43,731 nt of DNA from an uncultured Eubacteriales bacterium (GTDB lineage: Bacteria; Bacillota; Clostridia; Oscillospirales; Oscillospiraceae): contig CASFNR010000024.1 of assembly GCA_949296115.1 (NCBI GenBank), positions 1-43,731 on the forward strand, read 5' to 3'. The position numbers and the translations under genes were made by a program. Below are positions 1 to 43,731 of the stretch, piece after piece. Below the pieces are notes generated by a model, which did not search any database, was not told where the DNA came from, and was given only the letters and a program-made list of their open reading frames with translations. Within the stretch, counting starts at the first letter, position 1. Every line of letters begins with the position of its first letter.

Positions 1-16
1 GGAGGGCTATAAGAAG

Positions 17-211
17 ATGATCGCCGGACAGAAGTGCCAGCTCCGGGCGGCCATGCTCCATACTTATTACCGGAACCTGGAACACAAGCAGATCCGGCAG
101 TATGAGATGGAGAACTTTCTGCAAATGTATCAGGCCTACAAGGCCATGCACGGAAACAGTTTCATTGACGAAATTCACGAGGAAGTGACCTCGTGGAAAA
201 TTGTGACTTAA
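17..211 (+). CDS. Small phage-type protein upstream of a holin
   Basis: This ORF encodes 64 residues of unknown function, rich in Tyr, Met and charged residues, with no membrane segment. A GGAGGG ribosome site lies at 1-6, ten bases before the chosen ATG, so the gene may be complete. The frame is also open to the window edge, so a longer gene truncated by the window is possible. It ends 13 bases before a holin gene. That position in a phage late/lysis block is the only clue to its role; I do not recognise the family. Confidence 0.55.
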   Translation: MIAGQKCQLRAAMLHTYYRNLEHKQIRQYEMENFLQMYQAYKAMHGNSFIDEIHEEVTSWKIVT

Positions 212-224
212 GGAGGAAAAGAAC

Positions 225-641
225 ATGGAAATGATCGTGAACGCTTTGATTGACAGCGGGGTTCAGGTTCTGGTGGCGCTGGCGGTGGCGCTGATCGGCG
301 TGGCCGGAACCTGGCTCACCACCCAGATCGGGAAGGTGAAGCAGCTTCAGACGGTGCAGATCGCCGTGGATGAAGCGAAGAACGCAGCCGTCACCACGGC
401 CCTGGAATTACAGCAGACGGTGGTGGATGACCTGAAGGCCGCTGCCGTGGACGGCAAACTGACCAAGGAAGAGATTGCCAAGCTGAAGAATGACCTGCTG
501 GCCATGTCCATGGCGAAGCTGTCCAACGCCTCGGTGAAGGTACTGACCGCCGCCGGCGTGGACATCTCCGCCATCATCACCGGCGCCGGGGAAGCGGTCA
601 TTGCGCAGCTGAAAACCACAGGGGAAGTGTCTGTAAAATAA
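225..641 (+). CDS. Phage holin, LLH family
   Basis: The 138-residue protein has one N-terminal membrane helix (about residues 10-30, rich in Val, Ala and Leu) ending in a TTQIGKVK-like boundary, followed by a long Ala/Lys/Glu-rich helical cytoplasmic part. This is the layout of the Lactobacillus phage LL-H holin family. Holins form membrane lesions that release the phage endolysin at lysis. An AGGAGG site precedes the ATG. No endolysin gene follows within the window; a terminator comes instead. The gene therefore looks like the end of a prophage module whose other genes lie to the left of the window, or like a remnant. Confidence 0.75.
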   Translation: MEMIVNALIDSGVQVLVALAVALIGVAGTWLTTQIGKVKQLQTVQIAVDEAKNAAVTTALELQQTVVDDLKAAAVDGKLTKEEIAKLKNDLLAMSMAKLSNASVKVLTAAGVDISAIITGAGEAVIAQLKTTGEVSVK

Positions 642-695
642 CATTTCCGCATTTAAAAGGGGATGGAATCTGAATCATTTGAAGTCATAATGGGA

Positions 696-730
696 AAGCC
701 CGGTTCAACTTTACGCTGAACCGGGCTTTT
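696..730 (+). terminator. Intrinsic terminator after the holin gene
   Basis: A 12-bp perfect stem (AAGCCCGGTTCA / TGAACCGGGCTT) with a 9-base loop runs into TTTT. It closes the phage-type unit before spoVAC. Confidence 0.85.
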
Positions 731-836
731 AGCTTGGGTTCGTGAGATATGGAGAGATGCGCCTGCTTTTCCGGAAACTGTGCAGAAAGGTATGAAACAA
801 CCGCATCCGGTTATGCTATCGGCAGGAGGAATGGAT

Positions 837-1274
837 ATGACGGAAAAACAATATGCCAAACTGGTGGCGGAAATGAATCCCAAGTCCCCCATGGGGAAGG
901 ATGCGTTCAATGCGTTCTGGATTGGGGGCGCCATTTGCACCCTGGGGCAGGTATTTCAGAACTTGTACAGTTTCTGGGGATTGGAGGAGAAAACCGCATC
1001 CCTGTCTGCGTCTTTGACCTTGATCTGCCTGTCGGCGCTGCTCACCGGCCTGAGCCTGTACGATGACATTGCCCGCTATGCCGGAGCCGGTACGTTGGTG
1101 CCCATTACCGGCTTTGCCAATTCCATCACAGCCCCGGCAGTGGAATTCAAAACCGAGGGCTACATCCTTGGGGTTGGGGGAAAAATGTTCACCATTGCCG
1201 GCCCTGTAATTGTTTACGGTCTGGCAGCCAGTGCCGTGTACGGCCTGGTCTACTGGCTCTGGAACCTGATATGA
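837..1274 (+). CDS. spoVAC: Stage V sporulation protein AC
   Basis: This 145-residue membrane protein matches SpoVAC, part of the inner-membrane channel that moves dipicolinic acid and calcium into the forespore and out during germination. It has the N-terminal KSP-containing stretch, the ICTLGQ helix, the AGAGTLVPITGFANS loop and a C-terminal hydrophobic helix, all typical of the family at its usual length. The start at 837 is favoured by AGGAGGA at 824-830; the ATG at 831 touches that site directly and is too close. The usual partners spoVAD and spoVAE are not beside it. A weak sigma-G-like pair (GTATG at 790-794, TATGCTA at 812-818) lies upstream, but both elements deviate from consensus. 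Confidence 0.85.
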   Translation: MTEKQYAKLVAEMNPKSPMGKDAFNAFWIGGAICTLGQVFQNLYSFWGLEEKTASLSASLTLICLSALLTGLSLYDDIARYAGAGTLVPITGFANSITAPAVEFKTEGYILGVGGKMFTIAGPVIVYGLAASAVYGLVYWLWNLI

Positions 1275-1276
1275 AG

Positions 1277-1306
1277 AACCCCCTGCCGTGAAAACGGCAG
1301 GGGGTT
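1277..1306. terminator. Terminator hairpin between convergent spoVAC and ackA
   Basis: A perfect 13-bp stem (AACCCCCTGCCGT / ACGGCAGGGGGTT) with a GAAA loop sits between the two convergent stop codons. The U tract is short in both directions, so termination strength is uncertain, but the placement fits a bidirectional terminator. Confidence 0.7.
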
Positions 1307-1324
1307 GAACGTGAGAATACTTGA

Positions 1325-2515
1325 TTACTTGGCTGCGTTGACCAGGGCAGCGGTGTCCTGGGCGATCATCAGCTCTTCGTTGGTGGGGATGACCCAAACG
1401 GTAACCTTGGAGTCATCGGCGGAAATGATGGCTTCCTTACCACGGACGTTGTTCTTTTCGGGGTCCAGCTTCACACCCAGGAACTCCAGACCCTGGCAGA
1501 TCCGTGCACGCATGGAGGCGGAGTTCTCGCCCACACCGGCGGTGAACACCAGGCAGTCCAGTCCGCCCAGAGCGGCGGCGTAGGAACCGATATACTTACG
1601 AACCTCATAGGCGAACTTGTCCAGGGCCAGAGCGCAGTCCTCGTTGCCGGCGGCAGCGCCTTCCTCAATATCCCGGAAGTCGGAGGACACGCCGCTGAGA
1701 GCCAGAACGCCGGACTTCTTGTTCAGCATGTTCAGGCACTCGTCGGCGCTCATGCCGTACTTGTTCATCACGAACTGTGCCACAGCGGGATCCAGGTCGC
1801 CGGAGCGGGTGCCCATGGGTACGCCGGCCAGAGGGGTCAGACCCATGGAGGTATCCTGGCACTTGCCGTCCTTCACAGCGGACAGAGAGGAGCCGTTGCC
1901 CAGGTGGCAGTTCACCAGCTTGATGTCGGAGCGGCCCATCAGTTCGATGGCACGCTTGGTGACATACTTGTGGGAGGTGCCGTGGAAACCATAGCGGCGC
2001 AGGGAGTCGTTCTTGTAGTATTCGGTGGGAATGGCGTACCGATACGCAACAGGGGGCATGGTCATGTGGAATGCGGTGTCGAACACAGCCACCTGGGGTG
2101 TGGTGGGCATAACCGCCTGGCAGGCCCGGATGCCCATCAGGTTGGCGGGGTTGTGCAGGGGGCCCAGAGGAATGCACTTCTCGATGGCGGCGATGACCTC
2201 GTCGTTGATGATGCAGGAGTCGAAGAACTCCATGCCGCCGTGCAGGACGCGATGGCCCACGGCATCGATTTCGTCGGTGGACTTGATGACGCCGTCAACG
2301 GGGTCAACCAGAATGGCCAGGACGGCCTGAATCGCCTCGGAATGGGTGGGCATGGGGATGTCCTTGACCACCTTCTTGCCGTTGGCGTTGTGGGTCAGGC
2401 GGCCGTCAATATAGATACGCTCGCACAGACCCTTGGCGGACACCACGCCGGTTTCCGGATCCATCAGCTGGTACTTCAGGCTGGAAGAGCCGGCGTTGAT
2501 AATCAAAATGTTCAT
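1325..2515 (-). CDS. ackA: Acetate kinase
   Basis: AckA interconverts acetate plus ATP and acetyl-phosphate plus ADP; in fermenting Clostridia it yields ATP while excreting acetate. The 396-residue protein starts with the phosphate-binding motif NAGSSSLK (residues 5-12) and shows the family signatures HRVLHGG, FDTAFH, RYGFHGTSHKYV, HLGNGSS and FTAGVGEN near the C terminus. The frame is open far upstream, but AGGAGG at 2525-2530, nine bases before the ATG at 2515, fixes the start. Phosphotransacetylase (pta) is not adjacent. It has its own strong promoter and faces tmcAL. Confidence 0.97.
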   Translation of the reverse strand: MNILIINAGSSSLKYQLMDPETGVVSAKGLCERIYIDGRLTHNANGKKVVKDIPMPTHSEAIQAVLAILVDPVDGVIKSTDEIDAVGHRVLHGGMEFFDSCIINDEVIAAIEKCIPLGPLHNPANLMGIRACQAVMPTTPQVAVFDTAFHMTMPPVAYRYAIPTEYYKNDSLRRYGFHGTSHKYVTKRAIELMGRSDIKLVNCHLGNGSSLSAVKDGKCQDTSMGLTPLAGVPMGTRSGDLDPAVAQFVMNKYGMSADECLNMLNKKSGVLALSGVSSDFRDIEEGAAAGNEDCALALDKFAYEVRKYIGSYAAALGGLDCLVFTAGVGENSASMRARICQGLEFLGVKLDPEKNNVRGKEAIISADDSKVTVWVIPTNEELMIAQDTAALVNAAK

Positions 2516-2540
2516 GGGAAGATGCCTCCTAAAATAGATA

Positions 2541-2569
2541 TTTTCATTTTGGGGAAACCATGGTATGAT
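2541..2569 (+). promoter_or_regulatory. Extended -10 promoter of tmcAL
   Basis: TGG-TATGAT (TATGAT at 2564-2569) forms an extended -10. A poor -35 (TTTTCA, 2541-2546) lies 17 bp upstream. The start point would be near 2576, so this promoter points into the ackA promoter. Confidence 0.5.
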
Positions 2570-2585
2570 AGCCATATCTAGGGAC

Positions 2586-2614
2586 ATTATAGAGTATTTT
2601 TTTTCATTTCTCAA
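2586..2614 (-). promoter_or_regulatory. Sigma-A promoter of ackA
   Basis: On the minus strand TTGAGA (2609-2614) and a perfect TATAAT (2586-2591) are separated by 17 bp. The start point would be near 2579. Confidence 0.8.
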
Positions 2615-2652
2615 CCCCCAAGAAGAAAAAATTTGGCGTGGGAGGCAATAAC

Positions 2653-3828
2653 TTGAAAATTGTTGGGATTGTCTGTGAGTATAACCCTTTTCATATGGGA
2701 CATCAGAAACAGTTTGAGGCTGTCCGGCGGATTTACGGGCCGGACAGCGCCATCGTCTGCGCCATGAGCGGGAATTTCGTGCAGCGGGGGGCGCCGGCGG
2801 TGCTGGACAAAAGCCTTCGGGCAGAGGCGGCGGTGCGCTGCGGGGCCAATCTGGTGGTGGAACTGCCGGTGACGGTGTGCCTGTCCTCGGCGGAGGGTTT
2901 TGCCGCCGGCGGGGTGAAGATTCTGTCCCGACTTTGCGATGCACTGTGCTTCGGCGCAGAGACGGCGGATCGGGATGCCCTGCTGGCCCTGGCGGAAGGG
3001 CTGCTGAGGCCGGACTTTTCCCAATGTCTCCGGGAAAAGCTGGAAGCGGGCTGCTCCTTCCCGGCGGCCCGGCAGGCGGCGCTGGAGGAGCAGGGACTGC
3101 CGGGAGAAATCTTGTCTCTGCCCAACAACATCCTGGCGGTGGAATACTGCAAGGCGATTCTGTCCCAAAATGCCAAGATGGAAATCTTGCCCATTCACCG
3201 TCCGGGCAGCTATCACGCCCGGGAGGCGGACCGGGAAAACCCTTCCGCAACAGCGGTGCGGGAACGAATGACGGCGGGGCAGCCCTGGCAGGCCTATGTA
3301 CCGGAGGAAGCCCGGACATTGCTCTCCGGTGCGCCGCTGCATACCCTGGAAGCGGGAGAGCGGGCGGTGCTGGCCAGGCTTCGCACCATGACCGATGAGG
3401 ATTATGCGGCGCTGCCCTACGGCAGCGAGGGGCTGTGGCGGAAACTGATGCACGCCGCCCGGAGCCAGGCAGGGCTGGAGCAGGTGCTTCAGGCGGTGAA
3501 ATCCAAGCGCTATACCCGCAGCCGCCTGGACCGGATGGTGATGTGCGCTTTCCTGGGAATCGGTCAGGAGGACCTGAACCGGACGCCCCCCTATGCCCGG
3601 ATTCTGACCTTTGACGGGCAGGGGCAGCAGCTGCTGAATCGGGTGAAGGAGGCGGGTTATTTCCGCAACGCCGGACAGCGGATTCCGGGGCCTTGGTGGG
3701 AGCTGGAGCAGCGGGCGGAGGACTTGTACGGCCTGTTTTCTCTGGGAGAGGTGCCTCCCGCCGGGGGAGAAGCCCGGCGCCGGGTGCGGCGGATTCCGGG
3801 ACGGCTTGACGAAGAAGCCGGGATTTGA
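2653..3828 (+). CDS. tmcAL: tRNA(Met) cytidine acetate ligase
   Basis: TmcAL (YlbM family) activates acetate with ATP to acetyl-adenylate and acetylates cytidine 34 of elongator tRNA-Met, giving N4-acetylcytidine. The N terminus GIVCEYNPFHMGH carries the nucleotidyltransferase HxGH-type signature (H14 and H17). The downstream motifs SGNFVQRG, LPNNILAVEY and a SYHA-containing loop also fit the family, as does the 391-residue length. A TTG start at 2653 is chosen because GGGAGG (2640-2645) lies eight bases before it; the GTG at 2638 overlaps that ribosome site. The gene is divergent from ackA, whose product handles the same substrate, acetate. Confidence 0.9.
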   Translation: MKIVGIVCEYNPFHMGHQKQFEAVRRIYGPDSAIVCAMSGNFVQRGAPAVLDKSLRAEAAVRCGANLVVELPVTVCLSSAEGFAAGGVKILSRLCDALCFGAETADRDALLALAEGLLRPDFSQCLREKLEAGCSFPAARQAALEEQGLPGEILSLPNNILAVEYCKAILSQNAKMEILPIHRPGSYHAREADRENPSATAVRERMTAGQPWQAYVPEEARTLLSGAPLHTLEAGERAVLARLRTMTDEDYAALPYGSEGLWRKLMHAARSQAGLEQVLQAVKSKRYTRSRLDRMVMCAFLGIGQEDLNRTPPYARILTFDGQGQQLLNRVKEAGYFRNAGQRIPGPWWELEQRAEDLYGLFSLGEVPPAGGEARRRVRRIPGRLDEEAGI

Positions 3829-3834
3829 TAGGAT
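3806..3834 (+). promoter_or_regulatory. Promoter for the YitT-family gene
   Basis: TTGACG (3806-3811), a 17-bp spacer and TAGGAT (3829-3834) lie at the very end of tmcAL, so the next gene can be transcribed independently. Confidence 0.5.
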
Positions 3835-3865
3835 AGGGTAAATCGCCCAAGGAGTGTTCGATACC

Positions 3866-4495
3866 ATGTTTTCCTCTTTCCCCAAGTTAAAATTCATCAA
3901 CTGCCTGGCGGCTTTCCTTGCCTCCGGGCTGCAGGCCTTTGGAATGTATAACATCCATGCCTTGTCCGGCGTGACGGAGGGCGGGGTGTTCGGGGTGGTG
4001 CTGCTGTTAAATCACTGGCTCAGCCTTTCCCCGGCGGTATCCAGCTTTATCCTGAACGCCCTCTGCTATGCCCTGGGCTGGCGGACCATGGGCAAAACCT
4101 TCGTGGGCTATTCCCTGGTTGCCTCCTGCGGATATTCGGCGGCTTATCGGATTTGCGAACAATTTCCGCCGCTATGGCCCCAGATTGCCTCTATGCCTCT
4201 GCTGGCGTCCGTTGCCGGAGCCTTGTTCATTGGATTGGGCGCGGGAATGTGTGTCCGGGCGGGGGGCGCCACCAGCGGAGATGACGCCCTGTCCATGAGC
4301 CTCTCCCATTTGACGGGAAAACCCATTGAACGGTTTTATCTGATCTTCGATCTGGTGGTGCTGACCCTGTCTCTGAGCTACATTCCCCTGAGACGGATCG
4401 GCTATTCCCTGCTGACGGTCGCCCTATCCGGTCAGATTATCGGACTGATTCAGAAAATTCCGGGAAAGTACGGAAATCCAGAGAAAACAGCTTAA
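3866..4495 (+). CDS. YitT-family membrane protein
   Basis: The 209-residue protein has about five to six hydrophobic segments. It shows the YitT/DUF161 pattern: an N-terminal helix followed by GMYNIH, the GLGAGMCVRAGGATSGDDALS stretch that is the most conserved part of the family, and a C-terminal TVALSGQIIGLIQ helix. The molecular function of the family is not established. YitT proteins usually carry a C-terminal cytoplasmic DUF2179 domain and are about 280 residues; that domain is absent here, so this is a short form. AAGGAG at 3849-3854 overlaps a possible GTG at 3854 and lies 11 bases before the ATG at 3866, which I prefer. Confidence 0.8.
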   Translation: MFSSFPKLKFINCLAAFLASGLQAFGMYNIHALSGVTEGGVFGVVLLLNHWLSLSPAVSSFILNALCYALGWRTMGKTFVGYSLVASCGYSAAYRICEQFPPLWPQIASMPLLASVAGALFIGLGAGMCVRAGGATSGDDALSMSLSHLTGKPIERFYLIFDLVVLTLSLSYIPLRRIGYSLLTVALSGQIIGLIQKIPGKYGNPEKTA

Positions 4496-4549
4496 TTTTT
4501 TCCCCAAAACCCCGTGAAGAAAGTCCGGAAGAATTGTGAATAATGTTTG

Positions 4550-4578
4550 TTGACATCTACTAAAAATAATGCTACTAT
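4550..4578 (+). promoter_or_regulatory. Sigma-A promoter of the MATE gene
   Basis: A consensus TTGACA (4550-4555), 17 bp and TACTAT (4573-4578) lie 43 bp before the ATG. Confidence 0.8.
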
Positions 4579-4621
4579 CTTGTGCAATTCGATAGAACAA
4601 CCTGCGCAAGGAGGTAGTGAA

Positions 4622-6019
4622 ATGTCTGACAAATCCATGCGTGACCTGACCACCGGCTCTCCCATGAAACTGGTGCTGTCATTCATGCTTCCGCTGCTGC
4701 TGGGCATGGTATTCCAGCAGTTTTACAACATGGTGGATACCGTGGTGGTTGGCAAATTCCTGGGGGTGAAAGCCCTGGCAGGCGTTGGGTCCACCGGCTC
4801 CATCAACTTTCTGGTGCTGGGCCTGTGCAACGGCATCTGCGCCGGCTTTGCCATCCCGGTTGCCCAGAAATTCGGCCAGCGGGATTTTGAGGGCCTGCGG
4901 AAATTCGTGGGCAACATGATCTGGCTGGGGGTGTTCTTTGCGGTGGTGATCACCCTGATTACCACGGTGGAGTGCCGGCGGTTCCTTCTGTGGATGAACA
5001 CCCCGGAGGATACCTTTTCCTATGCTTATTCCTACATTTTCCTGATTTTTCTGGGAATTCCCGCCACCATGCTTTACAACCTGCTGTCGGGAATCATCCG
5101 CTCTCTGGGAGATTCCCGGACGCCGCTTTACTTCCTGGTGTTCTCCAGCCTGCTGAACGTGGTGCTGGATCTGGTGTTCATCCTGTGCTTCCGCATGGGG
5201 GTGGCGGGGGCAGGCTGGGCCACCCTGCTGAGCCAGCTGATCTCCGGCCTGCTCTGCCTGGGCTACATGGCCAAGAACTTCCCGGTGCTGAGACTGAACA
5301 GAACGGACCTGAAATTCGATTGGAGCTATGCCAACCGTCTGCTGGTGATGGGCCTTCCCATGGGAATGCAGTATTCCATTACGGCGGTGGGCAGCATCCT
5401 GCTCCAGACGGCGGTGAATACCCTGGGCGCCAGCGCCATGGCGGCCATGACTGCCGGCGGCAAGGTCAGTATGTTTGCGGTGTGCCCCTTTGACGCCATC
5501 GGCTCCACGGCTGCCACCTTCGCCGGACAGAACATCGGCGCCGGAAAGCCGGAGCGGGTGCATCAGGGTGTCCGGGCGGCTTCGGTGCTGGGCATTGCCT
5601 ATTCCGTTGCCATTCTGGGGGTGCTGACCCTGTGGGGCGGCAATCTGACCACTATTTTCCTGGACCCCGGGGAAGATGCCGGTGAATTGATGAACATCAT
5701 CCAGCTCAGCCGCCGGTTCCTGCTGGCGAACGCCCTGTTCTACATTCCGCTGCTGTATGTGAATCTGCTTCGCTTCACCATCCAGGGGCTGGGCTACTCC
5801 AACCTGGCGGTGGGCGCAGGCGTGTTCGAAATGGTGGCCCGGGGCGTGTTCGGACTGTGCCTGGTGCCCTTCTTCGGATTCGGAGCGGTGTGCTTTGCCA
5901 ACCCGGCGGCCTGGGTGATGGCGGATGTGTTCCTGTTCCCGGCCTATTATGCCTGCCTGAAAAAGCGGGGCTATGTTCCCCGGCGGGAGAAGAAGCACCT
6001 GCCGGTTCGCTGCTCGTAA
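4622..6019 (+). CDS. MATE-family multidrug/sodium antiporter
   Basis: The 465-residue integral membrane protein of about 12 helices belongs to the MATE exporters (MatE domains in two halves), which expel cationic or other small compounds in exchange for Na+ or H+. The first half shows PLLLGMVFQQFYNMVDTVVVG and GVGSTGSI; the second half begins near the GLPMGMQYSITAVG helix and contains AATFAGQNIGAGKPERV, a family signature. AAGGAGG ends nine bases before the ATG at 4622; the frame extends upstream but has no other ribosome site. It is a single-gene unit between its own promoter and terminator. The substrate cannot be read from sequence. Confidence 0.9.
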   Translation: MSDKSMRDLTTGSPMKLVLSFMLPLLLGMVFQQFYNMVDTVVVGKFLGVKALAGVGSTGSINFLVLGLCNGICAGFAIPVAQKFGQRDFEGLRKFVGNMIWLGVFFAVVITLITTVECRRFLLWMNTPEDTFSYAYSYIFLIFLGIPATMLYNLLSGIIRSLGDSRTPLYFLVFSSLLNVVLDLVFILCFRMGVAGAGWATLLSQLISGLLCLGYMAKNFPVLRLNRTDLKFDWSYANRLLVMGLPMGMQYSITAVGSILLQTAVNTLGASAMAAMTAGGKVSMFAVCPFDAIGSTAATFAGQNIGAGKPERVHQGVRAASVLGIAYSVAILGVLTLWGGNLTTIFLDPGEDAGELMNIIQLSRRFLLANALFYIPLLYVNLLRFTIQGLGYSNLAVGAGVFEMVARGVFGLCLVPFFGFGAVCFANPAAWVMADVFLFPAYYACLKKRGYVPRREKKHLPVRCS

Positions 6020-6031
6020 TCAAATGCAGAC

Positions 6032-6064
6032 AATGCCCCCTCTCCGGCCGGAGAGGGGGCATTT
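6032..6064 (+). terminator. Intrinsic terminator after the MATE gene
   Basis: A near-perfect 16-bp palindrome (AATGCCCCCTCTCCGG and its complement) has essentially no loop and is followed by TTT. It is nearly symmetric, so it could act in both directions. Confidence 0.8.
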
Positions 6065-6096
6065 GCGTCCTTTTCGGGAAGAATGTGAACTTCCTG

Positions 6097-6126
6097 TTTA
6101 CACAACACTGGGTTATGTGGTATGAT
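6097..6126 (+). promoter_or_regulatory. Promoter of the exonuclease gene
   Basis: TTTACA (6097-6102), an 18-bp spacer and TATGAT (6121-6126) lie 35 bp before the ATG. Confidence 0.65.
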
Positions 6127-6161
6127 AATCTTAAAGAATAAGAAATACCGAGGTTTGACCA

Positions 6162-7163
6162 ATGGACTATATTGTTTTGGATATGGAGTGGAATCAGCCC
6201 TGGCCCGGTTCTCCCTCTTCGAAAAAGGTGCTTCCGGTTGCCATCCGGGGAGAGATCATCCAGATCGGCGCAGTGCGGGTCACAGAGGACCAGCAGGTGG
6301 CGGATGAATTCCAGATCCTGATTAAACCCAAATATTACCGTCATTTGAACCGACGGGTCAGCAAGCTGACGGGAATCAAGGAAGCCCGGCTGCGGGAGGA
6401 GGGGGTTCCGTTCCCCGAGGCCATGGAGCAGTTCACCCGCTGGTGCGGGGAGGATGTGGTGTTCCTGACCTGGGGCTTTGATGACATTGGGATTCTCCGG
6501 GAAAATCTGGAGCTGTTCGGCCTGGATACCGGTTTTACCCAGCGGTGGTACAACGCCCAGATGATGTTCAATGCCCAGACCGATGGTTCCAACGCCCAGA
6601 AAGCGCTGAAAACCGCGATGGAGATGTTTGGCATCGAGCCGTCCCGCCCGGCCCATGACGCCCTGGGCGACGCCTACCATACGGCGCTGATCTGCGCCCG
6701 GCTGGACCTGCGCAGGGGCGCCCAGGAATATGAGGAGGCCCTGAAGAGCCATGAAAACGGCTTCCATGGTGCGGAGCTTCCCGGCTGTATTGCCCGGAAG
6801 GTATTTTATGACTACGCTGACAAGCGGGCGGCACTGGCTGCCATGGCGGGGGAGGAAAACAAGTGCCCTGTCTGCGGCGGCAGAATGCTGGGGTCCCGGT
6901 GGTTTGCCCAGCCGGGGCACCGGTATATGGACCTGGCATCCTGCCCGGAGCATGGAAAATTCCTGATTCGGGTTCGGCTGTCCCTGCAGCCGGATGGGCT
7001 GACCCGGGTCAGCCGTCTGACCTATGAAGCCACCTCCGAGGCGGCTCAGGTCTACGCCCGCCGGGCGGAGAAGGCGGACCCGGAGGAGGGGGGACGTCCC
7101 CGCCGCCGCAGACGCCGCCGGAGCGCTCCCAAAACCGAACCCTCAGACGCCTCCGAAACCTAA
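6162..7163 (+). CDS. DEDDh 3'-5' exonuclease with zinc-ribbon-like and Arg-rich tail
   Basis: The first 190 or so residues form an RNase T/DEDDh exonuclease domain of the KapD/ERI-1 type: D7 and E9 in LDMEW (ExoI), the WGFDDIG motif (ExoII) and H165-x4-D170 in AHDALGD (ExoIII). Such enzymes trim 3' ends of RNA or DNA with two metal ions. After the domain comes a Cys-rich part (CPVCGG and later CPEHGK) that looks like a zinc ribbon, then a strongly basic tail with seven consecutive Arg near the end. These additions suggest nucleic-acid binding, which is inference. GAGG lies eight bases before the ATG. The stop overlaps that of spmB, convergent, with no terminator between. Confidence 0.8.
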   Translation: MDYIVLDMEWNQPWPGSPSSKKVLPVAIRGEIIQIGAVRVTEDQQVADEFQILIKPKYYRHLNRRVSKLTGIKEARLREEGVPFPEAMEQFTRWCGEDVVFLTWGFDDIGILRENLELFGLDTGFTQRWYNAQMMFNAQTDGSNAQKALKTAMEMFGIEPSRPAHDALGDAYHTALICARLDLRRGAQEYEEALKSHENGFHGAELPGCIARKVFYDYADKRAALAAMAGEENKCPVCGGRMLGSRWFAQPGHRYMDLASCPEHGKFLIRVRLSLQPDGLTRVSRLTYEATSEAAQVYARRAEKADPEEGGRPRRRRRRRSAPKTEPSDASET

Positions 7164-7681
7164 GAAAACAGCAGCCGCACCGACCAGGAAGCCACGAAAA
7201 ATCCCACAAAGTCCGCAAACAGGGCGGCTGGGATGGTATAGCGGGTTTTTTGAATTCCCGCCGCTCCGAAATAGACGCTGATGGTGTAGAAGGTTGTCTC
7301 TGTGGAGCCGAGCATTACGGCGGCGGTCCGCCCGATGGAGGAGTCCACCCCGTACCGGGTCATCAGTTCTGCTCCCACGGCCAGGGCGGCGCTGCCGCTG
7401 ATGGGGCGGACCAGCACCAGCAAGGCCGTCTCCGGGGGGATTCCGAACCAGGAAAAGACCGGGCGGAGCCAATGACTGAGCAGTTCCGCTGCGCCGGAGG
7501 CGCGAAGCATGTGGACGGCGGTCAAAAGCAGAATCAGGGCGGGAAGGATGGTGACGAGCAGCCGCATTCCCTCCGCCGCACCGCCCAGCAGAATGTCGTA
7601 GGCATTTTCCCTCCGGCGCAGGGCCAGCGCGGCCGTCAGGAAGAGAATGCCGGGAACCAGATAGTCTGTCATGATCTGCAT
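7160..7681 (-). CDS. spmB: Spore maturation protein B
   Basis: SpmB works with SpmA in the dehydration and maturation of the spore core. The 173-residue membrane protein has the nucleoside-recognition (Gate) type fold, with the motifs NAYDILLGGAAEG, LVRPISGSAA and the very characteristic GSTETTFYTISVYFGAAGI. It follows spmA directly. Two starts are possible: ATG at 7681, or ATG at 7672, which makes an ATGA overlap with the spmA stop; both lie behind a weak GGGGCGGG site. The gene is convergent with the exonuclease gene and the two overlap by three bases at their stops. Confidence 0.9.
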   Translation of the reverse strand: MQIMTDYLVPGILFLTAALALRRRENAYDILLGGAAEGMRLLVTILPALILLLTAVHMLRASGAAELLSHWLRPVFSWFGIPPETALLVLVRPISGSAALAVGAELMTRYGVDSSIGRTAAVMLGSTETTFYTISVYFGAAGIQKTRYTIPAALFADFVGFFVASWSVRLLFS

Positions 7682-8241
7682 ACCCGCCCCAGCAGCCAGG
7701 CCCCTCCAACGCCAAGTCCGGCGGACAGGGCGCTGGTGATCCAGACAGCCGGAAGAATGTCGAAGGGGGTCGGGCAGCCCAAGGCGCTGCGCACCGCCGC
7801 TACACTGGATGGAATCAGCTGGATGGAGGCGGTATTGAGAACAATCAGCCGGCACAGCTCGTCCGTGGCCGTGCTGCCTCGCTTGAGCCGCTTGGCGGCC
7901 CGAATGCCCAGGGGCGTTGCGGCGTTGCCAAGACCCAGGAAATTGGCACAGACGTTGGCGCTCAGATCCCGGGCCAGCTGCGGGTCCTGCCGGGTGGAGG
8001 GAAAAATATTTCCGAGCAGGGGGCGAAACAGCCGGGAAAGCGTCTGCGTCACGCCTGCCGCCTCCATCAGTGCGCACACGCCGGACCACAGGCACAGACT
8101 GCCCGCCATGGAGACCGCCAGCGTAACCCCAGCCTGGGCCCCCTCCATCACGGAGGCGGACAGGGCGCTTCCCTGCCCGGTCAACAGGGCGCACAGAATG
8201 CTTATGCCCGCAATTCCCACCCAAATCCAGCTCATCAGCAT
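7669..8241 (-). CDS. spmA: Spore maturation protein A
   Basis: The 190-residue membrane protein is the first gene of the spmAB pair, needed for heat-resistant, well-dehydrated spores. Family features are the N-terminal MSWIWVGI helix, VMEGAQAGVTLAVSM, the CANFLGLGNAATPLGI motif and LNTASIQLIPSS. A GTG at 8253 would also be in frame, but GAGGTGG at about 8253-8259 is best placed for the ATG at 8241. Upstream is a near-perfect sigma-E promoter, which agrees with mother-cell expression known for spmA in Bacillus. The spmA stop overlaps the start region of spmB. Confidence 0.93.
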   Translation of the reverse strand: MLMSWIWVGIAGISILCALLTGQGSALSASVMEGAQAGVTLAVSMAGSLCLWSGVCALMEAAGVTQTLSRLFRPLLGNIFPSTRQDPQLARDLSANVCANFLGLGNAATPLGIRAAKRLKRGSTATDELCRLIVLNTASIQLIPSSVAAVRSALGCPTPFDILPAVWITSALSAGLGVGGAWLLGRVCRS

Positions 8242-8286
8242 GGAAATCACCACCTCTGATGCATCTTATTGCCCTGGAAAGCGGAA

Positions 8287-8315
8287 AATGTATGAACAAT
8301 TTCTACAAAATATGT
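8287..8315 (-). promoter_or_regulatory. Sigma-E (mother-cell) promoter of spmAB
   Basis: On the minus strand ACATATT (8309-8315), exactly 14 bp and CATACATT (8287-8294) match the sigma-E consensus kmATATT-N14-CATACAnT almost perfectly. It lies 45 bp before the spmA ATG. Confidence 0.75.
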
Positions 8316-8345
8316 GAGGGAAGTATTCTTTTCGGAAAAAAGTAT

Positions 8346-8374
8346 TTGACTCTCGTTCAAACAGACGGTATAAT
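8346..8374 (+). promoter_or_regulatory. Sigma-A promoter of the abrB-type gene
   Basis: TTGACT (8346-8351), 17 bp and a perfect TATAAT (8369-8374). It is divergent from, and adjacent to, the sigma-E promoter of spmAB. Confidence 0.85.
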
Positions 8375-8437
8375 GATAAAACAAATAAGTCGTTGCGGCA
8401 ACTACGTGGCGATGAATCCGACAGGAGGGATGAAACC

Positions 8438-8680
8438 ATGAAGTTGACGGGAATCATTCGCAAAGTAGATGAACTTGGGAGAATTGTACTGCCGGTTGAG
8501 CTTCGCCGAACGCTGGACATTGCGGAACGGGACGAGCTGGAGATTTACCTGGAAAACGACCGGATTATTTTACAGAAGTTTGAGTACAGCTGCATTTTCT
8601 GCGGTTCCTCCAGGGGATTGATCACCTACCGGCGAAAAAACGTCTGTCAGGAATGCATCAAAAAGATGTCGGAATACTGA
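8438..8680 (+). CDS. AbrB-family transition-state regulator
   Basis: The 80-residue protein begins with a SpoVT/AbrB swapped-hairpin DNA-binding domain: TGIIRKVDELGRIVLPVELR is almost the AbrB signature, followed by an IAERDELEIYLENDRIIL strand pair. The C-terminal part has CIFCG and later CQEC, a possible Cys4 metal site; AbrB and Abh of Bacillus lack this exact arrangement. AbrB proteins repress stationary-phase and sporulation genes during growth. AGGAGG lies eight bases before the ATG. It is monocistronic, divergent from spmAB and next to a sigma-E promoter, but control of spmAB by this protein is only a guess. Confidence 0.88.
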   Translation: MKLTGIIRKVDELGRIVLPVELRRTLDIAERDELEIYLENDRIILQKFEYSCIFCGSSRGLITYRRKNVCQECIKKMSEY

Positions 8681-8687
8681 AATTATT

Positions 8688-8721
8688 TCGCCCGGAATGG
8701 GTTACCATTCCGGGCGGTTTT
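8688..8721. terminator. Terminator between convergent abrB-type gene and rsmI
   Basis: A 12-bp stem (CGCCCGGAATGG / CCATTCCGGGCG) with a GTTA loop is followed by GTTTT. The minus-strand side has an AT-rich tail, so it may serve rsmI as well. Confidence 0.85.
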
Positions 8722-8725
8722 GCGT

Positions 8726-9568
8726 TTATTCCTCGGGAGCCAGGGAGACGGCAATGTCGTATACCGTATTTTTGGGCAGAGACAGCTCCTTTGCCGTCTG
8801 CTTGACGGCGTCCTTTCGGCTCAGACCCTGGTCCAGCAGCTGGGCAAGCCGGGCGGCGGCATCGTCCTGAGAGGCAGTTTCCTTTTCTGCTTCGGGTGCG
8901 CCGGCAACCACCAGAACAAATTCGCCCTTGGGCGGATTTTCGGCGTAAAAAGAGATGGCCCCGCCCAGGGTGGTCCGGATGACTTCCTCGTGGAGCTTGG
9001 TCAGCTCCCGGCACAGGCTGATGGGACGGTCCTCGCCAAAGCACTGGGCCAGGTCTTCCAGTGTTGCCGCCAGTTTGTGGGGCGCCTCGTAGAAAATCAT
9101 GGTCCGGGTTTCCTGCCGCAGGGATTCCAGATGCTCCCGGCGGCTTTTTTTCGCCGTGGAGAGGAAGCCCTCAAAGCAGAACCGGCCGGTGGCCTGACCG
9201 GAAATGCTCAGAGCGGTGATGGCGGCGCAGGGGCCGGGAATGGCGCACACCACGATCCCCGCCTGGGCGCACTGCTTCACCAGGTCCTCGCCAGGGTCGG
9301 AGATGGCGGGGCTTCCCGCATCGGACACCAGGGCGCAGGTTTCACCCCCCAGAATGCGCTGGACAATCTGATCGCCTTTGAAGGTCTTGTTGTGCTCGTA
9401 GTAGCTGACAAGGCTTTTTTTGATGCCCAGATGGTTGAGCAGCTTCAGGGTGACCCGGGTATCCTCTGCGGCAATGAAATCCGCCTGCTCCAGGGTCTCC
9501 CGGCAGCGCTGGGAAATATCTCCCAGATTGCCGATGGGGGTTGGTACAAGATACAGCATTCCGGCCAT
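8726..9568 (-). CDS. rsmI: 16S rRNA (cytidine-1402-2'-O)-methyltransferase
   Basis: RsmI methylates the ribose of C1402 in the decoding centre of 16S rRNA with SAM. The 280-residue protein is a tetrapyrrole-methylase-fold enzyme with LVPTPIGNLGDIS at the N terminus, AEDTR, LVSDAGSPAISDPG, IPGPCAAITALSISG and the FYEAPHK motif, then a C-terminal RsmI helix-turn-helix-like tail (LSRKDAVKQTAKELSLPKNTVY). AAGGA precedes the ATG. The start overlaps the stop of the trmN6-like gene by one base (TAATG), so the two are translationally coupled. The frame extends upstream but only as shadow. Confidence 0.95.
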   Translation of the reverse strand: MAGMLYLVPTPIGNLGDISQRCRETLEQADFIAAEDTRVTLKLLNHLGIKKSLVSYYEHNKTFKGDQIVQRILGGETCALVSDAGSPAISDPGEDLVKQCAQAGIVVCAIPGPCAAITALSISGQATGRFCFEGFLSTAKKSRREHLESLRQETRTMIFYEAPHKLAATLEDLAQCFGEDRPISLCRELTKLHEEVIRTTLGGAISFYAENPPKGEFVLVVAGAPEAEKETASQDDAAARLAQLLDQGLSRKDAVKQTAKELSLPKNTVYDIAVSLAPEE

Positions 9569-10269
9569 TATGGTTCGTCCTTCCTGTGGTAAATATCCTG
9601 GTAAATGGGGGTGGGATTGCCGTCGGTGCCGGTCAGGCACCACTCCTCCCAGGCAAGTCCCGGCTTGGCGCCCTTGCGGAACTGAAGCAGCACCAGAGAC
9701 ACCGGGCCGCCCTCCCGATGATGCAAAAGGCACAGCCGCTTGGCGGCCAGCCCCGCCCGGTCCCCCTGGACAATCAGCTCCCCCAGCCGTTCCGGCCGGT
9801 GCACCAGGAAAAAGTCGCCGCCGTACTTCAGCGCCCAGGCGGCGCTGCGGAACAGCTCCCCCGGTGCGCAGCAGTCCTCCCGCCGGGCAGTGGGAAGGGC
9901 CTGACTGGCGGGACCGCCGGAAAAATAGGGAGGATTGGAGACGCAGCAGGAAAAACTGCCGGGGGCAAAACATTCGGATACCCGCCGCAGATCACCGCAT
10001 ATACTGTGCATACGGGACTGCAACTGGTTGCGGCGGATATTTTCCAGGGCAGCTTCGTGAGCGGCAGGGTCCAGCTCTACTCCGGTGACCTGACAGCCCG
10101 CATCCCGGCTGCACAGCAGCAGCCCCAGTGTGCCGCAGCCGGACCCCAGGTCCAGCACCCGGGCATTCCGGGGAAGCCTTACAAAATGGGCCAGGGCCAT
10201 GGAGTCGGTGCTCAGAGGAAAGGTGTCCGGCGCCAGTTCCAGCGTGTAGCCGTTGGGCAGATATTCCAT
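9568..10269 (-). CDS. trmN6: tRNA1(Val) (adenine-37-N6)-methyltransferase family protein
   Basis: The 233-residue class I SAM methyltransferase shows VLDLGSGCGTLGLLL (SAM motif I), GVELDP (motif II) and the catalytic NPPY motif typical of N6-adenine methyltransferases. It matches the TrmN6/YabB family, placed next to rsmI (yraL/yabC) in many Firmicutes; in Escherichia coli TrmN6 modifies A37 of tRNA1-Val. The true substrate in this organism is inferred. The ATG at 10269 is chosen because AGGAG (10281-10285) precedes it; the frame is open further upstream. It ends in a one-base overlap with rsmI. Confidence 0.88.
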   Translation of the reverse strand: MEYLPNGYTLELAPDTFPLSTDSMALAHFVRLPRNARVLDLGSGCGTLGLLLCSRDAGCQVTGVELDPAAHEAALENIRRNQLQSRMHSICGDLRRVSECFAPGSFSCCVSNPPYFSGGPASQALPTARREDCCAPGELFRSAAWALKYGGDFFLVHRPERLGELIVQGDRAGLAAKRLCLLHHREGGPVSLVLLQFRKGAKPGLAWEEWCLTGTDGNPTPIYQDIYHRKDEP

Positions 10270-10305
10270 GGGCGCATTTTCTCCTGAAAGTGGGATATAA
10301 GAAAG

Positions 10306-10336
10306 ATTGGCCTGCGCAAAGTCTGCGCAGGCCAAT
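10306..10336 (-). terminator. Terminator after the ferredoxin gene
   Basis: A 13-bp perfect stem (ATTGGCCTGCGCA / TGCGCAGGCCAAT, 5-base loop) lies directly after the ferredoxin stop on the minus strand, followed by CTTTCTT. Some read-through into trmN6-rsmI is possible. Confidence 0.7.
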
Positions 10337-10353
10337 TACAGGCTGATGTAAAA

Positions 10354-10524
10354 TTAGCCTTCCTCGATGGCGTCGTTGGGGCACTGCTCAGCGCAGGAGC
10401 CGCAGGAAACGCAGACGTCAGCATCGATGACGTACTTGCCGTCGCCCTCGGAAATAGCCTCGACAGGGCACTGCTCGGCGCAGGCGCCGCAGGAAACACA
10501 AGCGTCGGTGATGATGTAAGCCAT
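10354..10524 (-). CDS. 2[4Fe-4S] ferredoxin
   Basis: This 56-residue protein is a clostridial-type bacterial ferredoxin, the low-potential electron carrier for enzymes such as pyruvate:ferredoxin oxidoreductase and hydrogenase. It has two CxxCxxCxxxCP motifs, with Cys at residues 9, 12, 15, 19 and at 38, 41, 44, 48, each pattern reading CVSCG(A/S)CAEQCP. The two halves are an evident internal duplication. AGGAGG (10532-10537) precedes the ATG by seven bases. It has its own promoter and terminator, so it is a monocistronic, probably abundant transcript. Confidence 0.95.
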   Translation of the reverse strand: MAYIITDACVSCGACAEQCPVEAISEGDGKYVIDADVCVSCGSCAEQCPNDAIEEG

Positions 10525-10575
10525 GGTTATACCTCCTATACAATCGTCGGTTTCACGTCATTTCAACGTAACATC

Positions 10576-10603
10576 ATTGTAGCATGGATTTTCGAAATTG
10601 CAA
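10576..10603 (-). promoter_or_regulatory. Sigma-A promoter of the ferredoxin gene
   Basis: On the minus strand TTGCAA (10598-10603), 16 bp and TACAAT (10576-10581). Confidence 0.7.
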
Positions 10604-10708
10604 TTCCTTTTTTCGTTTTTTTCATGAATAATTTTTCCCTCCATTGGAGATGCTTTTTCGGAAAACGGCGGCCGGAATCCGGGCCGCCGGCGCACGGGGA
10701 GGGATGTT

Positions 10709-13033
10709 ATGCGCTATCATACGGTGACGGCGGATCTGATCCAAAACGCCGCCCGGAAGGCCAGAAGCCTGGGGCACAGCTATGTGGGTTCCGTCCACCT
10801 GCTGCTTGCCATGGCCTGGGAGCCGGGGGGAATGGGATTGGTGCTGCGCCAGGCGGGGGTTGACCCGGAACTGACGGAGGCCATGGCCCAGCTGCTCTAC
10901 GGGGCGGGAACCCCGGACCTGCCCCTGCCCCAGGGACTGACAGGGGAGGCATGGGAAATTCTCAGGCTGTCCGCCCAGGAAGCCCGGCAGCAGAACTGCC
11001 GGGAGATTCAGCCTCATCATATTCTTCTGGCCATTGCCCGCCGGGAGAACTCGGCTGCGGGAGAACTGCTGCGGCTGAACGGTGTCAGCGCCGATATGCT
11101 GTTTACCTATACCGTGGACTATTTGCGCTGGGAGCAGGCGGCTCTCGGGAAAGGAAAGAAGGAGGCGGTTTCAATGCGGCTGTTGGAACAATTCAGCGAG
11201 GATCTCATCCTCAAGGCGTCCGCCATGGACCCGGTAATCGGACGGGAGAAGGAAATCGACATGGTGATTGGAATTCTCTGCCGGAAAAACAAGAATAACC
11301 CTGCGCTGGTGGGGGAGCCTGGGGTGGGAAAAACCGCCATTGCCGAGGGGCTGGCCCAGCGGATGGCCATGGGCAACGTACCGCCGCAGCTGAAGGAGAA
11401 ACGGCTGGTGAGCCTGAACATGGCCAGTCTGGTGGCGGGAACCAAATACCGGGGCGAATTTGAGGAGCGGCTGCGGGATGTGCTGGCAGAAATCCGCCGC
11501 AATGGCGATGTGATTCTCTTTGTGGATGAAATGCATACCATTGTGGGAGCCGGGGCGGCGGAGGGGGCCATTGACGCCGCCAACATTTTCAAACCCGCCC
11601 TGGGCCGGGGGGAGCTGCAGATGCTGGGTGCCACCACCCGGGAAGAGTACCGCCGGTATATCGAGAAGGACGCCGCCCTGGAGCGGCGCTTCCGCCCTGT
11701 GATGGTGGAGGAGCCGGGGGCAGATACTGCCCTGGCCATTCTCCGGGCGCTGAAGCCCGGCCTGGAGCGGCACCACCATCTGCGCATTACCGAGGATGCC
11801 CTGAAGGAGGCGGTGCGGCTGTCCACACGGTATCTGCCCGACCTGTATCTGCCGGATAAGGCCATCGATCTGCTGGACGAGGGAGCGGCCCGGGCCAGAA
11901 TGGAAGAGCTGCACACCACCCGGGGCGGGGCAGCCCGGAAGGAGCTGGAGCAGGAACTGCAGGGGGCCGTCCGGGAGCGGAAGTTTGAGAAAGCGGCAGA
12001 GCTCCGGGACAAAATGCAGCATCTGTCCAAGCCGGCGGAAAATCGCCGGGCCCGGAGCGTCACCGCTTCGGATATCGCCTGGGTGGTGTCTGCCCGGACG
12101 GGGATTCCGGTGGGACGGCTCACCGCCACGGAGCGGGAGCGGCTGCTGAATCTGGAGAGCCTGCTCTCTTCTCAGGTGGTAGGGCAGGAGCAGGCAGTGC
12201 GGGCGGTGGCGGAAGCAGTGCGCCGGGGCTATTCCGGCATCCGGGATGCGGGGCGGCCCATTGCCTGTCTGCTGTTCACCGGCCCTACCGGTGTGGGAAA
12301 GACGGAACTGTGCCGTGCCCTGGCGGAGGAGGTCTATGGCAGCAAGGAAGCGGTGATCCGGCTGGATATGACGGAATATATGGAAAAGCAGTCTGTTTCC
12401 CGGCTGATCGGGGCGCCTCCCGGGTATGTGGGCTACGAAGAGGGCGGCAAGCTGACGGAAGCAGTGCGCCGCCGCCCCTATTGCCTGGTGCTGCTGGACG
12501 AACTGGAAAAGGCCCACCCGGATGTGCTGGGAATTTTGCTGCAGATCATGGAGGAGGGGGAACTGACCGACTCCACCGGTCGCCGGGTCAGCTTCAAGAA
12601 TGCCATTGTGGTGATGACCTCCAACGTAGGCGGCCAGATCCGGGGCGATGGGCTGGGATTCTGCGCCGGCGGCCGGGAGGCGGAGGTGGGAGAAGCGGTG
12701 CGCCAGGCATTTTCTCCGGAATTCCTGGGCCGGATTGACCAGATCATTCCCTTCACCCAGTTGGGCCGGGGCGCCATGGAGGCCATTGCCTGGAAGTATC
12801 TGCGCCAGCTTCAGGAGCGGGTGGCCGGTGCCGGCACCCAGCTCCAGCTGCCCCAGGAAATTGCCCCTTTCCTCATGGACAAATGTCCCGGCAAAGATGG
12901 GGCCCGGCAGCTGCGCCGCCTGGTGCAGACGGAGGTGGAAGGCCCCCTGGCAGCCTATCTGCTGCGCTGCTCCCGGCGGCCCAGCCGGGTCCGTCTCCAG
13001 CTGGAGGCAGGGACGGTTTCCTTTTGCGCCTGA
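10709..13033 (+). CDS. clpC: ClpC-type AAA+ unfoldase
   Basis: The 774-residue Hsp100 ATPase has an N-terminal double Clp-N repeat (about 1-150), a first AAA+ domain with Walker A GEPGVGKT (202-209) and Walker [11 protein letters not shown], a short middle domain with a UVR-like segment ([14 protein letters not shown]), and a second AAA+ domain with GPTGVGKT (525-532) and [11 protein letters not shown]. An LGF tripeptide in the second module corresponds to the ClpP-docking loop. This is ClpC rather than ClpB, since the long coiled-coil middle domain is missing. It feeds unfolded proteins to ClpP. Unlike the Bacillus operon, no ctsR, mcsA or mcsB is adjacent. GGGGAGGG precedes the ATG. Confidence 0.88.
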
Positions 13034-13102
13034 TTTTATTAGAACAATTGTACGAAAAGTTGTCGGAATATTCTGGAAAGCACAAAAAACCTGAGAAAAA
13101 GA

Positions 13103-13131
13103 TTGATTTTTTTGGAGCAGGGTAGTATACT
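13103..13131 (+). promoter_or_regulatory. Sigma-A promoter of the dcw cluster
   Basis: TTGATT (13103-13108), 17 bp and TATACT (13126-13131) lie 57 bp before mraZ. Confidence 0.75.
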
Positions 13132-13140
13132 GTCTGTAAT

Positions 13141-13174
13141 TGGAGTAAAAGGGTAGTAAAGTGGAGCAAAAGGG
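13141..13174 (+). promoter_or_regulatory. Candidate MraZ operator
   Basis: Three related boxes, GGAGTAAAA, GGTAGTAAA and GGAGCAAAA, recur at 10-11 bp steps between the -10 and the mraZ ribosome site. MraZ is known to bind tandem G-rich repeats spaced about one helical turn before its own gene. Binding here is inferred from position and periodicity. Confidence 0.5.
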
Positions 13175-13188
13175 AAGGAGGTGAGACC

Positions 13189-13617
13189 ATGATCGGCAAA
13201 TATCCTGCCAAGCTGGACGAGAAGAGCCGTCTGTTCGTTCCGTCCAAACTCCGGGGGGAACTGGGGGAGACGTTCTTCGTCACCCTGGGGGTCAACTGCG
13301 GTCATCGCTGTCTCACCATCTACACCGCTGCTGAATGGCAGCGCCTTTCCGACAACTATAACGCCCTGAGCATTTCCCAGCGGGCAGGGGCTACCAGCCT
13401 GATTTTTATGAATGCGGCGGAATGCACCCCGGATAAGCAGTTCCGCTTCGGCCTGACGCCGTTCCTGCTGCAATATGCGGGGATCGACCGGGAGGTTGTG
13501 ATTGTGGGCCGGGCCGGTCAGGCGGAAATCTGGGACGCCAAGGAATTCGCCGCCTTCGAGGCGGAGAACCTGACCCCCGAAAAGCTGCTGGCTTCCCTGG
13601 AGGCAATCGGCCTATGA
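13189..13617 (+). CDS. mraZ: Transcriptional regulator MraZ
   Basis: MraZ is a SpoVT/AbrB-like DNA-binding protein that typically represses the dcw operon it heads. The 142-residue protein has two tandem MraZ domains: MIGKYPAKLDEKSRLFVPSKLR at the N terminus and a second DKQFRFGLTPFLLQYAGI copy, each carrying the DxxxR-type motif. AAGGAGG lies seven bases before the ATG. Its stop overlaps the rsmH start by four bases (ATGA). Confidence 0.95.
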   Translation: MIGKYPAKLDEKSRLFVPSKLRGELGETFFVTLGVNCGHRCLTIYTAAEWQRLSDNYNALSISQRAGATSLIFMNAAECTPDKQFRFGLTPFLLQYAGIDREVVIVGRAGQAEIWDAKEFAAFEAENLTPEKLLASLEAIGL

Positions 13618-14549
13618 GCGAATTTCATCATGTATCCGTGCTGCTGGAGGAGTCCATTGCGGCGCTGAAGATCAAACCCGATGGCATTTATGTGGACGGC
13701 ACCCTGGGCGGTGCCGGCCATTCCAGCCGGATTGCGGCCCAGCTCACCACCGGACGGCTGGTGGGCATCGACCGGGACCCGGTGGCCCTGGCGGCGGCGG
13801 AAGAACGGCTGGCCCCCTGGAAGGACCGGGTCAGCCTGGTCCATTCCAACTTCTGCCAGCTGGATTCCGCTCTGGACAGCCTGGGAATTGGTAAGGTGGA
13901 CGGCATCCTGCTGGACCTGGGCGTTTCCTCTCCCCAGTTGGACGACGGGGAGCGAGGATTTTCCTACATGGTGGATGCCCCCCTGGATATGCGGATGAAC
14001 AGTGAAGATGTCCGGGACGCCCATCAGATTGTGAATACCTGGTCCTATGAAGAATTGAAGCGGATTCTCTACGATTACGGCGAGGAGCGGTATGCCCCCC
14101 AGATTGCGGCCGCCATCTGCCGCCGCCGGGAGGACAGGCCCATTGAGACCACTTTGGAGCTGGTGGACATTATCCGCTCGGCCATGCCGGCTTCTGCCCT
14201 GCGGGAGAAGCAGCATCCGGCCAAACGCAGCTTCCAGGCCATCCGAATCGCCGTCAACGACGAATTGGATTCGGTATCCAAGGTGATGGAGGCGGCCATC
14301 CCCCGGCTGAACCCCGGCGGGCGGCTGGCGGTCATCACCTTCCACTCTCTGGAGGACCGGATTGTGAAGAACGCCATGAACGCAGCTGCCAAGGGCTGTA
14401 CCTGCCCGCCCAGTTTTCCGGTGTGTGTGTGCGGGAAAAAGCCCCAGGTGGTGTGCATCACCCGCAAGCCCATTGTATCCGGCGAGGAAGAGCTGGAACG
14501 CAACCCCAGAGCCAGAAGCGCCAAGCTTCGGGTCTGTGAAAAGCTGTAA
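13614..14549 (+). CDS. rsmH: 16S rRNA (cytosine-1402-N4)-methyltransferase
   Basis: RsmH (MraW) adds the N4-methyl group to C1402 of 16S rRNA; RsmI, encoded 4 kb away in this window, adds the 2'-O-methyl to the same nucleotide. The 311-residue protein shows HVSVLLEE, YVDGTLGGAGHS (SAM site), GIDRDP, LLDLGVSSPQLD and the C-terminal ITFHSLEDRIVK and RNPRARSAKLR motifs. It overlaps mraZ by four bases, the conserved arrangement. Confidence 0.97.
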   Translation: MSEFHHVSVLLEESIAALKIKPDGIYVDGTLGGAGHSSRIAAQLTTGRLVGIDRDPVALAAAEERLAPWKDRVSLVHSNFCQLDSALDSLGIGKVDGILLDLGVSSPQLDDGERGFSYMVDAPLDMRMNSEDVRDAHQIVNTWSYEELKRILYDYGEERYAPQIAAAICRRREDRPIETTLELVDIIRSAMPASALREKQHPAKRSFQAIRIAVNDELDSVSKVMEAAIPRLNPGGRLAVITFHSLEDRIVKNAMNAAAKGCTCPPSFPVCVCGKKPQVVCITRKPIVSGEEELERNPRARSAKLRVCEKL

Positions 14550-14580
14550 GAGACAATAACCACCCAAAGGGGAGACAACT

Positions 14581-15054
14581 ATGGTACAGAAGCCGAAAAT
14601 CCAGTATGTGGGGCAGTTTTATATCTACGGCAGCGAGGCCCGGAAGCTGGACCAGAAGAAGGCACCCCAGCGGGCGAAGAAGCCGATGCCCCTGGCACGG
14701 CTGGAGAAGATTGAGAAGATTGTCATTGACCCGGTGGCTTTGGTTGGCATTGCGGCGGCGGTGGTGCTGCTGTTTGTGATGCTGAGCAGCGCACTGCAAT
14801 TCCGGCAGGATTGGGCTGAGTACCGGCAGATGTCCAACTATGTCTCGGAGCTGAAGCGGGAGAATGCGGAACTGACCCGAACCTATCGGACGGGCTATGA
14901 CCTGGATGAGATTCAGAAACGGGCCGCCGCCCTTGGGCTGATTCCCAAGGAAGAGGTGGAGACCCGCACCATCACCGTGACGGTCCCGGAACCGGAGGCG
15001 GAACCCACCTGGTGGGATGACGTGGTTTGGTTCTGGCAGGGCTTGTTTGCATAA
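14581..15054 (+). CDS. ftsL: FtsL/DivIC-type septum protein
   Basis: The 157-residue bitopic membrane protein sits at the ftsL position, between rsmH and the PBP gene. It has a basic cytoplasmic N terminus (about 50 residues), one membrane helix (about residues 58-77), a coiled-coil stretch with YVSELKRENAEL and a short C-terminal domain ending in a Trp-rich tail. FtsL-type proteins join DivIB and DivIC in the divisome complex that activates septal peptidoglycan synthesis. Sequence alone hardly separates FtsL from DivIC; position favours FtsL. A GGGGAG site precedes the ATG. Confidence 0.75.
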   Translation: MVQKPKIQYVGQFYIYGSEARKLDQKKAPQRAKKPMPLARLEKIEKIVIDPVALVGIAAAVVLLFVMLSSALQFRQDWAEYRQMSNYVSELKRENAELTRTYRTGYDLDEIQKRAAALGLIPKEEVETRTITVTVPEPEAEPTWWDDVVWFWQGLFA

Positions 15055-15076
15055 TTGCCTGAGACGGCCATAGAAT
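15049..15076 (+). promoter_or_regulatory. Possible sigma-E promoter of the PBP gene
   Basis: GCATAAT (15049-15055, overlapping the ftsL stop), 13 bp and CATAGAAT (15069-15076) resemble the sigma-E consensus, with one base off in each element and a spacer one base short. spoVD of Bacillus is a sigma-E gene. Confidence 0.35.
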
Positions 15077-15091
15077 TAGGATAAAGCTGCG

Positions 15092-15122
15092 ATGGGCGGC
15101 GAGGGTTTCCCTTGCTGCCCAT
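15092..15122 (+). terminator. Hairpin between ftsL and the PBP gene (possible attenuator)
   Basis: ATGGGCGGCGAGGG pairs with CCCTTGCTGCCCAT across a TTT loop, a 14-bp stem with two G-U pairs, followed by TCTTT. The weak U tract suggests partial termination or RNA processing inside the dcw transcript. Confidence 0.45.
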
Positions 15123-15156
15123 TCTTTGAATCAGCTTGTCTGAAGGAGGGGCCGGT

Positions 15157-17487
15157 ATGGAGCGGAAGAGACGGGACTATGACCGCCTGCGGCTGAACAG
15201 CGGGCAGCACAAACGGATTATGCTGGTGATGCTGGTCATGGGACTTCTGACGGTGGTGCCCATGGCGCTGCGGCTGTACCAGCTGATGATTGAGGAATAT
15301 GACTACTATGCCGATCTGGCGCTGCGCAACCAGACCCGCACCACCACCGTAACCGCCCACCGGGGGGACATTCTGGACTGCAATATGAATATTCTGGCCA
15401 CCTCTGTGAGTGTGGAGAATGTGTACCTGGACCCCCACGAGCTGAAGCAGTCCAAGGCGGACATTGACGAACTGTCCCAGGCGCTGGGGGAACTGCTGGG
15501 AAAAGACCCGGCGTGGATTGCCCAGCAGGCGGTGGACTACAAGCAGCGCTACAAGCAGATCGGCAGCCGGGTGGACGAGGAAACCGCAGGAAAAATCCGG
15601 CAGTACATCAATGAACATGACATCTCCGGGGTGCACCTGGAGCCTACCTCCCAGCGGGTCTATCCCTTCGGCACTCTGGCGTCCCAGGTGATCGGCTTTA
15701 CCAATGCTTCCAATGAAGGCTCCGAGGGGGTGGAGGCGGCATACGACAGCTACCTCTCCGGCAGCACCGGGAAAGTCATCACCACCAAGGGCAACAACGA
15801 GATGGATATGCCCTTTTCCTATGAGAACTACCTGTCCTCCCGGCAGGGCAGCACGGTGATCCTGACCCTGGATACCACCGTCCAGGCCTGCCTGGAGAAG
15901 GAGATGGCGGCGGCCATGGAGCGCTATGATGTGCAAAACGGCGCCTTCGGCCTGGTGATGAACGCCAAAACCGGGGAAATTCTGGCCATGGCGACCCTGG
16001 GGGGCTACGACCCCAATAACTACCTGGAACTGACCGACCCGGAAGCCATTGCCCAGGTGGAGCAGCTGGAAGCGGCGTATCTGGCCCTGCCGGAGGGCAG
16101 CGAGGAATACCAGGCGGCGAAGGATGCCTATACCCAGGCTCTGTCTGCCGCCCGGCTGAAGCAGTGGCGCAACCGGGTGCTCTCCGATGGCTATGAGCCG
16201 GGGTCCACCTTCAAGGTGCTGACCATGTCGGCGGCGCTGGACTGCGGCGCCATCGACCTGAATACCTCCTTTTTCTGCTCCGGTGCGGAGCAGATTCCCG
16301 GCCGGTCCCAGCTGCTGCACTGCTGGCGCTCCCAGGGGCACGGGTCGGAAACCACGGCCCAGGCCCTGCAGAATTCCTGCAACATCGCCTTTGCCCATAT
16401 TGCCCTGAAGCTGGGCGGGGAGCGATTTTATGAATACATCGAGAAATTCGGCATTTTGGAGAAAACCGGCATCGACCTGGCGGGGGAGAGCAAGGGCGTA
16501 TTCTTTGACAAAGCTCTGATTACCAACACCGAAAAGTGGGGCACCGCTTCCCTGACCTCCGGCTCTTTCGGCCAGACCTTCAAGATCACGCCCCTGCAGT
16601 TGGTGCGGGCCATTGCGTCGGTGGTCAACGGGGGAAATCTGCTGGAACCGTACATTGTCTCGGAGATTGTGGATGCGGAGGGCAACACCATCCTGAAAGC
16701 GGAGCCCACCGTGGTCCGGCAGACCATCAGCAAGGAAACCTCGGACACCATGCGCACCCTGATTGAGTCGGTGGTCACCGACGGAACGGCGAAGAATGCC
16801 CAGGTGGCGGGATTCTCCATCGGAGGGAAAACCGGCACCAGCGAAAAGATCGACGTGTTCGACGAGAACGGCCAGCGGGTTCAGGACAAGATCGTTTCCT
16901 TTGTGGGCATTGCCCCGATGAACGACCCGGAGTACATTGTGCTGGTTGCCCTGGACACCCCCTCCCGGGAGACGGGAATTTACATCTCCGGCGGCGTCAT
17001 GGCGGCGCCCACTGTGGGAGCGGTGATGGCGGATATTTTGCCCTACCTGGGGGTGGAGCGGAACTACGCAGAAACTGACCCCGCCGGGCAGGAATTGGTC
17101 CTGGAAGATTTGTCGGGCTTGACAGCAGCGGAAGCGCAGAGTAAACTAAAAAAATTAAACCTGACCGGAAAGTTTTCCGGAACCGGCGAAACCGTGACCG
17201 GTCAGATTCCGGCGGCAGGGCAGACCATACCCGGGGGCAGCGAGGTGCTGCTCTACCTGGGGGAAACCCCGGAGCGGACAATGGTGACGGTCCCGGACTT
17301 TACCGGAATGAACCGGCAGCAGGCATCGGATGCCGCGGGAAAACTGGGGCTGTATATCCTGGTCACGGGAAACACCGAGGTTTCTGCCCAGGTGACCGTG
17401 ACGGCCCAGAACATTCCAAAGGATACCCAGGTGGAGGCGGGCACCACCATCACCCTGGAATTTGCAGATACCACCGCCCGGGACTGA
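15157..17487 (+). CDS. spoVD: Class B penicillin-binding protein with PASTA domains (SpoVD/FtsI type)
   Basis: This 776-residue transpeptidase cross-links peptidoglycan at the septum or spore cortex together with an FtsW/SpoVE glycosyltransferase. After a single N-terminal membrane anchor come the PBP dimerisation domain (RTTTVTAHRGDILD) and the transpeptidase domain with the active-site S350-TFK, S407-CN and K558-TG motifs. Two PASTA domains fill the last 130 residues. PASTA domains and the single PBP in the cluster point to SpoVD rather than a plain FtsI, but a role in vegetative division cannot be excluded. AAGGAGG fixes the start at 15157. Confidence 0.9.
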   Translation: MERKRRDYDRLRLNSGQHKRIMLVMLVMGLLTVVPMALRLYQLMIEEYDYYADLALRNQTRTTTVTAHRGDILDCNMNILATSVSVENVYLDPHELKQSKADIDELSQALGELLGKDPAWIAQQAVDYKQRYKQIGSRVDEETAGKIRQYINEHDISGVHLEPTSQRVYPFGTLASQVIGFTNASNEGSEGVEAAYDSYLSGSTGKVITTKGNNEMDMPFSYENYLSSRQGSTVILTLDTTVQACLEKEMAAAMERYDVQNGAFGLVMNAKTGEILAMATLGGYDPNNYLELTDPEAIAQVEQLEAAYLALPEGSEEYQAAKDAYTQALSAARLKQWRNRVLSDGYEPGSTFKVLTMSAALDCGAIDLNTSFFCSGAEQIPGRSQLLHCWRSQGHGSETTAQALQNSCNIAFAHIALKLGGERFYEYIEKFGILEKTGIDLAGESKGVFFDKALITNTEKWGTASLTSGSFGQTFKITPLQLVRAIASVVNGGNLLEPYIVSEIVDAEGNTILKAEPTVVRQTISKETSDTMRTLIESVVTDGTAKNAQVAGFSIGGKTGTSEKIDVFDENGQRVQDKIVSFVGIAPMNDPEYIVLVALDTPSRETGIYISGGVMAAPTVGAVMADILPYLGVERNYAETDPAGQELVLEDLSGLTAAEAQSKLKKLNLTGKFSGTGETVTGQIPAAGQTIPGGSEVLLYLGETPERTMVTVPDFTGMNRQQASDAAGKLGLYILVTGNTEVSAQVTVTAQNIPKDTQVEAGTTITLEFADTTARD

Positions 17488-17509
17488 GGGCATAAGGAGG
17501 AAAATCAAG

Positions 17510-18961
17510 ATGAAACTGAAGCAGTTGCTTGCGGAGGTGCCGGTGCTGGAAAGCACCGCAGACCCGGAACTGGAAATTTCAGCCGTTTGCTATGACTCCC
17601 GGAAGGTTACGCCGGGGAGCCTGTTCGTGGCGGTGTCGGGGTTTGCCGCCGACGGCAACCGGTTTATCCCCATGGCCTTGGAGAAAGGGGCTGCGGCGGT
17701 GGTCACGGCAAAGAAGCCGGAGGGGGACATTCCCCATGTGCTGGTTTCCTCCGACCGGCTGGCCCTGGCCCTGCTGGGCTGCAATTTCTATGGGAACCCC
17801 GCCCGGGAGATGACCATCATCGGCGTCACCGGTACCAATGGCAAAACCTCCAGCACCCTGCTTCTCAAGCAGGTGCTGGAAACCTGCCTGGGGGCCAAGG
17901 TGGGACTGATCGGCACCATGGCGAACCTCATCGGGGACGAGGAAATTCCAACAGAACGTACCACTCCGGAGAGCCTGGAACTGCAGGCCCTGTTCGCACG
18001 GATGCGGGACGCAGGCTGTACCCATGTGGTGATGGAGGTTTCCAGCCATGCGGTGGTGCTGGAGCGAATCGGAGGCATTACCTTCGATGTGGCAGCCTTC
18101 ACCAATCTGACGGAGGACCATCTGGATTTCCATAAGACTATGGACGCCTACTGCGATGCCAAGGCGGAGTTGTTCCGCCGATGCCGCCGGGCGGTAATCA
18201 ATGTGGATGACGACTATTCCGGCAGAATGCTGGCGGCAGCAAACTGCCCGGTGCTGACCACCGGTATCTCCTATTCTGCAGATCTGTCGGCCCGGGAATT
18301 GGACCTTCATGCCGAGGGAGTCCATTTCACCGCCGTCTGCGGGGAGGAGACTGCGGCGGTTTCTCTGGGTATCCCCGGCCGGTTCACCGTGTACAACGCC
18401 TTGACGGCCCTGGGCTGTGCCCTGGAGCTGGGAATTCCGCTGGAGAAATGCGCTGCCGCCCTGGCCCAGGCCCACGGGGTGAAGGGACGGGTGGAGGTGG
18501 TGCCCACCCCGGGGATGCCCTACAGCGTCCTGATCGACTATGCCCATACCCCCGACGGCCTGGAAAATGTGCTGACGGCGGTGAGGGATTTCTGCCGGGG
18601 GCGGGTGATTGCGGTGTTCGGCTGCGGCGGCGATCGGGACCCCCTGAAGCGGCCCATCATGGGACGCATCGGCGTCCGGCTGGCGGACATTGCCATCATT
18701 ACATCGGACAATCCCCGGACGGAGGACCCCATGGCCATTATTTCGGACATTCTGGAAGGGGTAAAACAGGAAAACGGGGAATATATTGTGATAGAAGACC
18801 GGAGAAAAGCCATCAGATATGCTATGGACATTGGGCAAAAAGATGATATAATTGTACTTGCCGGAAAAGGACACGAAACCTACCAGGACATCGGGGGAAA
18901 GAAGTACCATCTGGATGAACGGGAAGAGGTTGCGGCCCATCTGGCGGAATTGAGGAATTAA
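17510..18961 (+). CDS. murE: UDP-N-acetylmuramoyl-tripeptide synthetase, meso-DAP type
   Basis: MurE adds the third amino acid to UDP-MurNAc-L-Ala-D-Glu in the cytoplasm. The 483-residue protein has the Mur ligase ATP site GVTGTNGKTS, the TTPESLELQ motif, LTEDHLDFH with the carbamylated-lysine region (YCDAKAELF) and the DNPRTEDP motif; DNPR marks enzymes that add meso-diaminopimelate rather than lysine. The start at 17510 follows AAGGAGG; the frame opens earlier, inside the PBP gene. murF begins one base after its stop. Confidence 0.96.
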   Translation: MKLKQLLAEVPVLESTADPELEISAVCYDSRKVTPGSLFVAVSGFAADGNRFIPMALEKGAAAVVTAKKPEGDIPHVLVSSDRLALALLGCNFYGNPAREMTIIGVTGTNGKTSSTLLLKQVLETCLGAKVGLIGTMANLIGDEEIPTERTTPESLELQALFARMRDAGCTHVVMEVSSHAVVLERIGGITFDVAAFTNLTEDHLDFHKTMDAYCDAKAELFRRCRRAVINVDDDYSGRMLAAANCPVLTTGISYSADLSARELDLHAEGVHFTAVCGEETAAVSLGIPGRFTVYNALTALGCALELGIPLEKCAAALAQAHGVKGRVEVVPTPGMPYSVLIDYAHTPDGLENVLTAVRDFCRGRVIAVFGCGGDRDPLKRPIMGRIGVRLADIAIITSDNPRTEDPMAIISDILEGVKQENGEYIVIEDRRKAIRYAMDIGQKDDIIVLAGKGHETYQDIGGKKYHLDEREEVAAHLAELRN

Positions 18962-18962
18962 C

Positions 18963-20321
18963 ATGGCAAAGATTACCCTGCGTCAGGCTGCCGAATGGTG
19001 CGGCGGCAAGGTGGAAGAACAATATGCGGACGTGGAATTTCTGGGGGCGGGCAACGATACCCGGACAATCCAGCCCGGCCAGCTGTTTGTGGTGCTCCAG
19101 GGCGCCCGGGATGGGCATAACTTCATCCCTGCCGCTATGGACAAGGGCGCTGCAGCGGTGCTGTGCAGCCGAAAGGTCGGTGACTACCCTGCCATATATG
19201 TGGAGGACCCCCGCAAAGCCCTGGGAGACATTGCCCGGGCGGAACTGGAGCGCATCGGCGCCAAGGTGGTGGCGGTTACCGGCTCCGTGGGCAAGAGCAC
19301 CACGAAGGAAATGATTGCCACGGTGCTTGCCAGCACCTACCGGGTGGCAAAGACCCCGGCCAATCACAACAACGACATCGGGATGCCCATGGCCATCCTG
19401 GAAATGCCCATCGACACGGAGGTGGCGGTGCTGGAAATGGGGATGAACCATTTCCGGGAAATTGCCTACCTTTCCGACATTGCCCATCCGGATGTGGCGG
19501 TGATTGTGAACATCGGCACCAGCCACATCGAGTTCCTGGGAACCCAGGAGGGAATTCGCAAGGCCAAGCTGGAAATCACCGAGGGGATGGACGCCCGGGG
19601 AATGCTGCTGCTTAATGGCGACGATACGCTGCTGCGCTACCTGGATCAGAAGCCGCCCCAGCGGATTACTTATTTTGGACTGTCCGAGGGCTGCGACCTT
19701 CAGGGATTTGACGCCCGGCAGGAAGGGGAGCGGCTCCGCTTCCGGGCAGAAGCGGGCAAGCTGTCACTGTCCGTGGAGATGGAGCTGGAAGGGCTGCACT
19801 ATGTTACCGACGCCCTGGCGGCGGTGGCGGTTGGCCTGAAGCTGGGCGTTCCCTCAGAACGGATTTCCCAGAGCCTGGCGGGTTTCCGGAATCTGGCCGG
19901 CCGGCAGGAGATTTTCCAGGCCAAAGGCTGCACCATCATCAAGGACTGCTACAACGCCGGACCGGAGTCCATGGCGGCGGCCCTGGGGGTGCTGGGCAAC
20001 CGGCCGGGCCGTCACATTGCCGTGCTGGGAGATATGCTGGAACTGGGGGACTGCGCTCAGGCGGAGCACTATAAAATCGGGCGGATTGCGGCGGAGAAGG
20101 CAGATCTGGTGTTCGCTTACGGCCCCCATGCCAAGCGGGTCATCGACGGCACCATCACCGGGGGGATGCCGGTGAACAAGGGCCGGGCTTACCTGGACCA
20201 GGAAGAACTGGCGGCAGCGCTGAAGGCGGCGGTGAAGCCCGGTGATGTGATTCTGTTCAAGGCCAGCCGGGGGATGCATCTGGAAATTGCCCTGGAGGCG
20301 TTCCTGAAGGAAGAGACATAA
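18963..20321 (+). CDS. murF: UDP-N-acetylmuramoyl-tripeptide--D-alanyl-D-alanine ligase
   Basis: MurF completes the UDP-MurNAc-pentapeptide by adding D-Ala-D-Ala. The 452-residue protein shows the ATP site VTGSVGKSTTKE, the TPANHNNDIGMP motif, LEMGMNHFREI, NIGTSHIEFLG and the C-terminal IKDCYNAGPESM signature. It is one base from the end of murE with GAGG just before the ATG, so coupled translation is likely. Confidence 0.96.
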   Translation: MAKITLRQAAEWCGGKVEEQYADVEFLGAGNDTRTIQPGQLFVVLQGARDGHNFIPAAMDKGAAAVLCSRKVGDYPAIYVEDPRKALGDIARAELERIGAKVVAVTGSVGKSTTKEMIATVLASTYRVAKTPANHNNDIGMPMAILEMPIDTEVAVLEMGMNHFREIAYLSDIAHPDVAVIVNIGTSHIEFLGTQEGIRKAKLEITEGMDARGMLLLNGDDTLLRYLDQKPPQRITYFGLSEGCDLQGFDARQEGERLRFRAEAGKLSLSVEMELEGLHYVTDALAAVAVGLKLGVPSERISQSLAGFRNLAGRQEIFQAKGCTIIKDCYNAGPESMAAALGVLGNRPGRHIAVLGDMLELGDCAQAEHYKIGRIAAEKADLVFAYGPHAKRVIDGTITGGMPVNKGRAYLDQEELAAALKAAVKPGDVILFKASRGMHLEIALEAFLKEET

Positions 20322-20334
20322 CGGAGGAATACCT

Positions 20335-21312
20335 ATGATGAGAATTCTATTGACGGGGGTGGTGGGCTTTGTCCTCTCCGGCGGACTGGGCTACTTGCTG
20401 CTGCCGGTGCTGCGGGCCCTGAAGGCGGGGCAGTCCATCCGGGAAATCGGCCCGACCTGGCACAACTATAAGTCCGGCACCCCTATGATGGGCGGGCTGA
20501 TGTTTATTTTCGCCGCCATCATCTGCCTGCTGATGAACCTGCCGGGCATGACGGACTATACCGTGTTCTATGTGCTGATTCTGGCGCTGTGCTACGGCTT
20601 CGTCGGATTCCTGGATGACTTTACCAAGGTGAAATACAAGCGGAACCTGGGTCTGACATCCTTGCAGAAGGCGCTGCTTCAGATGGCGGTGTCAGCGGTG
20701 TTCCTGTACGTCATGTACCGCAGCGGCAGCATGAACACCCATCTGTACGTTCCGTTCTTCAACGTAAGCTTTGACCTGCACCCCATTGTGTACATTTTCT
20801 TTGCCATGTTTGTGATGGTTGGCTGCGTCAACTCGGTGAACCTCACCGACGGCGTGGACGGCCTGTCCAGCTCCGTGACCCTGCCGGTTCTGGTGTTCTT
20901 CACCGCTGCCGCCATAGCGCTGGGGAAGTGGGACTTGGCCCTACTGCCTGCCTCCCTGGTGGGCGGACTGATCGCCTACCTGTTTTACAACTGGCACCCG
21001 GCCAAGGTGTTCATGGGTGATACCGGTTCGCTGTTTCTGGGCGGAATTGTCTGCGCATTGGCCTTTGCCCTGGAGATGCCCCTGATTCTGATTCTGGTGG
21101 GGTTTGTGTATATCTGCGAAACCATGTCGGACATTCTGCAGATTTCCTACTTTAAGCTGACCCACGGCAAGCGCTTGTTCAAAATGGCACCGATTCATCA
21201 CCATTTTGAGATGTGCGGATGGAAAGAAGAAAAAATTGTTTTGACTTTTGCCGCAATTTCTGCCATTATGTGTCTATTGGCATGGGTGGGAATTTCCGGC
21301 CTGGTGAATTGA
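20335..21312 (+). CDS. mraY: Phospho-N-acetylmuramoyl-pentapeptide transferase
   Basis: MraY transfers phospho-MurNAc-pentapeptide to undecaprenyl phosphate, making lipid I at the inner face of the membrane. The 325-residue protein has about ten helices with the catalytic motifs GFLDDFTK, NLTDGVDGL, FMGDTGSLFLGG and the HHHFE loop (IHHHFEMCG). GGAGG precedes two consecutive ATG codons; either could be used. The usual next gene, murD, is missing and ftsW follows instead. Confidence 0.97.
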   Translation: MMRILLTGVVGFVLSGGLGYLLLPVLRALKAGQSIREIGPTWHNYKSGTPMMGGLMFIFAAIICLLMNLPGMTDYTVFYVLILALCYGFVGFLDDFTKVKYKRNLGLTSLQKALLQMAVSAVFLYVMYRSGSMNTHLYVPFFNVSFDLHPIVYIFFAMFVMVGCVNSVNLTDGVDGLSSSVTLPVLVFFTAAAIALGKWDLALLPASLVGGLIAYLFYNWHPAKVFMGDTGSLFLGGIVCALAFALEMPLILILVGFVYICETMSDILQISYFKLTHGKRLFKMAPIHHHFEMCGWKEEKIVLTFAAISAIMCLLAWVGISGLVN

Positions 21313-21350
21313 ACCGATCCTGACGGCCATTGCCGGGAAAGGAGCTTCTT

Positions 21351-22520
21351 ATGGCAGCGGAGGGGACACTCCATGCCAAAGAGGAACGCCGCCTGAATCT
21401 TCAGGCGGGGGAACGGGTGGACTATCCCTTCTTATTTTTGATTCTGCTGCTGCTCACGGTGGGACTGGCGATGCTCTATTCCGCCAGCTACGCCCAGAGC
21501 CAGTATGACACCAGTTACACCATTTCCACGAAATATCTGCAGAAGCAGGCGGTGTGCGCCGCCATCGGGCTGGCAGCCATGTATGCCTTCAGCCGGATTC
21601 CTGCAGCTTTCTGGTACCGTCTGGCCTGGCCGGTATACGCACTGAGCATTGTGCTGCTGCTGTCGGTGCTGGTGATTGGCGAGGAGGTCAACGGGGCCCG
21701 GCGGTGGATCAATCTGGCGGGAATTCAGTTTCAGCCCTCGGAAATCGCCAAGTTTACCATGATTGTGCTCTTTGCCCGGCTGACCCGGGGCTTTGGACAG
21801 CGGGCGAAGGACTTCCGGTTCGGGGTGCTGGGGTTCGGCATGGCCTTGATGGGCATTCTGGTGCCCCTGGCCCTGGAGAAGCACCTGAGTGCCATCATGC
21901 TCATGGGCATGGTGGCGGTGGTGATGATGTTTGTCGCCGGGACCAGCCCCAAGTGGCTTCTGGCAGGAGCCGCCGGTGCGGCGGTATTCGTCCTGATTTA
22001 CATTACCCTGATGGGATATGCCGGAGACCGGGTCAGCGCCTGGCTCCACCCGGAGCAGGACCCGGGGGATACCGGCTATCAGATTTTGCAGTCTTTGTAT
22101 GCCATCGGCTCCGGCGGCTTGTTTGGCCTGGGCTATGGCAAATCCCGGCAGAAGTATCTGTATCTGCCCTTTCAGTACAACGATTATATCTTCGCCATTT
22201 GCTGCGAAGAGCTGGGACTGGTGGGGGCGCTGGCCATTGCGGCGCTGTTCGCCGCCGCCATTATCCGGGGATACTGGATCGCCCTGCGGGCCCGGGATCG
22301 TTTTTCCACGGTGCTGGCAGCGGGCCTGGTTTCCCTGATTGCGGTCCAGACCATTCTGAATTTTTGCGTTGTCACGAATCTGCTTCCCTCCACCGGCATT
22401 GCCCTGCCGTTTTTCTCCTACGGCGGCACGGCTCTGGCGGTGAATCTGGGGGAAATGGGAGTCGTTTTGAGTATATCCAGACATAGAAACCAGAGAAAAA
22501 TCCAGGAGGAAATCCGATGA
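21351..22520 (+). CDS. ftsW: FtsW/SpoVE-type peptidoglycan glycosyltransferase
   Basis: This SEDS-family polymerase builds glycan strands from lipid II with its partner class B PBP, here probably the PBP encoded 4 kb upstream. The 389-residue protein has ten helices. ARRWINLAGIQFQPSEIAK and the loop YLPFQYNDYIFAICCEELG are family hallmarks; the Asp of NDYIF corresponds to the catalytic Asp. AAAGGAG precedes the ATG at 21351. Its stop overlaps the murG start (ATGA). In a cluster with a SpoVD-like PBP it could act as SpoVE. Confidence 0.93.
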   Translation: MAAEGTLHAKEERRLNLQAGERVDYPFLFLILLLLTVGLAMLYSASYAQSQYDTSYTISTKYLQKQAVCAAIGLAAMYAFSRIPAAFWYRLAWPVYALSIVLLLSVLVIGEEVNGARRWINLAGIQFQPSEIAKFTMIVLFARLTRGFGQRAKDFRFGVLGFGMALMGILVPLALEKHLSAIMLMGMVAVVMMFVAGTSPKWLLAGAAGAAVFVLIYITLMGYAGDRVSAWLHPEQDPGDTGYQILQSLYAIGSGGLFGLGYGKSRQKYLYLPFQYNDYIFAICCEELGLVGALAIAALFAAAIIRGYWIALRARDRFSTVLAAGLVSLIAVQTILNFCVVTNLLPSTGIALPFFSYGGTALAVNLGEMGVVLSISRHRNQRKIQEEIR

Positions 22521-23638
22521 ATCTTATTTTTACCTGTGGCGGCACCGCCGGACATATAAACCCCGCCATTGCGGTGGCCAACCTGATCCGGGAGCGGCAT
22601 CCGGACTGCCGGATTCTCTTTATCGGCGCCCAGGGACATATGGAGGAGAAACTGGTGCCCCAGGCGGGCTATGAGGTGCGCTGTCTGCCCGGTTCCGGCT
22701 TGAGCCGGGGGAAAAATCTGGCTGCGGTGAAGAAGAACGTCCATGCGGTGAAGTGCGTGCTGAATGCGGTAAAGCGCTGCAAGGAAATTTTTCGGGAATT
22801 TCAGCCCGATGCTGTGATCGGCACCGGCGGATATGCCAGTTTCCCGGCGCTGTATGCCGCCCAGTCCATGGGGATTCCAACCTGTGTTCACGAGAGCAAT
22901 GCAGTGCCCGGGGTGACCACCAAGCTGGTGGCGAAGAAAGCCTCCCGGGTGTTGGTGGCCTTTGAGGAAAGCGTTCAGTATTACCGCCATCCGGAGAAGG
23001 TGGAGGTGGTGGGCATGCCGGTTCGCCGGGAGTTCCTGTTCACCAACCGGGAGGAGGCCCGGAAGGCCCTGGGGCTGGAAGGCCCGGTGGTGGTTTCCGC
23101 CTTCGGCAGCCAGGGAGCAAAGGTCATGAATGAAACGATTGCCGACATGATGGCCCTGGAGCAGAAGGACGGTTTCCCCTTCCATCACATTCACGCCACC
23201 GGCAGCTTCGGCAAGGAATGGATGCCCAAGCGGGTGGAGGACAACGGTGTGGATTACCGGAACTGCCCCCAGCTGGACATCCGGGAGTATATTTACGATA
23301 TGCCGCTGGAGATGGCAGCGGCGGATGTGGTGATCGGGCGGGCCGGTTCTGCCACCTGCAATGAAATTGCGGCGTCGGGAACCCCCTGCATTCTGATTCC
23401 CTCTCCCAACGTGACCAATAACCACCAGGAGAAAAACGCCCGTCTGCTGGAAGCCGGCGGCGGTGCGGTGGTGATGCTGGAGCGGGAATGCAGCCCGGAG
23501 AAGCTCTATGCCCAGGTTCGGGCGCTGCTGGCGGACGAAGCCCGTCGGGAGCAGATGGCGCAGAAGCTGCACAGCATGGTGCGGCTGGATTCTGCACAGC
23601 GAATCTGTGAAATTGTGGAGGAGCTGAGCGCCCGGTAA
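22517..23638 (+). CDS. murG: UDP-N-acetylglucosamine--lipid I GlcNAc transferase
   Basis: MurG makes lipid II by adding GlcNAc to lipid I. The 373-residue GT28 enzyme has the N-terminal glycine loop GGTAGHINPA, GTGGYASFPA, HESNAVPG, the middle SFGSQGAKVMNE loop and RAGSATCNEIAASG for UDP-GlcNAc binding. It overlaps ftsW by four bases and its stop overlaps a possible upstream ATG of divIB by one base. Confidence 0.96.
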   Translation: MNLIFTCGGTAGHINPAIAVANLIRERHPDCRILFIGAQGHMEEKLVPQAGYEVRCLPGSGLSRGKNLAAVKKNVHAVKCVLNAVKRCKEIFREFQPDAVIGTGGYASFPALYAAQSMGIPTCVHESNAVPGVTTKLVAKKASRVLVAFEESVQYYRHPEKVEVVGMPVRREFLFTNREEARKALGLEGPVVVSAFGSQGAKVMNETIADMMALEQKDGFPFHHIHATGSFGKEWMPKRVEDNGVDYRNCPQLDIREYIYDMPLEMAAADVVIGRAGSATCNEIAASGTPCILIPSPNVTNNHQEKNARLLEAGGGAVVMLERECSPEKLYAQVRALLADEARREQMAQKLHSMVRLDSAQRICEIVEELSAR

Positions 23639-23661
23639 TGCCCGACCCCAGGAGGAACAAC

Positions 23662-25020
23662 ATGGATACAACACAAAAGAACCGGGAGCAGTCCCAAGCT
23701 GCCCCCCGGGAGGAAAAACAGCATACACAGGCCCGGCGTCCGGCGCGGGAAACGGAACAGCCCCGTCCCCGCAGACCAAGACCGGAAGCCCAGACGCCCC
23801 GGCGGGAGGGGGGAACCGCCCAGCGAACCCAGAAAGCCCCTGCTGCCGGACAGCCGAAACGGCCGGCGGCAAGGCAAAGTGCCAGGACAAAGGCTCCGGC
23901 TCCCCGGAGGAAACAGAATCCCCTGCAAAAGCTGGGGGGGATTTTCTCGAGGAAGTCCGCCGGAAAGGCCGCCGCCCAAGCAGCGGCAAGACCGTCCTCC
24001 AAAAGCCCTGCCAGACGTCCCCAGCGGCGTCCGGAGGAACCGACGGACCTCTCCACCAAGAAGCGGGCCTATGGGAACAGCAAACCCAAGAAGAAATCCG
24101 CCTTCGCCCAGGCCCGGGACATGGTTGTGTCTGCGGCCCGGAAAGCCACGGCAAAGTCCAGGTCGAAAAGGGGCGGGGGAACCCGCAGCACCCAGCCGGC
24201 TCCCGCCATCATCTACACCCAGCCCAAGGCGTTCAGCCGTACCCGCCTGCTGATCCAGATGCTGACGGTCACGGCGGTAGTGGCTGCCATGATTGCGGGA
24301 TTGTCCGTTTTCTTCAAGGTGGAGTATATCACCGTCACCGGGGCGGAGGTTTACAGCGCCTGGTCGGTGCGGGAAGCCTCCGGCATCCAGGAAGGGGACA
24401 ACCTGCTGACCTTCTCCCACGCCCGGGCGGGCGCCTTGATCAAGGCGAACCTTCCCTATGTGAATACCGTGCGTTTTGGTATAAAATTACCAGATACGGT
24501 CAATATTATCATCGAAGAAGATGCGGTGGTGTATTCCATTGAGGACAGCACCGGAACCTGGTGGCTGATGAACTCTGATGGCCGGGTGGTGGAGCAGACC
24601 AACAAGAGCAAGGCGGCCAACTACACCAAAATTCTGGGAATTACCCTGGAGAATCCTGCCCCGGATAAGCAGGCTGTGGCCACGGAGACGGTCCTGTCCG
24701 CAACCACGGAAACCGGAGAGACCATTCCCATGACCACCACCGGCGCCAAGCGGCTTTCCACCGCCATGGAGATTCTGGAGGCGCTGGAGGCAAACGACAT
24801 TGTGGGCGAGGCGGCCAGCGTGGATGTGAGCCGGCTGGAGGACATCATCGTGTGGTACGGCAGCCGGTATCAGGTGAACCTGGGAGATTCTTCCAATGTG
24901 GATTATAAGATTGCCTGTATGAACGATGTCATTCTCCAGCTCAGTGAATTTGACTCCGGCATTCTGGACGTCAGTTTCACCATCTGGCCGGATCAGGTAA
25001 TTTATACACCCTTTGCCTGA
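23662..25020 (+). CDS. divIB: DivIB/FtsQ-type divisome protein with long basic N-terminal tail
   Basis: The bitopic protein of 452 residues contains a membrane helix near residues 195-215, then a POTRA domain (FFKVEYITVTGAEVYSAWSV...) and a beta domain, the FtsQ/DivIB layout. DivIB stabilises the FtsL-DivIC complex at the septum. The roughly 190-residue cytoplasmic part is disordered, rich in Pro, Arg, Lys, Ala and Gln, and far longer than in Bacillus DivIB (about 30 residues). AGGAGG lies before the ATG at 23662; an earlier in-frame ATG at 23638 overlaps the murG stop but has no good ribosome site. It is followed by a separate ftsZ promoter. Confidence 0.82.
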   Translation: MDTTQKNREQSQAAPREEKQHTQARRPARETEQPRPRRPRPEAQTPRREGGTAQRTQKAPAAGQPKRPAARQSARTKAPAPRRKQNPLQKLGGIFSRKSAGKAAAQAAARPSSKSPARRPQRRPEEPTDLSTKKRAYGNSKPKKKSAFAQARDMVVSAARKATAKSRSKRGGGTRSTQPAPAIIYTQPKAFSRTRLLIQMLTVTAVVAAMIAGLSVFFKVEYITVTGAEVYSAWSVREASGIQEGDNLLTFSHARAGALIKANLPYVNTVRFGIKLPDTVNIIIEEDAVVYSIEDSTGTWWLMNSDGRVVEQTNKSKAANYTKILGITLENPAPDKQAVATETVLSATTETGETIPMTTTGAKRLSTAMEILEALEANDIVGEAASVDVSRLEDIIVWYGSRYQVNLGDSSNVDYKIACMNDVILQLSEFDSGILDVSFTIWPDQVIYTPFA

Positions 25021-25066
25021 GATGTAATAATTCTGTAAATAATTTGCCGAATTCTCAGATTTTCTA

Positions 25067-25095
25067 TTGACCAATTTGAAAATAAAGGATAGAAT
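25067..25095 (+). promoter_or_regulatory. Sigma-A promoter of ftsZ
   Basis: TTGACC (25067-25072), 17 bp and TAGAAT (25090-25095) lie in the 153-bp gap after divIB, giving ftsZ an independent transcript with a leader of about 70 nt. Confidence 0.7.
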
Positions 25096-25173
25096 GTAAA
25101 AAGTATGAGCAGTACTACAAGGCGGAAGCGGCGTTCCCGCGACTGTGAACAGATACATAGGAGGAAGAGTGTT

Positions 25174-26276
<1,103 letters not shown>

Positions 26277-26288
26277 TAAAAGCGATTT

Positions 26289-26320
26289 CATCCCGGCCTA
26301 TCCTGGGCCGGGATGCTTTT
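26289..26320 (+). terminator. Terminator of the dcw cluster after ftsZ
   Basis: A 10-bp stem (CATCCCGGCC / GGCCGGGATG) with a 7-base loop is followed by CTTTT. Confidence 0.85.
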
Positions 26321-26342
26321 GCGTTCAGAACAGGAGGAGAAG

Positions 26343-27137
26343 ATGGGTGCCTATGAAGCCCTGGCGGCCAGCTATGACCGCCTGACCAACGATGTGGACT
26401 ACGAAGCGACGGTGGCCTTCTACCGGGAGATTCTGAAGCGGGAAGGCTTGTCGCCCAGGACGGCGGTAGATCTGGCCTGCGGTACCGGCTCTGTGACGGC
26501 TCTGCTGGCCCGGGATGGACTGGAAGTGATGGGAATCGATTGCTCCGAAGAAATGCTGACACAGGCGGCGCAGAAGGTTCAGGGAATGGAAAGTCCGCCC
26601 CGTTTTGCCTGCCAGCGGCTGGAGCAGCTTCTGCTGCCCCGGGGGGTGGACCTGGCGGTGTGTGCGCTGGACAGCCTGGACTATATTACAAACCCGGAGG
26701 ACTGCGCCCGGGCCGTCGCCCGGGTTTATCGGGCGCTGAATCCGGGAGGAATCTTCATTTTTGACGTGAATACCCCCGAGAAGCTCCGGGCCATGGACGG
26801 CCAGGTGTTCCTGGACGAGGACGAGGACGTGTACTGCGTCTGGCGGGGAGAATTTGACGAGGAATCCAACATCTGCTCCTACGGAATGGATTTGTTTCAG
26901 CGCCGGGGAGACGTGTGGGTGCGGTCTTTCGAAGAGCACCGGGAGTACGCCTATTCCCAGGCCCAGCTTATGGACTATCTCCGCCAGGCGGGATTCACGG
27001 ACATCCAGGTTTATGGGGACCGGACCTTCCTGCCGCCGGAGAAAGGCGAGCAGCGGATGTATTTCAAAGCCAGAAAAGGCCGAATCCGCAGAAAACACAA
27101 CAAGAATACTGAGAACCAGGAGAAGAACGATGCGTGA
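26343..27137 (+). CDS. Class I SAM-dependent methyltransferase
   Basis: The 264-residue protein has the Rossmann SAM site VDLACGTGSVTALL, the acidic GIDCSEEML motif and a post-core LNPGGIFIFDVN strand, as in the YqeM-like/methyltransferase-25 group. The substrate is unknown. The N terminus YEALAASYDRLTNDVDY is a family feature. AGGAGG at about 26331-26337 fixes the ATG at 26343. The C terminus is a Lys/Arg/Asn-rich tail. The gene overlaps hslO by eight bases, so the two are probably co-expressed. Confidence 0.8.
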   Translation: MGAYEALAASYDRLTNDVDYEATVAFYREILKREGLSPRTAVDLACGTGSVTALLARDGLEVMGIDCSEEMLTQAAQKVQGMESPPRFACQRLEQLLLPRGVDLAVCALDSLDYITNPEDCARAVARVYRALNPGGIFIFDVNTPEKLRAMDGQVFLDEDEDVYCVWRGEFDEESNICSYGMDLFQRRGDVWVRSFEEHREYAYSQAQLMDYLRQAGFTDIQVYGDRTFLPPEKGEQRMYFKARKGRIRRKHNKNTENQEKNDA

Positions 27138-28008
27138 TTATTTGGTACGGGGAATGACCATGGATGGCGCGGTGAAGGTGGTAGCCATCCGCTCTACGGA
27201 ACTGGTGCGCCGGGGTGCGCAGATTCAGGGCACCACACCCAACGCCACGGCTGCCTTCGGCCGGGCGCTGACAGCGGCCTCCATGATGGGAAATATGCAG
27301 AAGGTGGATGATGGTTCCATGACCCTTCAGATCCGGGGCGGCGGCCCCATCGGCACCATCACCGTGGTATCCGACGCAGTGGGCAATGTCCGGGGCTGTG
27401 TCACGGAGCCGAAGGTGCCGCTGGTGGAGAAGCACCCCGGAAAGCTGGATGTAGGCGCTACGGTGGGCACGGACGGAACCATCACGGTTATCCGGGACCT
27501 GCGGATGAAAGAACCCTACATTGGCTCCACACAGCTGGTGTCCGGGGAGATTGGGGACGATGTGACCGCTTACTTTGCCCAGAGCGAGCAGGTCCCTACG
27601 GCCTGCGCCCTGGGGGTGCTGGTTGACCGGGACCGGAGCGTGAAGGTTGCGGGGGGCTATCTGGTGCAATTGCTGCCGGATACACCGGAGGAAGTCATTG
27701 ACAAACTGGAGGCGGGAATCCAGAAGGCGGGGGCGGTAACGGCCATGCTGGAAGCCGGACTGACCCCGGAGGATATTCTGGGCCAGGTGTGCGGTGATCT
27801 GGGCGTGGTATTCCTGGAAACCACCGAGGTTTCTTACAAGTGCTATTGCTCCCGGGAGCGGGTGGAAAGCGCCCTGATCAGCCTGGGACGGCAGGAACTG
27901 ACAGAAATAGCCAAGGAAAACAAGGATTTCCCGGTGGAGTGCCAGTTCTGCGACCAGGTGTATACGTTTACTCCGGAGGATATCCGCAAACTTCTGGTAA
28001 ATATTTGA
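27130..28008 (+). CDS. hslO: Redox-regulated chaperone Hsp33
   Basis: Hsp33 is a holdase activated when oxidation releases zinc from four C-terminal cysteines. The 292-residue protein has the N-terminal domain with the ATAAFGRALTAASMMG motif and KVPLVEKHPGKLDVG, and the redox switch CYC plus CQFC (a CxC...CxxC pair) at the C terminus, all four Cys present. The ATG at 27130 follows AGGAG and lies inside the end of the methyltransferase gene. No clear terminator follows; the tRNA promoter comes 75 bp later. Confidence 0.95.
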   Translation: MRDYLVRGMTMDGAVKVVAIRSTELVRRGAQIQGTTPNATAAFGRALTAASMMGNMQKVDDGSMTLQIRGGGPIGTITVVSDAVGNVRGCVTEPKVPLVEKHPGKLDVGATVGTDGTITVIRDLRMKEPYIGSTQLVSGEIGDDVTAYFAQSEQVPTACALGVLVDRDRSVKVAGGYLVQLLPDTPEEVIDKLEAGIQKAGAVTAMLEAGLTPEDILGQVCGDLGVVFLETTEVSYKCYCSRERVESALISLGRQELTEIAKENKDFPVECQFCDQVYTFTPEDIRKLLVNI

Positions 28009-28082
28009 TGGATTAGGGAAATGGTGGGAAAACGCCGGAATGGACCGGAGAAAAGTTGCAGGCCTAAAAATGAAAAAAATGC

Positions 28083-28111
28083 TTGACAAAACAGGTCATT
28101 CCGTGTATAAT
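28083..28111 (+). promoter_or_regulatory. Consensus promoter of the tRNA cluster
   Basis: A perfect TTGACA (28083-28088), 17 bp and perfect TATAAT (28106-28111). This is the strongest promoter in the window, as expected for stable RNA. Confidence 0.9.
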
Positions 28112-28152
28112 GAACCACGTCGCTGAGGGAAACCCCTGAGGCGGTGCGGTTC

Positions 28153-28228
28153 GGGAGCATAGCTCAGCTGGGAGAGCACATGCCTTACAAGCATGGGGTC
28201 ACAGGTTCGAGCCCTGTTGTTCCCACCA
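28153..28228 (+). tRNA. tRNA-Val (anticodon TAC)
   Basis: A full 76-nt cloverleaf: acceptor GGGAGCA/TGTTCCC, anticodon arm CATGC-CTTACAA-GCATG with TAC, T-loop TTCGAGC and an encoded CCA at 28226-28228. Confidence 0.95.
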
Positions 28229-28236
28229 TTTTATCT

Positions 28237-28313
28237 GGCCCGGTGGTGCAGTCGGTTAGCACGCCAGCCTGTCACGCTGGAGGTCGACGGTTCGAGTCCG
28301 TTCCGGGTCGCCA
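28237..28313 (+). tRNA. tRNA-Asp (anticodon GTC)
   Basis: A 77-nt cloverleaf: acceptor GGCCCGG/CCGGGTC, anticodon arm CCAGC-CTGTCAC-GCTGG with GTC, T-loop TTCGAGT, G discriminator and encoded CCA. Confidence 0.95.
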
Positions 28314-28336
28314 TTTTTATGCATCTTGGTGCATGC

Positions 28337-28356
28337 GAGCAGAAGCAATTCTGCTC
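28337..28356 (+). other. Hairpin between tRNA-Asp and tRNA-Phe
   Basis: GAGCAGAA-GCAA-TTCTGCTC forms a perfect 8-bp stem in the 48-bp spacer. There is no U tract, so it is more likely a processing structure than a terminator. Confidence 0.4.
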
Positions 28357-28361
28357 CACAT

Positions 28362-28437
<76 letters not shown>

Positions 28438-28440
28438 GAT

Positions 28441-28510
28441 GCGGGTGTAGCTCATCTGCGCCACCTTGCCAAGGTGGAGGTAGCGAGTTCGAGCCTCGTC
28501 ACCCGCTCCA
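28441..28510 (+). tRNA. tRNA-Gly (anticodon GCC), D-arm truncated
   Basis: Acceptor GCGGGTG/CACCCGC, anticodon arm CCACC-TTGCCAA-GGTGG with GCC, T-arm and encoded CCA are all intact. The gene is only 70 nt, though. Between position 9 and the anticodon stem it reads GCTCATCTGCG, whereas a normal D-arm would be GCTC, a loop with the invariant GG, then GAGCG. About 6 nt (GGTAGA or an equivalent) are missing, so neither a four-pair D-stem nor the G18-G19 contact to the T-loop can form. It is probably non-functional as written, or a sequence error. Confidence 0.75.
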
Positions 28511-28515
28511 AACAG

Positions 28516-28543
28516 ATAAGGAACGCGTTTGCGTTCCTTATTT
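28516..28543 (+). terminator. Hairpin between tRNA-Gly and tRNA-Cys
   Basis: ATAAGGAACGC-GTTT-GCGTTCCTTAT is an 11-bp stem followed by only TTC. It may terminate part of the tRNA transcripts before tRNA-Cys or serve in processing. Confidence 0.5.
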
Positions 28544-28548
28544 CATAC

Positions 28549-28623
28549 GGTACCGTGGCCAAGTGGTAAGGCAAGAGTCTGCAAAACTCTCATTCCCCAG
28601 TTCAAATCTGGGCGGTACCTCCA
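28549..28623 (+). tRNA. tRNA-Cys (anticodon GCA)
   Basis: A 75-nt cloverleaf: acceptor GGTACCG/CGGTACC, anticodon arm AGAGT-CTGCAAA-ACTCT with GCA, T-loop TTCAAAT, T discriminator and encoded CCA. Confidence 0.95.
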
Positions 28624-28631
28624 AAAGCAGG

Positions 28632-28659
28632 GTCCGGAGCGGGAACGCTCCGGACTTTT
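28632..28659 (+). terminator. Terminator of the tRNA cluster
   Basis: A 10-bp stem (GTCCGGAGCG / CGCTCCGGAC) with a GGAA loop and TTTT tail. Confidence 0.85.
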
Positions 28660-28723
28660 ATGATTTCCGGCGTTTCTTCCCGGCAGACCGGGGCAGTTCC
28701 GGGGACACAATCAGAGATAAGAC

Positions 28724-28749
28724 CGGCAGACTTCCGCAGAAGTCCGCCG
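28724..28749 (-). terminator. Possible terminator after the HD-domain gene
   Basis: CGGCAGACTTC and GAAGTCCGCCG form a stem with one mismatch and a CGCA loop, 19 bp past the stop on the minus strand. The tail TCTTATCTCT is only moderately U-rich. Confidence 0.4.
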
Positions 28750-28767
28750 ATTGCGTGCCGTTCTTTT

Positions 28768-29340
28768 TCAGAGGCTGGCAAGAGCCTGGGCAACGGAAGC
28801 CTCGCAGCTGCGCATGGCCAGAATGGTCTTTTCCAGCAGTTCGTCCAGGGACCAGCCCAGGCGTTCCGCCCCCTGGGCGATGACCTCCCGGGAGCACCCC
28901 GCCGCAAACTTCTTGTCCTTGTATTTTTTCTTCAGGGAGGACAGCTCCATGTCCATTACACTTTTGCTGGGACGCATCCGGGCCGCAGCGCCGATCAGAC
29001 CGGTGAGTTCGTCCACGGCGAAGAGAATCTTCTCCATCGTATGTTCCGGCTCCACATCGCTGCACAGACCGTAGCCGTGGGAGCAGACGGCATGAACCAT
29101 TTCGGGAGATGCGTTTATTTCCGCCAGCAGCGCCGGCGCCTTCTGACAGTGCTGATCCGGATATTGCTCGAAGTCCACATCGTGGAGCAGACCGCAAAGC
29201 CCCCAGAACTCCGGGTCCTCACCCTGCTCCTGGGCAAACCATCGCATCACCCCCTCTACGGTCAGGGCGTGCTGAAGGTGGAATGCTTCGTGATTGTACT
29301 TTTGCAGCAGGCCCAGAGCCTGCTCCCGTGTCAACGCCAT
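28768..29340 (-). CDS. HD-domain protein
   Basis: The 190-residue protein contains an HD phosphohydrolase core: a His in the first helix (HLQHAL), the metal-binding pair in LLHDVDFEQYP, a later HGYG, and D in AVDELTG. Such proteins hydrolyse phosphate esters or nucleotides with two metals; the substrate is unknown. The C-terminal half (SLKKKYKDKKFAAG and following) matches a widespread clostridial subgroup often annotated as a hydrolase of the HDIG type. GGAGG at 29349-29353 precedes the ATG at 29340. It is a single gene, divergent from the Mbeg1-like gene. Confidence 0.78.
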   Translation of the reverse strand: MALTREQALGLLQKYNHEAFHLQHALTVEGVMRWFAQEQGEDPEFWGLCGLLHDVDFEQYPDQHCQKAPALLAEINASPEMVHAVCSHGYGLCSDVEPEHTMEKILFAVDELTGLIGAAARMRPSKSVMDMELSSLKKKYKDKKFAAGCSREVIAQGAERLGWSLDELLEKTILAMRSCEASVAQALASL

Positions 29341-29469
29341 GGGGAATGCCTCCTCAATATCAGATGGGCTTATTTTACTCCGGTGGAAGATGTTTGTCAA
29401 CCGGAAGCGGACAGAACGGAAGTCTCTTTGAAAATTCTCCGGAAAACCCTGGAGAATCCGAAGCCGGTA

Positions 29470-29478
29470 TGGTATACT
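29470..29478 (+). promoter_or_regulatory. Extended -10 promoter of the Mbeg1-like gene
   Basis: TGG-TATACT (TATACT at 29473-29478) is an extended -10. No good -35 is visible 17 bp upstream. A 7-bp inverted repeat (ATTCTCC ... GGAGAAT, 29434-29457) covers the -35 area. Confidence 0.5.
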
Positions 29479-29501
29479 GAGCCAAAAGGAGGGGTAACCA
29501 C

Positions 29502-30626
29502 ATGGCAAATATTATGGACTACATTCGCTGGAGGGGGGATCTGACCTTTTCCCAGGCGCCGCTGAATCCGGTGGACGGGCTGGTTTTTTCTGCCCTTGCC
29601 TATGTCCACTACGCCGGACAGACGGAGGCGGAGCCGGATTCTGCGCTGACACTGACCCAGGCGGGGGAGGAACTGTTCGCCCGGGAGGATTATGAGACCC
29701 GGGCCAGGGTGAAAAATGACCTGATTCTTCTGCGCCTGGCGATGGAGTCGGTACGGTTCGGGCAGTGCCGGCTCTGGATGTACCGCAGCCAGTTCAGCTC
29801 GGAGGAGGAGACCCAGTTCGCTGCCATGACCTTCCGGCTGGATGACGGCAGCCTGTTCCTGGCTTTCCGGGGAACGGACAGCACCCTGGTGGGGTGGAAG
29901 GAGGACTTCAACATGACCTTCCAGCAGACCATTCCCTCCCAGCGGCTGGCCCTGGAGTATGTCCGGGATGTGGCATGGGCGGATTCTGCGCCCATGCGGC
30001 TGGGTGGACACTCCAAGGGCGGAAATCTGGCGGTATTTGCCGCCGCCCGGTCGTCTCCCATGGTACAGGAGCGGATTTTGCAGGTATTCAATCATGACGG
30101 CCCGGGATTTACCAAGTACCTGATGGGCGACCCGGGCTATCTGGCCATGGTGCCCCGCATCAAGACCTTTGTTCCCCAATCCTCGGTGATCGGCATGCTG
30201 CTGGAGCATGAGGAGCCGTACACCGTAATCCGGAGCAAAACGGTTGGCGTGCTTCAGCATGATCCTTATTCCTGGGAGGTAATGGGCGGCAATTTCGTGG
30301 ACGGCGAGGAAGTCACCGAGACCTCCCAGTTTGTGGACGCCACCCTGAAGAACCGATTTGCCGCCATGACCAATCAGGAGCGCAATCAGCTGGTGGATGT
30401 GATGTATTCCCTGCTCAGCAGTGCGGACGTGGAGCGGGCAGCGGATATTTTTCATCCCAGGAATCTGCATGTTTATTTGAAGGCGCTCAGCGGGGACGAG
30501 AAACTCCGCCGGTTCCTGTCCACAGAATTCATGGGGTTTGTGGACGCTGCCTGGAAGGCCAGGGAAAAACTGGAGCGGCAGCGCAAGGAGGAAAAGCTGC
30601 TGGAAGAGGCGGTGGAGAAGCCGTAA
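29502..30626 (+). CDS. Mbeg1-like (DUF2974) alpha/beta hydrolase
   Basis: The 374-residue protein starts with MDYIRWRGDLTFSQAPLNPVDGLVFSALAYV, typical of the Mbeg1-like family in Firmicutes. FRGTD (122-126) resembles the lipase class 3 oxyanion motif, and GHSKGGN with S171 is the nucleophile elbow, so a serine esterase or lipase activity is likely. The C-terminal third is helical and ends in a charged coiled-coil-like tail rich in Lys and Glu. No signal peptide is present, so it acts in the cytoplasm. The natural substrate is unknown. AAGGAGG lies ten bases before the ATG. Confidence 0.8.
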   Translation: MANIMDYIRWRGDLTFSQAPLNPVDGLVFSALAYVHYAGQTEAEPDSALTLTQAGEELFAREDYETRARVKNDLILLRLAMESVRFGQCRLWMYRSQFSSEEETQFAAMTFRLDDGSLFLAFRGTDSTLVGWKEDFNMTFQQTIPSQRLALEYVRDVAWADSAPMRLGGHSKGGNLAVFAAARSSPMVQERILQVFNHDGPGFTKYLMGDPGYLAMVPRIKTFVPQSSVIGMLLEHEEPYTVIRSKTVGVLQHDPYSWEVMGGNFVDGEEVTETSQFVDATLKNRFAAMTNQERNQLVDVMYSLLSSADVERAADIFHPRNLHVYLKALSGDEKLRRFLSTEFMGFVDAAWKAREKLERQRKEEKLLEEAVEKP

Positions 30627-30628
30627 TA

Positions 30629-30660
30629 AAACTGCCGTGGACGAAAGTCCACGGCAGTTT
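30629..30660. terminator. Bidirectional terminator, Mbeg1-like gene / NCS2 permease
   Basis: A perfect 14-bp stem (AAACTGCCGTGGAC / GTCCACGGCAGTTT) with a GAAA loop lies between convergent genes, with U/A runs built into both ends. Confidence 0.85.
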
Positions 30661-30677
30661 CGCTGTGCAGCAGAAAA

Positions 30678-32012
30678 TTATTTGCTTTCCTCTTTGGGCA
30701 GCACCAGATTCAGGATGATGGCCAGGATGGTGGCGACCACCACGGAAGAGGAGCCGAACACGGTGGCAACCCACTCCGGGAAGCCGTTGCCGGACAGGCA
30801 GCCGGAGACCTGGGTGATGCCGGTGCCCAGGGCCACGGACAGGCCAACCACGGAACTCTTGCGCATGGTAAAGGGGCCTTCCGAGGTAATCATCCGGATA
30901 CCGGTCATGGTGATGGTGGAGAACACGGACAAAGTAGCGCCGCCGATGACGCACTGGGGAATGGTGGTGAGCAGGGCGGCGAACTTGGGCATGAAGCCGG
31001 CAACCAGCAGCACGCAGGAGGCGAAGGTGAACACGGCCCGGTTGATGACCTTGTTCACGGTGACAATGCCCACGTTCTGGCTGTAGGAGGCCACCGGCAG
31101 ACCGCCGATGAAAGGCCCGATAACACTGATGACGCCCTGACCGATGATGCCGGCGGAGAGCTCCCGGTCCGTGGGCAGCCGGTCCATGCCGCCCATGGTG
31201 GTGGAGGTCAGGTCCCCGATGGTCTGGACGGAGTTGACGATGTACACAATCGCAAGGGAGGCGATGGCGGAGGGAACGAACTTGATTTCAAAAGGCATGA
31301 TGGGGGGCAGGGAAACCCAGGATGCGCCGCCCACGCTGGACAGATCCACAATGCCCACAAAGAAGGCGGCGATGTAGCCCACAATCATACCGAACAGCAG
31401 TGCACCCAGCTTCCAGATGCCCTTGGCGAAATTATTCAGGTAGATGACCACCGCAAAGGTCAACAGGGCCACACCCCAGCTTCGCAGACCGCCGAACCAG
31501 GGGCTCAAGGCATCGCCGCCGGCCATGTACCGCACAGCGGTGGGGTAGAGGGACAGACCGATGGTGAAAATCACCGTGCCTGTTACCAGGGGCGGGAAGA
31601 ACACCCGGATTTTCTTGACGAAGATGCCGAAGAAAATGGCCACAAAGCCGCCGGCAAGCTCCGCACCCATGATGGTGGGCAGGTCGAACTGCATGCCGAT
31701 GGCGGTGAGGGTGGGAACATAGGCGAAGCTGATGCCCATAATCACCGGAAGCCGTGCGCCGATGCGGCCGAAAATGGGGAACAGCTGCAGCAGGGTGGCG
31801 ATGGCGGTGATAATCAGGGCCGCCTGAATGAGAATGGTTTTGTCCGCCACGCTCAGGTTGCACACATCGCTGCCGGAGATGATGATGGCGGGGGTGATGA
31901 CGCCCACCACGGCAGCAACCACGTGCTGCAGGCCCAGGGGGACGAGCTGTCCCGCAGGGGGAATTCCGTCGTAGGAAAAGACGCTTGCGGGGGCCTTCTG
32001 ATTGGTTTTCAT
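30678..32012 (-). CDS. NCS2 nucleobase:cation symporter, purine-type signature
   Basis: The 444-residue permease with about 14 helices belongs to the NCS2 (xanthine/uracil) family, which imports free nucleobases with H+ or Na+. It contains PLGLQHVVA, the GADLTG-like region and the family signature SYSQNVGIV. The QNxG form is typical of xanthine/urate/purine carriers, whereas uracil permeases (UraA, PyrP) have ENIG. It lies 33 bp after pyrI on the same strand, so it is likely the third gene of the pyrB operon, which would suggest uracil. Sequence and context disagree; I leave the substrate open. Its ribosome site is weak. Confidence 0.85.
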   Translation of the reverse strand: MKTNQKAPASVFSYDGIPPAGQLVPLGLQHVVAAVVGVITPAIIISGSDVCNLSVADKTILIQAALIITAIATLLQLFPIFGRIGARLPVIMGISFAYVPTLTAIGMQFDLPTIMGAELAGGFVAIFFGIFVKKIRVFFPPLVTGTVIFTIGLSLYPTAVRYMAGGDALSPWFGGLRSWGVALLTFAVVIYLNNFAKGIWKLGALLFGMIVGYIAAFFVGIVDLSSVGGASWVSLPPIMPFEIKFVPSAIASLAIVYIVNSVQTIGDLTSTTMGGMDRLPTDRELSAGIIGQGVISVIGPFIGGLPVASYSQNVGIVTVNKVINRAVFTFASCVLLVAGFMPKFAALLTTIPQCVIGGATLSVFSTITMTGIRMITSEGPFTMRKSSVVGLSVALGTGITQVSGCLSGNGFPEWVATVFGSSSVVVATILAIILNLVLPKEESK

Positions 32013-32045
32013 ATTCTGATCTCTTCTTTCTTTATCAGCTGACGC

Positions 32046-32474
32046 TTACAGGGAGTTGGAGGAAGCGGCCTGCTCACAGTAGATGCAGCGGTATACCTTT
32101 TTGGCCGGGTCCGTCAGCTTGAATTCATGCACCAGCTCCTGCTCCACGGAGGTGATGCACCGGGGATTTTTGCACTTGATGACGCCGACAACCCGTTCCG
32201 GCAGGGCCAGACGCTGCCGCTGGGCAACCTTGCCGTCCCGGATGATGTTTACGGTGATGCCTGCATCCAGGTATCCCAGCACGTCGAAATTCAGGTCCAT
32301 CAGGGTGCTGATCTTGATGATGTCCTTGCGGCCCATTTTGGTGCTCTCTGCGTTTTGAATCATGGCCACGGTGCAGTCCAGCTTGTCCAGCTTCAGCACT
32401 CTGTAGATTTCCATGCTCCGGCCCGCCGTGATGTGGTCCAGCACGATGCCGTCTTTAATCTGTCCGATGTTCAT
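32046..32474 (-). CDS. pyrI: Aspartate carbamoyltransferase regulatory subunit
   Basis: PyrI binds CTP, UTP and ATP and sets the activity of the PyrB catalytic trimers. The 142-residue protein has the N-terminal nucleotide-binding domain ([15 protein letters not shown]) and a C-terminal zinc domain with all four cysteines (CKNPRC and CIYC). Bacillus lacks pyrI, but it occurs in Clostridia and in enterobacteria. Its ATG overlaps the pyrB stop (ATGA), fixing stoichiometric co-translation. Confidence 0.95.
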
Positions 32475-33388
32475 ACCCTTACCTCCAGCATTTTCAGAAT
32501 CAAAGCCATGCGCATATATTTGCCGTTTTTCACCTGGTCAAAGTAGTGTGCTCTGGGGTCCTGGTCCACGGCGACGCTGATCTCATTGACCCGGGGCAGG
32601 GGGTGCATGATGACCAGATCGGATTTGGCGGTTTCCAGCTTGTCCGGGGTGAGGATGTAGGTATCCTTCAGCCGGATGTAGTCCGCCTCGTTGAAGAACC
32701 GCTCCTTCTGCACCCGGGTCATATACAGCACGTCCAGCTTGGGCATGGCTTCCTCCATGCTCCGCACTTCCTCATAGGGGATGCCGGCAGGCTCCAGGGT
32801 GTCGGTGAGGATGTAGCGGGGCATCCGCAGCTCCTCCGGGGAAATAAAGACGAACTTCACGCCGTGATACCGGGCCATGGCCTGGACCAGGGAGTGAACG
32901 GTCCGTCCGAACTTCAGGTCGCCGCACAGACCGATGGTCAGATTTTCAAAGGTGTGCCGTTCCCGCCAGATGGTGAGCAGGTCCGCCAGGGTCTGGGTGG
33001 GATGGTTGTGCCCGCCGTCGCCTGCGTTGATAACGGGAACCCCGGCGGTCCGGGCGGCCACCACGGGAGCGCCCTCTTTGGGGTGGCGCATGGCGATGAT
33101 GTCGGCGTAGCAGCCTACCACCCGCACGGTATCCGCCACGCTCTCGCCCTTGGCGGCAGAGGAGGAAGCGGCTTCGCTGAAGCCCAGGACAGAGCCGCCC
33201 AGTTCCAGCATGGCCGCCTCAAAGCTCAGGCGGGTGCGGGTGGAGGGCTCAAAGAACAGGGTTGCCAGTTTTTTCCGGCGGCAGCAGTCGGCATACTTAT
33301 CCGGGTTGGCGATGATGTCCTCAGCAGTGGAAATCAGGCCGGTGATTTCCTCCTTGGACAGATCGGTGACGTTCATCAGATTCTGCAT
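32471..33388 (-). CDS. pyrB: Aspartate carbamoyltransferase catalytic subunit
   Basis: PyrB joins carbamoyl phosphate and aspartate, the committed step of pyrimidine synthesis. The 305-residue protein has the carbamoyl-phosphate motif [12 protein letters not shown], the SAAKGES loop, [16 protein letters not shown], and HPLPRVNEI for aspartate binding. GGAGG lies nine bases before the ATG, and a 16-codon ORF ends one base before it. The gene is preceded by a roughly 340-nt leader with an attenuator, described separately. Confidence 0.96.
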
Positions 33389-33389
33389 T

Positions 33390-33440
33390 TCACAATACCT
33401 CCGTTATACCATTGATGCTTCCAGAGGAGAGGACACACAT
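33390..33440 (-). CDS. Possible 16-residue ORF coupled to pyrB
   Basis: GAGGAGG stands six bases before an ATG that opens a 16-codon ORF ([16 protein letters not shown]). Its TGA is separated from the pyrB ATG by one base. The strong ribosome site suggests real translation and coupling to pyrB. It lies downstream of the attenuator. It may be chance. Confidence 0.4.
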
Positions 33441-33497
33441 ATGCAACCTCCTCGGTTTCCACAGGGAAATGGCTGGATTCCGGCGCTTTTTGGACAG

Positions 33498-33542
33498 AAA
33501 AAACCCGGCTTTCAAATGTAATACTACATTGCAAAAGTCGGG
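33498..33542 (-). terminator. Attenuator terminator in the pyrB leader
   Basis: In the transcript CCCGACTTT...AATGTA pairs with TACATTTGAAAGCCGGG (mostly paired, small internal loop) and is followed by six U (33498-33503). It lies 110 bases before pyrB, so transcripts must escape it to reach the operon. The stop codon of the leader peptide falls in its loop. Confidence 0.8.
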
Positions 33543-33640
33543 AAAACGCCGGTATTCAAAGAAAGTGGTTCCAAAACGGAACCGGTAAAGGAAAAACAAA
33601 AGGGGAAAGCCGGTGCCAAACGGTTCTGCTGGTAGCGCAT
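33524..33640 (-). CDS. PyrL-like leader peptide of the pyrB operon
   Basis: This 38-residue ORF lies in the pyrB leader. AAGGAG (33647-33652) is six bases before its ATG, as good a site as for any gene here. It crosses the pyrimidine-rich tract, which it reads as FPFCFSF, then a small hairpin, and its TAG at 33524-33526 is in the loop of the attenuator. A ribosome close behind RNA polymerase would cover the 5' arm of the terminator and let transcription continue; a lagging one would not. This is the logic of pyrL in enterobacteria. The peptide sequence itself is probably unimportant. The frame is open upstream to another ATG without a ribosome site. Confidence 0.65.
   Translation of the reverse strand: MRYQQNRLAPAFPFCFSFTGSVLEPLSLNTGVFPTFAM
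33558..33608 (-). promoter_or_regulatory. U-rich pause region in the pyrB leader
   Basis: The transcript of 33586-33608 is almost pure pyrimidine, with runs of three to five U. It is followed by a perfect hairpin GGUUCC-GUUUU-GGAACC (33567-33583) and by CUUUCUUU. Low UTP would make RNA polymerase pause here, 20-45 nt ahead of the attenuator. Confidence 0.6.
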
Positions 33641-33732
33641 GCGGTACTCCTTCCCACTTGTGCCCCACAGCCGGGCAGCATCCGCTGTCATCCGTCGTGG
33701 AGGCGTGTTCCTGTCCTTCCTCATTCTGACAG

Positions 33733-33761
33733 ATTGTATCATACGGGAAAATGTTTGTCAA
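33733..33761 (-). promoter_or_regulatory. Sigma-A promoter of the pyrB operon
   Basis: On the minus strand a perfect TTGACA (33756-33761), 17 bp and TACAAT (33733-33738). The start near 33726 gives a leader of about 340 nt. Confidence 0.85.
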
Positions 33762-33787
33762 CAAAAAGATCGGGACCCATTTCAAAG

Positions 33788-33818
33788 AAAACCCGGGAGA
33801 AGCGCAGCTTCTCCCGGG
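33788..33818 (-). terminator. Terminator of the eda-kdgK operon
   Basis: A perfect 12-bp stem (CCCGGGAGAAGC / GCTTCTCCCGGG) with a 3-base loop and, on the minus strand, a TTTTCTTT tail. Confidence 0.9.
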
Positions 33819-33836
33819 GAACGGAAATGCTGGAAT

Positions 33837-34865
33837 TTATCTCTGAATCCGGCCGGAGCCGTCGCCGCCGGCCAGCTTCTCCACCTCGGGGACGGTGACC
33901 ATGTTGTAGTCTCCCCCAATGGAGTGCTTCAGTGCGGAGGCCGCCACAGCGAACTCCACCGCCTGCTGGGTGGTCTTGCCGTTGAGCAGGGAGTAGATCA
34001 GGCCGCCGCCGAAGCTGTCACCGCCGCCCACCCGGTCAACGATGTGCAGGTCGTACTTCTTGGAGAAGCAGTATTCGTCGCTGGCTACATCATAGAGCAT
34101 AGCGGACCAGCCGTTGTCAAAGGCAGAGTGGCTCTCCCGCAGGGTGATGGCGACCTTTTCAAAGCCGAACTTGTCCGCCAGCTGCTTGGCCACGGACTTG
34201 TAGCCTTCATGGTTCAGCGTGCCGCCGTAGATGTCGGTGGCCTCGGCCTCAATGCCGAACACGTCTTTGGCATCCTCCTCGTTGGAGATGCACACGTCGA
34301 TGTACTGAGCCAGCTCAGTCATGGCCTTGTTGGCCTCGGCACGGGTCCACAGCTTCCCCCGGTAGTTCAGGTCACAGGAGATTTTGATGCCCCGGGCCTT
34401 GGCGGCCTTACAGGCGTCCACGCACATCTGAACCACGTTGGGGCCCAGTGCGGGAGTGATGCCGGTGAAGTGGAACCACTCGGCGCCGTCGAAGATCTTG
34501 TCCCAGTCGAAGTCGCTGGGGGCAGCATCCTGGATGGCGGAATGAGCCCGGTCATAGATGCAGACACTGCCCCGCTGGGAGGCGCCCTTCTCGTTGAAGT
34601 AAATGCCCACACGGTCGCCGCCCCGGACGATCTTGGTGGTGTCCACGCCGTAGCGGCGCAGGGAGTTCACAGCAGCCTGCCCGATGGCGTGGGCGGGCAG
34701 CTTGGTGACAAAAGCCACGTCTACGCCGTAGTTGGCCAGGGACACGGCCACATTGGCCTCGCCGCCGCCGAAGGTGAATTCTACATGATCGCACTGGACA
34801 AACCGCTCATAGTTGTACGGCTGCAGGCGGAGCATCAGCTCGCCGAAGGTAATTACTTTAGCCAT
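33837..34865 (-). CDS. kdgK: 2-keto-3-deoxygluconate kinase
   Basis: The 342-residue PfkB-family sugar kinase phosphorylates 2-keto-3-deoxygluconate to KDPG, the substrate of the aldolase encoded just upstream. It has the N-terminal GELMLRL, the FGGGEANVAVSLANYG signature 1, SCDLNYRGKLW and the C-terminal catalytic GGGDSFGGG. Its start overlaps the eda stop by eight bases. Pairing with eda supports KDG rather than another sugar. Together they degrade hexuronates such as galacturonate to pyruvate and glyceraldehyde-3-phosphate. Confidence 0.9.
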   Translation of the reverse strand: MAKVITFGELMLRLQPYNYERFVQCDHVEFTFGGGEANVAVSLANYGVDVAFVTKLPAHAIGQAAVNSLRRYGVDTTKIVRGGDRVGIYFNEKGASQRGSVCIYDRAHSAIQDAAPSDFDWDKIFDGAEWFHFTGITPALGPNVVQMCVDACKAAKARGIKISCDLNYRGKLWTRAEANKAMTELAQYIDVCISNEEDAKDVFGIEAEATDIYGGTLNHEGYKSVAKQLADKFGFEKVAITLRESHSAFDNGWSAMLYDVASDEYCFSKKYDLHIVDRVGGGDSFGGGLIYSLLNGKTTQQAVEFAVAASALKHSIGGDYNMVTVPEVEKLAGGDGSGRIQR

Positions 34866-35505
34866 TCTTTTTAGCCTCCTTGAACACTTCTACAGACTTC
34901 TTGCACAGCTCGGTGATCTCATCCCACTTGCCCTCGGTGATGAGCTTGTCAGGGCACATGTAGGAACCGCCGCAGGCGGCAATCACGGGGCAGGCAGCGT
35001 ACTCGGCCAGATTCTTCAGGCTGATGCCGCCGGTGGGCATGACCTTGAACATGGAGAAGGGAGCCGCCATGGCCTTGATCTTGGCCAGACCGCCGGACTG
35101 CTCGGCAGGGAAGAACTTGATCAGCTCCAGGCCCAGCTTATAAGCGGTGTGGTAGTCGGTGGGTGTGCTGCAGCCGGGGAAGCAGATGATGCCCTTGGAC
35201 TGGCAGTACTTCACGATATCCGGGTCCAGGCCGGGGGTGACGATGAACTTGCCGCCGGCGGCAATGGTCTTGTCCACCTGCTCGGTGGTCAGCACGGTGC
35301 CGGCACCCACCAGCATATCGGGATGACGCTCCAGCATGATCCGCATGGCCTCGTCCGCACCGGCGGCACGGAAGGTGATTTCGGCCACAGGCACGCCGCC
35401 TGCGCACAGAGCATCGGACAGGGGACCTGCGTCCCGCTGGGGATTGGTCAGCTTGATCACCGGCACGACGCCGATTTCACAAAGCTTTTGCTGCATTTCA
35501 TTCAT
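34858..35505 (-). CDS. eda: KDPG/KHG aldolase
   Basis: This 215-residue class I aldolase splits 2-keto-3-deoxy-6-phosphogluconate into pyruvate and glyceraldehyde-3-phosphate. The catalytic Glu lies in the AEITFRA strand, GAGTVLT is the phosphate-side loop, FPGCSTPTD is conserved, and the Schiff-base Lys is in LIKFFPAE. The ATG at 35505 is behind GGAGGAG; an upstream in-frame ATG overlaps that site. It is the first gene of the operon with kdgK. Confidence 0.93.
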   Translation of the reverse strand: MNEMQQKLCEIGVVPVIKLTNPQRDAGPLSDALCAGGVPVAEITFRAAGADEAMRIMLERHPDMLVGAGTVLTTEQVDKTIAAGGKFIVTPGLDPDIVKYCQSKGIICFPGCSTPTDYHTAYKLGLELIKFFPAEQSGGLAKIKAMAAPFSMFKVMPTGGISLKNLAEYAACPVIAACGGSYMCPDKLITEGKWDEITELCKKSVEVFKEAKKNG

Positions 35506-35567
35506 AGTGAACTCCTCCAAACTAATCTAACCAGAAAGCTTGCAAACGGCAAACCTCTCATACCATA

Positions 35568-35596
35568 ATGATACTGATAAATTCGGCAAAAATCAA
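35568..35596 (-). promoter_or_regulatory. Promoter of eda-kdgK
   Basis: On the minus strand TTGATT (35591-35596), 17 bp and TATCAT (35568-35573). Confidence 0.55.
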
Positions 35597-35631
35597 TTCA
35601 AATTCTGGACGTTTTATGGAAAAAACGGCAA

Positions 35632-35639
35632 TGTATACA
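35632..35639. promoter_or_regulatory. TGTATACA palindrome, candidate GntR-type operator
   Basis: The palindrome TGTATACA, within TTGTATACATT on the minus strand, lies 36 bp upstream of the eda -35. GntR-family sugar-acid regulators often bind TTGTATACAA-like sites. No regulator gene is adjacent, so the assignment is inference. Confidence 0.35.
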
Positions 35640-35692
35640 AAAATGTGATTTTTATTTCACTATATTATAAATTGATAACCGGGGAAAGACGT

Positions 35693-36679
35693 CTAAGACT
35701 TGTCGGATTCCGCCGCCAGCGTCAGCGTGGTTCCCGGATAGTAGTAGGCCAGAATTTCCTGCCAGCTGCTTCCCCGCACCGCCATGGCGTCGGCGCCGTA
35801 CTGACTCATGCCCACCCGATGCCCATAGCCATGGGTGGTGATGACCAGCTGATTCCCCTCCGCCTGGATGGAGAAGCTGGTGGAAGGGAGATTCAAGAGA
35901 CTGCGCAGCTGGGTGCCGCTGAAAAGCTGCCCGCCGATACAAACGGAAGCAATCCCGCCGCCTTCGGTGAAGGTGACGTCGGAGAACCATTGGTCCGGAC
36001 TTTCAGACAGACTTAGGCCAAGGGCCTGCTGAAATGCCTCGGCTGTCAGGGTGAAGGTATCGGCGTAATGAACGGCGTCCTCTTCACCGGGGCTGTCCAG
36101 TGCCTGAAGATAGGGAAACGACACCCCCCAGACCGCTGCGGCGTCCTCCGTCCGTCCGCCGGAGCAGGAGAAGTAAGTTGCCTCGATCAGTTCCCCCTCA
36201 TAAGTCAGGACATAGCCGGAGGTGGCGGCGACCGCCTGCTCCACCTTGGCCAGAGAGGTCATGGTTCCGCCCTGGCTGAGAAAGTCAGCAGGGTCAATGT
36301 ATGCCTGACAGCAGGACGGCTGGGTGCAGACGCTGCCATCCCCATGCTTTCCGCCGGTGACGTAGGCTTTCCAGGCATAGGTTCTCGCCGCCACACTCTG
36401 GGCTTTCAGCGCCTCGGGCTCAAAATCTGCCGGCATTTCCGCCAACACCACCCCCACAAGGTACGCATCCAGATCCTGCTCCTCCACAATATCATCACGG
36501 CTGCGCACCAAAACGGGAAGAGGGACAGACTCCTCCTGTGACTGGGAAACCGTTGTGGGGAGCGTGACAGCCTGGACGTCCGGCTGACACAGCAGCTTAG
36601 CCGCAGCGTTGAACAGAAAGCCAGGCAGGATCAGCCCCATCAAGATGGCGGTCAGCAGATCGTTCAGAAATTCTTTCAT
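35693..36679 (-). CDS. spoIID: Stage II sporulation protein D
   Basis: SpoIID is a membrane-anchored lytic transglycosylase that cuts peptidoglycan during engulfment of the forespore, with SpoIIP and SpoIIM. The 328-residue protein has an N-terminal membrane anchor (about residues 8-28). Then come the SpoIID domain with YLVGVVLAEMPADFEPEALKAQSVAARTYA including the catalytic Glu, the SCCQAY and YFSCSGGRTE regions with zinc-site Cys residues, and the C-terminal HGYGHRVGMSQYGADAMA signature. AGGAGG precedes the ATG. No convincing sigma-E promoter is seen upstream, only an isolated CATACC. Confidence 0.93.
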   Translation of the reverse strand: MKEFLNDLLTAILMGLILPGFLFNAAAKLLCQPDVQAVTLPTTVSQSQEESVPLPVLVRSRDDIVEEQDLDAYLVGVVLAEMPADFEPEALKAQSVAARTYAWKAYVTGGKHGDGSVCTQPSCCQAYIDPADFLSQGGTMTSLAKVEQAVAATSGYVLTYEGELIEATYFSCSGGRTEDAAAVWGVSFPYLQALDSPGEEDAVHYADTFTLTAEAFQQALGLSLSESPDQWFSDVTFTEGGGIASVCIGGQLFSGTQLRSLLNLPSTSFSIQAEGNQLVITTHGYGHRVGMSQYGADAMAVRGSSWQEILAYYYPGTTLTLAAESDKS

Positions 36680-36796
36680 GCACCATTCCTCCTGTAATAA
36701 TAGCTTGCTGGTATGGTAACATGAACCAAGGTGGATATGCAGTCAGATTTCTGTGCCCGGAATCCCGGGAGAGGAGAAAGAAATCCCCGGATAGGC

Positions 36797-36825
36797 TTGA
36801 CTTTTTTTCGGGGGCATGATAGAGT
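36797..36825 (+). promoter_or_regulatory. Promoter of the CaCA antiporter gene
   Basis: TTGACT (36797-36802), 17 bp and TAGAGT (36820-36825), leaving a leader of about 200 nt before the ATG at 37035. Confidence 0.5.
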
Positions 36826-36835
36826 TAGACCAGGT

Positions 36836-36870
36836 TTTGGCAAAGATTTAATTAAGGTTTGACAAAGATT
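36836..36870 (+). repeat. Tandem TTTGRCAAAGATT repeats
   Basis: TTTGGCAAAGATT (36836-36848) and TTTGACAAAGATT (36858-36870) differ in one base and are 22 bp apart, two helical turns, just after the predicted start point. They may be protein-binding sites. Confidence 0.4.
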
Positions 36871-36894
36871 CGCTAAATTTTTCTGCTTGTATCC

Positions 36895-36921
36895 GGCGGA
36901 AGCGGGGATGGCCCTGCCGCC
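36895..36921 (+). other. Stable hairpin in the antiporter leader
   Basis: GGCGG ... CCGCC encloses GCGGGG-ATGG-CCCTGC, a strong stem with a two-base bulge in the leader RNA. It is part of an intergenic stretch of 355 bp between spoIID and the antiporter gene. I recognise no known riboswitch class. Confidence 0.4.
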
Positions 36922-37034
36922 GTGGAATCGGATATGGCGAGTGCCTGTCGGTCCCACCAGGGAATCAGACGGGTTTTCTTTCGTATTTTTCCGGTTTTTC
37001 CGGTGAAATAAGAAAATGTGAAGGAGAGAACGAA

Positions 37035-38003
37035 ATGCTTTTTTCAATCCTGCTGTTTGCCGTTGGACTGGTGCTGCTGATCAAAGGCGGCGACTGGTTT
37101 GTTGACGGCGCCACCGGTATTGCCCGCCGGTTCCATCTGCCGGACATTGTGGTGGGTGCCACGGTGGTGTCCATCGGTACCACGCTGCCCGAGGTGATGG
37201 TATCCGCCACCGGCGCCATGCTGGGCCAGGGCGCCATGGCATATGGCAATGCCATTGGCTCCATCATCTGCAACACGGCTCTGATCGCCGCCATCTCTGT
37301 TGCGGTGAATCCCGGCCCCGTGAACACCAAGTCCATGAAGATGCCGGTGCTGTTCTTCTTCGGCAGCGCAGCCATCTACTGTGTGGCTGCCTACCTCATG
37401 GGAGAGTTCACCCGTCTGATGGGTTTGGTGATGCTGGCGATTTTCGTGGTGTACCTGATTCTGACGGTCCGTCAAGGCCTGAAGAATCCGGAGGAGGCGG
37501 AGGAAGAGGAGGCGTCCGATGGCAAGCCCAGAACCTTCCTGCAGGATCTGGTCTGGCTGGTGGTTGGCGCGGCGCTGATTGCCGTGGGCGCCGACCTGCT
37601 GGTGGAGCACGGCACCATCATCGCCGTTGGCCTGGGCGTTCCCGAGACGGTTATCGCATTGACCTTCGTGGCTTTGGGCACCAGCCTGCCGGAGCTGGTC
37701 ACCACCATTACCTCTCTGCGCAAGGGACACGCCTCCCTGGGCATCGGCAATGTCATCGGCGCCAATGTGTTCAACCTGGTGCTGGTATCCGGTGTGGCGG
37801 TTACCCTGGCTCCCTTTGAGGTGCCGGTTGGCAACCTGATTTTTGGCCACAACGCCTCTTTGGTGATGGACATTCCCATCATGCTGACGGTGATGCTGCT
37901 GCTGACCATGCCGGCGCTGGCCACCAAGAAGCTGCACCGCTGGCAGGGCATTGTGCTTCTGGCGATCTATGCGGCCTTCTGCGTCTGCCAGTTTGCCATG
38001 TGA
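37035..38003 (+). CDS. Calcium/sodium antiporter of the CaCA family
   Basis: The 322-residue membrane protein with ten helices has the two inverted alpha-repeats of the cation/Ca2+ exchangers: GATVVSIGTTLPEVMVS followed by GNAIGSIICN in the first half, and ALGTSLPELVTTITS followed by GNVIGANVFN in the second. The Glu of each TLPE/SLPE motif coordinates the ion. An acidic loop (EEAEEEEASD) joins the halves. The protein resembles YrbG and NCX_Mj, which expel Ca2+ in exchange for Na+; the physiological ion is inferred. AAGGAG lies nine bases before the ATG. Confidence 0.92.
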   Translation: MLFSILLFAVGLVLLIKGGDWFVDGATGIARRFHLPDIVVGATVVSIGTTLPEVMVSATGAMLGQGAMAYGNAIGSIICNTALIAAISVAVNPGPVNTKSMKMPVLFFFGSAAIYCVAAYLMGEFTRLMGLVMLAIFVVYLILTVRQGLKNPEEAEEEEASDGKPRTFLQDLVWLVVGAALIAVGADLLVEHGTIIAVGLGVPETVIALTFVALGTSLPELVTTITSLRKGHASLGIGNVIGANVFNLVLVSGVAVTLAPFEVPVGNLIFGHNASLVMDIPIMLTVMLLLTMPALATKKLHRWQGIVLLAIYAAFCVCQFAM

Positions 38004-38024
38004 CTTTCCTGAATACCCCAATAA

Positions 38025-38057
38025 AAAACTCCGCTGAAAATTTTTCAGCGGAGTTTT
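38025..38057. terminator. Bidirectional terminator, antiporter / LTA-synthase-type gene
   Basis: A perfect 15-16 bp stem (AAAACTCCGCTGAAAA and its complement) lies between the convergent stop codons, with built-in A and T runs on both sides. Confidence 0.88.
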
Positions 38058-38058
38058 C

Positions 38059-40032
38059 TTACTTGTCATCTTCTTCCGGCTCGGATGCGTAATAATCGGT
38101 ATTCAGAATCAGGTTGTTCACCCGGATAAATTGCTGCACCTGCTGGCTGATTTGCGACTGGAACGCCGGGGCATCCACTTTTTCACTTGTGTCAATGGAG
38201 AAGAAGCGCTGAGTGCCGGCGCTGCAGGCAACATCCTCATAAATCCAGCTGCCGTCGGAGAAGGGAACAAAACCGTCATACCGGTCGTCAAAGGCGTCGT
38301 GACCGATGTAGGAATAGCCGCTGTCCACGCCCAAAAGGTTCAGGACGGTGGGAAGCAGATCCGAGGTGTTGAGAATCTTGTCCATCTCCACCGCTTCCAG
38401 ACCCGGGCTCCAGATGAAGCAGGGCGTCTTTTCCAGAAGCAGCTTTTCCGTCACGCCGGAAAGCTGCATCAGTTCCGATTCGTTGTTATATCCGTAGGTG
38501 TAATGGTCGGTGACGGCGATGATGACGGTGTTTTCCAGTTCGCCGTGGGCTTCCAGCTCCGTGAGCATCCGGGCGAAAAAGTCGTCTACCAGCTTGGCCT
38601 TCAGATAGGCGCAGTCGGTTTCCTCGCTTCCGGTCAGACCTTTGAACTCCGGATACCGTTTCAGTCCCCAGTAACTGAGCACCTCGTTGTATTTGTAGCT
38701 CAGGTGGGCGGAGCGGGTAATAACGAAGTTCAGCTTCGGACCTTCCCGGAAGAAGCTGTCCGAGAGCTGCTCGTTGTCGAAAAGGAACTGATCGTCATAC
38801 AGGCGGTCGTCCTTCAGATCGGACACATAGTCCTGGTAGGATATGTATTCCTCGTATCCCATGGCGGGGGAAAAAACGCCCCGGGAGTAGAAGGAGGGGT
38901 CGTTGTAGTGGTAGGTCAGTGCGGAATAACCCTCCCGGCGCAGGGTGTTGGCCAGGGACTGGTCAAAGTTGTTGGTGACGTAGTCGAAGGCGTACCCACC
39001 CTGACTGCTGAGGAAGGAGCCGGTGTTGATGCAGAACTCCGTGTTGAAGGTCCGCACGCCGCCGTAGCCCGGGGTATAGAACCGGGTGAAATTGATGCCT
39101 TCAGACATCAGCTTTTCCAGGGTGGGGGTATACTCGCCGATCATCCAGTCATCCATGGACTCCATCAGAACCAGGATGACGTTTTTCCCACTGAGCAGAC
39201 CGGTCATTTCGTTTGCCTCCTGAGCAGGCTGTGCGTCGAAATAATCGTCCACGCTTTCAATGGCGTCTGCCTGGGCGCTGGCGTAGCCCGGGGAGAGGGG
39301 ATAGAGGTAGTTGGCATAGAAATCCTTGACCCCAGTCTGATAGATGCCGCAGACCTGATAGAGCCGATGGGCGTTGAACATGTTCTCGTAGGCCGCTTCC
39401 GCCGACTGCATCCGGCCGTAGTCAGAGCCGGCGTAGAGGATGCTGCTGTCGCTGAGGAACACCGCCTGGGGCAGCAGACTGGCACAGACGATGGCGCAGA
39501 CGGCGGCCGCACCGGAGATGACCCGGGGCTTCCATCCGTGGGACGGGACGGGATATTTCCACAGAATCAGGCCCCCCAGGGCGAAAAACAGGGGAATGCT
39601 GAGCCACCAAAGCAGGGGATATTGCAGAAGAACGTCCAGATAATCCGAGCCTTCCGAAGCGTAGCGAAAGTCGGAGAGCCAGATCATATCCCGGAACAGC
39701 AGAAAATACCCTGTCTGAACCAGGGCATAGAGCAAAAACAGGTAGTAGCAGATGCCGTAGCCGATCCGGGAGGCACGCCCGGGCAGAAGACGGACCAGTG
39801 CGGTCAACAGCACGGACCAGATCAGTCCGAAGGCCAGAGGCCACAGGGACGCCCAGGTGAGCTTGTCCGCACCCCAGGAGGCTGGGGATACAATGCGCTC
39901 TCCCTCCGGGGCGCACAGAAAGCAAAAGGCCAGCAATTCGATCAGAAAAAAGGAAACAGGCAGTGCGGCCAGGGGCAGGGGTTTGGAGAGAATCCGCTCC
40001 TTGCGCAGGTATTTACCGGATGATAGAACCAT
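38059..40032 (-). CDS. LTA synthase-family membrane sulfatase
   Basis: The 657-residue protein has five N-terminal membrane helices (first about 220 residues) and an extracellular sulfatase-like domain as in LtaS, which polymerises glycerol-phosphate from phosphatidylglycerol into lipoteichoic acid. Metal ligands appear in LVLMESMDDW (Glu) and AVTDHYTYG (Asp-His). The catalytic Thr is T328 in GGVRTFNTEF. The sequence is only distantly like LtaS proper, and the family also includes phosphoglycerol and phosphoethanolamine transferases, so the exact substrate is open. AAGGAG lies nine bases before the ATG. Confidence 0.85.
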   Translation of the reverse strand: MVLSSGKYLRKERILSKPLPLAALPVSFFLIELLAFCFLCAPEGERIVSPASWGADKLTWASLWPLAFGLIWSVLLTALVRLLPGRASRIGYGICYYLFLLYALVQTGYFLLFRDMIWLSDFRYASEGSDYLDVLLQYPLLWWLSIPLFFALGGLILWKYPVPSHGWKPRVISGAAAVCAIVCASLLPQAVFLSDSSILYAGSDYGRMQSAEAAYENMFNAHRLYQVCGIYQTGVKDFYANYLYPLSPGYASAQADAIESVDDYFDAQPAQEANEMTGLLSGKNVILVLMESMDDWMIGEYTPTLEKLMSEGINFTRFYTPGYGGVRTFNTEFCINTGSFLSSQGGYAFDYVTNNFDQSLANTLRREGYSALTYHYNDPSFYSRGVFSPAMGYEEYISYQDYVSDLKDDRLYDDQFLFDNEQLSDSFFREGPKLNFVITRSAHLSYKYNEVLSYWGLKRYPEFKGLTGSEETDCAYLKAKLVDDFFARMLTELEAHGELENTVIIAVTDHYTYGYNNESELMQLSGVTEKLLLEKTPCFIWSPGLEAVEMDKILNTSDLLPTVLNLLGVDSGYSYIGHDAFDDRYDGFVPFSDGSWIYEDVACSAGTQRFFSIDTSEKVDAPAFQSQISQQVQQFIRVNNLILNTDYYASEPEEDDK

Positions 40033-40064
40033 GCAGGGGAACTCCTTTTTGATAACTTCCGACC

Positions 40065-40093
40065 ATTATAGCACAGAAAAGCCGGTCTGTACA
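40065..40093 (-). promoter_or_regulatory. Promoter of the LTA-synthase-type gene
   Basis: On the minus strand a weak TGTACA (40088-40093), 17 bp and a perfect TATAAT (40065-40070). Confidence 0.6.
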
Positions 40094-40211
40094 CGAGAAG
40101 ATTTTTAATTTTTTTGTAAACTTTCGGGGAAGATCATCTCCGCACCCGGAAAGAACCGGGGAACATTCTCCGGAAAATTTGAATATTTCCCACAAAAATG
40201 CGTTTACCCTC

Positions 40212-40240
40212 TTGTAAATTCTTCCTAACTGACGTATACT
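40212..40240 (+). promoter_or_regulatory. Promoter of asnS
   Basis: TTGTAA (40212-40217), 17 bp and TATACT (40235-40240). The leader of about 75 nt contains a small hairpin (GGGAAGGC ... GCCTTCCC, 40267-40285) and is too short for a T-box. Confidence 0.65.
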
Positions 40241-40320
40241 GAATGGGTACTTTTTTCAAGGAAACCGGGAAGGCAGGGCCTTCCCAACCATATTTTCGAG
40301 CGAGGAGAGAGGGATTCTCA

Positions 40321-41712
40321 ATGGAACTGATTACCGTTCGTGAGCTGTTCAAAAACACCGAAGCCTATGCCGGCAAGGAAGTCCGCATCGGCGGCTGGGT
40401 GCGAAACCGCCGTCCCAGCAAGCAGTTCGGTTTTATCGTCCTGAATGACGGCACCTATTTCACCCCCATTCAGGTGGTTTATAATGATACCCTGGAGAAT
40501 TTCCAGGAAATTTCCAAAATCAACATTGGCGCTGCTCTGATTATCAAGGGTACCCTGGTGCTGACGCCGGACGCAAAGCAGCCCTTTGAACTTCAGGCCA
40601 CGGAAATCCAGGTGGAGGGACCGTCCACCGGCGACTACCCCCTCCAGCCCAAGCGGCACTCCATGGAGTTCCTGCGCTCCATTTCCCATCTGCGGCCCCG
40701 GACCAATACCTTCCAGGCGGTGTTCCGTGTCCGCAGCCTGGCGGCCATGGCCATTCACCAGTTCTTTCAGGACCGGGACTTCGTCTATGTCCACACCCCG
40801 CTGATCACCGGCTCCGACTGTGAGGGCGCCGGCGAGATGTTCCAGGTCACCACCCTGGACCTGAACAACGTGCCTAAGACCGAGGACGGTAAGGTGGACT
40901 TCTCCCAGGATTTCTTCGGCAAGCCTACCAACCTGACCGTGTCCGGCCAGCTCAACGGCGAAACCTTTGCCATGGCCTTCCGGAACATCTACACCTTTGG
41001 CCCCACCTTCCGGGCAGAGAACTCCAACACCACCCGGCATGCCGCGGAATTCTGGATGATCGAGCCGGAGATTGCCTTTGCCGACCTGGACGACGATATG
41101 CGCCTGGCGGAGGATATGATCAAGTACATCATTTCCTACGTTCTGGAGCATGCTCCCGAGGAGATGGCCTTCTTCAACCAGTTTATGGACAAGGAACTGC
41201 TGGACCGGCTGAACGGCATCCTGAACAGCGACTTCGGCCGCATCACCTATACGGATGCCATCGCCCTGCTGGAGCCCCACAACGACCAGTTTGAGTATCC
41301 CGTCCACTGGGGCAGCGACCTGCAGACTGAGCATGAGCGTTACCTGACCGAGGTGGTGTTCAAGCGCCCGGTGTTCGTCACCGACTACCCCAAGGAGATC
41401 AAGGCCTTCTACATGAAGCTGAACCCCGACGGAAAGACCGTGGCGGCCATGGACTGCCTGGTGCCCGGTATCGGCGAGATCATCGGCGGCTCCCAGCGTG
41501 AGGATAACTACGAGGTGCTGAAGAACCGGATTGAAGAGCTGGGCATGAAGCCCGAGGATTATGCCTTCTATCTGGACCTGCGCAAGTACGGCTCCACCCG
41601 CCACGCAGGCTTCGGCCTGGGCTTTGAGCGGTGCGTCATGTACCTGACAGGCATCGGCAACATCCGCGACGCCATTCCCTTCCCCAGAACCGTGGGCAAC
41701 TGCGACCTGTAA
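40321..41712 (+). CDS. asnS: Asparaginyl-tRNA synthetase
   Basis: AsnS charges tRNA-Asn with asparagine. The 463-residue class IIb enzyme has an N-terminal OB-fold anticodon-binding domain ([24 protein letters not shown]), motif 2 with [26 protein letters not shown], and motif 3 with [19 protein letters not shown] and the overall length distinguish it from AspS. GAGGAGAG precedes the ATG at 40321; the frame is open upstream without a ribosome site. It is monocistronic. Confidence 0.96.
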
Positions 41713-41718
41713 ACAGCG

Positions 41719-41753
41719 GCATCCACCGACGAATCTGTCGGTGGATGCTTTTT
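41719..41753 (+). terminator. Terminator after asnS
   Basis: A perfect 12-bp stem (GCATCCACCGAC / GTCGGTGGATGC) with a 6-base loop and TTTTT. The 140 bp that follow show nothing I can assign. Confidence 0.9.
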
Positions 41754-41893
41754 GTCGTGAGATGCCGTTGTTTCCCATGATTCTGTTGGATTAAATCGGC
41801 GCAGAGAGGGCATGCCGGGACTGATTGGGACAGAGGCACATGCGGAACCGATTCTGCCGCAGGGAAGAGCGGCGCCGTCCTGCACATTGAGGA

Positions 41894-42277
41894 TTATTCG
41901 TGCAGCTCCAGGGGCAGGCCGTCAGGGTCCGCAAAGAAGGTAAATTTCCTGCCGGAAAATTCATCCATCCGAACCGGCTCTACTGGAATTCCCATTGATG
42001 CCAGTTCGGCGGCGGTTCGCTCCACATCTGCAACCCGGAAGGCCAGGTGCCGCAGCCCGGCGGCCTCAGGACGGTTGACCCGCTTGGGAGGATTCTTAAC
42101 ACCGAAAATCTCCAGCTCCGTACTGTCATTGATCCGAAGGTCCAGCTTCCAATCCTGCTTCTCCGGACGGAAGTTCTCCCGGATTATAGGGAACCCAAGT
42201 TTATTCACATAAAAGTCCTTTGAGCGGGGATAGTCCGAGACGATAATGGCAATGTGGTGCACACAGGACAAATTCAT
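41894..42277 (-). CDS. VOC/glyoxalase-fold protein
   Basis: The 127-residue protein is a single vicinal-oxygen-chelate domain pair: VHHIAIIVSDYPRSKDFYVNKLGF at the N terminus and GLRHLAFRVADVE plus FFADPDGLPLELHE in the second half. It retains His in HHIAI and GLRHLAF, and Glu in ELEIF and LELHE, the usual metal ligands. Such proteins include lactoylglutathione lyases, dioxygenases and resistance proteins; the substrate is unknown. Its start overlaps the XRE gene stop by four bases, so it is probably the last gene of a three-gene unit. Confidence 0.85.
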   Translation of the reverse strand: MNLSCVHHIAIIVSDYPRSKDFYVNKLGFPIIRENFRPEKQDWKLDLRINDSTELEIFGVKNPPKRVNRPEAAGLRHLAFRVADVERTAAELASMGIPVEPVRMDEFSGRKFTFFADPDGLPLELHE

Positions 42278-42480
42278 GGCGTTTCTTCTCCTTCCAGAAA
42301 AAAGATGGTTTCCACCGGCTGTCCCAGGAGCCGAGCCAACTTCATTGCCAGCTCCAGGGTAGGATTATACTTGTTGTTCTCCATGGCGATGATGGTCTGG
42401 CGGCTGACGCCCAGGGCTTTGGCCAGATCTTCCTGCCGGAGCCCGGCTTGTTTTCTGAGCTGCCTCACAATGTTCTGCAT
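42274..42480 (-). CDS. Small XRE-family transcriptional regulator
   Basis: The 68-residue protein is little more than a helix-turn-helix of the Cro/CI type: LRKQAGLRQEDLAKALGVSRQTIIAMENNKYNPTLELAMKLARLLG, followed by the VETIFFLEGEE tail typical of the YozG-like group. Such small regulators usually sit next to a small membrane protein and control their own operon, as here. The gene starts six bases after the membrane protein gene and overlaps the VOC gene at its end. Confidence 0.9.
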   Translation of the reverse strand: MQNIVRQLRKQAGLRQEDLAKALGVSRQTIIAMENNKYNPTLELAMKLARLLGQPVETIFFLEGEETP

Positions 42481-42486
42481 AGGCCC

Positions 42487-42816
42487 TTACCTTGCCAGAG
42501 TCAGGCAGACCCCCAGCCACAGAAGCAGCACCGTGAGGATAACCGTCATCAATACGGCACGCAGGAAACGGTTGGGTTCCCGGTACTCTGCGTCACCGGA
42601 GACCATCTTCTGCCGGACCGCCAGCTGATAAAAGCTCTGTACGCTGACGCTAACGCATAGAATCAGACCGGGAAGCGGCTGGTATGCCGCCCCCTGCGCC
42701 AGGGTCCGCCAGCAGTTGTACAGTGTCCAGGCAGACAGCAGCAGCACTGCCGTCCGGTAACCCCAGACCATGGCGTGCAGATAAATGGATTTTTCCATTT
42801 CATCCATTTTTTTCAT
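42487..42816 (-). CDS. Small membrane protein next to the XRE regulator
   Basis: The 109-residue protein has three predicted membrane helices (about residues 18-35, 45-63 and 85-106) and a short charged N terminus. I do not recognise a function; similar small proteins often accompany YozG-like XRE regulators in Firmicutes. AGGAGG (42825-42830) is eight bases before the ATG. It is first in the unit with the XRE and VOC genes. Confidence 0.7.
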   Translation of the reverse strand: MKKMDEMEKSIYLHAMVWGYRTAVLLLSAWTLYNCWRTLAQGAAYQPLPGLILCVSVSVQSFYQLAVRQKMVSGDAEYREPNRFLRAVLMTVILTVLLLWLGVCLTLAR

Positions 42817-42879
42817 CTCTTTATCCTCCTGTTCGTGGTGTTTTGCATCGGCATAATGTTAAAGGTTCTTTATATTTCA

Positions 42880-42908
42880 ATCATACACCATACCTTCTAA
42901 AATGTCAA
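42880..42908 (-). promoter_or_regulatory. Promoter of the membrane protein/XRE/VOC unit
   Basis: On the minus strand a perfect TTGACA (42903-42908), 17 bp and TATGAT (42880-42885). The -35 lies inside the operator candidate. Confidence 0.8.
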
Positions 42909-42934
42909 GAACTTTTGACATATTTCTTTTGACA
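42902..42934. promoter_or_regulatory. Candidate operator of the XRE regulator
   Basis: An inverted repeat ATGTCAA-GAACTT-TTGACAT (42902-42921) covers the -35, and CTTTTGACA occurs twice (42912-42920 and 42926-42934). Placement and symmetry suit a dimeric XRE repressor. Confidence 0.55.
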
Positions 42935-43025
42935 AAAGAGGGAGTCCCGGAAAGTATCTGAAATCCTCCGAATAGCCGTACAAACGTCAAGAAACTATGA
43001 ACAAACATCGGATTGTTTGTAAACT

Positions 43026-43052
43026 TTAGCACTCTCACCTTGACAGCGCTAA
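43026..43052 (+). promoter_or_regulatory. CIRCE element (HrcA operator)
   Basis: TTAGCACTC-N9-CAGCGCTAA matches the CIRCE consensus TTAGCACTC-N9-GAGTGCTAA at 16 of 18 arm positions. It covers the hsp20 -35 hexamer. Confidence 0.8.
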
Positions 43053-43068
43053 AAATGGGTGCTATAAT
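43040..43068 (+). promoter_or_regulatory. Sigma-A promoter of hsp20
   Basis: Perfect TTGACA (43040-43045), 17 bp and perfect TATAAT (43063-43068). The leader begins with a hairpin GTTCCTT-GAGA-AAGGAAC (43075-43092). Confidence 0.9.
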
Positions 43069-43174
43069 ACAGGTGTTCCTTGAGAAAGGAACCCAACATT
43101 AACCGGTAACATAAATTCGACTACGTCCGACATTCTGCCAGACGCCCACGATAGATTGAATGGAGGAATGACGT

Positions 43175-43621
43175 ATGTTGCCCAGCATTTTTGGAGAAAA
43201 CCTGTTTGATGATTTCTTTACCGATCCCTTCGGCCTGATGCCCACCGTTCGGGGCAATGACCCGCTGTATGGCAAGCACGCCCGGAACATGATGAAGACC
43301 GATGTCCGGGAGCTGGAGAACACCTATGAGCTGGATATTGACCTGCCTGGCTTCAAGAAGGACGAGATTCAGGTGGACCTGAAGGAAGGCTACCTGACCA
43401 TCAGCGCCTCCAAGGGCCTGGATAAGGACCAGCAGGACAAGGACGGCAATTACATCCGCCGGGAGCGTTACGCCGGCGTTTGCAGCCGGAGCTTCTATGT
43501 GGGGGATACCGTCCGTCCGGAGGACGTCTCTGCCAAGTATGAGGATGGCATCCTGCAGCTGTCCATCCCCAAGGCGGTGCAGCGGGAACTGCCTGAACGC
43601 ACGTCCATCACAATCCTGTAA
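43175..43621 (+). CDS. Hsp20/alpha-crystallin small heat-shock protein
   Basis: This 148-residue ATP-independent holdase binds unfolding proteins. The N-terminal part is Phe-rich (IFGENLFDDFFTDPFG); the alpha-crystallin domain runs from about residue 40, with ENTYELDIDLPGFKKDEIQVDL, YIRRERYAGVCSRSFYV and the conserved YEDGILQLSIPK. The C-terminal I-x-I type motif (ITIL) serves oligomer assembly. GGAGG lies before the ATG. Strong sigma-A promoter plus CIRCE indicates heat induction through HrcA. Confidence 0.94.
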   Translation: MLPSIFGENLFDDFFTDPFGLMPTVRGNDPLYGKHARNMMKTDVRELENTYELDIDLPGFKKDEIQVDLKEGYLTISASKGLDKDQQDKDGNYIRRERYAGVCSRSFYVGDTVRPEDVSAKYEDGILQLSIPKAVQRELPERTSITIL

Positions 43622-43630
43622 TATCCACCC

Positions 43631-43667
43631 AAAACGGGAGACTTCCGATCGGAAGTCTCCCGTTTTT
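43631..43667 (+). terminator. Terminator after hsp20
   Basis: A perfect 18-bp palindrome (AAAACGGGAGACTTCCGA and its complement) ending in TTTTT. Nothing is assigned in the last 64 bases. Confidence 0.9.
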
Positions 43668-43731
43668 CTGTATGGCAGGAAGGGGGAGCGAGGCCGATTC
43701 AAACGGCCTTCTGTTGGCGGATGCGGCCTAT

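Follow-up and report, generated by a model that had tools for sequence, protein, structure and literature searches.

How is pyrBI transcription adjusted to the pyrimidine supply in a member of the Firmicutes with no detectable PyrR? PyrR-RNA attenuation is the usual pyr control in this phylum. PyrL-type attenuation, the textbook nucleotide sensor built on a race between polymerase and ribosome, is tied to enterobacteria; in Escherichia coli pyrBI, low UTP stalls the polymerase in a U-rich tract, so that the ribosome on pyrL catches up and blocks the terminator. We analysed a stretch of 43,731 nucleotides (here, the window), which is contig C24 of the Oscillospiraceae genome G000 (2.42 Mb, about 90% complete). 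Its sequence and that of related loci point to a pyrBI leader that probably acts as a PyrL-type, UTP-sensing and translation-coupled transcription attenuator, perhaps with the aid of NusG.

On the minus strand of the window, a promoter, a Shine-Dalgarno (SD) sequence, an open reading frame (ORF), a pyrimidine tract, a hairpin, a terminator and its T6 tail precede pyrB and pyrI in this order. The sigma-A type promoter (TTGACA-17-TACAAT, 33733..33761; TTGACA at 33761-33756, TACAAT at 33738-33733) agrees with the consensus at 11 of 12 positions and ranks best among the three sites found in 32500-36000; both hexamers are identical in the sister genome G047 (locus L004), and transcription is expected to start near 33726. 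The SD sequence AAGGAG (33647..33652) lies 6 nt ahead of the ATG at 33640, and AAGGAGTACCG is the same in G047. The leader ORF of 38 codons, MRYQQNRLAPAFPFCFSFTGSVLEPLSLNTGVFPTFAM (33524..33640), ends with TAG (33526-33524) in the upper stem and loop of the terminator hairpin. The pyrimidine tract CTTTCCCCTTTTGTTTTTCCTTT (33587..33609), in which 22 of 23 bases are C or T, includes TTGTTT, a match to the motif TTNTTT, and is proposed to be a UTP-sensitive slow zone. It is followed by a perfect 6-bp hairpin, GGUUCC-GUUUU-GGAACC (33567..33583; -9.4 kcal/mol, z -3.3), a proposed pause hairpin that is kept in G047 and there longer by one pair. Immediately 3' of it, TTTCTTT (33558..33564) matches TTNTTT again, 21 nt before the terminator and at the position expected of a NusG-type pause; this copy is not kept in G047, which has TTTTCTCT and no TTNTTT match there. 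The intrinsic terminator hairpin (33504..33542; -14.0 kcal/mol, z -3.6) is imperfect and is followed by T6 (33498..33503), from which pyrB is 109 nt away. The initial annotation had listed this series from the promoter to the stop-holding terminator before pyrB, and every element lies where it had been placed.

In the read-through RNA, an outer stem may enclose the terminator (33480..33552, with 33552-33543 pairing to 33491-33480; -28.4 kcal/mol, z -4.7). Read by hand, this stem of 10 bp has one pair changed on both sides and a shifted bulge in G047. Between the terminator and pyrB, a second SD sequence, GAGGAGG, and an ATG open a frame of 16 codons that ends just ahead of pyrB (33440-33390, minus strand); SD and ATG are retained in G047, the reading frame is not. 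The genes pyrB (32471..33388; TIGR00670, 339.7 bits, NCBIfam cut-off 236.95) and pyrI (32046..32474; NF002063, 196.6 bits, NCBIfam cut-off 171) encode the catalytic and regulatory subunits of aspartate carbamoyltransferase. An NCS2 nucleobase:cation symporter gene on the same strand (30678..32012; TIGR00801 above cut-off, while TIGR03173 pbuX scored higher but below its own cut-off) is possibly part of the pyrBI transcript. Elsewhere in the window, five tRNA genes cluster at 28153-28620 on the plus strand.

The initial annotation had seen no PyrR-type loop in the transcript, and this agrees with our searches: the PyrR binding element RF00515 was not found by Rfam in the leader, the window or the G000 genome, and the best match to the PyrR protein in this genome of about 90% completeness reached 20 bits against a cut-off of 138. 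A PyrR-binding loop detected by covariance search in the leader was another outcome named beforehand as speaking against the initial annotation, and none appeared. PyrR RNA was rejected on these grounds as an explanation of the window leader. The leader matched no Rfam family at gathering score and gave only unlikely weak matches. The Rfam negative is weak, because the RF00515 model also missed pyrC loci of PyrR-bearing genomes that carry a PyrR-box-like motif (see below); stronger evidence comes from the protein search and from that motif. PyrR was likewise over the cut-off in none of 16 genus mates of G000 (weak sub-threshold matches occurred), so that within that genus a lack of PyrR does not single out the leader genomes.

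Taken alone, the window leader is suggestive but not significant. When its terminator was held fixed and the remaining leader shuffled, an ORF ending in the hairpin arose in 8% of cases if an SD sequence was demanded and in 11% with an ATG only. With a chance level of about 0.1, the weight of the argument rests on comparative data.

Full-length leader DNA occurred in two of 136 genus genomes, G000 and G047, which are 86% identical over 377 nt; eight more matched over 19-34 nt only and were not counted as leaders. The lack of a leader-length match in the other 134 reflects a different locus layout rather than leader decay, because nearly all genus pyrB loci read follow pyrE. PyrB was present in 52 of 61 sampled genus genomes at 53 places, 50 of which were read, 49 with enough upstream sequence; all but L003, L004 and L012 were preceded by pyrE. 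Loss of the ORF or the terminator in close relatives had been named beforehand as an outcome that would speak against the initial annotation, and both are kept in G047, the one close relative in which the locus was found. Between G000 and G047, the leader ORF (117 nt) has nine substitutions, no gaps and an identical length, and the 108 nt 3' of the terminator have 14 substitutions and eight gap columns. Every substitution inside the pyrimidine tract stays a pyrimidine. Eight codons of the ORF changed, four synonymously and four non-synonymously, so that constraint on the peptide is not visible, and no selection on peptide sequence was seen in seven leader pairs. This fits a peptide that is a mere ribosome carrier, but it also leaves the ORF without support at the protein level.

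A leader was also found in an uncultured Clostridia MAG (L082), whose PyrB is 81% identical to that of the window and which, judged by shared places between two sets of loci, belongs to the family of G000. Within about 210 nt of pyrB, this locus has a promoter, AGGAGG and an ORF, MNYTVPKIGRRDVDFIGISSIFAFIPDF, with the stop falling in a -20 kcal/mol terminator that is preceded by ATTTCTTCTATTTTTGCTTTTATT. The terminators of L082 and the window align with a local score of 26, which was reached by one of 300 shuffles, and their third stem pair is T-A in L082 and C-G in the window. Among seven leaders compared with that of the window, those of G047 and L082 aligned beyond chance, one before pyrC gave a weak alignment (L268; score reached by 3 of 300 shuffles), and four did not align beyond chance.

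In all, 217 pyrB loci were collected, of which 26 were dropped as copies and L046 for its cut-off upstream region. Of the 190 distinct upstream regions, 166 lie behind pyrE, as assigned by a pyrE signature whose wider version moved L014, L015 and L019 into this class, and 24 do not; a leader of PyrL-like kind was present in 13 of these 24. Ten come from Erysipelotrichaceae genomes (G526-G530, G738, G757, G762, G768 and G773), with ORFs of 20-32 codons, terminators ending 21-33 nt ahead of pyrB and sequences unrelated to the Oscillospiraceae window leader. A sample of 244 genomes yielded PyrB at E 1e-60 in 37, seven of them with the leader. In four pyrB leaders (L115, L135, L186 and L187), the ATG lies 7-8 nt past the -10 box and their ORFs would therefore be translated from the extreme 5' end of the RNA; judged by this spacing, they are probably leaderless leader peptides.

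The pyrC operons of the same ten genomes, examined afterwards, have leaders as well, different from those at pyrB. In all ten, judged by eye, an ORF overlaps the terminator or stops within 9 nt of it; that of L266 runs through the terminator into the start of pyrC, much like E. coli pyrL in front of pyrB. The isolate Erysipelotrichaceae bacterium NK3D112 (L102, L255) has leaders at both pyrB and pyrC. Genes of the operon are pyrC (TIGR00857 above cut-off), a pyrK-like gene (below cut-off), pyrD and pyrF (both above cut-off, pyrF as tested in L256) and pyrE (TIGR00336). Four of these loci (L261, L262, L264 and L265) show, by eye, a second terminator-like hairpin with T7 roughly 170-215 nt upstream of pyrC, which precedes the leader ORF and lies near the promoter; they may be tandem attenuators.

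The 13 leaders before pyrB and the 10 before pyrC were analysed as one set of 23. An ATG-started ORF of at least 18 codons with its stop between 12 nt before the hairpin and the hairpin end was present in 22 of 23 leaders, compared with 4.9 expected from shuffles; with an SD sequence demanded, the numbers were 17 and 1.5. In contrast, 18 other terminators from the survey, a mixed set with some members inside pyrE coding sequence, were at chance level (3 versus 2.5 expected; with SD, 2 versus 1.1). The pyrC leaders alone gave 9 of 10, or 8 of 10 with SD, at expectations of 2.2 and 0.5, and they had played no part in picking the genomes, which were selected by their pyrB leader. Over the whole set, 16 stops lie inside the hairpin, six start 1-9 nt before it, and L266 reads through. 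A stricter detection (15 codons) missed six of the 23 leaders (L115, L135, L186, L187, L261 and L266) as well as E. coli pyrL, and also matched the control loci L054, L279 and L284.

The leaders are also rich in U ahead of the terminator. The T fraction of the last 45 nt is 0.42, compared with 0.23 in the preceding 85 nt (Wilcoxon P 1.3e-5) and with 0.28 over the same length ahead of 14 of those other terminators (Mann-Whitney P 7e-6). TTNTTT occurs in 15 of 23 leaders (5.3 expected), in one of the 18 other terminators and not in E. coli pyrL. The window itself is hardly richer in T before its terminator (0.40 in 45 nt) than in the rest of the ORF (0.36), and its best 20-nt T stretch has a shuffle P of 0.04; the pyrimidine tract lies 45-67 nt before the terminator, compared with 18-28 nt in E. 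coli. As a control, E. coli pyrL did not stand out: its stop counts only if allowed up to 30 nt past the hairpin (0 of 1 otherwise), and its T fraction is 0.31 (shuffle P 0.31). The stop, U and TTNTTT measures are therefore characteristics of the Firmicutes leaders that the model case does not validate. All P values err on the optimistic side, since there is kinship among leaders of the same clade and the pyrB leaders were initially recognised by eye; firmer arguments come from the pyrC result and from the difference between the set and the other terminators.

Distribution of PyrR and of the leaders suggests that one stands in for the other in the Erysipelotrichaceae. The PyrR protein (NF003549) scored over the cut-off in none of 13 leader genomes, compared with 22 of 30 other PyrB-bearing Erysipelotrichaceae. 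Within the sample of 244 genomes, the comparison is 0 of 7 with 22 of 30 (Fisher's exact about 6e-4, calculated by hand and uncorrected for kinship), and the ten leader genomes group together by PyrC identity (69-100% versus 44-51%). Ten of the 22 PyrR-bearing genomes were examined at the start of the pyrC operon, and all ten carry a motif that we call PyrR-box-like after the PyrR consensus, the pattern having been written after viewing those loci. It is present in two of seven genomes with neither PyrR nor leader and in none of the ten leader genomes. The leader therefore occupies the place of the PyrR element in these loci. Mapped on a tree built from 76 PyrB sequences, presence of the leader takes four changes, of which well-supported branches force three or more. 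This fits separate gains in each of the two families; possible alternative histories combine gains with losses or involve a transfer of the locus.

Further elements were noted at pyrC loci. Upstream of pyrC in G000, G047, G531 and G018 (at about 2000-2135 in L252 and at the corresponding position in L253, L254 and L258), we observed a promoter, GATAAATAC or a close variant where the transcript is expected to begin, and a terminator that is conserved, GTCTTGCCG..CGGCAGGAC, followed by a T run, with no obvious leader ORF. A GGCGGC..GCCGC pairing in G000 could compete with this terminator. The region had no Rfam match and is possibly another, undescribed attenuator in genomes without PyrR. A ACAAGAATTAGGAACTT-like sequence lies shortly after the pyrC promoter in L279, L281 and L282, which belong to genomes (G667, G715 and G765) with neither PyrR over the cut-off nor a leader.

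These arrangements are consistent with the following mechanism at the window leader. RNA polymerase would start near 33726, and a ribosome would load at AAGGAG and the ATG at 33640. At high UTP, the polymerase would clear the U-rich tract fast and outrun the ribosome; with the polymerase ahead, the hairpin 33542-33504 and U6 would stop transcription before pyrBI. At low UTP (and CTP), the polymerase would slow in the tract and then at the perfect hairpin with TTTCTTT, where the Firmicutes NusG perhaps aids the slowing. The ribosome would catch up, reach the stop codon inside the terminator hairpin and cover its 5' arm, which would allow read-through into pyrBI. The leader peptide would serve solely to bring the ribosome to the terminator. 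We infer that the ORF is translated, that the polymerase pauses, that the leader responds to UTP and that NusG plays a role. TTNTTT is the non-template motif of NusG-dependent pausing in Bacillus subtilis (described in PMC12288461), where N81 and T82 are the NusG residues that promote the pause, and one copy right after a perfect hairpin is the layout of such a pause; a possible NusG-type holding point is therefore proposed here.

The leaders could instead be translation-dependent attenuators for another signal, such as charged tRNA-Phe or tRNA-Ser or the general speed of translation, with U-richness as a side effect of codons for hydrophobic residues. Phe is frequent in the window peptide (FPFCFSF), the commonest residues across the 23 leaders are S, F, L, V and I, and PMC9413887 predicts His leader peptides for six species of Erysipelotrichales. 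However, residue runs never exceed two in any of the 23 peptides, Phe is missing from two of them, and the downstream genes are pyrB and pyrC, which makes this explanation unlikely. Its classical form, amino-acid attenuation, was rejected: no leader of the 23 has a regulatory codon run, and the antiterminator that it needs was not found, as pairing of upstream sequence with the 5' arm of the terminator was like that of shuffles (mean z -0.03 over 23 leaders; +0.65 in the window).

Alternatively, leader translation might simply hold the terminator partly open and set a fixed, unregulated ratio of read-through, a relief of polarity with no nucleotide sensing. The stop-in-hairpin geometry would suffice for this without any sensor. 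It would leave aside both the U-rich sequence and TTNTTT enriched before the terminators of the set, and the use of the design at two pyr transcription units, where PyrR-bearing relatives have the PyrR-box-like motif; we thus give polarity relief just as little credit. That the window ORF is accidental and its terminator run by an undescribed protein or small-molecule RNA switch is very improbable: the chance level at the window terminator, the outer stem with its pair changed on both sides and the further terminator before pyrC in G000 and relatives would allow it, but the leader has no Rfam family at gathering score, G047 keeps the ORF without indels, and L082 has an aligned terminator with a leader ORF of its own.

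The PyrL-like reading, as put forward in the initial annotation, thus is supported and is the best available: Erysipelotrichaceae in which PyrR was not detected show the design again at pyrB and pyrC, built from unrelated sequences, and this recurrence in a second family supports it. Coupling of transcription and translation is the point at which it meets resistance. In B. subtilis, RNA polymerase is reported to outpace the ribosome (Johnson et al. 2020, cited in PMC7858274); under such runaway transcription the ribosome would be left behind, and a PyrL-type device would be hard to operate. The same study, again as cited in PMC7858274, used a stop codon near a terminator as a sign of uncoupled transcription. 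In the loci of G000, G047 and G531, an upstream stop codon lies no more than 8 nt from the start of the terminator in 6 of 15 cases, as it does in 3 of 14 in the Erysipelotrichaceae leader genomes (ORFs not curated in either count). This closeness counts against a coupled device; the His leader peptides predicted in Erysipelotrichales point the other way.

A broader claim, which we regard as evenly poised, would be that UTP-sensing race attenuators evolved in PyrR-less Firmicutes of two or more families, among them the Oscillospiraceae and the Erysipelotrichaceae. In an Erysipelotrichaceae clade, these would stand in for PyrR at two pyr units (pyrBI and the pyrC operon), some of them on leaderless ORFs, with NusG-type pausing replacing the intrinsic pausing of E. 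coli. If true, transcription-translation coupling would be at work in a phylum cited as the example of uncoupled, runaway transcription, and such leaders in Firmicutes without PyrR would make the place of coupling in this phylum a simple reporter question. The leaders further suggest how a few dozen codons can take over from a protein regulator, possibly on more than one occasion. Our literature search, which covered titles and abstracts and had subscription reviews on pyr regulation outside its scope, returned none on a PyrL-like leader in Firmicutes.

Among known systems, E. coli pyrL (L172:3900-4034:-) is the closest in design. It has a 44-codon leader ORF, a U-rich segment and a translation-overlapped intrinsic terminator, with no antiterminator found, followed by pyrBI. 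The window likewise has a short ORF with a ribosome site in a pyr leader, kept in G047, and an intrinsic terminator that a ribosome on the ORF could cover; a U-rich segment upstream of the terminator is present as a sequence feature set-wide. The two differ in the position of the stop: the E. coli ORF crosses the terminator and ends 44 nt after the hairpin start and 3 nt before pyrB, and in the Firmicutes set only L266, at pyrC, reads through likewise. According to PMC5021804, E. coli depends on tight coupling over pyrL if the terminator is not to form, and the pyrL pause is described in PMC9291695 as not responding to NusA and unlikely to rely on RNA structure. The window peptide gives no local alignment with PyrL even at E 100, in line with the unlikeness noted in the initial annotation. 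We therefore do not file the leader as a homologue of PyrL, although it would work like it, and we infer a separate origin from the enterobacterial system.

The PyrR attenuators of Firmicutes (RF00515, NF003549) also attenuate transcription of pyr operons according to pyrimidine supply, but the leader genomes have a reading frame instead of the PyrR-box-like motif at the head of pyrC, and PyrR stays below the cut-off. Histidine leader peptides have been argued for hisS and hisZ of Firmicutes by Naville and Gautheret, in passages that name no pyr leader (PMC2965389). The His attenuators predicted in Erysipelotrichales belong to the same order as the pyr leaders and are ribosome-dependent as well; as described in passages of PMC9413887, they have three to five consecutive His codons and antiterminators, whereas the pyr leaders have neither. 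The tlrB (yxjB) leader of B. subtilis, as presented in parts of PMC6851288, shares with the pyr leaders a leader peptide and a ribosome-blocked terminator, together with a NusG-dependent pause that aligns polymerase and ribosome. There, however, the signal is tylosin, which stalls the ribosome, whereas the signal at the pyr leaders is proposed to act on the polymerase.
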